Assembly (NCBI GenBank): GCA_024226555.1
Contig: JAAELO010000433.1
Span: 1 to 45,365 of the forward strand
Direction: 5' to 3'
From: Desulfobacterales bacterium
Lineage (GTDB): Bacteria; Desulfobacterota; Desulfobacteria; Desulfobacterales; JAAELO01
Length of the DNA: 45,365 nt
Each line of letters begins with the position of its first letter. The first letter of the stretch is position 1. The translations under genes were made by a program, and so were the position numbers. Positions 1 to 45,365 of the stretch are shown in pieces. The notes under the pieces were generated by a model that saw nothing but the letters and a program-made list of their open reading frames with translations, was not told the DNA's origin and ran no database searches.

Positions 1-826
<826 letters not shown>

Positions 827-981
827 TAAATTATTTGGATTACCGATTAAACGGTAAAATTTGACTAGCTATATGATTTTAATTCTTTTCTGTCACTACT
901 TAGTTTTCAAAGATCAAACTTCTATTTTCCCTTGTTCTTAGCCGCTCCGCAATGTTTCCGTTTCGTTAAGAACAGAGCCTT

Positions 982-1008
982 TTTATACAAACTTGGTTTT
1001 GATGTCAA
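982..1008 (-). promoter_or_regulatory. rRNA operon promoter
   Basis: On the minus strand a perfect TTGACA (1008-1003) is followed by TATAAA (987-982) after a 15-base gap. TAAAAA at a 17-base gap is an alternative. A leader of about 150 bases to the 16S 5' end contains a GATCTTTGAAAACTAA stretch that resembles the boxA-type antitermination leaders of rrn operons. The position directly upstream of the 16S gene supports the call. The rest of 827-1077 shows no gene. Confidence 0.7.
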
Positions 1009-1077
1009 CTGTTATTTGAACAATATTTGAATTTAATTCAATTAAATTCATGATCAAATTGAAGACCATTGATATCA

Positions 1078-2361
1078 TTACTTATTTAAGACCAATTTAT
1101 GATATCTTTTTTTCCCAGACCTTAGAATAATCTCATTATTCTTAAAGTCATTTTCACTTATTACAGTGTCAAAAGAGGCCACTCTTTCATCATCTAAATA
1201 CGCACCACCTTGCTGAATTAGCTTCCTTGAAGCACTACTTGATTTAGCAAGTCCAGCTAATACAAACAGCTTAAATACAGGAATACCATCTTTTAATTCA
1301 TCCGAATTTATATCTGTGTAAGGCAGAGCCTTATCTTCTGAAACAACCTCTCTGGGTATAGAACTGGTTGGAAAAAGATCTTTCCTTACAGCCTTTCCAC
1401 CAAACATGCTGACTGCGGCCTTAAAGGATTTTATGGCCTCTTCCTCACCATGGCACAGTTTGGTAGCTTCAAACGCAAGAACAGCTTTAGCACTGTTTAT
1501 ATCTGAACCCTCAAGGGAACCACAAACATCGATTTCCACTTTTGGCAAAAATGTAAACAGAAGAAGGAATTTTTCCACATCTTTGTCATCTGTATTAATC
1601 CAGAACTGGTAGTACTCATATGGTGGCGTTTTTTCAGAATCAAGCCATACTGCACCTGATGCAGTTTTACCCATTTTTGCACCACTACTTGTGGTTATAA
1701 GTGGAAATGTAATACCAAAAGAGGTTTTCCTGTGCATTTTTCTTACAAGATCTATTCCAGCAACAATATTACCCCATTGATCACTACCTCCCATCTGCAA
1801 CAAACAGTCACGGGATTCAGCAAGTTTCATGAAATCATAAGCCTGCAAAAGCATATAGTTAAACTCAATAAAACTAAGACCCTCTTCTGAATCCAGTCTC
1901 ATTTTGTAACTTTCAGCTTTTACCATTCGATTTACACTAAAATGTCTACCTACATCACGGAGGAAATCAATATATCCTAAGCCTGTCAGCCAATCGGCAT
2001 TATCCACAAGCTCAGCCCCACCATCTTTAAAATCGATAAAATGGGATAATTGATCCTTTAAGCACCTTTTATTAAAATCAACGTCTTCTTTTGTGATCAT
2101 ATTTCTCATCTCAGTTTTCCCGCTAGGATCACCGATGAGACCTGTTCCTCCACCAACAAGAGCAATAGGACGATGTCCTGCTTTTTGCATATGTGCTAGA
2201 ACCATTATACAAACAAGGCTGCCTACGTGTAGACTTGAAGCTGTTGGGTCAAAACCGATATAACATGTTTGACCCTCTTTATTCAGATACTCATTAAGCT
2301 CATCTTCATGTGTTGTATTTTCAACAAAACCCCTGTCTTTTAAATCTTCTAAAATACCCAT
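1078..2361 (-). CDS. tyrS: Tyrosine--tRNA ligase (TyrRS)
   Basis: Cytoplasmic enzyme that charges tRNA-Tyr with tyrosine using ATP. The protein has 427 residues, normal for bacterial TyrRS. The class I signature is seen as HVGSL (about residues 45-49) after GFDPTASSL, and the KMSKS loop is KMGKT (229-233). The tyrosine-site block MGGSDQWGNI lies at about 190-199. The C-terminal S4-like RNA-binding domain (about 360-420) is present, with SASRKLIQQGG visible. The start ATG lies 13 bases after the rny stop, so rny and tyrS are probably co-transcribed. Nothing unusual is seen. Confidence 0.97.
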   Translation of the reverse strand: MGILEDLKDRGFVENTTHEDELNEYLNKEGQTCYIGFDPTASSLHVGSLVCIMVLAHMQKAGHRPIALVGGGTGLIGDPSGKTEMRNMITKEDVDFNKRCLKDQLSHFIDFKDGGAELVDNADWLTGLGYIDFLRDVGRHFSVNRMVKAESYKMRLDSEEGLSFIEFNYMLLQAYDFMKLAESRDCLLQMGGSDQWGNIVAGIDLVRKMHRKTSFGITFPLITTSSGAKMGKTASGAVWLDSEKTPPYEYYQFWINTDDKDVEKFLLLFTFLPKVEIDVCGSLEGSDINSAKAVLAFEATKLCHGEEEAIKSFKAAVSMFGGKAVRKDLFPTSSIPREVVSEDKALPYTDINSDELKDGIPVFKLFVLAGLAKSSSASRKLIQQGGAYLDDERVASFDTVISENDFKNNEIILRSGKKRYHKLVLNK

Positions 2362-2374
2362 CTTATAAAAATTC

Positions 2375-3937
2375 CTACTTATTTGCGTACTCTACAGCTC
2401 TTGTTTCTCTTATTACTGTAACCTTTATCTGTCCTGGAAATGTCAGAGTCTCTTCTATCTGTTTAACGATATCACGACTTAACATTACAGCATCTTCATC
2501 CCTTACAACATCACCCTCTACAATAACACGTAGTTCCCGACCAGCTTGAATTGCATATGAACTTGAAACGCCATCAAAGGAAAGTGCTATTTTTTCAAGA
2601 TCTTCAAGTCTTTTCACATAGTTTTCAAGAAGTTCTTTTCTTGCTCCTGGTCTGGCTCCTGAAATTGAATCCGCAGCCTGAACCAACAGATCATAAACCG
2701 TTGTTGGGGGAACATCTTCATGATGGCAAGCAATACCCTGCACAACCTCTTCAGATTCTCCATATTTTTTTGCTAATTTAGATCCCAAAAGAGCGTGTGG
2801 CCCTTCATTTTCATGGTCTATTGCCTTACCAATATCGTGTAGAAGCCCCATTCTTTTGGCAAGTTTTGCATTTAAACCAAGTTCAGAAGCCATCACACCA
2901 CATAAAAAACCGACTTCTACAGAGTGTTGAAGAACATTCTGAGCATAACTTGTTCTAAACTTCAAACTTCCAAGAACTTTGATCAATTCATTATTTATTC
3001 CATGGACACCAAGATCAAATGCAGCCTGATCTCCAGATTCTTTAATTGTTTGAGCAACTTCATCTGTAACAGTTTTAACAACCTCTTCTATTCTTGCAGG
3101 GTGTATTCTTCCATCTGCAATAAGTTTTTCGAGAGATAATCTTGCAACCTCTCTTCTAACCGGATTAAAACCAGATAAAATAACAGCTTCAGGAGTATCA
3201 TCTATTATAAGGTCAATTCCGGTAGCAGCTTCAATTGCTCTTATATTTCGTCCTTCCCGGCCTATTATTCTACCCTTCATCTCATCACTTGGTAATTGAA
3301 CAACCGAGACTGTTCGTTCTGCTACAAAATCACCAGCATATCTTTGAATCGCTGTTGCAATTACTTTTTTAGCCTCTTTATCAGCTTCTTCCTTCGCTTC
3401 AGAGGTGATTCTTTTAATCAGCTTTGCACCATCATGCCTTGCATCGTTCTCCATTGCTTTTAACAGGAGACCTTTTGCTTCATCGATAGTCAATCCTGAA
3501 ATTTTTTCTAACTGAACCTTCTGCTCATCAATAAGTTTGTCAAATTCAACCTTCTTGAGATCCACAGATTCTTCTTGTTCCTTTATTCTTTTTTCTGTTC
3601 GTTGAAGATCAGAGTCTCTTTTATCTATCTGTTCCTGACGTCTTTCAACCTTTTCCATTTTTTGAGCTACTCTTTTATCCTGTTGCTTAAGCTCAAGTCT
3701 CGTTTCATTTGTTTCAGCATCAAACTTGCTTTTCATATTATAAAGTCTGTCTTTAGCTTCAACCTTGGCTTCCCTTTGAAGAGTTTCAGCCCTTCTTTTA
3801 GCATCTTCAAGGATTCTGTGCCCTTCATCTTCATAATCCTTTGATCTTTTTGACAGAATCCGGCCTTTAATCCAATAGGCCAAAACAAAGCCAACAATGA
3901 ATATTATTATGTATACTATAATGTCGCTAAAATGCAT
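2375..3937 (-). CDS. rny: Ribonuclease Y
   Basis: Membrane-anchored endoribonuclease that initiates mRNA decay. Domains in order are one N-terminal transmembrane helix ([20 protein letters not shown]), a long charged coiled coil (about residues 30-190), a KH RNA-binding domain (around the [15 protein letters not shown] motif) and an HD phosphohydrolase domain with [12 protein letters not shown]. About 520 residues is the usual RNase Y length. I prefer the ATG at 3937 (MHFSDII) because an AGGGAGA ribosome-binding site sits at the right distance. Upstream in-frame ATGs at 3943 and 3955 lie at or before that site. The gene lies downstream of the 6S RNA and upstream of tyrS. Confidence 0.96.
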
Positions 3938-4029
3938 TCCCATTCTCCCTAACATTTTGTTTTTACTTAATATATAAATACTACTTTATGTCTTAGATTT
4001 ATTTTAGGAGGTGATTCGGAAGGTTTTTA

Positions 4030-4215
4030 TAAAACCCCACCAATTGCCGTGTTGATGATATCCTTGAACCTTATTGGTCAAGTGGGCGCCCCATAACTCC
4101 TTTAGGCTTTTCTGTTAAACAGAACATGCTCACCAGAGTAAGAGAGAGCTCCCGTTCTTATTGCATTGGGTCTAAGGACATAACAACAATCACGAACATG
4201 GCAGGGTAAAATTTG
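4030..4215 (-). ncRNA. ssrS: 6S RNA (SsrS)
   Basis: 6S RNA binds the housekeeping RNA polymerase holoenzyme by mimicking an open promoter. The minus strand between zapA and rny carries the family hallmarks. TGGTGAGCATG is followed by a small hairpin, GAAAAGCCT and then TGACCAATAAGGTTCAAGG, close to the core of E. coli 6S (GGTGAGCATG..GAAGCCTT..TTGAACCAAGG). The 5' arm (GCCATGTT.. GTTATGTCC) pairs imperfectly with the 3' arm (GGATATCAT..AACACGGC), giving the long closing stem. Location just downstream of zapA is the classic proteobacterial position. The ends are approximate. Confidence 0.88.
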
Positions 4216-4248
4216 TTAACAACCCTTATTAAAAAGATTACAAAGGGA

Positions 4249-4548
4249 TTACAAAGTACTGCATTTTTTCTCAATACTTTCTATAATTGCAGCTGATTTA
4301 TCAGTTATATTTTTCATAGCTTCATCATGATCACGTTTCAACTTGTAATATTTACTTGAAATATTCATAGTTGCAAGTAACAGCTGCTTAAGTCTGGAAC
4401 TTCTTACAGTTTGCCCAAGTGAACTCATTTCAATTTCGGAAACCTCTTTAACAATCAACTCTGCGATCGCTTCAGCATCTGGAACATCATTTTCAGATTT
4501 GAAAGTATGAAGTTCTCCAAAAAGTTCAATTTTTACAATATCTCCCAA
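4249..4548 (-). CDS. zapA: Cell division protein ZapA
   Basis: ZapA binds and bundles FtsZ filaments at the division site. The 99-residue product has the ZapA layout: a short N-terminal beta region (VKIELFGELHTFKSEND), then a helix and a C-terminal coiled coil (about residues 60-95) for dimer/tetramer formation. It is followed by 6S RNA, as in many proteobacteria, and preceded by a ZapB-like coiled-coil gene 39 bases upstream. Sequence similarity in this family is low. The call rests on the N-terminal pattern plus synteny. Confidence 0.85.
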   Translation of the reverse strand: MGDIVKIELFGELHTFKSENDVPDAEAIAELIVKEVSEIEMSSLGQTVRSSRLKQLLLATMNISSKYYKLKRDHDEAMKNITDKSAAIIESIEKKCSTL

Positions 4549-4587
4549 TGATTGCTATCTCAACCTTTCTAATATTTAATTGTGAAT

Positions 4588-4830
4588 TCAGGATAATTCA
4601 GAATAGTTATTTAATTTAGCCAGTAGTCCGTCAACCTTTGACCTTACAATTGCACTTTGGTCAAGATTACGTTCTTTTTCCTCATCATTTCCCTTTATTT
4701 CAAATTCTAGATCTTCTATCTGCTTTTGAAGATCTGAATTTGTATTTTCAAGAGATCTGCATAGCTCAATTAAAAAATCCACTTTTTCTTCTATATCTTC
4801 AAATTGACTAAAAATCACATCATTATCCAT
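4588..4830 (-). CDS. Small coiled-coil protein, ZapB-like
   Basis: An 80-residue acidic protein that is almost entirely predicted coiled coil (about residues 8-55, heptad-like spacing of Ile/Leu in VDFLIELCRSLENTNSDLQK). It has no signal peptide or membrane segment. Its place directly upstream of zapA suggests a divisome role like ZapB, which binds ZapA and stabilises the Z ring. Coiled coils are easily confused, so the name is an inference from size, composition and position. It is separated from the upstream glmU-like gene by 58 bases. Confidence 0.6.
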   Translation of the reverse strand: MDNDVIFSQFEDIEEKVDFLIELCRSLENTNSDLQKQIEDLEFEIKGNDEEKERNLDQSAIVRSKVDGLLAKLNNYSELS

Positions 4831-4888
4831 TTTACACCTCTTAATATCATTTTAACAATATAGTCTCTTAGTTTGTTTAAAGTCAAGG

Positions 4889-5638
4889 CTAATTACCAAC
4901 TCTAATCTCCATAACCCCTTGAGCCACATCTAAATCTTTGATATCGTTAACTCCAAGAATTTCTGAAAAATCCTTACAGATATCAACACCTATTTTCTTA
5001 CTTTCTTTATATAATATACTAACAATATCAGGAAGGTAAAATTCCCCCTGGGCATTCTCAGCATTAATTTTTTTAATCGAATGTTCAAGATGGTCTTTTT
5101 TCAAGCAGTATATACCTGCATTAATTAAATTGATCTTTTTTTGATTGTTTGAAGCATCACTCTCTTCAACTATACCGATCACATCATTATTCTTATCCTG
5201 CAAGATTCTGCCATAGCCTGTAGGATTATCAACATATGCTGCCAAAACAGTCATATCATTTTTTCTTTTTTTATGCAGGTTAATAAAATTATTTATAGTT
5301 TCTGACCTGATCAATGGAACATCTCCACACAGGATTACAACATTTTCAACATTTTCTTTTATTTCCGGCATTCCACATTTAACGGCATGACCAGTTCCAA
5401 GTTGCTTATCCTGATATGCAAATTTTACATTACCTACACTTCTTGCGAAGGTTTTAACCTCTTCAGATTGATGTCCAACAATAACGACTATATTATCTTC
5501 ATCCGTAACTTTTTTTGATTCATTTATTACATAGTAGATCATAGGTTTTCCACAAATCTGATGGAGAACCTTTGCTTTTGTAGATTTCATTCTCGTACCC
5601 TTACCGGCAGCAAGGATAACAATCGAATCTTTACTCAT
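4889..5638 (-). CDS. GlmU-type NTP transferase lacking the acyltransferase domain
   Basis: Likely a UDP-N-acetylglucosamine pyrophosphorylase, forming UDP-GlcNAc from UTP and GlcNAc-1-phosphate for peptidoglycan and LPS. The nucleotide-binding signature LAAGKGTRMKS..KVLH..CGKPM is at residues 9-33. GDVPLI (metal/UDP site) and GYGRI are also present. The protein stops at 249 residues, at the end of the pyrophosphorylase domain. The left-handed beta-helix acetyltransferase half of GlmU (to ~450 residues) is absent, and no remnant of it follows. Acetylation of GlcN-1-P would then need another enzyme, or the substrate may differ. The gene follows a terminator, so it is probably expressed separately from atp. 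Confidence 0.82.
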   Translation of the reverse strand: MSKDSIVILAAGKGTRMKSTKAKVLHQICGKPMIYYVINESKKVTDEDNIVVIVGHQSEEVKTFARSVGNVKFAYQDKQLGTGHAVKCGMPEIKENVENVVILCGDVPLIRSETINNFINLHKKRKNDMTVLAAYVDNPTGYGRILQDKNNDVIGIVEESDASNNQKKINLINAGIYCLKKDHLEHSIKKINAENAQGEFYLPDIVSILYKESKKIGVDICKDFSEILGVNDIKDLDVAQGVMEIRVGN

Positions 5639-5656
5639 TACATTCCTTTAAAAAAG

Positions 5657-5688
5657 GAAAAGGGTAAGCCAAGTGACCTACCCTTTTC
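5657..5688 (-). terminator. Rho-independent terminator after the atp operon
   Basis: A perfect 10-bp stem GAAAAGGGTA / TACCCTTTTC encloses a 12-base loop. On the minus strand it is followed by CTTTTTT, the usual U-run. It lies between atpC and the glmU-like gene and so ends atp transcription. The plus-strand side has no U-run. Confidence 0.8.
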
Positions 5689-5698
5689 ATATCTTTAG

Positions 5699-5828
5699 TT
5701 AACCTCTAATAACTGCTTTTTTAGCGAAATACTGTGTTGTGCTCAAAAAAAAACTTTTGTAAATTCGACCCGTTATTTTTTGACACGCCTTGTATTTCAT
5801 CTAAAATATCTAATTATTAAAGGTTCCC
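5699..5828. repeat. MITE-like inverted-repeat element, copy 1
   Basis: About 130 bases bounded by AACCTCTAATAACT on the left and an AATTATTAAAGGTTCCC end on the right. Much of the interior (GCTTTTTTAGCGAAATACTGTGTTG, split here as GCTTTTTTAGCG and AAATACTGTGTTG; and CTTGTATTTCATC) matches the clearer copy at 29547-29677. It has no coding capacity. It sits between atpC and its terminator, inside the 3' untranslated part of the atp transcript. Confidence 0.8.
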
Positions 5829-5856
5829 TTTATGATTAAATATTTAATCACAAGAT

Positions 5857-6264
5857 TTAGCTAACTACTCCTGTTGCATCCAACCGAACTATCGCTCTTA
5901 GAAGAGCAGCTTTTGCTCTTACAACATCAAGATCTTCACGATTTTCCAGTCTTTTTTCAGCTCTTTCCATTGCGGACTTTGCTCTTTCAACATCTATGTC
6001 CTCAAGGCTTTCAGCCGATTCTGCAAGAACAGTAATTTTTTCAGGTAAAGCTTCAGCAAAACCGCCACTGATAAAAATTGATTTATCAGAGCCACTTGCA
6101 TCTGTGTAGCGAAGTATTCCTGTTTTAAGCGTGCTTAAAAAAGATGTATGGCCGCTTAAAACGCCGAATTCTCCTTCGGAACCAGGAGCCATTACTATCT
6201 GAGCTTCTGTTTCAACAACATTTCTCTCAGGTGTAACAACTTCAAGTTTAATGTTCTCTGCCAT
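5857..6264 (-). CDS. atpC: ATP synthase F1 epsilon subunit
   Basis: Central-stalk subunit that couples rotation and can inhibit ATP hydrolysis. The 135 residues cover the N-terminal beta-sandwich (motif APGSEGEFGVLSGHTSFLSTL at about 26-46, split as APGSEGEFGVL and SGHTSFLSTL) and the C-terminal helical hairpin rich in Arg/Glu/Ala. It is the last gene of the atp operon, 14 bases after atpD. A MITE-like repeat and a terminator follow. Confidence 0.95.
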   Translation of the reverse strand: MAENIKLEVVTPERNVVETEAQIVMAPGSEGEFGVLSGHTSFLSTLKTGILRYTDASGSDKSIFISGGFAEALPEKITVLAESAESLEDIDVERAKSAMERAEKRLENREDLDVVRAKAALLRAIVRLDATGVVS

Positions 6265-6278
6265 ACTACTACCTCCAA

Positions 6279-7757
<1,479 letters not shown>

Positions 7758-8630
7758 CTAACCCTTCAGTGCCTCAGCACCACTAACGATATCCATCAAA
7801 TCATTTGTGATCGCAGCCTGACGTGCCTTATTGTAGATCGTAACAAGTTCATCAATTAGATCTTCGCAAGCCTTGGTTGCATTATCCATTGCTGTCATTC
7901 TTGCTGCTTCCTTGCTGGTTGCAGTTTCAAGAATTGCACTGAATATCTGAATATAAACATTTTTTGGTAACATTTCATTTAAAAGCTGAGCCGGATCTGG
8001 TTCACAAATATGTTCAGCCTGAAATGGTTTATCTTCTTCTTCCTCAATTTTTTCAATGGCTGGAATTGGCAGAACCTGTTTAACAACAGGCTTTTGCGAT
8101 GCCATATTTTTAAATTCAGAGTAGATCAGGACAACTTTGTCATAATCTCCATTTAAAAAACCATCTATTAAATTACGCCCTGAATTTGAAGCATCTGAGA
8201 AAGTAAGTTTTCCTTCAAGGGCAGTCTTAACTTCAAGACCCTGTTTTTTTGCCCAGTCAGCACCTTTCTTACCAAATGATGAGAGCGAAAATTCATAACC
8301 TTTATCGGAATTATCTTTTATATAATTATCAACTTTTTTAAGCAAATTGGAATTAAAACTGCCGCACAAACCTTTATCATCGGTACATAGAACAATATGA
8401 ACCTTTTTTACATTTTCCTTAGGGATAAGAAGAGGACTGGCTTCACCACCAGCTTTTTCTGATAAACTCCCCAGTACTTCAGCATATTTTGCAGCGTAAG
8501 GTCTGAATTGCTCCATTGCAAGTTGATTTCCTCGCAGACGAGAAGTAGCAACCATTTTCATGGCGTTCGTAATCTGCTTGGTTTTTTTTACACCTACAAT
8601 TTTTAATTGGACTTCCTTTAACGTTGCCAT
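7758..8630 (-). CDS. atpG: ATP synthase F1 gamma subunit
   Basis: Rotor shaft of F1. The 290-residue protein starts MATLKEVQLKIVGVKKTKQI and contains TNAMKMVATSRLR, the N-terminal coiled-coil helix of the family. LCTDDKGLCGSFN is the conserved Rossmann-like segment, and the C-terminal helix (ARMTAMDNATKACEDLID) is intact. The C-terminus is slightly extended after the usual end (ITNDLMDIVSGAEALKG). It lies between atpA and atpD in the standard order. Confidence 0.97.
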   Translation of the reverse strand: MATLKEVQLKIVGVKKTKQITNAMKMVATSRLRGNQLAMEQFRPYAAKYAEVLGSLSEKAGGEASPLLIPKENVKKVHIVLCTDDKGLCGSFNSNLLKKVDNYIKDNSDKGYEFSLSSFGKKGADWAKKQGLEVKTALEGKLTFSDASNSGRNLIDGFLNGDYDKVVLIYSEFKNMASQKPVVKQVLPIPAIEKIEEEEDKPFQAEHICEPDPAQLLNEMLPKNVYIQIFSAILETATSKEAARMTAMDNATKACEDLIDELVTIYNKARQAAITNDLMDIVSGAEALKG

Positions 8631-8676
8631 ATTTTTACCTTTACAGTCTTCACTTTAATAAAAAGGTGAGCCAAAT

Positions 8677-10194
8677 CTATTTAATAGTATCTTTAAATTC
8701 ATCAGCATAAGCAGTTAACGCCTTCTTTAGAATCTCCTCAGTTGCACTGGAAAGATCTCTTTCTGCTTTAATATTTGCAAACACATCAGGATAGTTGTTT
8801 TCAATGAAAGGATAAAGACCGGCTTCATATTTACCAAGAACACCGATTTCAAATTCATTTAAAAACCCTTTTGTACCAGCATAAAGAATTGGAACCTGCT
8901 TTTCAAGAGAAAGAGGCTTATACTGACCCTGTTTCAGGATCTCAACCATTCTCTCACCTTTAGTAAGAACTGCCTGTGTTGCAGCATCAAGGTCACTACC
9001 AAAAGATGCAAAAGCTGCAAGTTCTCTGTATTGTGCAAGGTCAAGACGAAGTGTTCCAGCAACTTTCTTCATCGCTTTTTCCTGTGCGGAACCACCAACC
9101 CTTGATACTGACAGACCAACATCAACAGCAGGTCTGTTTCCTGAAAAGAACATAGCTTTATCAAGGAATATCTGACCATCTGTAATAGAGATAACGTTAG
9201 TTGGAATAAATGCGGAAACATCACCTTCCTGGGTTTCAATAACAGGAAGTGCTGTTAAGGAACCTGCACCTAATTCATCATTTAACTTGCAAGATCTTTC
9301 AAGAAGTCTTGAGTGGTTGTAGAAAATATCTCCAGGGAAAGCTTCTCGTCCTGGTGGTCTTCTAAGAAGAAGAGATACCTGACGGTATGCTGCTGCCTGC
9401 TTGGAAAGGTCATCATAAACGATAAGAGCGTGTTCACCTTTATCTCTGTAGTACTCACCAATAGCAGTTCCTGCATAAGGAGCTAGGAACTGAAGTGAAG
9501 CAGGGTCACTGGCACAAGCTGCAACAACTGTTGTATATTCCATAGCGCCATGTTCTTCAAGAACAGCAACAACCTGAGCAACTGTTGATTTTTTCTGACC
9601 AGTAGCCACATAGACACACTTTAAGTCTGTCTCTTTCTGAGCAAGGATAGCATCGATAGCGATCGCTGTTTTACCGATCTGACGGTCACCGATAATAAGC
9701 TCACGCTGACCTCGTCCAACAGGAGTCATAGCATCAACTGCCTTTAGACCTGTGTAACATGGTTCATGAACACTTTTTCTTGCAATAACACCAGGAGCAA
9801 CTTCTTCAATTCTTCTGAACTCTTTGGAATCGATTGGTCCTTTTCCATCAATTGGCTCACCAACTGTGGTAACAACACGACCAAGAACAGCTTCTCCAAC
9901 AGGAACCTGAGCAATTTTACCAGTTCTTTTAACTACATCGCCTTCCTTGATTTCAAGGTCGGACCCCATGATAGCTATACCAACGTTATCTTCTTCAAGG
10001 TTAAGAACAAGTCCCATAACATTTCCAGGGAACTCAACAAGTTCCATAGCCATCGCATTTTCGAGGCCATAAACTCTGGCGATACCGTCACCTACTGAAA
10101 GAACAACTCCGGTTTCGCTCAATTCAACTTCTTTTTCAAAATCTTTAATTTGATCTTTGATTATCTGGCTTATTTCTTCAGCTTTGATTTCCAT
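8677..10194 (-). CDS. atpA: ATP synthase F1 alpha subunit
   Basis: Non-catalytic nucleotide-binding subunit of F1. The 505 residues have the P-loop [11 protein letters not shown] (about 170-180) and the alpha signature [14 protein letters not shown] (about 364-377). Length is typical. Its start overlaps the atpH stop by one base (10194), suggesting translational coupling. Confidence 0.98.
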
Positions 10195-10745
10195 TAGACA
10201 CTCTCACCTTTTTTAAATGATTCTCTCATTTTGAGTAACTGAGTTTTGATACTTCCATCCAAAACAAGGTCGCCTATTTTAGTAACAACTCCGCCAATTA
10301 GTTCAGGATCATGTTTTACGTCCAGAACAACGTCTTTACCAATCCTTTTGGCTAAAGAAGCTTTTATTTTGTCGAGTGCTTCAGCAGAAAGTTCTGTTGC
10401 TGATGTAACACTTGCATGAGCGACACCCTTGATTTCATCCGCTAGCTGCTGATAAAATTCATTAATATCTGACAAAAATTCCAATCTCCCCTTATCAAAA
10501 AGAATCATGAAGAAAGAGTTCATTGTTTTTGTCAAATTCAACTTTTCAAGCACAGCTACGAGAACAGCTTTTCGTTCAACTTTACCAAACAAAGGATTAC
10601 AAACAGCCATTTTTAACTGACTATTATTTTCCAGAATCCCGGAAAACATATCCAACTCGTCTTTGTACTTGTCAGCCTGGCCATCTTCTTTGCCAATAAG
10701 CATTAGTGCATTGGCATAACGTCTTGAAATAGCGATATTTTTCAT
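10194..10745 (-). CDS. atpH: ATP synthase F1 delta subunit
   Basis: Peripheral-stalk subunit that ties the b/b' dimer to the top of F1. The 183-residue protein begins with the helical domain typical of the family ([17 protein letters not shown]). It ends with the conserved C-terminal block ([20 protein letters not shown]). It overlaps both neighbours by one base (atpF stop at 10745, atpA start at 10194). Confidence 0.95.
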
Positions 10746-11317
10746 TATGCCTCCACCATTGTTAAATATTCATCCATTAGCTTGCTCTGATCGTCAGAAC
10801 TAACTGATTGCTTTACAATCTCCTCAGCTTTTTCTAATGCTTTAGTTGTAATCTCTTCCTGAAGTGCTTTCTTTGCTGTCTTAAACTCATGCTCGATATT
10901 TTTCTTAGCTTGTTCTTCAAGCTTTTCAGCAGATTGAGCAGCTTCTTCAAGAATTCTTTTCTTTGCGGCTTCACCCTGTTCTTTGTACTGATCCAAGATT
11001 TTAGCAGCTTCAGAATCTAAAGTAGCTATTTTCTTGTTATACTCAGCGAGAGTAGCTTCCGCTTCTTTCTTTTTAGCTTCCAGATCGTTTAACTGATCTT
11101 CAATACCCTTTATTCTACCATTTAAAGCCTGACTAACAGGCTTTCTTAAGATAAAGAATAATCCAATAGCTAATACCGCGAAGTTTGTGATTCTCCAGGT
11201 ATCAGTAGCCTGCCATCCTTTACCCCCACCAGCAGCATAAACTCCCAATGGTAATATAAGAAGAAACAAGAAGGAGATTAATAGAATCCAGTTAATCCGT
11301 TTTACGGAAAAATTCAT
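10745..11317 (-). CDS. atpF: ATP synthase Fo b subunit
   Basis: Membrane-anchored peripheral stalk subunit. The 190-residue protein has a hydrophobic N-terminus (WILLISFLFLLILPLGVYAA, which may be a cleavable signal or first helix). A second hydrophobic segment follows (ITNFAVLAIGLFFILRKP), then a long Ala/Glu/Lys coiled coil. Having both b and b' in one operon is common in Desulfobacterota and cyanobacteria. It overlaps its neighbours by one base on each side. Confidence 0.92.
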   Translation of the reverse strand: MNFSVKRINWILLISFLFLLILPLGVYAAGGGKGWQATDTWRITNFAVLAIGLFFILRKPVSQALNGRIKGIEDQLNDLEAKKKEAEATLAEYNKKIATLDSEAAKILDQYKEQGEAAKKRILEEAAQSAEKLEEQAKKNIEHEFKTAKKALQEEITTKALEKAEEIVKQSVSSDDQSKLMDEYLTMVEA

Positions 11318-11742
11318 TAAACTGCCCTCCCTAATATTTTTTCAGAGATAGCATTAGCAAAAGCATCAACCTCTTTTGAAAGGTCTGCTCTAACTCCATC
11401 AATATCATTTTTGATTTTTTGACGTGTTTCTGCTAGATTAGCCTGAGCTTTTTCATTGATTTCTGAAATAATTTTTGTTTCTTCCAGGGTAGCCTCATCG
11501 ACTAAAGCGTCTTTTTGCTTTAATCCATTTGCCCTTGCTTGTTTTATACCAGCGCCGAATGCTTTTTCACTTTCTTCAGCATCACTTTTTGAAGTTTCAA
11601 TGCCTTTTTCAAGACCGGAAATTTTATCATTCCGTTGCTTTAAAATACTTCTGATTGGTTTGTATAAAACTACATTAAGGGCTATTATGAGTAAGATGAA
11701 ATTGATGATCTGTATAAGGACTGATCCATCAACACTAACCAT
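11317..11742 (-). CDS. atpF': ATP synthase Fo b' subunit
   Basis: Second peripheral-stalk b-type subunit of 141 residues. One N-terminal membrane helix (VLIQIINFILLIIALNVVLY) is followed by the KPIRSILKQRNDKI turn and a charged coiled coil. It is the first gene of the visible atp operon. No a (atpB) or c (atpE) gene precedes it in the window. In many Desulfobacterota these two are encoded elsewhere with atpI. Confidence 0.92.
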   Translation of the reverse strand: MVSVDGSVLIQIINFILLIIALNVVLYKPIRSILKQRNDKISGLEKGIETSKSDAEESEKAFGAGIKQARANGLKQKDALVDEATLEETKIISEINEKAQANLAETRQKIKNDIDGVRADLSKEVDAFANAISEKILGRAV

Positions 11743-12131
11743 AATTGTCCCCCCAAAAACATTTGATAAGATTAATGATGTCTTAATTCAAATTCAATAA
11801 CCATGACCCACTATAAATCATTGATCCAGTAGCATCTTTTTAAAAGTGTTGTCAACTTATTTGTGGGCTTATGAATAGCTGAAAAGGATGGATTAATGCG
11901 ACTTCTTATTAAAGCTTTTAAAACCTGTTATTGAAGATTATATATAAAATAAAACCATGTAATTATTTGAAAATATAGAATATATTTTCCAAAAACGTAC
12001 TTACCATATTTTTGAGCAGACAATCGCTCCCTCGTAACCCTTCAATTATATTGAAGAATATATTTAGCAAACGAGTGGGATTAAAAAAATATGATATGAT
12101 TTATTTTTCTTAATTTAAAAAATAATTCAAT
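11743..12131. other. Intergenic region between rodA and the atp operon
   Basis: 389 bases without a credible gene. It contains a small palindrome CTTCAAT-TAT-ATTGAAG (about 12040-12056), nested in weaker complementarity between CTCGT and ACGAG, which could end rodA transcription. On the minus strand a TTGACA (11855-11850) lies about 110 bases upstream of the b' start and could be a -35 box. No good -10 box follows, so the atp promoter is not settled. Confidence 0.5.
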
Positions 12132-13241
12132 TTAGTCATTGGAAAATTGTCTTCTTATGCTAATACTCATCAGAATCCCAATGCCAATCATTGATGTCAA
12201 AACAGATGACCCTCCATAACTAACAAGAGGTAATGGAACACCTACAACTGGCATTAAACCCATTATCATTCCAACATTTATAAACACCTGACAAAAAAGC
12301 ATACTAACTATTCCAACCGCTAAAATTGTCCCAAAAGAATCTCTGCACCCTGCGGCAATATTGAGTCCCCAGACCATAAATGCAAGATATACTACAAGGA
12401 GGAATGACGAGCCGATAAAACCCCATTCTTCAGCAAGAACTGTTAGAATAAAATCTGTATGTTGCTCAGGTAAAAAAGACAATGCATTTTGAGTACCCTC
12501 AAGATAACCTTTACCTGTTATCATACCAGACCCAATTGCGATTTTTGATTGAAAAATATGATAACCAGCTCCCCTTGTATCACTATCAGGACTTAAAAAG
12601 GTTAATATCCTCTGTTTCTGATAATCCTGTAGAAGAAACATCCATACAAATGGTATAAAAGCCGCTCCACTAACAGTCATATAAATAAAAGTTCTTCTGG
12701 CAATCTTAACAAACAGAGTCATAAAAACGGATATTAATAGTATCAGCATGCTTGTGCCAAGATCAGGCTGCTTGGCTATTAAAAGAAATGGAATCATTAC
12801 CAGAATAAATGGAGTCATCAGAGTTTTTAACACAAAACCCTGTCTGGTTACTTTTTTTGAGAAATATCTTGCAAGAATTATTATTACTGCGACCTTAACA
12901 ATTTCAGAAGGTTGTACAGTAACAGGTCCCAATTCAAGCCACCTTTGAGAACCACCAGCCTTTTTCCCAAAAAAATACACAGCTATAAGCAAACATATGC
13001 AAAATATGTAGATCCATATACCCCATTTTTCAAGATTTTTATAACTAATGAGACTAACAATTATCATACAGCACAACCCACATGCGAGCCATATCAGCTG
13101 CTTTTTAAAAAAAACCTGATGGGAGGTTGAACTACCTGCATGTACAGCACTATACAAAACAATAAGGCCGGTAAAACACAGAAGAAGTGTTAAACCTATA
13201 AGTCCCCAGTCAATATTTTCATATATTCTTTTATCAAACAT
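12132..13241 (-). CDS. rodA: Rod shape-determining peptidoglycan glycosyltransferase RodA
   Basis: SEDS-family integral membrane enzyme that polymerises lipid II glycan strands with PBP2 during cell elongation. The 369 residues form about ten transmembrane helices. Family blocks seen include GGSQRWLELGPVTVQPSEIVKV (split as GGSQRWLELG and PVTVQPSEIVKV), KQPDLGTSM, LPEQHTDFI and the C-terminal PLPLVSYGGSSVLT. It is the last gene of the mreB-C-D-mrdA-rodA cluster and starts 15 bases after mrdA. Confidence 0.97.
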   Translation of the reverse strand: MFDKRIYENIDWGLIGLTLLLCFTGLIVLYSAVHAGSSTSHQVFFKKQLIWLACGLCCMIIVSLISYKNLEKWGIWIYIFCICLLIAVYFFGKKAGGSQRWLELGPVTVQPSEIVKVAVIIILARYFSKKVTRQGFVLKTLMTPFILVMIPFLLIAKQPDLGTSMLILLISVFMTLFVKIARRTFIYMTVSGAAFIPFVWMFLLQDYQKQRILTFLSPDSDTRGAGYHIFQSKIAIGSGMITGKGYLEGTQNALSFLPEQHTDFILTVLAEEWGFIGSSFLLVVYLAFMVWGLNIAAGCRDSFGTILAVGIVSMLFCQVFINVGMIMGLMPVVGVPLPLVSYGGSSVLTSMIGIGILMSISIRRQFSND

Positions 13242-13256
13242 CGTTAGGCTTCCTCT

Positions 13257-15320
13257 TTATGGTTCTAAAAACGCTTCTGGTTTTATTTCATCTTCAACAG
13301 AATCTTTCTTTTGCTCAATTAATTCAGAATCACTATTTGATGTCTCTTTTTTTTCAGTTTCATCCTTTAAACCACTATCACTTTCTATTTTTTTCTCTTC
13401 CTGAAGATTAGCTTTGATTTTAACTTTTGGTTTCTCAGGCTCCAATTTAACTTCAGGCTTAATAACAATTTCCTCAATTAGTGGCGGAGGAGGAGGGGGA
13501 TCAGGAATTTTTAAATACTCTCTTATTAATTTCCTTGCAAGGGGGCCAGCAGCACTACCACCATGCTCACCATGTTCAACGATTACGGCTACTGCAATTT
13601 TTGGATCCCTTGATGGAGCATAGGCAACAAACCAGGCATGGGGTTTTAAGCGATATGGAAGGGCTTTTATCTCCTCTGGTGTCATTTTTTTCCTTCCAAC
13701 AACCTGAGCTGTACCAGTCTTTCCACTAATACTAACCTGTTTATCACGAATAATCCAGGCGGTTCCAAGTCTCTGATTAACAACCCTCCACAAACCTTTT
13801 CTTATTATTTTCATAGTTTTCGGCGTTACAGGTAGTTTTCCCAGAATTATCTTTTCATTCTCCATCACAACTTTGGCTGATGCCGTTTCTATTTTTTTAA
13901 CTATTATCGGTTTATATCGTATACCACCATTTGCTATTGAAGAGATCATACCAACAGCCTGAACAGGAGTAACAAGATTATAACTTTGCCCAATGGATAC
14001 TGAAAGAGTATCCCCACCATGCCATGATTTTCCAGCTCTTTTTTTCTTCCATATAATTGTGGGAATCAAACCCTTTGACTCATGATCAAGATCGATTCCT
14101 GTTCTTTCACCAAAACCACAAGCTCTTGAATACCAAGCAATCCTATCGACACCAAGCTTCTGACCAACCTGATAGAAAAAAACATCACAGGATTCTTTAA
14201 GAGCATCTTTTATATTTACATTTCCATGTCCACCTGGTTTCCAACATCTGAAGACACGATTTCCATACTTATGATAACCTGGGCAATTAACAATAGTATC
14301 TTCATCGACAACACCCTCTTCAAGAGCTGCAATTGCGGTAACTATTTTATAAATTGAAGCCGGTGGGTAATTTCCCTGCACAGCCTTGTTTTCCATTGGA
14401 CGATTTTTATTGGATATCATTTTATTCCATTTGGAATGGCTCATTCCACCAATAAAATCATTTTGATCAAAAGTCGGGCTGCTCGCGATAGCAATAATTT
14501 CACCATTTGAAGGATCCATAGCAACAATTGACCCGACTTTGCCGATTAATAATTCCTCAGCTTTTTTCTGTACATTATGGTTAATTGTAAGAAAGAGATT
14601 ATTACCAGGCTTTGCCTTTATAGTATTTAAAACCCTAACGACTTTACCAGTAACATCAACCTCTACAAGACGTTCCCCGCTTTTTCCCCTAAGATATTTC
14701 TCATAGATTTTTTCAACACCAAATTTGCCTATACTGTCTCCACCTTTAGCCCACTTATATTTCTTGCTTTTTAATTCTTTTAAGCTTATGGCACTTAAAT
14801 ACCCAATAATATGTGAAGCACGTCTGCTTTTTAGATAATTCCTATGAGACTTAACATTAACAAACACACCTGGAAGATCAAATTTTCTGACCTCAAGCTT
14901 TGCAAGCACATCTCTTTCAATATCTTTATTTAATGTAAAATGCTTATAAGATTGACTTCTTTTAATTTTTGAAACCTTCTTATTTAGCTCCACAACAGGA
15001 ATGCCTGTATAATTTGATAATTTTTTCAGGGTTTTTTTGAGAGGTTTTGCACTTCTTTTTATAATACTAATATTGTATTGAGGTCTGTTCTCAACAAGTA
15101 GTACTCCCTGACTGTCATAAATAAGCCCTCTTGTGGATTCAATTTGCTGAAGATGTATTCTATTATTTTCAGATCTATCCCTATACTCTTGCCCTTTATA
15201 TATTTGCAAATAAAAAAGTCTGAACACTAAAAGCAAAACTAACACAGTTATACATACAACAAAGATTCCGAGTCTCTGCTTATACCAATCATTATCAGGA
15301 GTATCTAAATATTGTTTCAT
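13257..15320 (-). CDS. mrdA: Penicillin-binding protein 2 (elongation transpeptidase)
   Basis: Class B PBP that cross-links peptidoglycan in the elongasome. One membrane anchor (about residues 17-40) is followed by a dimerisation/pedestal domain and then the transpeptidase domain. The domain carries nucleophile Ser322 in SIYK, the SCD motif and KTGTAQV. At 687 residues it is longer than E. coli PBP2 (633). The extra length is a Pro-rich then Lys/Glu-rich tail after about residue 605 (DPPPPPPLIEEIV..), which looks disordered and periplasmic. Its start overlaps the mreD stop by four bases. Confidence 0.96.
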   Translation of the reverse strand: MKQYLDTPDNDWYKQRLGIFVVCITVLVLLLVFRLFYLQIYKGQEYRDRSENNRIHLQQIESTRGLIYDSQGVLLVENRPQYNISIIKRSAKPLKKTLKKLSNYTGIPVVELNKKVSKIKRSQSYKHFTLNKDIERDVLAKLEVRKFDLPGVFVNVKSHRNYLKSRRASHIIGYLSAISLKELKSKKYKWAKGGDSIGKFGVEKIYEKYLRGKSGERLVEVDVTGKVVRVLNTIKAKPGNNLFLTINHNVQKKAEELLIGKVGSIVAMDPSNGEIIAIASSPTFDQNDFIGGMSHSKWNKMISNKNRPMENKAVQGNYPPASIYKIVTAIAALEEGVVDEDTIVNCPGYHKYGNRVFRCWKPGGHGNVNIKDALKESCDVFFYQVGQKLGVDRIAWYSRACGFGERTGIDLDHESKGLIPTIIWKKKRAGKSWHGGDTLSVSIGQSYNLVTPVQAVGMISSIANGGIRYKPIIVKKIETASAKVVMENEKIILGKLPVTPKTMKIIRKGLWRVVNQRLGTAWIIRDKQVSISGKTGTAQVVGRKKMTPEEIKALPYRLKPHAWFVAYAPSRDPKIAVAVIVEHGEHGGSAAGPLARKLIREYLKIPDPPPPPPLIEEIVIKPEVKLEPEKPKVKIKANLQEEKKIESDSGLKDETEKKETSNSDSELIEQKKDSVEDEIKPEAFLEP

Positions 15321-15835
15321 ACACTTCTACTTTTAAAAAAATATTTGAAAATCTTTTCCCATCGCTCCTGAACTGTAAACATTACCACTATAATAAATGG
15401 ACCTGTGATAACAGCGCATAAAACATTAACAATAATTCTGTACACAGCTACGGCCGTCACATAAAATCTGGTTTCTCCTGCAAAAAAAGGAACAACGAAA
15501 AAAATATTTTCAAGCAAAACACCACTTGCTACTGCCACAGGTAACAGAATAAAACTTCCGGAATCCAAAAAACGACCAAGCCACCTAACACCAAAATAAA
15601 CCCACAGGTAAGCAGTTAAATACAACCCCATGGGAGCCCCTGATAAGCTATCCATAACAAGACTTATAATTAAAACCGAAGGCAGCCCCTCTTTTAGTTG
15701 TTTATATGTTCCAAGGTATATAATAAAAAGAAGAATTAAATCATAAAATGATATTTGCGGAGCAATCATTGGAAATACAGAAGTCTGTACAATTATTAGT
15801 ATAACACATGTTATGAGGTAAAAAAGATATGACAT
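15317..15835 (-). CDS. mreD: Rod shape-determining protein MreD
   Basis: Small integral membrane protein of the elongasome that partners MreC. The 172 residues form about five or six hydrophobic helices, with the MreD-like block LKEGLPSVLIISLVMDSLSG (about 47-66) followed by GAPMGLYLTAYL. Sequence conservation is weak in this family. Placement between mreC (3 bases away) and mrdA makes the call firm. Confidence 0.9.
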   Translation of the reverse strand: MSYLFYLITCVILIIVQTSVFPMIAPQISFYDLILLFIIYLGTYKQLKEGLPSVLIISLVMDSLSGAPMGLYLTAYLWVYFGVRWLGRFLDSGSFILLPVAVASGVLLENIFFVVPFFAGETRFYVTAVAVYRIIVNVLCAVITGPFIIVVMFTVQERWEKIFKYFFKSRSV

Positions 15836-15838
15836 ACA

Positions 15839-16666
15839 TTACATTTTACTTTTAGTTTTAGTTGTTTGGATAACAAGAACTTCTTCCAGTTTCTCAAAAT
15901 CAACGAATGGCGTTACAATGACATCCTGAAAAATTCCTGCATTTGGTCTTACAACCTTTGTGACCTTACCAATCCTTAAACCCTTAGGATACAAACCATC
16001 CAGGCCTGATGAGATTATAATATCCCCAACCCTGATATCATTCTTTAAAAGTGCATAATCTAAGAAACACCTGTCTGTTGATTCACCTTTAATTACTCCT
16101 CTTGCTCTGTTTCTTTGAATCAAAGCATCAACAGCACTGTTTCTATCTTCAATCAGTAATACTTTGGAATGATTCAAAGCAACTTCAGTAACCTGCCCAA
16201 CGACACCTTCCGAAACAACTACAGACAAACCACTTCTAATTCCCTGGGCACTTCCCTGATCTATGATTACAGTTTTAAACCATTTTGACATGTCCCTACC
16301 AATTACTTTTGCAGCTTTGGTTGAGAAATAATGATTTTGCTTGAAGGAAAGGAGCTTTTTTAACCGTTCATTTTCATAAGCAACTTCAATATACTTATTT
16401 TTTTCTTTGGTTACTACACCTAATTTTTTTCTTAGGATTTCATTTTCTCTGGACACAGATATAAGTAAAAAGTAGTTTGACCACACACTTTTGAAACTAC
16501 GGATAGATTTAGAAACGACAGATTGTACCGGACTAATCCCGTATAAAGCAAAACGTTGGAAACCACTTGATGAGTTCTTAGTTTTACCAATTCTCGATAA
16601 GCCGATAATGTTAACAATAATAAGAATAACAACACCGACTATAATAAAAGTTTTTCTGGAAATCAT
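15839..16666 (-). CDS. mreC: Rod shape-determining protein MreC
   Basis: Bitopic periplasmic scaffold that activates PBP2/RodA. The 275-residue protein has one N-terminal membrane helix (TFIIVGVVILIIVNIIGL) and a coiled coil (about 60-100, NEILRKKLGVVTKEKNKYIE). The paired beta-barrel domains are marked by VIGRDMSKWFKTVIIDQGS, GVVGQVTEV and GLDGLYPKGLRIGKV. It starts 3 bases after mreB, consistent with one operon. Confidence 0.95.
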   Translation of the reverse strand: MISRKTFIIVGVVILIIVNIIGLSRIGKTKNSSSGFQRFALYGISPVQSVVSKSIRSFKSVWSNYFLLISVSRENEILRKKLGVVTKEKNKYIEVAYENERLKKLLSFKQNHYFSTKAAKVIGRDMSKWFKTVIIDQGSAQGIRSGLSVVVSEGVVGQVTEVALNHSKVLLIEDRNSAVDALIQRNRARGVIKGESTDRCFLDYALLKNDIRVGDIIISSGLDGLYPKGLRIGKVTKVVRPNAGIFQDVIVTPFVDFEKLEEVLVIQTTKTKSKM

Positions 16667-16669
16667 TTA

Positions 16670-17719
<1,050 letters not shown>

Positions 17720-17903
17720 TCATGCACAATTTTATTATCAATATATTAAAAGATTGCTAACAAACATATTATTTTTTTACAAGGAAAATCGCATAATCAT
17801 TTTAATTCATATATTTTTAACACAGATAAAGAGAAATAAGCTATATGAAAATTACATAATAAATAAAATATACAAAAGAAAGAGTTTCGTATATCTCTTC
17901 AAT

Positions 17904-18998
17904 TCATCTATTAATAAGGGTTTTTCCAAGAATTACTGACATTACAGTATCGTGTATTAGAGGTCTGAATTTTCTGATTTTTATATTTTCACGGGTTGGA
18001 TGTACCCTGTTTGTTAAAAGAATTACAATAATATCTCTCTCAAGGTCAATCCAGAAGGATGTTCCCGTAAACCCTAAATGACCAATACTGTTTTTAGAAA
18101 AAAAACGTCCACTACTTGGGCTTTCGCCATCTGGAGAATCAAACCCTAAGGGTTTATTAAAAGTTCCTTGTTTGTTAAGAAATTTATTTAACAAATCTCT
18201 TTTAAAAAAAGTATTTCCTGGGTTCATATAAGAAAAGACGATCTCTTTGAGAAGTGCAGATATTCCATCAATTGTTCCAAATAATCCTGCATGCCCACAA
18301 ATTCCCCCAACAGCATAACAGTTATCATCATGAACTAATCCTTCAAGTAATCCACGGTAAGAACAATCTTCAGTTTTCGCAAATTTATATCTGTTTTTAT
18401 CCGGCGTCATACCTGTATAAAAAAGAGAATCAATATTCATAGTTTTATATATCTGCGAAGTAATATGTTCTAACGACACTCCTGAAACTTTCTCAACTAT
18501 AAACTCAAGAAGCATAAAGCCTAAATCACTATAAAGAATTGTCTTACCTGGTTTGGCTATCATTTTTTCATCAATTATAAAATCCCTTAATTTATCTTTT
18601 CTCTTTACCAGATCAATTTTTAATAGGTCATTAAAATATTCTCTGTGAGCAGGCAATCCTGAAGTATGATCGAGCAATTGGGATATCAGAATATTACCCT
18701 TTTTATCTTTCAATCCATCAATATACTCAGATATCGGTTTATCAAGTTCTATTTTCTTTTCATCAATAAGCTTCATCACTGCAAGAGTGGTTGCACATGG
18801 TTTAGTTAAAGATGCCAGATCATAAACTGTATCTAATGATATCTTATCCAAGCTGATATAATCCCTAACTCCAAAACACTCTTTGAACAAAGTTCTTCCG
18901 CTTTTGATAACATGAAGGGTTCCTCCTGGAAATACTTTAGCAGTAATACCTTCCTCCATTGTTTCTCTAACTCTATCCCAATTAGGTTTCGATTCCAT
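17904..18998 (-). CDS. Serine hydrolase, beta-lactamase / penicillin-binding-protein-like family
   Basis: A 364-residue protein of the class C beta-lactamase-like serine hydrolase family (PF00144 type). The catalytic SxxK is SLTK in YDLASLTKPCATT, the Tyr motif is YSDLGF, and a HLGFTGTS block matches the third (KTG-equivalent) region. No clear signal peptide is visible, so a cytoplasmic location is possible. It starts 5 bases after an LD-carboxypeptidase gene, which suggests a joint role in muropeptide trimming or recycling. Substrate cannot be read from sequence. Confidence 0.85.
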   Translation of the reverse strand: MESKPNWDRVRETMEEGITAKVFPGGTLHVIKSGRTLFKECFGVRDYISLDKISLDTVYDLASLTKPCATTLAVMKLIDEKKIELDKPISEYIDGLKDKKGNILISQLLDHTSGLPAHREYFNDLLKIDLVKRKDKLRDFIIDEKMIAKPGKTILYSDLGFMLLEFIVEKVSGVSLEHITSQIYKTMNIDSLFYTGMTPDKNRYKFAKTEDCSYRGLLEGLVHDDNCYAVGGICGHAGLFGTIDGISALLKEIVFSYMNPGNTFFKRDLLNKFLNKQGTFNKPLGFDSPDGESPSSGRFFSKNSIGHLGFTGTSFWIDLERDIIVILLTNRVHPTRENIKIRKFRPLIHDTVMSVILGKTLINR

Positions 18999-19003
18999 AG
19001 TTT

Positions 19004-19882
19004 TTATAGTTTTATTTTAAGAGTTCCTGTGTCTGTTTGAAGCTTTCCATATGAACCTATTGGGATGATTTCATTAATATTTCCATGTCCAAAACCCATA
19101 CCCGCAAGGATTGGAATATTGTGACCTATAAATCTCTCTTCAACCAATTTATATAAATTTTCCATATCACCACAATTTTTAAAAGATCCTAATATAAGAC
19201 CTTTAATGTTATTGGTAAGCCCTGAAAGGTGGAGGTGGGTTAGCATTCTATCTATTTTATAAAGGGGTTCTCCAATATCTTCTATAAACATTATTTTATT
19301 ATTAAGATTGGGTTGATAGATAGTTCCGATCATATGACTTAGAATGCATAGATTACCACCAATAAGTTCACCTTCACAAATTCCTGAGTTTATCACAAAT
19401 GGATCAACTGATTTAATGGAATATGAGTCTTCTTTTTTCAAAGATAATACTGAAAAAATTCTTTCTATATTCTTTCTTTCTAAAAGATTAAGACTTGTAA
19501 CAACAGGCCCGTGATATGTTTTCAATTTAGACTTTTCATGAAAAGCTATTAACAGAGATGTTACATCACTAAAACCAATGAAAGGTTTTGGATTTTTATA
19601 AATCAAATCAAAATCTATCTTATCAATAATCCTTTGAGCACCATAACCGCCCCGGGCACAAAAAATTGCTTTTACATCTTTATTAAGAAACATCTCTGTC
19701 AAAGTTTTTAATCTAAGGGAATCAGAACCTGCAAGATAACCTTCTTTTTCATAAACAGCAGGGGGTATTAAAACATTGTAACCCATCTCTTCAATGATTT
19801 TGATACCATCATTAAATCTGTCAATCTCAAATCCACCCGAGGTTGCTACAATACCAATAGTGTCGCCTTTTTTAAGATTCAA
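19004..19882 (-). CDS. LD-carboxypeptidase (peptidase family S66, LdcA/MccF-like)
   Basis: Serine peptidase expected to remove the terminal D-Ala from murein tetrapeptides during cell-wall recycling. The 292-residue protein matches the S66 fold. It has IVATSGG near the N-terminus and ARGGYGAQRI at about 76-85. The presumed catalytic triad is Ser105 (GFSDVTSL), Glu201 (FIEDIGEP) and His266 (GFGHGN). No signal peptide is seen, as expected for a cytoplasmic LdcA. A microcin-C-type immunity role (MccF) is the alternative in this family. It is co-transcribed with the downstream serine hydrolase. Confidence 0.88.
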   Translation of the reverse strand: MNLKKGDTIGIVATSGGFEIDRFNDGIKIIEEMGYNVLIPPAVYEKEGYLAGSDSLRLKTLTEMFLNKDVKAIFCARGGYGAQRIIDKIDFDLIYKNPKPFIGFSDVTSLLIAFHEKSKLKTYHGPVVTSLNLLERKNIERIFSVLSLKKEDSYSIKSVDPFVINSGICEGELIGGNLCILSHMIGTIYQPNLNNKIMFIEDIGEPLYKIDRMLTHLHLSGLTNNIKGLILGSFKNCGDMENLYKLVEERFIGHNIPILAGMGFGHGNINEIIPIGSYGKLQTDTGTLKIKL

Positions 19883-20191
19883 AATAACCTCTTTGTAAAA
19901 TTTTTTTTTATTTAGCTTAACATCTTATTAGGTATCTATGGAATCAATAAAAGAGATTTTTAAAATTCAAAAGCAGAATGTTTATTTCAAAATTAGGTTT
20001 AAGACTATCTAAAGGGAACCTCTAAATAATTAGAAGAGTATTTGCAATAGCAAGAAAATGGACAGTCCAATATAATTAAACCATTTTAATTTGGGTTAAG
20101 ATCTTGCTTTAAACAAACTATAATGGGAAAGACCGAATTAAGTTAAACCTTTTTAATTCGGCTCATAATAATAACAAGCTTTTATTATGGA
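19883..20191. other. Intergenic region with repeat remnant and stacked inverted repeats
   Basis: No gene is seen. One end of the MITE-like family (GGGAACCTCTAAATAATTAG) lies at about 20014-20033. Three successive hairpins follow: CCAA..AATTAAA/TTTAATT..TTGG (about 20087-20115), a perfect 9-bp CCGAATTAA/TTAATTCGG pair (20133-20161), and CATAATAA/TTATTATG (about 20164-20189). The last two directly precede the tRNA promoter. Confidence 0.6.
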
Positions 20192-20220
20192 TTGACAAAC
20201 AAATTATCTAATGATAGATA
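20192..20220 (+). promoter_or_regulatory. Promoter of tRNA-Pro
   Basis: A perfect TTGACA (20192-20197) is followed, after exactly 17 bases, by TAGATA (20215-20220). The tRNA 5' end lies 12 bases beyond the -10 box. Consensus quality and spacing make this the clearest promoter in the window. Confidence 0.85.
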
Positions 20221-20232
20221 AAAAGACTTTGG

Positions 20233-20309
20233 CGGGGTGTAGCGCAGCCTGGTAGCGCACTTGCATGGGGTGCAAGGGGCCGGAAGTTCGAATCTTCTCA
20301 CCCCGACCA
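20233..20309 (+). tRNA. tRNA-Pro (anticodon GGG)
   Basis: The 77-base sequence folds as a full cloverleaf: acceptor CGGGGTG/CACCCCG, D stem GCGC/GCGC, anticodon stem CTTGC/GCAAG with loop ATGGGGT, and T arm GGAAG-TTCGAAT-CTTCT. CCA is encoded. The loop gives anticodon GGG (20267-20269), reading proline CCC/CCU. The C1-G72 pair is typical of bacterial tRNA-Pro. It is a lone plus-strand gene among minus-strand genes, with its own promoter. No integrase or attachment duplication is seen next to it. Confidence 0.97.
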
Positions 20310-20326
20310 ATCAAATATTTGAGCGA

Positions 20327-20530
20327 TTAAAATTTTGGTGTTCTTTGCTCACCATTGGATAATTCAATTTCGAGTTTATTTACTCTTCTTTCCAAAGTAA
20401 GGATATATTCTTCCATCATATCAATGTATTTAGCAAGCGGTCTAGATATATCAAGCTCTTTCTGTTTTTCTATTAATCTTTTCTTAAGATCTTCTTCTGT
20501 TTCAATACGGCGTTCTTCAAGAGTTGGCAT
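20327..20530 (-). CDS. Short hypothetical protein with coiled coil
   Basis: A 67-residue charged protein beginning MPTLEERR. The ATG at 20530 is chosen because a GGGGGA ribosome-binding site precedes it. The ATG at 20542 would start inside that site. The sequence is helical and rich in Glu/Lys/Arg, with a C-terminal heptad-like stretch (YILTLERRVNKLEIEL). I do not recognise a family. It ends 17 bases from the convergent tRNA-Pro gene. Confidence 0.55.
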   Translation of the reverse strand: MPTLEERRIETEEDLKKRLIEKQKELDISRPLAKYIDMMEEYILTLERRVNKLEIELSNGEQRTPKF

Positions 20531-20682
20531 AATATCCCCCATAAAAAAAAGACAATAATTTAAAACTTTAAAATTTGATAAGGATACCTATAGACAGGTT
20601 AACAAGGTTCAAGGTATCCATCAGGTAAGATAATACAATAATACATACTCACATTCAAGAGAAATCAAATAGTTACAAATAT

Positions 20683-20771
20683 AAGGAGAAATCTCTAAAA
20701 AATTCCTACAAAACAAAAGGCTTTAGTTTTGTTTGTTTTGACTGAACTACTGCGTTCTTTTAAAGGATCCC
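20683..20771. repeat. Degenerate remnant of the MITE-like element
   Basis: Between the 67-residue ORF and the CNBD gene, TTGACTGAACTACTGCGTTC (20738-20757) closely matches the TTGACCGAACTACTGCGTTG interior of the copy at 29547. ATCTCTAAAAAATTCC on the left and GGATCCC on the right resemble worn inverted ends. The internal spacing is shortened, so this is a decayed or internally deleted copy. Confidence 0.55.
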
Positions 20772-20794
20772 AATCCCAATAAGTAAAAATTCAA

Positions 20795-21271
20795 TTATTC
20801 AAGAGCATTGATCTCAGAATGTGCTGTAATAGCTCTGATAAATTGATCTGTTCTGTGATTAAGTCTTTCTTTCAGGACATTCATAATTTTTTGCATTAAC
20901 TGATATCCCATAGTGTGATTCTTATCAAGTAAGTCTGTAATTGCTTCACCATTGATAATATAGACTTCACAGTAATCTGAACAAACTGCTTTTGTTGTAT
21001 AAAGTCCTTCATCTATAATACTAGACCATCCAAAAGCATCGCCCTGTGATATAGTTCCAACTGTCACAGTTATTTTATCTGAAATACTCTGTTCAAGTAA
21101 GACTGTTCCTTTCTTTAACATAAAAAAAACATCAGCAACGTCATCTTCTTTGAAAATAACTTCATTTTCATTATATTTATTGAGCTCTACATAGGGTAAT
21201 ATCTGCTCTATCATTTCATTATCTATTGAACTGAAAATATCTATTTTTCTAAGATCATCAACTGAAATCAT
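20795..21271 (-). CDS. Cyclic nucleotide-binding domain protein
   Basis: A 158-residue protein consisting of one CNBD (cNMP-binding, CRP-like beta roll), seen in VFFMLKKGTVLLEQ, GTISQGDAFGWSSIID and TTKAVCSDYCEVYIINGEAI. A C-terminal helix follows (LMQKIMNVLKERLNHRTDQF). There is no helix-turn-helix, so it is not a transcription factor by itself. The usual PRxAAT-like phosphate cassette is not clear (LYTTKAVCS), so ligand binding is uncertain. It lies 18 bases downstream of the last antiporter gene, which suggests a regulatory subunit of the membrane complex. Confidence 0.8.
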   Translation of the reverse strand: MISVDDLRKIDIFSSIDNEMIEQILPYVELNKYNENEVIFKEDDVADVFFMLKKGTVLLEQSISDKITVTVGTISQGDAFGWSSIIDEGLYTTKAVCSDYCEVYIINGEAITDLLDKNHTMGYQLMQKIMNVLKERLNHRTDQFIRAITAHSEINALE

Positions 21272-21289
21272 TTTCCCACCTTTTATTTA

Positions 21290-23146
21290 CTACCAGCTAA
21301 TTAAAATCATTAATGCGATAAAAATACCTGCAACAGCTGCACTTAATCCTATTGGTGCGACACTGTGTTCAAAGATTGAGTACACATTGGCTTTCATCTT
21401 TTCAAGCTCTTCTTTGTTAATACCTGTAGCGATTCTCATAGGTATAGCAAAAAACAGAACTACCCTTGCAGGGATGTTTTTAGAAACTTCCCCAAGCGCA
21501 CCTGTCATTTTTTTTGCAAAAATATTATCAAAAACCAGATTAATTCCGTTAAAGCCAAAATCTATTAATCGATAAAAAATAGCTGATCCTTTTCTGTAGA
21601 ACCAATCCAGATCAAGATTTATAGCTCTTAATTCAGAAGGATATCTTCCAGCCCTTAGCATCAGATAAAATGCAAACACACCAAACATTAAAAGTTGAAG
21701 CTGATTTACTACGTGGGAACCAGAATATGGAACGTAAGCATTTGCAACTTCTGGAAATGGAAGTATATTGTAAAGAAGGTCAAATCTTACCCCAATAAAT
21801 ATACATAAGAAACCTGCAATTCCCATCGCCAATAACATATTTTTTGGAGGCTCTTTCGCTTTTAAACCAGAGTCATGTCCAAAAAATGTGAAAAATGGTA
21901 CTTTAATTCCAGCATGTGCAATAACACCAGCTGAAGCAAATTGCAGCATTAACCAGGCCAGCATAAATCCGCTGTAACCCATTCCCTGACCTGAATCACC
22001 AGCTGCACTAATAATCATGGATTTGCTTATAAAACCACTGGTCAAAGGAAACGCTGATATTGACATTGCCCCAATGATACATAAGAAAGCCGTTATAGGC
22101 ATGGTTTTATAAAGGCCCCCCAGATCTGTGGCTTTAATCTTTCCAGTAACATGAAGTACAGCGCCTACCGACATAAAGAGAAGTGCCTTATAAAGGATAT
22201 GTGCAAATGCATGGGAAACAGTACCATTTAAAGCAAGCTGTGTACCGATACCAATTCCGCACATCATAAAACCAACCTGATTCATAAGGCTATATGAAAG
22301 AACCCTTCTCATATCATTTTCAACTTCAGCAAAAAAGATAGGATAACAGGTCATAAAAGCACCCAGATATATTAAAGCTTCTGTTCCAAAGAACATTCTA
22401 GCCATTATGTAAACAGCACTTTTAGTCGTAAAAGCACTTAGAAAAACTGAACCTGTAAATGTTGCTTCCGGATACGCATCCTTTAGCCAACCATGAAGAG
22501 GTGGAATAGCAGCATTAACCGCAATCCCTATAAACATCAGATAAGATGATAAGCTATTTAATTTTAAAGGATTTAGAAATGAAGTTGCTGTTCTTACACA
22601 AAATTCTGTTGTATTATGTTCATTTACATATAAAACAATACCAGCAAGTAGGAAAAGTCCTCCTATCACATGAATCAGGATATATCTGAAAGCTGCGCTT
22701 TGTGATTCTTTTCTTCTTCTTGCAAGGATCAAAAATGTTGAAGCAACGGCCATAACTTCCCAGAAAATGTAAAGGGAGAAAAGGTCTCCTGCAAATGTAA
22801 CCCCTAAAGCACCACCAGCATATATGAGACCTGCCATATACTGCATATCATCATCTATATTAATAGCATAGATAAGACCAATGAAAGTGATTAAAATAAA
22901 GATATAACCAAAAACTCTGCTTAATTCATCAACTCTTCCCAGAATAATATTATAACTATCACCAAAAGTCAGAAGGCTGTATACCCATTCAGGTTCCTCT
23001 GTAATACCTAAATTCATCAATATAAGAAAACATACGACAGGTATTAAAAGCATATAAGCTTTTTTTAACTTCCCATGTAGAAAAGGAATTAATAAGGCTC
23101 CGAAAATATAAATCAATGATGGTGGAAATCCGATAAATTCACTCAT
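21290..23146 (-). CDS. Mrp/Mnh antiporter D-like subunit (third paralogue)
   Basis: NuoL/M/N-family ion-translocating membrane subunit of 618 residues. It has the family's conserved acidic helix (SLYIFWEVMAVASTF) and the block IPPLHGWLKDAYPEA with lysines in following helices (TKSAVYIMAR, HILYKALLFM). The C-terminus is longer than in the other two D-like proteins, ending in a cytoplasmic stretch and a last membrane helix (APIGLSAAVAGIFIALMILI). It is the most divergent of three such proteins in the operon and may stand in for the NuoL-like N-terminal part of MrpA. Confidence 0.88.
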   Translation of the reverse strand: MSEFIGFPPSLIYIFGALLIPFLHGKLKKAYMLLIPVVCFLILMNLGITEEPEWVYSLLTFGDSYNIILGRVDELSRVFGYIFILITFIGLIYAINIDDDMQYMAGLIYAGGALGVTFAGDLFSLYIFWEVMAVASTFLILARRRKESQSAAFRYILIHVIGGLFLLAGIVLYVNEHNTTEFCVRTATSFLNPLKLNSLSSYLMFIGIAVNAAIPPLHGWLKDAYPEATFTGSVFLSAFTTKSAVYIMARMFFGTEALIYLGAFMTCYPIFFAEVENDMRRVLSYSLMNQVGFMMCGIGIGTQLALNGTVSHAFAHILYKALLFMSVGAVLHVTGKIKATDLGGLYKTMPITAFLCIIGAMSISAFPLTSGFISKSMIISAAGDSGQGMGYSGFMLAWLMLQFASAGVIAHAGIKVPFFTFFGHDSGLKAKEPPKNMLLAMGIAGFLCIFIGVRFDLLYNILPFPEVANAYVPYSGSHVVNQLQLLMFGVFAFYLMLRAGRYPSELRAINLDLDWFYRKGSAIFYRLIDFGFNGINLVFDNIFAKKMTGALGEVSKNIPARVVLFFAIPMRIATGINKEELEKMKANVYSIFEHSVAPIGLSAAVAGIFIALMILISW

Positions 23147-23168
23147 AAAGAATACCCTAATTTAAATA

Positions 23169-23417
23169 TTATTCGTAATAGTTTTCTTCTCGTTTAAGAA
23201 AAAATCTTAGTATTTTTGAAATTGTAATAACCATAACACATGCTGCAAATCCAAAAGCTGCAAAAAAGCCATGGGCTCCGTCCCAAACAAATTTAGGATG
23301 TTGCTCTATGTAAAGAAAATCTATAACAACTAACCCAATCAGAGTAATAAAAAAGAAAGCAAGCATTACTCTTATGTTTTTTGGTTTGTCAAAAAATCCT
23401 GTTTTATTATCTTCCAT
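23169..23417 (-). CDS. Small membrane protein of the antiporter operon
   Basis: An 82-residue protein with two predicted transmembrane helices (VMLAFFFITLIGLVVIDFLY and GFFAAFGFAACVMVITISKI) joined by a short loop EQHPKFVWDGAH. The C-terminus is charged (LRFFLKREENYYE). I do not recognise a named family. Position between D-like subunit genes suggests an accessory subunit of the complex. The gene is 22 bases from its downstream neighbour and 26 from the 42-residue ORF upstream. Confidence 0.75.
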   Translation of the reverse strand: MEDNKTGFFDKPKNIRVMLAFFFITLIGLVVIDFLYIEQHPKFVWDGAHGFFAAFGFAACVMVITISKILRFFLKREENYYE

Positions 23418-23443
23418 TGCATATTTCCTGTTTTTTAAATCGC

Positions 23444-23572
23444 TTAATGTGCTTTTGTAAATAAAACTGAATATATAAGATATCCAATTGAAGCAGCCAA
23501 AGTAACATAATAATATGTTTTAAAACCTTTTACTGCATCATGCTTTACTTCCATTTTTTTTTCATCAGTCAT
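23444..23572 (-). CDS. Very small single-helix membrane protein (42 residues)
   Basis: The ATG immediately follows the stop codon of the upstream D-like gene (TAA-ATG, no gap), and the ORF fills the space before the 82-residue gene. The product starts MTDEKKMEVK and has one hydrophobic helix (YYVTLAASIGYLIYSVLF, about residues 21-38). GGAGTAAAG in the end of the preceding gene can act as the ribosome-binding site. Tight packing in the operon and the clear membrane segment support a real gene. No family is recognised. It may be a small stabilising subunit. Confidence 0.68.
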   Translation of the reverse strand: MTDEKKMEVKHDAVKGFKTYYYVTLAASIGYLIYSVLFTKAH

Positions 23573-25048
23573 TTACTTTACTCCTAAACTGTTAACCGCC
23601 AGATCAGCCAGTTGTAAAAATGGTTGAGGATAGAAAAACATAATTAATGAAATTCCAGCTGTTATAACAAGTGGAACAACGCACCAGATGGGAGGTTCTT
23701 TAACACCCTTTTCAAACATTGTTTCCTCTTCAGTACAAAAGAAAGCTTTATAAACAACAGGCAAAAAATAGGCTGCGTTTAAAAGTGAACTCACCAAAAG
23801 GACTACTAACAAAAAGATCTTATCAGCTTCAAGGGTTCCAAGAACAAGATACCATTTACTTATAATACCACCTGTTGGAGGAAGACCAATAACGCTAAGA
23901 GATCCTATAAAAAAGCAACCCATTGTGATTGGCATTCTTCTGCCAATTCCAACCATATCACTTATATTTTTAATTTTAGTAGATGCGTATATAGCACCGG
24001 CACAGAAAAAAAGAGTTATTTTACCAAAGGCATGCATCGCTATATGAAGCATGCTTGCCATAACTGCGTTTTTTGAAAGAAGAGCAACTCCTAATATTAT
24101 GTATGAGAGCTGACCAATTGTTGAAAAAGCAAGGCGTCTTTTTAATCCATCCTGTGAAAGAGCAATCAGAGATGCTGTTATTATTGTGAAAGCTGCTATA
24201 TAGCAGATATAATCATTATATCCATACTTTGCCAGAAGGTCAGTTCCAAACACATTTGTTATTACTCTAATAACACAAAACACACCTACTTTAACAACAG
24301 CAACGGCATGAAGAAGTGCACTTACAGGTGTTGGCGCAACCATAGCTGCTGGAAGCCATGAATGAAGTGGCATAATTCCACACTTTGCAAAACCAAATAC
24401 AAACATAAAAAGCAGAATAAGAAGTAGTTCTGGTGGAACATTTTGCATAAATCCCTGGCTTGCAAACTCCATAGTGCCTGAATAACTGAATGTTATTAGC
24501 ATTGCAGGTATTAAAAAAGCTATTGAAGATCCCAAAATATAAAAAAGATATTTTCTACCCGAGGTTCTTGATTCTTTATCCTGATGATGGGTAACAAGTG
24601 GGTATGTCGCAAATGATAGCATCTCGTAAAAAAGATACATTGTAAAAAAGTTTGCTGAAAATGCAACCCCCACAGCAGCACATAGAGACAATGCAAAGAA
24701 CGCAAAGTATCTCGTTTGGCTATGTTCATTCAAGCTTCTCATATAACCAATGGAATATATGGAAGTTATAATCCACAGAAATGATGAAACAAGAGCAAAA
24801 AGAAGGCCGAAAGCATCAACCTTAAATTTGATAGAAACAGCGGGCATAATCTGAGCGATTGTAAACTCAAGATTACCACCACTTAAAATAATTGGTAGCA
24901 TGGAAGCAATAATTAGAAATTTAATAATTGCAGCAGCAAAAGTCCAACCTTCTCTTATATTTTCAGTTCTGCTTGAAATGATAATAGGAACAACACAAAG
25001 AGAAATTAGTACCGCTAAAAAAGGTTTTATGGAGTAAACTGTTTCCAT
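23573..25048 (-). CDS. Mrp/Mnh antiporter D-like subunit (second paralogue)
   Basis: NuoM/MrpD-family proton- or cation-translocating subunit of 491 residues with about 14 membrane helices. The key glutamate helix is MYLFYEMLSFATYPLV. The block IMPLHSWLPAAMVAPTPVSA, then LLHAVAVVKVGVF, contains the conserved Lys of the translocation path. The late-helix GLPPTGGIISKWYL motif is also present. The start lies 2 bases after the stop of the first D-like gene. Confidence 0.92.
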   Translation of the reverse strand: METVYSIKPFLAVLISLCVVPIIISSRTENIREGWTFAAAIIKFLIIASMLPIILSGGNLEFTIAQIMPAVSIKFKVDAFGLLFALVSSFLWIITSIYSIGYMRSLNEHSQTRYFAFFALSLCAAVGVAFSANFFTMYLFYEMLSFATYPLVTHHQDKESRTSGRKYLFYILGSSIAFLIPAMLITFSYSGTMEFASQGFMQNVPPELLLILLFMFVFGFAKCGIMPLHSWLPAAMVAPTPVSALLHAVAVVKVGVFCVIRVITNVFGTDLLAKYGYNDYICYIAAFTIITASLIALSQDGLKRRLAFSTIGQLSYIILGVALLSKNAVMASMLHIAMHAFGKITLFFCAGAIYASTKIKNISDMVGIGRRMPITMGCFFIGSLSVIGLPPTGGIISKWYLVLGTLEADKIFLLVVLLVSSLLNAAYFLPVVYKAFFCTEEETMFEKGVKEPPIWCVVPLVITAGISLIMFFYPQPFLQLADLAVNSLGVK

Positions 25049-25050
25049 TT

Positions 25051-26577
25051 TTAAATCCCTGCCGGAAGAACCGGAATAAACTGATTTATTATATTTGAAA
25101 CAATATCACCGGAAAAAATACCGAGAAATATTAACGAAAATGCTACTATAAAAAAAGGTATCAACATACCTAATGGTGCTTCATTGATCTCAACAGCAGA
25201 ATGCCCTTCATGTCCATGTCCTTCAGAAAAGGGCTCAAAATGAGCTACTTCAAATATTCTGAAAAAGAGAACTGCATTTACAAGACTGCTGAAAAGAAGA
25301 GCAACAATAAAAGCTAATGCTCCAATACTACCTGTTGCTTTAACAGCTTCAATACCACCGGATACCAAATACCATTTACTGAAAAAACCACATGTGGGAG
25401 GAACACCTATAATTGAGAGGCCACCGACAGCAAAAGCTGTCATTGTAAATGGCATCTTTTTAAATAGTCCTTTAAAATCAGAGATATGATCTCCAATTTT
25501 ATATGAGAAAATTCCTGCTGCCATAAAAACGCAAAGTGTCATGGCAGCATCATTTACAATATGTAATATGGAGCCTGTAATACCAAGCTTGTTTCCAAGC
25601 CAGAATCCCCCAACCATATATCCAACTTCAGCAACGACTATATATGTTAGCATCTTCTTATAGTTTTTCTGAGCAAGAGCAAAGCATGAGCCCATAACAA
25701 TGCCGATTACAGAGAGCCATACAATCCATTTATCGAGATGCATCTTCTCAAAAGTAAACTCAGGTGTGAAAATTGTAATCCCTGCCCTTACCATTATATA
25801 AACTGTAACTTTTGTAGTTAGAGGTGCGATGAGACCTATTGATGAGGATGGAGCATTTGAATATGCATTTGGAAGCCACCCATGCATTGGGAAAAGAGCC
25901 ATTTTAACAAAAAGTCCCACCATACATATCACAAATGCAAACTTTATAATCCCTACGTTTGGAAGTTTTGGGATTATCAGGGCAATCTCTGCCATATTTA
26001 AGGTTCCTGTTGCGATATAAATATAACCCACACCTAACAGATAGAAAGTAGCTCCAATTGTACCAATGAAAAGGTAGTTCAGAGTAGAAAGAGGAGATCG
26101 CTCATTTCCTATGCCTAACAGAGCATAACCTGTTAATGATGCTATCTCAAGAAGCACGTATAGGTTGAATGCGTCTCCTGTAGCAACCATGCCAACAAGG
26201 CCTGTGGTAAACAGTATATAGAGAGCGTAAAAAACACCCTCTTTATCCGGAAAGTCATTCTCAATACTTCCCTTACTGAAAATCAAATTTATTAGTGCTA
26301 CAGCTGTAACCACAATAAGAACCAGACTGTTTAAATAATCTATATTATAAACAATCCCCATTGGGGCTTCCCAGCCTGCAAATCTATAAACTACTTCACC
26401 ATTAGTTTTCATCACTTCAAAAAGAAGCCCAATTGATGAAAGAAGTGAGGCAGCAAGTGATGCAACTGAAAGTGGAAAACAGTATTTCTTATTTATCCAC
26501 CCAACGGCTGCAACAATAACAGCTGTTAAAAGCGGAACTACAATTATTAATGCCGGATAATGCGTACTCATTATCAT
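25051..26577 (-). CDS. Mrp/Mnh antiporter D subunit (first paralogue)
   Basis: NuoM/N-family antiporter subunit of 508 residues and the one most like MnhD/MrpD. The acidic helix is LYVLLEIASLTGYALLG. The signature LFPMHGWLPNAYSNAP and the lysine helices (LTTKVTVYIMVR) are seen, as is GVPPTCGFFSKWYL. A His-rich loop near the C-terminus (EGHGHEGHSAVE) is unusual and might bind metal or be a simple linker. The start overlaps the mnhC-like gene by four bases, as is usual for C-D pairs. Confidence 0.94.
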   Translation of the reverse strand: MIMSTHYPALIIVVPLLTAVIVAAVGWINKKYCFPLSVASLAASLLSSIGLLFEVMKTNGEVVYRFAGWEAPMGIVYNIDYLNSLVLIVVTAVALINLIFSKGSIENDFPDKEGVFYALYILFTTGLVGMVATGDAFNLYVLLEIASLTGYALLGIGNERSPLSTLNYLFIGTIGATFYLLGVGYIYIATGTLNMAEIALIIPKLPNVGIIKFAFVICMVGLFVKMALFPMHGWLPNAYSNAPSSSIGLIAPLTTKVTVYIMVRAGITIFTPEFTFEKMHLDKWIVWLSVIGIVMGSCFALAQKNYKKMLTYIVVAEVGYMVGGFWLGNKLGITGSILHIVNDAAMTLCVFMAAGIFSYKIGDHISDFKGLFKKMPFTMTAFAVGGLSIIGVPPTCGFFSKWYLVSGGIEAVKATGSIGALAFIVALLFSSLVNAVLFFRIFEVAHFEPFSEGHGHEGHSAVEINEAPLGMLIPFFIVAFSLIFLGIFSGDIVSNIINQFIPVLPAGI

Positions 26578-26954
26578 TGTTCCCTAATCATTGCGTTAAT
26601 TTCATCTTCCTCAAGTGTACCGTATTGCTTATACACTTTAATAGCCAATGCCAGTGCCACACCAAGAGTCGCCACACCAACAACAATAGCTGTCAGCATT
26701 AGTACATGTGGCAATGGATTCATGAAGTTTGCCGCTTCAACAACATAACCTTTTCCGTGTGGTGTAATTGGAATATTTCCACCTTTTTTTACAGCAATAG
26801 TTATGTAGAAAAGAATTACAGCGGTTTGAAAAATCACCATACCGATTATCTTTTTTACAAGATTATTTTTTGAAATCAAAGCGTAAAGCCCAATCAACAA
26901 AAGAATCACATATCCCCAGTAATTCGCTTTTGCAAGAATCAAAGCCATATCCAT
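26574..26954 (-). CDS. Mrp/Mnh antiporter subunit C (NuoK-like)
   Basis: A 126-residue protein with three transmembrane helices, matching NuoK/MnhC. Seen are GYVILLLIGLYALISKNNLVKKIIGM, here given as GYVILLLIGLYALIS plus KNNLVKKIIG, and the NuoK-like acid-containing second helix. The conserved late block DPLP..LTAIVVG appears as NPLPHVLMLTAIVVGVATLG. The usual Asp/Glu before PLP is replaced by Asn here. It lies between the fused A/B gene and the D gene. Confidence 0.92.
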   Translation of the reverse strand: MDMALILAKANYWGYVILLLIGLYALISKNNLVKKIIGMVIFQTAVILFYITIAVKKGGNIPITPHGKGYVVEAANFMNPLPHVLMLTAIVVGVATLGVALALAIKVYKQYGTLEEDEINAMIREQ

Positions 26955-26957
26955 ATT

Positions 26958-27794
26958 CTATAACCCCTCATCATGTTTACCAGCTGAAGACAGATTGTAA
27001 TAGATCCATACCATTACAGCCATAACAGCCAGCGCTACCCCTATTTCAACAATTAAGATACCATTGTATCTTGCCACAACTGGCTTTATATGAAGCAGTT
27101 TTGCAAGTGCATTGTAATTTAAAAACTGTGATCCAAGAAGCAGACAAAGTGCTGCTGTACCAGCATATATAAGAACCCCTGCAGATCCCATAAGTGCTGC
27201 TCCTTTTTCTGACATGCGTTGAATTCCAGCTCTCAAATTATTTGAAACAGCGATCAATATAATAGATGCCCCTAAAAGCACTCCACCCTGAAATCCTCCT
27301 CCAGGGCTGTAATGTCCATGGGCAATAACATACAGAGCAAATATTTGAATAAATGGAACCACAAGACGACATGTTATCCTTACAATATTGTCGTGGGGTA
27401 TCCATATTGAATCTATCCTTTTGAAAACATCAGACTCCTCAGGCAACTTTCCACCTTCATCAATCCTTAATGTAACACCTGTGGGAGTATGTCTGTAGAA
27501 TCTTGACTTAGGACCTTTTTTTCTAAAAATTCTTAAAAGGAAGAAGCATGCAAGACCTGCTGAGAAAATTACAGCAGTTTCATACATTGTGTCGTATCCC
27601 CTGTAATCAGCCAAAACAGCAGTAACTACATTTGGAACTTTTGTATCATGATATGCTTTTTTCAAAAAATATTCTGAGAGGTTCTGCTTACTGTTGGCAG
27701 GTGAATTGGCATCACCCATATCAGGAAACTCACTAACATTAAAAATCAGCAGTGCTCCGCACATTAAAACTGTAAGCCATCCTAAGATCTTCAA
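26958..27794 (-). CDS. Fused MrpA C-terminal domain / MrpB antiporter subunit
   Basis: A 278-residue membrane protein joining two modules. Residues 1-90 contain VPNVVTAVLADYRGYDTMYE, the MbhE-type tail found at the C-terminus of MrpA. Residues about 130-278 are an MrpB/MnhB domain with FALYVIAHGHYSPGGGFQGG, its hallmark. A hydrophilic linker (GPKSRFYRHTPTG..) separates them. Such fusions are known in Mrp-type clusters without a full MrpA. It overlaps the upstream DUF4040 gene by four bases. Confidence 0.88.
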   Translation of the reverse strand: MKILGWLTVLMCGALLIFNVSEFPDMGDANSPANSKQNLSEYFLKKAYHDTKVPNVVTAVLADYRGYDTMYETAVIFSAGLACFFLLRIFRKKGPKSRFYRHTPTGVTLRIDEGGKLPEESDVFKRIDSIWIPHDNIVRITCRLVVPFIQIFALYVIAHGHYSPGGGFQGGVLLGASIILIAVSNNLRAGIQRMSEKGAALMGSAGVLIYAGTAALCLLLGSQFLNYNALAKLLHIKPVVARYNGILIVEIGVALAVMAVMVWIYYNLSSAGKHDEGL

Positions 27795-28039
27795 TCTTTT
27801 GTCCTCCTGGTAGTATGAAATACTGCAGCTACACAGAAGACTGTGCTAACTCCGGCTCCAACTGTTGCCTCAGTGAAAGCAACATCTACTGCACCCATCA
27901 CAGCCCATAAAATACACATAAGAAAGCTATATGCTCCAAGAAGAATGCTGGCTCCCAGAAGATCTTTAACGTTTATTGCCCCAATAGCACAAACTATTAC
28001 TATTGCAAGGGTTATAACATCAATCCATTCTCTTTCCAT
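27791..28039 (-). CDS. DUF4040 / MbhD-like antiporter subunit
   Basis: An 82-residue protein with about three membrane helices, corresponding to the short MrpA C-terminal module MbhD/DUF4040. The end contains DVAFTEATVGAGVSTVFCV, the family signature with a conserved Glu. I chose the ATG at 28039 (MEREWIDVI), which overlaps the end of mnhG by 20 bases. The longer reading from 28108 adds a non-conserved polar stretch within mnhG. Confidence 0.88.
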   Translation of the reverse strand: MEREWIDVITLAIVIVCAIGAINVKDLLGASILLGAYSFLMCILWAVMGAVDVAFTEATVGAGVSTVFCVAAVFHTTRRTKD

Positions 28040-28388
28040 CACTATCCTCGCTTTTCTTTTTTGTCCAGGGTCCAAGTCCTGCCCTAACTCCAGCATCAAC
28101 GATTGCATGGGTTGCAGTTGGACTTGTTATGTACACAAAAACAACAATCAGAACTATTTTTACTGCAGATAATATGTCATTTGATTCAATAATTTTTGGA
28201 TCACCAGTGGCAACTCCTGTCGCCACATGAATGGCAAGACCACCCATCACAAGCAGAAGCCCCATTGAATCCATCATACCTGCAGGATGAAGCCTTGAGT
28301 AGAAATCTGGAAATCTTATTACTCCTACAGACCCTGCAAAGTAGAAGAAAAGTCCTAAAACAATCATTACAATTACAACTATATCCAT
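28020..28388 (-). CDS. Mrp/Mnh antiporter subunit G
   Basis: A 122-residue protein with three helices. The MnhG/PhaG signature is complete: GVIRFPDFYSRLHPAGMMDS at about 23-42, followed by the helix VKIVLIVVFVYITSPTATHA. The C-terminus is hydrophilic (KKKSEDSDGKRMD) and its coding end overlaps the next gene. It is 23 bases downstream of the F-like gene. Confidence 0.95.
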   Translation of the reverse strand: MDIVVIVMIVLGLFFYFAGSVGVIRFPDFYSRLHPAGMMDSMGLLLVMGGLAIHVATGVATGDPKIIESNDILSAVKIVLIVVFVYITSPTATHAIVDAGVRAGLGPWTKKKSEDSDGKRMD

Positions 28389-28411
28389 TGAAATCTCCTT
28401 AAATATTAAGG

Positions 28412-28741
28412 CTATTTTTTAGTAGCTTTCTCATCATGTAGCCCTTTACGCTTCTGGAAATATCTCGAAGCTGCAATTACAGCTATAAAGTTCAGAAGAG
28501 CATATGCAAGGGCAATATCAATAAACATATCAACTCCTCCAACAACAACTTCTTTGTTATTAACTTTAGTTACTGTCCCAAATAGGAGGCCGATAATAAT
28601 TAACAGTGGTGTGGTTTTACTTCCAATGGCATTAACACCAATCAATCGATCAAGAATAGTTGGACCAACAACCGCTCTGTAGATTGAGAGAGTCATAATT
28701 GCGCAAAGAAATATAGCTGACCCTAAAAAGAAATTTTCCAT
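28412..28741 (-). CDS. Mrp/Mnh antiporter subunit F
   Basis: A 109-residue protein with three helices, matching MnhF/MrpF. The signature RAVVGPTILDRLIGVNAIGS is at about 23-42 and VDMFIDIALAYALLNFI follows. The extra segment TKVNNKEVVVGG before it is a modest insertion. The start codon immediately follows the E gene stop. Confidence 0.95.
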   Translation of the reverse strand: MENFFLGSAIFLCAIMTLSIYRAVVGPTILDRLIGVNAIGSKTTPLLIIIGLLFGTVTKVNNKEVVVGGVDMFIDIALAYALLNFIAVIAASRYFQKRKGLHDEKATKK

Positions 28742-29272
28742 TTATTCACCAAATATTTTTCCAACTCTTTTTTCCATTTCACCCGGCAGACCTTCACATG
28801 AAGCATCATCAATTGCGTGAATTGTGTAATCACCATATACAGACAAGTATACAGTAATTGTTCCTGGAGTCAGAGTTATTGAGTTAGCAAAAGTAACCTG
28901 TGCCATATCTTTTTTAAGTTTACTCTTAAACTTAATTATTTGTGGATTTATTAGCTCGTTCATTCTTGGATGAAATACGAGATATAAAACATGTAGGTTT
29001 GCAAGTACTATTTGATATATCAACCAGGGAATATATGTAACAAATTTAAACCATGTGAAAGACATACCTTTGAAAACAGTTCGCTTTGGAAAAAGCAGGT
29101 CGTGGGAAAAATAGGCTACCAAAAGACTTGAAATAACACCCATCACTATAAATGGTATTTTAAACTTTCCCGAAAAGACAAACCAGGTGGTAAGCATAAT
29201 CACAAAAGTAGCAATAAAGGGAATTATCCTGAATTTCTCAGAGGAGCCATTATTTTTTTCACTTGAGGACAT
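28742..29272 (-). CDS. Mrp/Mnh antiporter subunit E
   Basis: A 176-residue membrane protein of the MnhE family, first gene of the antiporter operon. Seen are two N-terminal helices (FIATFVIMLTTWFVFSGKF; IPFIVMGVISSLLVAYFSHD), the FKFVTYIPWLIYQIVLANL helix and the conserved tail FANSITLTPGTITVYLSVYG. The ATG at 29272 (MSSSEKN) is chosen because AGGAGA stands at the ideal distance. An upstream in-frame ATG at 29320 lacks one. Confidence 0.92.
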   Translation of the reverse strand: MSSSEKNNGSSEKFRIIPFIATFVIMLTTWFVFSGKFKIPFIVMGVISSLLVAYFSHDLLFPKRTVFKGMSFTWFKFVTYIPWLIYQIVLANLHVLYLVFHPRMNELINPQIIKFKSKLKKDMAQVTFANSITLTPGTITVYLSVYGDYTIHAIDDASCEGLPGEMEKRVGKIFGE

Positions 29273-29366
29273 TCTAAAATTCTCCTGTTGTTCAAACAAA
29301 ATACAACTTAAAAACGTCAAAAGGACTTAAGTACAAAGGAAAAGCAAATAACAAATATCAAGTAGC

Positions 29367-29395
29367 TTTTATTCATATACGACTTAAATGTCAAT
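29367..29395 (-). promoter_or_regulatory. Candidate promoter of the antiporter operon
   Basis: On the minus strand TTGACA (29395-29390) is followed after 17 bases by TAAAAG (29372-29367), about 95 bases upstream of the chosen mnhE start. The -35 box is perfect and the -10 box fair. The rest of 29396-29546 shows no gene or strong structure. Confidence 0.5.
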
Positions 29396-29546
29396 TACTT
29401 TTAGTAGAAACATATAAATTTTCTCGTTACCTTGCAAGACAGGAAAATTCTGTTAATTTAATGCGTTTTTTTAGAAAAAATGCTAACAATTCATGGCTTG
29501 CCTTGATTATTTTTAAATGCTATCGTTTTCTATTTATTAACAATTA

Positions 29547-29677
29547 GGGAACCTCTAAAAACTGCTCTTTGACCGAACTACTGCGTTGTTTGAAATAAAA
29601 AACTGTTGTAAAATCGCCTCGTTATTTATATTCTCACCCTTGTATTTCAATCAAAATTCTAGTTTTTAGAGGTTCCC
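29547..29677. repeat. MITE-like inverted-repeat element, copy 2 (best preserved)
   Basis: 131 bases with perfect 17-bp terminal inverted repeats: GGGAACCTCTAAAAACT at the left and AGTTTTTAGAGGTTCCC at the right. There is no coding capacity. It fills most of the divergent intergenic space between the antiporter operon and the PocR-like gene. No clear target-site duplication is visible at its ends. Confidence 0.88.
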
Positions 29678-29710
29678 AATAATTAACAAAATTAAGATAA
29701 AGGTTCATAT

Positions 29711-30217
29711 ATGAAACTAACAGATATAATGAGTGTTGAAGAGTGGATCAAAATTGAAAAGGAAATACATGAAAAATCCGGTTTAAACCCTACCATTTAT
29801 GATACAGAGGGAGTTAGTATTACCCAGACAAGCACATGGGTAAACAAGCTATGTCCTGAAATAAAGGGGGTTCCCAAAGGCCAGACATTTATATGTTCAG
29901 CAGCACATCAGAACATAGCAAGTATGGCAGAGCAAACGAAAGAGCCTGTTATTGAAGAGTGTGATGCGGGTCTGTTGAAAATTGTTGTTCCAATTTATGT
30001 GGATGACACTTTCATTGGAGCAGCAGGAGGGTGTGGCCTTATGCTTGATGATAGCGAAGTTGAAGAATATCTTGTAAATATGACAGCGGGCATTGATGAA
30101 TCAATTATCGAGGAAAAAGCTAAAACGGTTAAAACTATTAGCCAGGAAGAAGCTGAAGAAGTCGCTGTTTTTATTATGAAAAGAATAACTGAGATAGTCG
30201 ATATTCATAAAAAGTAA
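29711..30217 (+). CDS. PocR-type ligand-binding sensory protein
   Basis: A 168-residue protein covering essentially one PocR domain, a PAS-like small-molecule sensor first described in the PocR regulator. Typical features are the N-terminal helix MKLTDIMSVEEWIKIEKEI, the GQTFICSAAHQNIA segment, EECDAGLLKIVVPI and GAAGGCGLM. No DNA-binding, kinase or diguanylate cyclase domain is attached, so any output must go through a partner. The gene is followed by its own terminator. It sits just upstream of the Hdr operon, but a functional link is only a guess. Confidence 0.82.
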   Translation: MKLTDIMSVEEWIKIEKEIHEKSGLNPTIYDTEGVSITQTSTWVNKLCPEIKGVPKGQTFICSAAHQNIASMAEQTKEPVIEECDAGLLKIVVPIYVDDTFIGAAGGCGLMLDDSEVEEYLVNMTAGIDESIIEEKAKTVKTISQEEAEEVAVFIMKRITEIVDIHKK

Positions 30218-30234
30218 TTAATTAAATACATAAA

Positions 30235-30259
30235 AACCCTTCCTGTGCATGGAAGGGTT
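30235..30259 (+). terminator. Terminator after the PocR-like gene
   Basis: A perfect 9-bp stem AACCCTTCC / GGAAGGGTT with a 7-base loop lies 18 bases after the stop codon. It is followed by ATTATTT, a modest U-rich tail. Confidence 0.75.
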
Positions 30260-30328
30260 ATTATTTAAAACTTTACAAAACTCAATCTTTTCAGAAAAAA
30301 CATATAGTCAGTTAATGAACGTTCTTAC

Positions 30329-30355
30329 TTGACACCTCCATTTTTTCTCTATACC
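30329..30355 (+). promoter_or_regulatory. Candidate promoter of the Hdr operon
   Basis: A perfect TTGACA (30329-30334) is followed by TATACC (30350-30355) at 15 bases, or TACCTC at 17 bases. It lies between the preceding terminator and the hdrC-like start at 30420. If used, transcription would begin near 30362, which argues against a TTG start at 30363. Confidence 0.55.
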
Positions 30356-30419
30356 TCTAAATTTGAGTTCTTGTGGTGCCAAAAAAATTATTTTAATTCT
30401 CTGGAATACTGAAAAATCT

Positions 30420-30953
30420 ATGGATAGTATAAATTTACAAAATCTTTTTTATGAGCTTGATGGGGATAGCATTTTAAGATGCATCCAATGCGGTACTTGC
30501 AGCGCATCATGTCCTTTGACTGATGAAATGGAGAATGCTCCCCGGGAGCTTTTTGCGCTGATCAGAGATGGAAATATAACCGAGGCCTTGTCCTCAGAAA
30601 CGCCGTGGTACTGTGTTTCATGTTATAAATGTATGACCAGATGTCCTAAAGAGATCCCGGTAACTGAGATTATTTACACACTTAAACAGTTAGCCGTTAA
30701 AGAGGGATATGCTCCCAAAAATCATAAAACTATCTCTCTAAACAGCTCATTTTCAAACTGTATAGAAAAAAAAGGAAAAGTTACCGAATCCGCTGTAATG
30801 AAATGTTATGGATTGAAACATCCAATTGATGTTTCAAAGAAAATACCCCTTGCTTTTAAGATGTTAAAACGAAACCGCCTTGAGATTATAACTCAAAAAA
30901 CAAAGAATCCGTCTTTATTAAAAAAGATGTTAGAGATGGGGGATGATAAATGA
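30420..30953 (+). CDS. hdrC: Heterodisulfide reductase subunit C-like Fe-S protein
   Basis: Small electron-transfer subunit that carries electrons between HdrA and HdrB. The 177-residue reading starts at MDSINLQNL. Two [4Fe-4S] motifs are visible: CIQCGTCSASCP (about residues 20-31) and CVSCYKCMTRCP (about 61-72). Both have the HdrC four-cysteine pattern. A longer in-frame reading from a TTG at 30363 begins at the predicted transcript start and is less likely. The stop overlaps the hdrB start by four bases. Confidence 0.9.
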   Translation: MDSINLQNLFYELDGDSILRCIQCGTCSASCPLTDEMENAPRELFALIRDGNITEALSSETPWYCVSCYKCMTRCPKEIPVTEIIYTLKQLAVKEGYAPKNHKTISLNSSFSNCIEKKGKVTESAVMKCYGLKHPIDVSKKIPLAFKMLKRNRLEIITQKTKNPSLLKKMLEMGDDK

Positions 30954-31771
30954 AGTACAGTTTTTACCCTGGTTGCGCCTTTAAAAGTTCAGCCGGATAT
31001 AAGGAATCATTTGAAGCTGTTATAAATGAACTGAATTTAAAATTTGAAGAGATAGAGGATTGGAACTGCTGCGGTGCAACTGTTACAAAAGGGGTTGATG
31101 ATTTTAAATCCCTTGTTCTAACCGGACGAATATTTGCAATTGCACATAGACAAGGTTATTCTGTAATAGCTACCGGATGCAACGCCTGTTATACAACTCT
31201 TCGAAAGGCTGCAAAAAAACTTTCTGAAAAGGATATCTGGGTAAAGGTTAAAGAAGCTTTATTGCTTGAAGAGCTCGAACTACCTGAAAAGATTGAAATC
31301 AAACATCTTCTTGAAATACTTGCAGATATTCCTGAAAAAACACTATCAAAAAACAGGCCCTCTTATATTAATGATATAAGCGTGGCTTCTTATTACGGCT
31401 GTCAGCTTACCCACCCATTTTCTAATGTTGGTGATGCTGAAAAACCTGGAATAATGGAGGATTTTCTAAAAAAACTCGGTTTTCAGGTTACAGAGCATTC
31501 CGCAGGTACCCTATGTTGCGGGGCATCCCTTGCTGTTCCCCATGAAGATAAGTGCAAAATTTTAATAGACAGGATACTTGGTGAGATAAAATACAGAAAA
31601 GCAGATGTTGTGTCCACAATTTGTCCTTTGTGTCAGTTCAATCTGGATAGTCAGAATAAGGGAATACCTATAACATACATCACCCAGCTTACAGGATTAG
31701 CTCTTGGAATAGCTCCTTCAAAGTTAGGTTTTGATAAATTACTTACATCAGCATCTGGAATTATTAAATAA
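30950..31771 (+). CDS. hdrB: Heterodisulfide reductase subunit B-like protein
   Basis: Catalytic-type subunit whose two CCG domains each hold a noncubane [4Fe-4S] cluster in HdrB, the site of disulfide reduction. The 273 residues contain both domains: YPGCAFKSS, WNCCGATV and TGCNACYTT in the first, and YYGCQLTHP, TLCCGASL and ICPLCQFNL in the second. All key cysteines are present. It overlaps hdrC by four bases and the next gene follows after 2 bases, so the CBA order is tightly coupled. The physiological disulfide is unknown, since CoM-S-S-CoB is not expected in a bacterium of this type. Confidence 0.93.
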   Translation: MKYSFYPGCAFKSSAGYKESFEAVINELNLKFEEIEDWNCCGATVTKGVDDFKSLVLTGRIFAIAHRQGYSVIATGCNACYTTLRKAAKKLSEKDIWVKVKEALLLEELELPEKIEIKHLLEILADIPEKTLSKNRPSYINDISVASYYGCQLTHPFSNVGDAEKPGIMEDFLKKLGFQVTEHSAGTLCCGASLAVPHEDKCKILIDRILGEIKYRKADVVSTICPLCQFNLDSQNKGIPITYITQLTGLALGIAPSKLGFDKLLTSASGIIK

Positions 31772-31773
31772 TT

Positions 31774-34700
31774 ATGGAACATAACAAACCAAAAATTGGT
31801 GTTTACATCTGTCATTGCGGAATGAATATATCTCCCAAGGTAAACGTTGAAGAGGTCTCATCCTTTACAGGTGAAATCAATAATGTGACGATTGCCCGGG
31901 ATTATAAATTTATGTGTTCTAATCCAGGACAGGAACTTATAACTGAAGATATAAAGAATCTTGGTTTAAACAGAGTTGTTGTTGCATCCTGCTCTCCAAG
32001 AATGCATGAACTGACTTTTAGAAAAGCATGTGAAAATGCTGGCCTTAACCAGTTTTATTTCCAGATGGCAAATATCAGAGAACATTCATCATGGGTTACT
32101 AAAGATAGCGCGCAGGCAACTAAAAAAGCAAAAGAACTGGTTTTTGCAGCAATTTCAAGGGTTGCATTTCACGCGCCCCTTGATACAAGGGAAGTAGATG
32201 TTAAAAAATCAGTTGTAATCATAGGTGGAGGAATAGCCGGAATGCAGGCAGCTCTTACCTCTGCCGAAGCCGGATTTGATGTACATCTTGTTGAAAGAGA
32301 ACCTTCAATTGGTGGTCACATGTCAAAATTTGACAAAACCTTTCCAACTCTTGACTGTGCTGCATGTATCTCAACACCAAAAACAGTTAATATAGGACAA
32401 CATCCAAATATAAACCTCCTTAGTTACAGTGAAGTCTCTGCTATTGAAGGATTTGTTGGAAATTACAATGTTACAGTAAAAAGAAAAGCAAGATTTATTA
32501 GTGAAGAAAAGTGTACAGGTTGCGGTCTTTGCACAGAGGTGTGCCCGGTAAATATAAGAAGCGATTTTGATGAGGGTTTATCAAATAGAAAAGCCGCATA
32601 CAGGTCATTTCCCCAAGCAGTGCCTTTAACATTTTGTATAGATAAAAAAGACACGGCCCCATGTAGAACAGGATGCCCAGCTGAACTTAATGTCCAGGGT
32701 TATCTTCAACTTGTTGGAATGAAAAAATACAGGGAAGCTATTGATCTTATAATGGAAAGAGTTCCACTTCCTGGTGTTTTAGGAAGAGTTTGCCCCCATC
32801 CATGTGAATCAAAATGCAGAAGAATCGATGTGGATTCAGCGGTTTCAATACGTGATATGAAACGTTTTGCAGCTGATCAGGTTGATTTTGAATCACTTGA
32901 TATCCCGGAAATAATAGAAAATGACAAGAAAATAGCTATCATAGGCTCTGGCCCGGCGGGTCTAACAGTCGCTTATGATATGAGACTTAAGGGATATAAG
33001 GTTACAATCTTCGAAGCCATGGAAAAAGCAGGGGGAATGCTTAGGGTCGGAATCCCTGATTACAGATTGCCTCAAAATGTTCTTGATGAAGAGATTAACC
33101 ACCTTCTGAGACATGGAATAGATATTAAATATAACAGCTCTTTTGGAAAAGATTTTACAACGAAAGATCTTTTAGATGAAGGTTATGATTCTGTTTTTCT
33201 TGGAATCGGCGCCCATAAAACCCTGAAAATGAGAATTCAGGGAGAAAATTCTAAAGGTGTATTAGATGCAGTTTCTTTTTTGAGAGACGTTAATACAGGT
33301 TCAACAAAGAAACCGGGTGAAAAGGTTGTTATAATTGGTGGTGGAAATGTGGCGATAGATGCAGCAGGAGTATCTAAAAGATTAGGATCTATTGATGTCA
33401 CAATCCTCTACAGAAGAACTGAAAAAGAGATGCCGGCATTTAAAGAGGAGATTGATCTTGTTCTTGATGAAGGCGTTAACCTGACAACACTTGTCTCTCC
33501 TGTAAAAATAGTTGAACAAAATGGTGTTGCAGTTGGAATTGAATGCATCAAAAATGAGCTTGGGCCAGCTGATGCAAGCGGCAGAAGAAGACCTGTTCCA
33601 ATTGAAGGCTCTGAATATATAATAGATTGCGATGCTGTAATTCCGGCAATAGGTCAGGAACCTGATATTTCATGGTTTGAAAAGGAACCTGAGCTTACAT
33701 TATCAAAATGGAATACAATTGAAACAAATACTAAGATGCAAACAGCAATACCTGAGGTTTTTGCCGGTGGTGATGGTGTAACAGGTCCTGCAACTGTCAT
33801 TGAAGCGATTGCAGCTGGGCACAGAGCATCTGAGTCAATGGACAAATATCTGTCTGGTGAGATTTTAGATGAAATAGAAGAACCAATTGACATATCAAAA
33901 GAAAACAATTTTTTAGATATTCCATCGGATTATTCAAAGAAACTAAAATCTGAAATGGAACATCTTTCCTCTGATGATCGAAAAGTAAACTTTAATGAGA
34001 TCTCAATGGGATTAACAGAGAGTCAGTCTGAAACTGAAGCTGAGAGATGTCTTAACTGTGGTGGTTGTTGTGAGTGCATGGAGTGCGTTAAAGCCTGTGA
34101 AGTTGAGGCCATTGATCATGCAATGGAGGAAGAGGAGATTCAAATAGAGACTGGAGCTGTAATTCTCTCAACTGGTTTTAAAGCTTTTGATCCATCTCCA
34201 ATGACACAATACGGATATGGAATTTATCCTGAAGTATACACAAGCCTTGAGTTTGAAAGATTGAACAATGCAACTGGTCCCACATCCGGGAAAGTATTGA
34301 TGAAAAATGGTGAGGTTCCAAAGAAGGTCGCAATTGTCCATTGTGTGGGTTCCAGGGATGATAAGCACAACAAATTTTGCTCAAGAGTTTGTTGCATGTA
34401 CTCAATGAAATTTGCCCATCTTCTGAAAGAGAAAACCGGAGCTGAAGTTTGGGAGTTTTATATCGATATTAGATCACCGGGAAAACTCTATGAGGAATTT
34501 TATAACAGAGTTCAGGAGGAGGGGGTTCATTTTATAAGGGGCAGAGTTGCAGAGATCACCGATATTCCGGATAATCCTGAGGATAGAGGTAAACTAACTG
34601 TGATTGCCGAAAATACTCTCACAAGAAGAACCGCAAGAATTCCGGTTGATATGGTTATATTAGGTGTTGGTTTAAATCCGGCCGAAGGTTCTGATGATGT

Positions 34701-35136
34701 AGGCAGAATGGCCGGTGTTTCAAGAGATGGAGATGGATGGTACAACGAACTCCATGCAAAGCTTGCCCCTGTGAGCACTCCAATAAACGGAATATTCCTT
34801 GCCGGGTGTTGTCAGGGACCAAAAGATATACCAGATACAGTGGCACAATCAATGGGAGCAGCTGGTGAAGCAATAGCTCTTCTTTCAAAAGGAACTGTTA
34901 AAACAATGGCTGAGATATCTGAGATAGACCCTGATATTTGTTCTGGTTGCAAAACATGCCTTACGGCTTGTTCCTACTCAGCAATAACTTTTAACGATTC
35001 AAAAAATATAGCTGTTGTAAACGAAGCTCTTTGTCAGGGCTGTGGAAGTTGCAGTGTTGCTTGTCCAAGCAGTTCCGCAAGTGTAAAACATTTTAATGAT
35101 ATTCAGGTAATGAATGAAATAGAAGCTCTATTATAA
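31774..35136 (+). CDS. hdrA: HdrA with inserted GltD/NfnB-like NAD(P)H oxidoreductase module
   Basis: Flavin- and Fe-S-containing core subunit where electron bifurcation takes place in Hdr complexes. The 1120 residues read as HdrA N-terminal domain (CHCGMNIS, 13-20) and FAD site GGGIAGMQAA (151-160). The first ferredoxin motif (CTGCGLCTEVCP, 247-258) follows. An inserted region of about 285-760 has its own Cys motifs (CRTGCPAE, CPHPCESKC), FAD site GSGPAGLTVA (391-400), NAD(P) site GGGNVAIDAA (522-531) and GGDGVTGPATVIEAI. HdrA then resumes with HCVGSRDD and two C-terminal 4Fe-4S motifs near 1059 and 1089. Usual HdrA is about 650 residues, so the insert adds a direct NAD(P)H port. Confidence 0.92.
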   Translation: MEHNKPKIGVYICHCGMNISPKVNVEEVSSFTGEINNVTIARDYKFMCSNPGQELITEDIKNLGLNRVVVASCSPRMHELTFRKACENAGLNQFYFQMANIREHSSWVTKDSAQATKKAKELVFAAISRVAFHAPLDTREVDVKKSVVIIGGGIAGMQAALTSAEAGFDVHLVEREPSIGGHMSKFDKTFPTLDCAACISTPKTVNIGQHPNINLLSYSEVSAIEGFVGNYNVTVKRKARFISEEKCTGCGLCTEVCPVNIRSDFDEGLSNRKAAYRSFPQAVPLTFCIDKKDTAPCRTGCPAELNVQGYLQLVGMKKYREAIDLIMERVPLPGVLGRVCPHPCESKCRRIDVDSAVSIRDMKRFAADQVDFESLDIPEIIENDKKIAIIGSGPAGLTVAYDMRLKGYKVTIFEAMEKAGGMLRVGIPDYRLPQNVLDEEINHLLRHGIDIKYNSSFGKDFTTKDLLDEGYDSVFLGIGAHKTLKMRIQGENSKGVLDAVSFLRDVNTGSTKKPGEKVVIIGGGNVAIDAAGVSKRLGSIDVTILYRRTEKEMPAFKEEIDLVLDEGVNLTTLVSPVKIVEQNGVAVGIECIKNELGPADASGRRRPVPIEGSEYIIDCDAVIPAIGQEPDISWFEKEPELTLSKWNTIETNTKMQTAIPEVFAGGDGVTGPATVIEAIAAGHRASESMDKYLSGEILDEIEEPIDISKENNFLDIPSDYSKKLKSEMEHLSSDDRKVNFNEISMGLTESQSETEAERCLNCGGCCECMECVKACEVEAIDHAMEEEEIQIETGAVILSTGFKAFDPSPMTQYGYGIYPEVYTSLEFERLNNATGPTSGKVLMKNGEVPKKVAIVHCVGSRDDKHNKFCSRVCCMYSMKFAHLLKEKTGAEVWEFYIDIRSPGKLYEEFYNRVQEEGVHFIRGRVAEITDIPDNPEDRGKLTVIAENTLTRRTARIPVDMVILGVGLNPAEGSDDVGRMAGVSRDGDGWYNELHAKLAPVSTPINGIFLAGCCQGPKDIPDTVAQSMGAAGEAIALLSKGTVKTMAEISEIDPDICSGCKTCLTACSYSAITFNDSKNIAVVNEALCQGCGSCSVACPSSSASVKHFNDIQVMNEIEALL

Positions 35137-35164
35137 AAACGGGCATACGGGAGTAAATACAGGA

Positions 35165-35596
35165 GTGAATAAGATGAGTGAACATAAACCTAAAATAGTA
35201 GCCTTGGTTTGTAACTGGTGTACATACACAGCTGCAGATTTAGCTGGTACTTCAAGACGTGATTACCCTTCTGAGATAAGGCTGGTTCGTCTTATGTGTA
35301 CCGGAATGATAGATTCAAAATACATCCTGAAAGCCTTCCTTGAAGGAGCTGATGGAGTTTTCATTGGTGGATGCCACCCCGGTGACTGCCATTATATAGA
35401 TGGAAACCTTAAAGCTGTTAAACGGATTGAAGCAATTGGAATCATGCTTGAGCAGTTCGGTTTTGAAAAAGAGCGTTTAAAATTAGAGTGGATTGGCGCA
35501 AGTGAAGGCCCTGAATTTCAGGAAAACATGCAGGAGTTTGCCAAAAAAATCGGTGATATGGGTAAAGTTCAAACAGCAGACAGAATGATCCTTTAG
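35165..35596 (+). CDS. mvhD: MvhD / HdrD-partner [2Fe-2S] subunit
   Basis: Electron-transfer protein that delivers electrons from an electron-donating module to HdrA. The 143-residue product has the family signature: CNWCTYTAADLAG near the N-terminus, RLVRLMCTG and GGCHPGDCHYIDGN, which together hold a [2Fe-2S] cluster. No hydrogenase (MvhA/G) gene is present, so the partner here is probably the NAD(P)H module or the FdhB-like protein. A GGAGTG ribosome-binding site precedes the ATG at 35174. A GTG at 35165 is an alternative start adding three residues. Confidence 0.93.
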   Translation: MNKMSEHKPKIVALVCNWCTYTAADLAGTSRRDYPSEIRLVRLMCTGMIDSKYILKAFLEGADGVFIGGCHPGDCHYIDGNLKAVKRIEAIGIMLEQFGFEKERLKLEWIGASEGPEFQENMQEFAKKIGDMGKVQTADRMIL

Positions 35597-35606
35597 GAGT
35601 AGAGAT

Positions 35607-36704
35607 ATGACAACATATATAGACCAGACAGAATCATACAAGGGCGAAGCAATTAAAAAACTGGCTGTTGAATTATTGAAAAACAATACAGTGGACTCCT
35701 TGTTTATTCCTTTTCAAAACAGTTATTCAGGTATCCCGATGCCATCACTTATTTCCGATCCGGAAAAAACTGATGGTATTGAACCAATAGCTCCGGTAGC
35801 TCCTTTTAATTCGGCAAAACAGGCAGCATCTGTAATAAAATATGCAACCGGAAAAAAAACAGCCTTCTTTTTAAGACCTTGTGAAATAAGAGCCCTTGTT
35901 GAGCTTGTTAAACTTAACCAGTGCACATTGGAAGATGCTGTAATCATAAGCTATGATTGCTACGGCAGAGTCGAAAACAAAAAATATCTTGAACTTTTAA
36001 GCAGCAATGATCAGGTAAATAAAGATTTCTATACTGATGAATCCCTGCAAAATGAGACGACAACAACATGCAAGTCATGTGATGCTTTCACACCATTAAA
36101 TGCTGATATCGCCATAAGCTTTATGGGTACAGACCAGTCTGTCTTCGAAGGAACAAGTGAAAAAGGAAGTGATGTTCTGTCTTCATTAAACTCAGCAATT
36201 GGAGGATCTTTAGATCTGAAAAGTGGCGGTTCTATTGACCAGAGTATCGTTGAAGGCATAAAAGAGAAAAGATCAAAAGAAAAAGAGACTCTGTTTTCAA
36301 AAACATCTGAAACCATAAAAGATGTTGATAGTTTCCAGAAAATGATAGGGAGTTGTTTAAACTGCTACAATTGCAGAACAGCCTGTCCGGTTTGCTATTG
36401 CAAAGAGTGTGTTTTTCTCACAGATATTTTTCTCCATGATCCTGATATCCTTCATCAAAGATCCATTAAAAAAGGGGTTTTAAAACTTCCTGTGGATACT
36501 ACAATGTTTCATATGACCAGAATTTCTCATATAAGCCATTCCTGTGTTGGATGCGGACAATGTACCAGTGTTTGTCCAAGTGATATTCAGGTAGCAGACA
36601 TGTTTCGAACAGTCAGTGAGAAAACCCAGGAAAAACTGGAATACAAAGCAGGACAAAATATAGAACAACCAATTCCATTTCTTGCATACAAAGAGGAAAA
36701 TTAA
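35607..36704 (+). CDS. FdhB/FrhB-like iron-sulfur (flavo)protein
   Basis: A 365-residue protein related to the beta subunits of F420-reducing hydrogenase / formate dehydrogenase. Supporting motifs are FFLRPCEIRALVELVKL (about 90-106) and CKSCDAFTP. The Cys-rich block CLNCYNCRTACPVCYCKECV (about 251-270) and a last 4Fe-4S motif CVGCGQCTSVCP (about 313-324) are also seen. It probably carries two or three clusters, and a flavin in family members. A catalytic FdhA is not encoded nearby. In Hdr clusters of sulfate reducers such proteins are thought to connect an external donor to the complex. The exact partner is unknown. Confidence 0.8.
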   Translation: MTTYIDQTESYKGEAIKKLAVELLKNNTVDSLFIPFQNSYSGIPMPSLISDPEKTDGIEPIAPVAPFNSAKQAASVIKYATGKKTAFFLRPCEIRALVELVKLNQCTLEDAVIISYDCYGRVENKKYLELLSSNDQVNKDFYTDESLQNETTTTCKSCDAFTPLNADIAISFMGTDQSVFEGTSEKGSDVLSSLNSAIGGSLDLKSGGSIDQSIVEGIKEKRSKEKETLFSKTSETIKDVDSFQKMIGSCLNCYNCRTACPVCYCKECVFLTDIFLHDPDILHQRSIKKGVLKLPVDTTMFHMTRISHISHSCVGCGQCTSVCPSDIQVADMFRTVSEKTQEKLEYKAGQNIEQPIPFLAYKEEN

Positions 36705-36707
36705 AAA

Positions 36708-39584
36708 ATGGATAGAAAGTTTTCAACCCTTGTTGCAGGCGCAGGAATAAGCGGAGTCAGAGCTGCTTTAGATCTTGCAGAATTAGGCTACAGGGTTCTT
36801 CTAATAGATAAAAAAGCAAGTGCAGGTGGCATCTTATCTCAGCTTGACTATCAGTTTCCAAATGACCATTGCGGAATGTGCAGAACACTTCCCATGATCG
36901 ACAGAAATAATGGAGCCCAGTTTTGCTTAAGAAAAGGTATATTCCATAAAAATATAACTTTCATGCCTGGTTGTGAGATTGAAACCGTTAAAGGCACACC
37001 TGGAAATCTTTCCATATCTTTAAAGAGATCACCACTTGGTGTTGACCCTGAAAAATGTACAGGATGTTTAAGCTGTGAGTCTGTTTGTCCTGTAACTGTA
37101 AAAGAGGATTTTAACGGAAACCTTTCCCAGCGCAAAGCGATCTATCTTCCGGTCCCACATAATATTCCAAACAAAAGAGTTATAGATTTTGAATCCTGCA
37201 CAAAATGCGGTGAATGTGTTTCGGAATGCCCCACAAATGCAATAGACATTACAAAAGATGTCGGGATCGAAACAATTGATGGAATTGGTTCTGTCATACT
37301 TGCAACCGGAACAGAGCTTTACAATCCCGATGGAGTGGATCTGTACAACACTTCCAAAATAAAAGATGTTGTAACAGCAACAGCTTTTGAAAGAATCATG
37401 AGCAGTTCAGGTCCTTATAAGGGAAAAATACAAAGACCATCAGATGGTAAAGAGATCAAAAAAGTTGCCTTTATACAATGTGTTGGTTCAAGAAATCTAA
37501 TGATAGGAGCAGATTACTGCTCAAGTGTCTGCTGCATGTTTGCCCTGAAAGAAGCTGCTCTTCTTGCAGAAAAAACCAAGAGTTCTGATTCAGCAATCTT
37601 CTGTATGGATCTTAGAACCTTTTCAAGAGATGGTGAAAGATACAAGGAAAGAGTTAAAGAAAAGGGTGTTCGCTTCATAAGGTCAAGAATTCACAGTGTG
37701 GAAAAAGATGATAGTGGTAATCCTTCAATCAGTTATGTGGATGCTGATGGAAAACAAAAATCAGAGTCCTTTGACCTTGTAGTATTATCAACCGGAAAAT
37801 CACAAAACCTTACACATCCTTCTTTTATTGAAAATGAAGGTGTTTTTGGAATAAGTGAAACACCAGATTTTAAAGAGATATCAGATTCTATGATAAACTC
37901 ATCTTTTGCATCTTCAAAAGCAATTCAGATCGCAAAAGAGTATGACTATGAAACTAAAAAAAGCAGTACTCAAATAAATGATGATGATCCAAAGCTTCAT
38001 ATCATTTTATGTTCCTGTGGGAATCTGTTTAAAGAAAATGTTGACCTGACAAAAATCACAGAAGATATATCCAGAATCTATGGAATTGGTATCACAACCA
38101 TTGATCAAGCCTGTAGTTTAGAAGGATGGAGTGAACTTAAATCCATAATAGATGAGAAGGGTGTAAACAGGTTAATAATAGGAGCCTGTAATCCTCAGAT
38201 TTTCAGTACAAAACTATCTGACAATTCACTTTTAACTGAGATAATTACTCTTGCCGAACATATCAGTGATACTGAATCAGTCGATGAAGCAACAAAATCT
38301 ATTCTTTCAGAAATAGCTTCTTCAATAGGCAGACTTAAAAAGTATACTCCTCAAAAAGTCAGATCCATGAATATTTCAAAAAGAGCTCTTGTTCTTGGAG
38401 GTGGCATATCAGGATTATCAAGTGCAAAAACCCTTTCTGATTCTGGTGTTCCTGTAACAATCGTTGAAAAAAGTGATAAATTAGGTGGGAACCTTCCATT
38501 CATAAGCGATGAAACTGTAATTAAATCAATTAAAAACTTAATAGAAAAAGTTAGTTCCGATTCAAATATCGATATTCTTTTCAACTCTGAATTATCTTCC
38601 CATAAAGGAGTACCGGGAAAATTTGAATCTGTAATTTCAAAAGAGAATACAGAACTTATAGTTCAAACCGGAAGTATAATCGTTGCAACAGGTGGCGGAA
38701 AAGCAAGCTTTGATGATGAAAATGAAAGAGTTAAAACCACCTTTGATCTTTCAATAGAACTGATGGAAAAGAAAGTTGATGCAAAAAACATTGTGATGAT
38801 GCAATGTAAAGATTCAAGAGTTGAGCCTTTCAACTATTGCAGCAGAATATGCTGCGGTAAAGCATTGGACAACGCTATCAAAATAAAAGAGCAAAACCCT
38901 GATGCAAAAATCACAATGTTCTACCGTGATATCATGGCCTATGGAGATATTGAAAAGAAATATACAGAAGCCAGAAGACGTGGTGTTATATTTAAAAGAT
39001 TTGAAAAAGAGAAATATCCTGAAGTCATTTCAAATGATAATGGATTTACTATTAAGGCATTCGATTTTATATTAAATGAGGATATCGAAATAAAAGCAGA
39101 TCTTTTGGTATATTCAACAGGAGTTGCTCCACAGGTTGATAACCTTGAAAAGACCCTTAAACTTAAAACAACTGTTGATGGTTTTATTAAGGAAGTAGAC
39201 TTTAAATTCAGACCAGTTGACACGGGAAAAGAGGGGATTTTCATTTGCGGCCTCAGACGAAACCCTGCAAATGCTTCTGAAGCCGAAAAAGAAGGAGTTT
39301 CTGCTGCACAAAGAGCCTTGCGTCTGCTAAATTCTGAGATATTAATATCATCAGGGCAGGTCGCTCACGTACGTCATTCAATATGTTCAAGGTGCAATGC
39401 ATGCGTTACCGCTTGTCCTTATACTGCAAGATTTGTATCGGTTGAAGACAGGAAGGTATATGTGGATGATATATCATGTCAGGGTTGCGGAACCTGCGCA
39501 TCAGTTTGCCCTAATAATGCAACAATAATAGAAGGTTTTGAAGAGAAAGGTATCCTTGATTCAATCGAAGCGGCACTAGGGTAG
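36708..39584 (+). CDS. Tandem-duplicated HdrA-like flavoprotein
   Basis: A 958-residue protein made of two HdrA-like halves. The first has FAD site GAGISGVRAALDLAELGY (11-28), the block DHCGMCRTLPMID, ferredoxin motifs CTGCLSCESVCP (117-128) and CTKCGECVSECP (164-175), and IQCVGSRN. The second begins near residue 425 with the N-terminal HdrA pattern (ILCSCGNLF). It continues with a second FAD site GGGISGLSSA near 560, MMQCKDSRVEPFNYCSRICC, and two C-terminal 4Fe-4S motifs (CSRCNACVTACP, CQGCGTCASVCP). Two flavins in one chain could split electrons or link two acceptors. It starts 3 bases after the FdhB-like gene. Confidence 0.88.
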   Translation: MDRKFSTLVAGAGISGVRAALDLAELGYRVLLIDKKASAGGILSQLDYQFPNDHCGMCRTLPMIDRNNGAQFCLRKGIFHKNITFMPGCEIETVKGTPGNLSISLKRSPLGVDPEKCTGCLSCESVCPVTVKEDFNGNLSQRKAIYLPVPHNIPNKRVIDFESCTKCGECVSECPTNAIDITKDVGIETIDGIGSVILATGTELYNPDGVDLYNTSKIKDVVTATAFERIMSSSGPYKGKIQRPSDGKEIKKVAFIQCVGSRNLMIGADYCSSVCCMFALKEAALLAEKTKSSDSAIFCMDLRTFSRDGERYKERVKEKGVRFIRSRIHSVEKDDSGNPSISYVDADGKQKSESFDLVVLSTGKSQNLTHPSFIENEGVFGISETPDFKEISDSMINSSFASSKAIQIAKEYDYETKKSSTQINDDDPKLHIILCSCGNLFKENVDLTKITEDISRIYGIGITTIDQACSLEGWSELKSIIDEKGVNRLIIGACNPQIFSTKLSDNSLLTEIITLAEHISDTESVDEATKSILSEIASSIGRLKKYTPQKVRSMNISKRALVLGGGISGLSSAKTLSDSGVPVTIVEKSDKLGGNLPFISDETVIKSIKNLIEKVSSDSNIDILFNSELSSHKGVPGKFESVISKENTELIVQTGSIIVATGGGKASFDDENERVKTTFDLSIELMEKKVDAKNIVMMQCKDSRVEPFNYCSRICCGKALDNAIKIKEQNPDAKITMFYRDIMAYGDIEKKYTEARRRGVIFKRFEKEKYPEVISNDNGFTIKAFDFILNEDIEIKADLLVYSTGVAPQVDNLEKTLKLKTTVDGFIKEVDFKFRPVDTGKEGIFICGLRRNPANASEAEKEGVSAAQRALRLLNSEILISSGQVAHVRHSICSRCNACVTACPYTARFVSVEDRKVYVDDISCQGCGTCASVCPNNATIIEGFEEKGILDSIEAALG

Positions 39585-39599
39585 AAGAGGAAAATATAT

Positions 39600-40811
39600 A
39601 TGGAAAACAGTAAAGATAAAACAGTAAAAGACCTTGCTCCTTTAAGGGATATTAAAAGTTCGCCTGAACTTTGCATGTCTTGTGGAACATGTTCAGCAGG
39701 GTGCCCAATTACCGGACAAGATGGTTTTGATCCCAGAAAAATCGTAGGTATGGTGATTGAGGGAAGAGATCAGGAACTGGTAGAGAGTAATCTTCCATGG
39801 CTTTGTACCATGTGCGCCAAATGTGAACACGCATGCCCAATGGGAATAAACATAACAGGAATTGTAAGAACAATCAGAGGTCTTGTTGACAGAGACAAGG
39901 TTCCGGGAATGATTCATAAAGGTGTGGAACTTTGCCTTGAAACAGGAAACAACATTGGTCTTCCATCTGAAGATTTCGATTTCATAATTGAAGATGTTGG
40001 TGAAGAGGTTGCTGAAGAGGAAGGCTATGAAGAGTTTGCAGCACCAATAGATAAAGAGAATGCAAATATTCTGCATACACTTCACAACAAACTGGTAAAC
40101 ACCCAAAACGAAGATCTTGTTCACTGGTGGAAGATTTTCCATGCTGCTGATGAAAGTTTTACGATCCCCTCTGAAAACTGGGAAGGTGTCAACTGGGGTC
40201 TTTTTTCAGGTGATGATGAATCCATGAAAACAGTGGTGGGAAGAATTGTCGAACACATGGAGAAGCTTAAGGTGAAAAACCTTATGTACCCCGAGTGAGG
40301 GCACGCATACATGGCAACCCGGTCAGGGTTGGAGAGATGGTTTCCTGAGTTTTTTGATAAGTATAATGCTTACACAGTATTTGATTTGATGAAGTCATAT
40401 ATTGAAGATGGAAGAATTAAGTTAGACAAGGAGATGTTCACACAAAGAATTGCATATCATGATCCTTGTAATTACGGTAGAAAATCCGAAGAGAAGTTCG
40501 GTTACGGATATTATGAAGAACCAAGGTGGATCTTAGATCAGTTTGCACCCAACTGGGTGGATCTCTTTCCATCTAAAGCAAATGGATATTGCTGCGGTGG
40601 CGGTGGTGGAACCATGCTTACACCTTTTAAAGAGGTGAGAAGTCATTATGGTAAGAAGAAGATTGAGCAGATAAAAAGAGTTGAACCGGAATTAATAGTA
40701 GTACCTTGTCATAGTTGTCATGGGCAGATACAGAGTTCCTTAAGTGAAGCGGAGATGGATATCCCTGTAAAGTATCTTTGGGAAGTAGTCGCAGACGCCT
40801 TAATTGTTTAG
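39600..40811 (+). CDS. HdrD/DsrK-like Fe-S oxidoreductase, selenoprotein (UGA read as Sec)
   Basis: Conceptual 403-residue protein with an in-frame TGA at 40296-40298 (codon 233). Before it are two ferredoxin motifs (CMSCGTCSAGCP, 25-36; CTMCAKCEHACP, 63-74) and a first CCG-like domain ending PE-[TGA]-GHAYMATRSGL. Relatives carry PECGHA at this place, so TGA replaces a conserved Cys. After it comes a normal second CCG domain: YHDPCNYGRK, YCCGGGGGTM and VPCHSCHGQI. The frame stays open and family-like on both sides. A SECIS-like hairpin follows at the right distance. Role: probable terminal disulfide- or acceptor-reducing subunit of the Hdr complex. The SelA/SelB/SelC genes needed must lie outside the window. 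Confidence 0.88.
40296..40331 (+). promoter_or_regulatory. Selenocysteine codon with bacterial SECIS-like hairpin
   Basis: TGA (40296-40298) is followed, after 16 bases, by a perfect 6-bp stem CAACCC (40315-40320) / GGGTTG (40326-40331) closing the loop GGTCA. The GGUC loop resembles that of E. coli fdhF, where SelB binds. The hairpin lies inside coding sequence, as bacterial SECIS elements do. Confidence 0.82.
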
Positions 40812-40828
40812 GTTTGCTTGTAAAATTC

Positions 40829-40924
40829 CTTCATTTGCTGTGTTGCAGCAACCGATCAGAAACTCGACGTACAACAGAACGTACGACTCGTCCCTGACCG
40901 AACGCTGACGCCTTGCAAATTAAG
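40829..40924. repeat. Imperfect palindromic repeat after the Hdr operon
   Basis: About 96 bases whose ends are complementary (CTTCATTTGC at 40829-40838, GCAAATTAAG at 40915-40924). Its middle forms a long imperfect hairpin around CGTAC..GTACG (GATCAGAAACTCGACGTAC against GTACGACTCGTCCCTGACC). It is unrelated to the MITE-like family and more GC-rich than its surroundings. On the plus strand T-rich sequence (AAGTTTTTTTC) follows, so it may also end Hdr operon transcription. It has the look of a dispersed REP-type element. Confidence 0.7.
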
Positions 40925-41006
40925 TTTTTTTCTGCGCCGATAAAAACCAAAATCCTCAGCAGTGAACAAACTTTTAAATAATTGATAAAATTAGAAGAGT
41001 TCCAAA

Positions 41007-44000
41007 TTGAAAGTGATGAAAAAACCAAACTTATATCAAGGCCGGCCGTTACCACTTGCTGATTTAACTGCAAATTCGTTTGAAGACTTTACTCATCAAA
41101 TCTTAATTGAATTAGGTAATAAACGAGGCTTTGAAATAATCAGTGGCCCACAAAATAGTAGCGATTATGGTTTTGATCTAGTTGGTAGGCGTATATCTGA
41201 TGGGAATTTGATTTGTATTCAGTGTAAACGCTATAACAGCTCCTCAGTTGGATTGCCCACTGTCAGTGAAGAATTAGCAAAAGTAGCAATGAATTCTCAT
41301 TTAGAAGGGTCAACTGTTAAAGAACACTATGTACTGACCACGGGATCTCTAACAAAAGATCTAAATTCAAATCTTCGCAGTACAAAAAGAAAAAATATAT
41401 TAGAAAGCTGCTTAGAAAGTTTAGAAAAAGACTCTTTAAAAAACATTGTAAAAAAATGTAAAGAAAAAAACTTAAATGTTAAAAAAATTGTTACAGATTA
41501 CATTTATTCCCTTGAAAAAATAATAGTTTGGTCAGGAAGAGATATTGATAATAATCTCGGCTCTATTTGGTCCAAGATTGAAGATATCATAGAAAAACAT
41601 TTTAAGTTAGAAAGAGTTTTAAGAGAATATCCAAGACCAGACTTTGATGTATCAAATTATATTAATGAGATAACGACAGATGATGAAAACTTAATTGAAC
41701 TAATTTCTACTCCCACAGTATTACCGCCAAATATCAGCAAAATTGATCCAGAAAAATTTAATAATAAAGCAACTGAGGAGTTTGAATTTAATGATTTTAA
41801 ACCAATTATATCAGACCATTTACTATCAAAGGTTCCTAATAAACACTCCATACTCTTAACAGGACAAGGTGGAGCTGGCAAAACAACTATTTTAACCCAT
41901 TTTCAAGAAGTACTATCAAAGAAGTTTGAAAATACTGGTAGATTTGAAGTTCCTATTTATATTAAACTTGCGGGATTTAGAACCAACTTGGATGACTTAA
42001 TACATGATTCCTTAGGAATAACGTATGGACATTGGAGTTCGTTGCCTTATAACTTTTTTCTGCTATTAGATGGTTTAGATGAGATAAGTACAAATGATAT
42101 TAATCTTTTTACAAGTCAGTTTAATAGAATACTAAAAAGGCATGACATTAAAGCTATTATTTCATTAAGAACTGCAGGTTTACGCTTACCCATATACATG
42201 CCTAATATTAGCGGTTACTTCTCTTTGAATAAGCTTAATTTTCGTCAAATTATTAAGTTCTCTGAGTCAATATTAAATCAAAGTGATTCTAAAATATTCG
42301 TCGATATTCTTCTTAATAAAGCAAATTCATTAGGATCAAGGACTTTTACTTTACCTTTTGGATTGATGGTAGCTTTAGATTATTTCAAGACTCATAAAAA
42401 CTTACCAGATAATCTATATGACATAATCATGGATATTATCAAAAGAAGAATTGATAGAAACAAAAGTCGGCCTTCTTCTATTGATTCTTCAATTAATCTT
42501 GTGTCAGAGAATACTATATATGCTTTGGCTGAATCACTTGCTTTTGAAGTGAGAGTGATTTTAAAAAAAGCAGCGCTTTACAAAGCAGAAGTTGAAAATG
42601 CTATAGTTGCAGCTTTAAATAGACTTAAGAAACGTAATATTTTTGGGGCTTCTAGCTTATCTGACGAAATTGCTTTTTCAATTTCAGATCATTATGAAAT
42701 GCAACGAAACCTTGATCACAATTTATATGTAATGGATCATGACTTGATATCTGATTGTCTTTCTGCAAAGCTACTCGCAGAGCATTGGAAGGATTATATT
42801 GATCAAGCTGGTGATAAAATTGGTTGGGATGCATGGACTTTTGCTTCTCGTTTTGTCGTTGACAGTGACCAAAATGATTTTCTACAAAGAATGTTAAAGC
42901 AGGATCTTGCTCTCGCCGCTCGATGTTTTAAAGAAATGGATGAAGGTGATATAAAAATCATCGAAAGAGAAATAGAATCAAATGCTAAAGATTCATCGTT
43001 ACATCTATTTGCTAATGCAATGTATGCAGCTTCTATATTGAAAAGTAATTATTGTATAAAGCTATTGAATGAAAGTTTAAGCGAGAAAGATCCACATAGG
43101 AAATATAATACAAAAAGATTTCTATCGATATCAGGTGATGAAAAGTTTCTTAAAGAAATTCTTAAAGAAAATGAATTAGCCAAGGCTTGTTCATTAAATC
43201 CTTCCGGTGGAACATTTGATATGTGGTTTGAAGCACCTGTTAAAGTCATAACTAAGATAGCTAGAGAGCAAATCGATAAGTATCTTTTTGGAAAAGTACC
43301 TCATGTACCAATATCTTTAGAAACATTAGAACTATACGGAGACAACACCGATTTTTATAGGGTTGAAGAAGTTTTTAATAAAACAGAGAATTCTGTAGAA
43401 TTTTATATATCAAGTAGATGTTTATTGGCTTTTGATGTTGATCTTGCTGTTAAAATACTAAAATCAAAAGCGCAAAATCTTGAAGATAAATTTGGATTGA
43501 AAGCAATGAATGTGCTAAATGGGTATGGATTTTCTTTTAACATAGCCCCTTTGTTTAAAAGATTTTTGGCAACTAAAGAACTTAAAAATCATGAAGAAAT
43601 AATTGGATTCAAAGACATAACTGAAATTCTTAGCTCAAATACTCTCCCCATAGATGCAGCTGAAAAACTTTTAAAACACCTCGATAATTTAGATTTAACC
43701 AAAAATAAAATCACATCACTATATCAGTTTTATAATATTTGGCAAATTGCAACTACTCAAAAGTATATTGAGTTTTCAGATAAAGCATTAGAACAACTTG
43801 ATGATGGTACAATACCTGAGTTATCAGTTAGTTTAACATACTGTAATGAGCTATTAGCTGATAGCCCTAAAAGGTCAATATTTATTGAAAAATGTTTGAC
43901 TCAATTGAGGCTAAAGCTTGATGAAGAAATACCAACGTTTCCCCTTATTAGGAGTATGTTAAAAATTCTTTTTGATTTTGGTGAACAAAAAAATATCATA

Positions 44001-44654
44001 AAGTCAGCCGAAAAACTGCTGAAAAGACATACTTCAAAATATTTTCAGATTTTAAAAAATGAGATTGATAAAGAAAATGATTTAACCTCCATGTATAAAC
44101 TTGATTTCCCTGAAATATTAACTTCATTGATAAATATAAAGCATGAGTTAGATTCAAAATTGTTGATAGATCTTGTTGGAACTGATGTTTGTAGTAGATC
44201 TAAAGAAATAAAACATGCTTATTGTGAGATTTTAAATTTTTTGCCACGAGATATTGTAGAAAATAAAATCTCAAAAATAAAAGATCCATTCATCAAAATA
44301 GAAAGTTTAGGTTGTTTATTGAATCTTAAAAAAAACAGCTCTACTAAAGAACTTTTTATAGAAAATATTCAATTAATGTTCACAGATCATTTCTATTATC
44401 CAAACCTAATAAAATTTTCTGAAATATATTGGGGTGATGACGTTAAAAATACAATTTTTGAATCTTTTATTAGATTTGATTGGGGGCCACACCAACAAAT
44501 CTTGGTGCAAACATTTCAAAAAGTTATGGAAGAATTATCATTTTTATTTAATCAAAACGATATAGAAACGCTATTTATTCCGGCGAAACATTCTATAAAA
44601 AATCAGTTTACAATTTATCTGATAGACCTTTGGATAGAATTTATTAAAAAATAG
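41007..44654 (+). CDS. Mrr-like nuclease / NACHT NTPase, putative anti-phage STAND protein
   Basis: A solitary 1215-residue protein. Residues about 20-120 look like an Mrr-type PD-(D/E)xK endonuclease: FEDFTHQIL, GFDLVGR (Asp57) and CIQCKRY (Gln72, Lys74). Residues about 280-420 are a NACHT NTPase with Walker A GQGGAGKTT (286-294) and Walker B LLLDGLDEIS (352-361). The remaining ~750 residues are helix-rich without a named domain and are the likely sensor. This plan matches Avs / bacterial NACHT defence proteins, in which phage sensing activates the nuclease. No partner gene is seen. The TTG start at 41007 has AGAAGAG upstream; the ATG at 41016 is an alternative. High AT content and flanking repeats suggest horizontal gain. 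Confidence 0.85.
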   Translation: MKVMKKPNLYQGRPLPLADLTANSFEDFTHQILIELGNKRGFEIISGPQNSSDYGFDLVGRRISDGNLICIQCKRYNSSSVGLPTVSEELAKVAMNSHLEGSTVKEHYVLTTGSLTKDLNSNLRSTKRKNILESCLESLEKDSLKNIVKKCKEKNLNVKKIVTDYIYSLEKIIVWSGRDIDNNLGSIWSKIEDIIEKHFKLERVLREYPRPDFDVSNYINEITTDDENLIELISTPTVLPPNISKIDPEKFNNKATEEFEFNDFKPIISDHLLSKVPNKHSILLTGQGGAGKTTILTHFQEVLSKKFENTGRFEVPIYIKLAGFRTNLDDLIHDSLGITYGHWSSLPYNFFLLLDGLDEISTNDINLFTSQFNRILKRHDIKAIISLRTAGLRLPIYMPNISGYFSLNKLNFRQIIKFSESILNQSDSKIFVDILLNKANSLGSRTFTLPFGLMVALDYFKTHKNLPDNLYDIIMDIIKRRIDRNKSRPSSIDSSINLVSENTIYALAESLAFEVRVILKKAALYKAEVENAIVAALNRLKKRNIFGASSLSDEIAFSISDHYEMQRNLDHNLYVMDHDLISDCLSAKLLAEHWKDYIDQAGDKIGWDAWTFASRFVVDSDQNDFLQRMLKQDLALAARCFKEMDEGDIKIIEREIESNAKDSSLHLFANAMYAASILKSNYCIKLLNESLSEKDPHRKYNTKRFLSISGDEKFLKEILKENELAKACSLNPSGGTFDMWFEAPVKVITKIAREQIDKYLFGKVPHVPISLETLELYGDNTDFYRVEEVFNKTENSVEFYISSRCLLAFDVDLAVKILKSKAQNLEDKFGLKAMNVLNGYGFSFNIAPLFKRFLATKELKNHEEIIGFKDITEILSSNTLPIDAAEKLLKHLDNLDLTKNKITSLYQFYNIWQIATTQKYIEFSDKALEQLDDGTIPELSVSLTYCNELLADSPKRSIFIEKCLTQLRLKLDEEIPTFPLIRSMLKILFDFGEQKNIIKSAEKLLKRHTSKYFQILKNEIDKENDLTSMYKLDFPEILTSLINIKHELDSKLLIDLVGTDVCSRSKEIKHAYCEILNFLPRDIVENKISKIKDPFIKIESLGCLLNLKKNSSTKELFIENIQLMFTDHFYYPNLIKFSEIYWGDDVKNTIFESFIRFDWGPHQQILVQTFQKVMEELSFLFNQNDIETLFIPAKHSIKNQFTIYLIDLWIEFIKK

Positions 44655-44822
44655 CATTAATAAAGGTCTTAAAGATCTTCTGAAAAGCAGAATTTGTTCG
44701 ATTAAAACAATTTATATACAAAAATTCACTTCCTGATTTTAACCAAAAGAAGTATTAACAAAAATCTCTATGAAAAAATATATTTTTACAACCAAGGTTT
44801 AATTTTTTTTTATTTTTCTACT

Positions 44823-44851
44823 TGAGTTTTAATATTTCAAAAGCTATGGTG
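44823..44851 (+). promoter_or_regulatory. Candidate promoter of the structured locus
   Basis: TTGAGT (44823-44828), exactly 17 bases, then TATGGT (44846-44851). Both boxes are near consensus. A small palindrome CACATAAATTTTTATGTG follows 10 bases later (about 44861-44878). Confidence 0.5.
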
Positions 44852-44887
44852 TTTTAATACACATAAATTTTTATGTGATTTTGAAGC

Positions 44888-44922
44888 GAGCCGGAAAGGA
44901 GGTAGGACTCCTTAGCCGACTC
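44888..44922 (+). ncRNA. Strong leader hairpin of unknown type
   Basis: GAG-C-CGG-A-AAGGAG pairs with CTCCTT-AG-CCG-A-CTC around the loop GTAGGA. This gives about 12 base pairs with small symmetric bulges, much GC-richer than its surroundings. It lies 40 bases before the ATG of a short ORF and after a promoter-like site. AAGGAG and CTCCTT could act as a ribosome-binding-site / anti-site pair. I do not recognise a known riboswitch class. Confidence 0.45.
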
Positions 44923-44961
44923 TGACCACAACTCTTCACCTGACTAAAGGAGAAAAGAGAA

Positions 44962-45111
44962 ATGGCTACCATTTGTTTTATCGAAAGACAGAAGTTCCGT
45001 CAACGCCTCATTCACATCGGGCAGATTTTACACAAAAAACAAACAGAGATAATTAATTCAGGTTTGAATTGCTGCATAAGCTTTAATAATGCAGGATTTT
45101 GCTCTTTTTGA
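44962..45111 (+). CDS. Possible 49-residue leader peptide or gene remnant
   Basis: The ATG is preceded by AAAGGAGAAAAGAGAA, a very good ribosome-binding site. The product begins MATICFIERQKFRQRLIHIG and has a Cys-containing C-terminal half (LNCCISFNNAGFCSF). No family is recognised. The N-terminal coding part also forms one arm of a 12-bp inverted repeat with 45231-45242, so the ORF may be a leader peptide, a transposon remnant or incidental. Confidence 0.35.
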   Translation: MATICFIERQKFRQRLIHIGQILHKKQTEIINSGLNCCISFNNAGFCSF

Positions 45112-45242
45112 ACTGGTTTGAGTATTTATTGTTTGGTAAAATTCAAAACTGGTAAAATCTGAATTTTTTACTATTTTTAGATGAAAAATAATTGATTTGA
45201 AGATTTTTTCAGATCAAACACTGGTTTTGCGTGAATGAGGCG
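45004..45242. repeat. Nested inverted repeats
   Basis: The outer arms are perfect 12-mers CGCCTCATTCAC (45004-45015) and GTGAATGAGGCG (45231-45242). The inner arms are perfect 10-mers CAGATTTTAC (45022-45031) and GTAAAATCTG (45152-45161). A further hairpin TTGATTTGAA / TTCAGATCAA with a 6-base loop is at 45192-45217. Arms in the same nested order indicate a foldable RNA or the ends of a small mobile element. Confidence 0.6.
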
Positions 45243-45260
45243 GACTGATATTTATCTCAA

Positions 45261-45365
45261 GGGAAACTCTAATAATTAGAAATTTTGTATGAAATACAAG
45301 ATTTGAGAAAAAATAAGCAACGTTTTTCAGGCTTCTTTTTTTTAAAAGCGATGTATTTCGGCACA
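45261..45365. repeat. MITE-like element, copy 3 (cut by window end, inverted orientation)
   Basis: Begins GGGAAACTCTAATAATTAG and continues TTTTGTATGAAATACAAG, then ends GATGTATTTCGGCACA at the edge. This follows the reverse complement of the copy at 29547-29677 along its length, with substitutions. The far inverted end lies outside the window. Confidence 0.72.

Follow-up and report, generated by a model that had tools for sequence, protein, structure and literature searches.

The question raised by this locus is whether an in-frame TGA ends one iron-sulfur protein gene just before another, or lies within a single longer gene. In the window, the 45,365-nucleotide stretch of Desulfobacterales DNA analysed here, whose source is a relative of sulfate reducers, two open reading frames, 39600-40298 and 40311-40811, lie in the same frame on the forward strand, as an earlier note on this DNA had described, and they are indeed separated by nothing other than the TGA at 40296-40298 and the four codons GGG CAC GCA TAC. 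Together they make a single reading frame (39600-40811, + strand) with one TGA, which, read as selenocysteine (Sec), is residue 233 of a 403-residue HdrD/DsrK-like iron-sulfur protein and lies within the sequence L-M-Y-P-E-U-G-H-A-Y. The NCBIfam profiles HmcF (170.9 bits), TmcB (160.6 bits) and DsrK (145.1 bits) span the TGA and cover most of the joined protein, and either half by itself scores below the joined protein with these profiles. Five TGA junctions in the window have at least 70 open codons on each side, and only that at 40296-40298 joins gene halves; of the other four, three run antisense to genes, and the fourth shares its strand with a gene but not the reading frame.

The relatives studied were the best 80 of 251 confirmed named loci. 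TGA occupies the codon-233 site in all 80, followed by GHA in 78 and GHS in two; one of the loci with TGA, L053, is from a metagenome-assembled genome titled Desulforapulum autotrophicum. A search of 116 genomes of the order gave 51 top-ranking rows at the orthologue level, with identities of 41-100% and E values of 1.1e-101 or better, the genome's own match among them; 49 of these rows have exactly one TGA and two have none. Across 297 genomes of the phylum, 59 had a match at E 1e-80 or better; the 92 rows listed contain one TGA in 57 cases and none in 35, counted per row irrespective of where the TGA lies, and every listed row of at least 49% identity contains TGA. In comparisons of five sequence pairs, pN was 0.14-0.24 and pS 0.78-1.04 on both sides of the TGA, raw values being reported instead of dN/dS because synonymous sites are saturated. 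A conserved TGA combined with few amino acid changes against near-saturated synonymous changes points to more than chance, and we conclude that 39600-40811 is almost certainly one gene, whose UGA inserts selenocysteine into an electron-transfer protein.

Relationships were examined in a FastTree phylogeny of 132 distinct sequences rooted on the genome's own DsrK, which was reduced from 152 by removing identical sequences after second copies L149-L151 and also L160 (a second copy of the L139 gene, its stretch continuing through further TGAs) had been dropped. The Sec column holds U in 113 sequences and Cys in 19, with U in all 90 distinct sequences of the clade that includes the 39600-40811 gene and a division of 23 U to 12 Cys in a second subfamily with the motif NTE-[U/C]-GH, tallies that are not frequencies because the loci were picked for various reasons. 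The sister of the first clade consists of two Cys proteins (L133 and L134) with Cys-Gly-Gly and no His. The genome's own HmcF, its TmcB-like protein (722.5 bits, slightly below the cut-off of 735) and its true DsrK, which is another gene (743.8 bits), all have E-C-GH at the Sec column. The expectation that HdrD/DsrK-like homologues would have Cys at position 233 was thus borne out in DsrK, TmcB-like, HmcF and other relatives, and the alignments combine the two marks of a bacterial selenoprotein, a UGA in a conserved frame and Cys in homologues. The same genome also encodes two paralogues of the NTE-U-GH type in which the UGH site likewise has an in-frame TGA (L135, C593:439-1572; L152, C380:107948-108982) and a third member of the superfamily with Cys there (L136, C821).

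The joined protein begins with an HdrC-like part (39672-39836), recognised by Fer4_8 and by HdrC chains in the PDB, whose two [4Fe-4S] motifs, Cys25, 28, 31, 35 and Cys69, 72, 75, 79, are invariant in alignments of 30 and 53 rows. A first CCG-type domain follows (40062-40448, approximately residues 155-283, the end being approximate), which matches the HdrB fold from residue 155 and has no CCG motif, and then a second CCG domain (40449-40733; PF02754 at residues 284-378), whose noncubane-type ligand set, identified from the alignment with EtfD, is complete and invariant (Cys290, 331, 332, 370 and 373). Apart from Sec233, no Cys/Sec position is invariant in the first CCG-type domain, or anywhere between residues 79 and 290, in the 30- and 53-row alignments; Gly234 and His235 beside it are also invariant. 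An AlphaFold model, built from the 53-row alignment of the window protein with 52 of the 80 studied loci, has a mean pLDDT of 89.2. Its best fold match is EtfD of Mycobacterium smegmatis (PDB 9ojn), with residues 1-403 superimposed on EtfD 277-747 only (Z 27.2, rmsd 2.9, 372 residues aligned), and residues 155-403 match HdrB (Z 19.9-21.1). LutA (9a6l, Z 21.2) and a Helicobacter pylori protein (3kwl, Z 20.4) rank beside HdrB in the fold search, so that Hdr is not singled out by fold alone. As modelled, the overall fold is HdrBC/EtfD-like.

Sequence alignment with EtfD places Sec233 opposite Cys581, His235 opposite His583, Ala236 opposite Cys584 and Cys331 opposite Cys672. According to the available text of PMC13083937, EtfD holds a linear [3Fe-4S] cluster by Cys503, 538, 581 and 584 and a noncubane cluster by Cys637, 672, 673, 709 and 712 together with His583, which completes the coordination and renders the cluster non-catalytic. 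The earlier note had placed Sec at a likely ligand or redox residue of a first CCG-like domain that lacks a CCG motif. The position holds, Sec233 lying opposite EtfD Cys581, but a first cluster of the HdrB or EtfD type is unlikely because Sec233 alone remains of the first-domain ligands. That a complete first cluster exists with Sec as one of its ligands was rejected, since the 30- and 53-row alignments lack the remaining ligands. Since the other ligands of the first cluster are gone, and Sec233 and His235 take the positions of EtfD Cys581 and His583, we infer from the sequences a lone selenol facing the single remaining noncubane cluster, with chemistry of the thiol/disulfide type. By analogy, catalysis at the noncubane cluster would be less likely if His235 acts like EtfD His583.

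It is also conceivable, if rather unlikely, that Sec233 serves as a ligand with a structural or redox-tuning role, binding either the noncubane cluster or a reduced first cluster, and that the protein is only an electron relay like EtfD, in which Cys581 is a cluster ligand and which is described as an electron wire in the available part of PMC13083937. The invariance of His235, opposite EtfD His583, fits such a relay. However, between residues 79 and 290 only position 233 is invariant as Cys/Sec, five Cys are already present at the second site, and it would be unusual for Sec to bind an Fe-S cluster.

A bacterial SECIS (bSECIS) hairpin lies at 40315-40331 (+ strand); with a 6-bp CAACCC/GGGTTG stem and a GGTCA loop, it begins 16 nt after the TGA and has its loop at 22 nt. 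The published bSECIS model specifies a loop of 3-9 nt, a stem of 4-16 bp, a UGA-to-loop distance of 16-37 nt, a minimum free energy (MFE) of -7.5 or lower and a G in the first two loop positions; the window hairpin conforms, with its GGUCA loop, 6 bp, 22 nt and a core energy of -9.8 kcal/mol. For the 24-nt core this MFE corresponds to a z of -2.73. Minimum-energy folding of 40296-40340 does include the hairpin proposed in the earlier note, but shuffled versions of these 45 nt are about as stable as the real sequence (z -0.74; 46 of 200 shuffles fold as well), and when a 27-nt stretch was folded in each of 81 sequences the expected core was predicted in 56; for these reasons single-sequence folding was not used as proof. 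What established the hairpin was covariation across relatives.

Codons of the hairpin were compared in 81 sequences, the window and the best 80 of 251 loci. Thr240 is encoded by ACC in all 81, the share of ACC among Thr codons in these genes being 0.58. Arg241 is CGG in 41 and AGG in 40, with no other codon used, and Gly243 is GGT in 49, GGG in 31 and GGC in one, though GGC is the commonest Gly codon of these genes. Where the first position of the Arg codon is A, it pairs with T at the third position of the Gly codon in 40 of 40 cases; where it is C, 31 of 41 have G as the partner, and the remaining 10 have an alternative partner in the final G of the intervening codon. In L053-L132 and the window, AGG/GGT or CGG/GGG codon pairs accompany a nearly constant protein sequence.

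This covariation of Arg and Gly codons therefore indicates two hairpin registers, one base apart, in 49 and 32 sequences, respectively. In their own register, the class of 49 forms the successive pairs in 39 (the loop-closing pair), 49, 49, 49 and 49 sequences and the sixth in none, and the alternative register allows two of its first five pairs in only 0 and 3 of the 49. The class of 32 forms its own pairs in 32, 32, 31, 22, 27 and 24 sequences, and in the other register three pairs form only in 0, 0 and 1; some inner C-G pairs are formable in either register. Register changes take 4 steps on the tree against a mean of 24.7 in 200 shuffles. The mean energy of the 27-nt stretch is -9.0 kcal/mol in the real sequences and -4.5 kcal/mol after synonymous resampling, with five of 200 resamples reaching the real mean. 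The identification of 40315-40331 as a SECIS element is thus supported, on a comparative case.

The genome (7.69 Mb in 904 contigs, completeness 97.95%, contamination 3.7%) was searched for selA, selB, selC and selD, as had been proposed, and all four are present. The tRNA-Sec (selC) scores 73.3 bits, above the Rfam cut-off, and has the anticodon TCA according to ARAGORN; profile searches gave SelA at 613.8 bits and SelD at 358.8 bits, selD carrying an in-frame TGA of its own. The best SelB match (335 bits, profile 25-580) begins at a contig start, and a separate piece covering profile 1-70 lies at the end of another contig.

Selenium supply governs the decoding of Sec, and a complete HdrC-like domain precedes the TGA; both would suit a selenium switch, in which plentiful selenium gives the full protein and scarce selenium a working HdrC-like protein of 232 residues. 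We consider such a switch very improbable, as there is no sign here of a role for the short form, which would keep most of the first CCG-type domain (residues 155-232) severed from its partner. Slightly less credible still, and rejected here, is that the UGA is a true stop, leaving either two proteins (HdrC-like and half-HdrB-like) or a pseudogene: TGA does terminate five of the 33 window ORFs checked and an ATG lies four codons past the TGA at 40296-40298, but the site holds TGA, never TAA or TAG, in 80 of 80 relatives (the best 80 of 251), constraint flanks and crosses the junction, the synonymous positions that follow the TGA are either constant or covarying, and the genome has the Sec machinery. 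Global reassignment of UGA was also excluded, by the same five terminated ORFs and by Cys as the homologous residue.

The Sec gene is the last of seven forward-strand genes (30363-40811), spaced by no more than 28 nt, in the order hdrC-hdrB-hdrL(HdrA+GltD)-mvhD-fdhB-like-hdrA-hdrD(Sec). The first encodes an HdrC-like dicluster ferredoxin (30363-30953; Fer4_8 and Fer4_17), for which the TTG start may be too far upstream, and the second an HdrB-like protein with two CCG domains (30950-31771; PF02754 in two stretches). The hdrL-type gene (31774-35136) encodes an HdrA into which a GltD-like NAD(P)H module is inserted at about 288-795, with HdrA2 matching in two stretches around it. It is followed by mvhD/flpD (35165-35596; PF02662, E 1.1e-49), a weakly assigned gene for an FdhB/FrhB-like iron-sulfur protein (35607-36704; Fer4, with FrhB_FdhB_C below its cut-off) and a second hdrA-like gene with repeated HdrA parts (36708-39584; HdrA2 in three stretches). 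Among the profile matches listed for the seven genes there is no large or small hydrogenase subunit. Upstream of the cluster, 29711-30217 encodes a stand-alone PocR sensory-domain protein, relatives of which occur within the fetched stretch in 31 of the 80 loci, in both gene settings. At 41007-44654 is a 1215-residue protein with Mrr-type nuclease and NACHT ATPase domains, possibly concerned with defence, which had no PADLOC match (PADLOC-DB 2023).

Synteny was scored in 37 of the 80 studied loci, those in which the match begins no earlier than base 9000, so that 9 kb or more of upstream sequence is available. All six partners, judged by the identity thresholds applied, are present in 14 of the 37, none in 23, and a partial set in no case; more distant HdrA- and MvhD-like genes are present in many of the 23 loci that lack the partners. 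The 14 full-cluster loci fall in one clade (27 tips, support 1.0), which also includes 12 tips that were unscorable and one locus without partners (L065). By the test used, the GltD module lies inside HdrA in six of the 14 full-cluster relatives and was undetected inside HdrA in the other eight. In three other loci that were scanned (L092, L118 and L131) the Sec gene instead follows two HdrA-type genes, the second of which reaches the MvhD-like end of the HdrA2 profile, and in 43 of the 80 studied loci the end of an MvhD-like stretch lies within 400 nt of the Sec gene on its upstream side.

We regard it as very nearly certain that this is a 403-residue HdrC-HdrB fusion of the HdrD/DsrK type, predicted to incorporate selenocysteine at UGA233 by SelA/B/C/D through the downstream SECIS element. 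Electron entry at HdrA flavoproteins is known for enzymes of the HdrABC/MvhD type. Here the HdrA/HdrL flavoproteins would take up electrons from NAD(P)H and other carriers, and the electrons would leave for disulfide-type or carrier acceptors by two routes, HdrBC and HdrD(Sec). The Sec protein is likely to be the second catalytic or electron-exit subunit of the cluster's flavin-based complex, itself probably bifurcating or confurcating. Within it, the two ferredoxin-type clusters would feed the noncubane [4Fe-4S] cluster of the second CCG domain. More tentatively, the substrate, a disulfide, trisulfide or thiol, may be bound transiently to Sec233 as a selenenyl-sulfide while the noncubane cluster takes the other sulfur. 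Proteins of the DsrC type are candidate substrates because CCG domains like those of HdrB and TmcB are predicted, in the available text of PMC10553843, to interact with DsrC. Taken as a whole, a Sec gene encoding a subunit of the cluster's complex with its selenol at the noncubane cluster is quite probably the best explanation.

Comparison with known systems shows where this protein belongs. Its best NCBIfam profiles are DsrK, HmcF and TmcB, yet the scores of 145-171 bits fall well short of the cut-offs of 400-750 (400 for DsrK, NF045796), and these proteins carry Cys, not Sec, at the column, within E-C-GH in this genome's own copies. DsrK, HmcF and TmcB are parts of membrane complexes. Nor is it GlpC proper (TIGR03379, 45.4 bits against a cut-off of 279.9). 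With HdrB of HdrABC it shares the fold of two CCG domains, but HdrB has two noncubane clusters (PMC13083937, available text), and the full Cys set of each CCG domain that marks HdrB/HdrD is found here only in the second. The second-site ligands match those of EtfD, the best fold match; EtfD, as described in the same partial source, additionally contains a membrane/heme region and binds a linear [3Fe-4S] cluster at its first site, and the Sec protein has neither such a region nor the complete set of first-cluster ligands.

Another close likeness is to the GlpC-like UGH family (reference protein WP_174406253.1; PMC13188914, PMC9312934, PMC1794560 and PMC1914089, each available in part), likewise an Fe-S oxidoreductase with Sec-Gly-His and found in Deltaproteobacteria with hdrA and frhD genes. 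The protein described here has U233-G234-H235 together with Fer4 and CCG domains, and is likened to the family by motif and description. In the published operon the order is glpC-hdrA-frhD-frhG-frhA; the present cluster differs in the addition of hdrB, hdrC, the NAD(P)H module and the fdhB-like gene. The 2026 review PMC13188914, in its available text, includes an 'Fe-S oxidoreductase-like protein, PTHR43551, UGH' among its high-confidence family predictions; an Fe-S oxidoreductase TGA cluster appears in PMC1914089, and PMC8318568 records an Fe-S oxidoreductase selenoprotein in a deltaproteobacterium.

The gene types of the seven-gene cluster also recur in locus VIII of Desulfobacterium autotrophicum HRM2, for which a figure legend of PMC2702500 gives an hdrL/hdrA4 tandem, hdrB, hdrC, a gene for formate dehydrogenase subunit B and, after hdrA4, hdrD2. 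The selenoproteins of energy metabolism named in the available text of that paper include HdrD as hdrD4, not hdrD2, in a list that ends 'and others (Table S3)' and is incomplete, since hdrF2, given as a selenoprotein elsewhere in the paper, is omitted. In the parts of the sources available, the five Sec genes of D. multivorans (PMC5109826) do not include HdrD, PMC12142623 has HdrL without selenocysteine, PMC2398784 and PMC10553843 hold nothing on a Sec-containing HdrD/DsrK-like family, and PMC11887813 has none of the terms sought. Searches combining DsrK with noncubane, CCG or cysteine, or with heterodisulfide reductase and selenocysteine, returned no paper, and among titles and the starts of abstracts, in a search that covered neither subscription papers nor preprints, only the HRM2 paper concerned a Sec-containing HdrD/DsrK-like subunit. 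The earlier note was right that Sec in Fe-S oxidoreductases is known, but this position and setting, which it suggested may be less described, are less novel than that, given the tabulated UGH family (PMC13188914) and HRM2 locus VIII (PMC2702500). This kind of selenoprotein is already known; 39600-40811 is a well-supported further member in which the position of the selenium is informative, and its novelty is modest.

What is new is firm comparative evidence for an operon-linked branch of the family, covariation in its SECIS element and a structural reading of the Sec site. The covariation of codons between two registers makes a good natural test case for the rules of bacterial SECIS elements, and the EtfD comparison gives a catalogue entry, 'Fe-S oxidoreductase-like' with its function uncharacterised, a testable site in the form of a putative selenol opposite a noncubane cluster. 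Here and in dozens of related genomes, gene prediction that treats UGA only as a stop would break the gene in two and miss what is probably an active-site residue.
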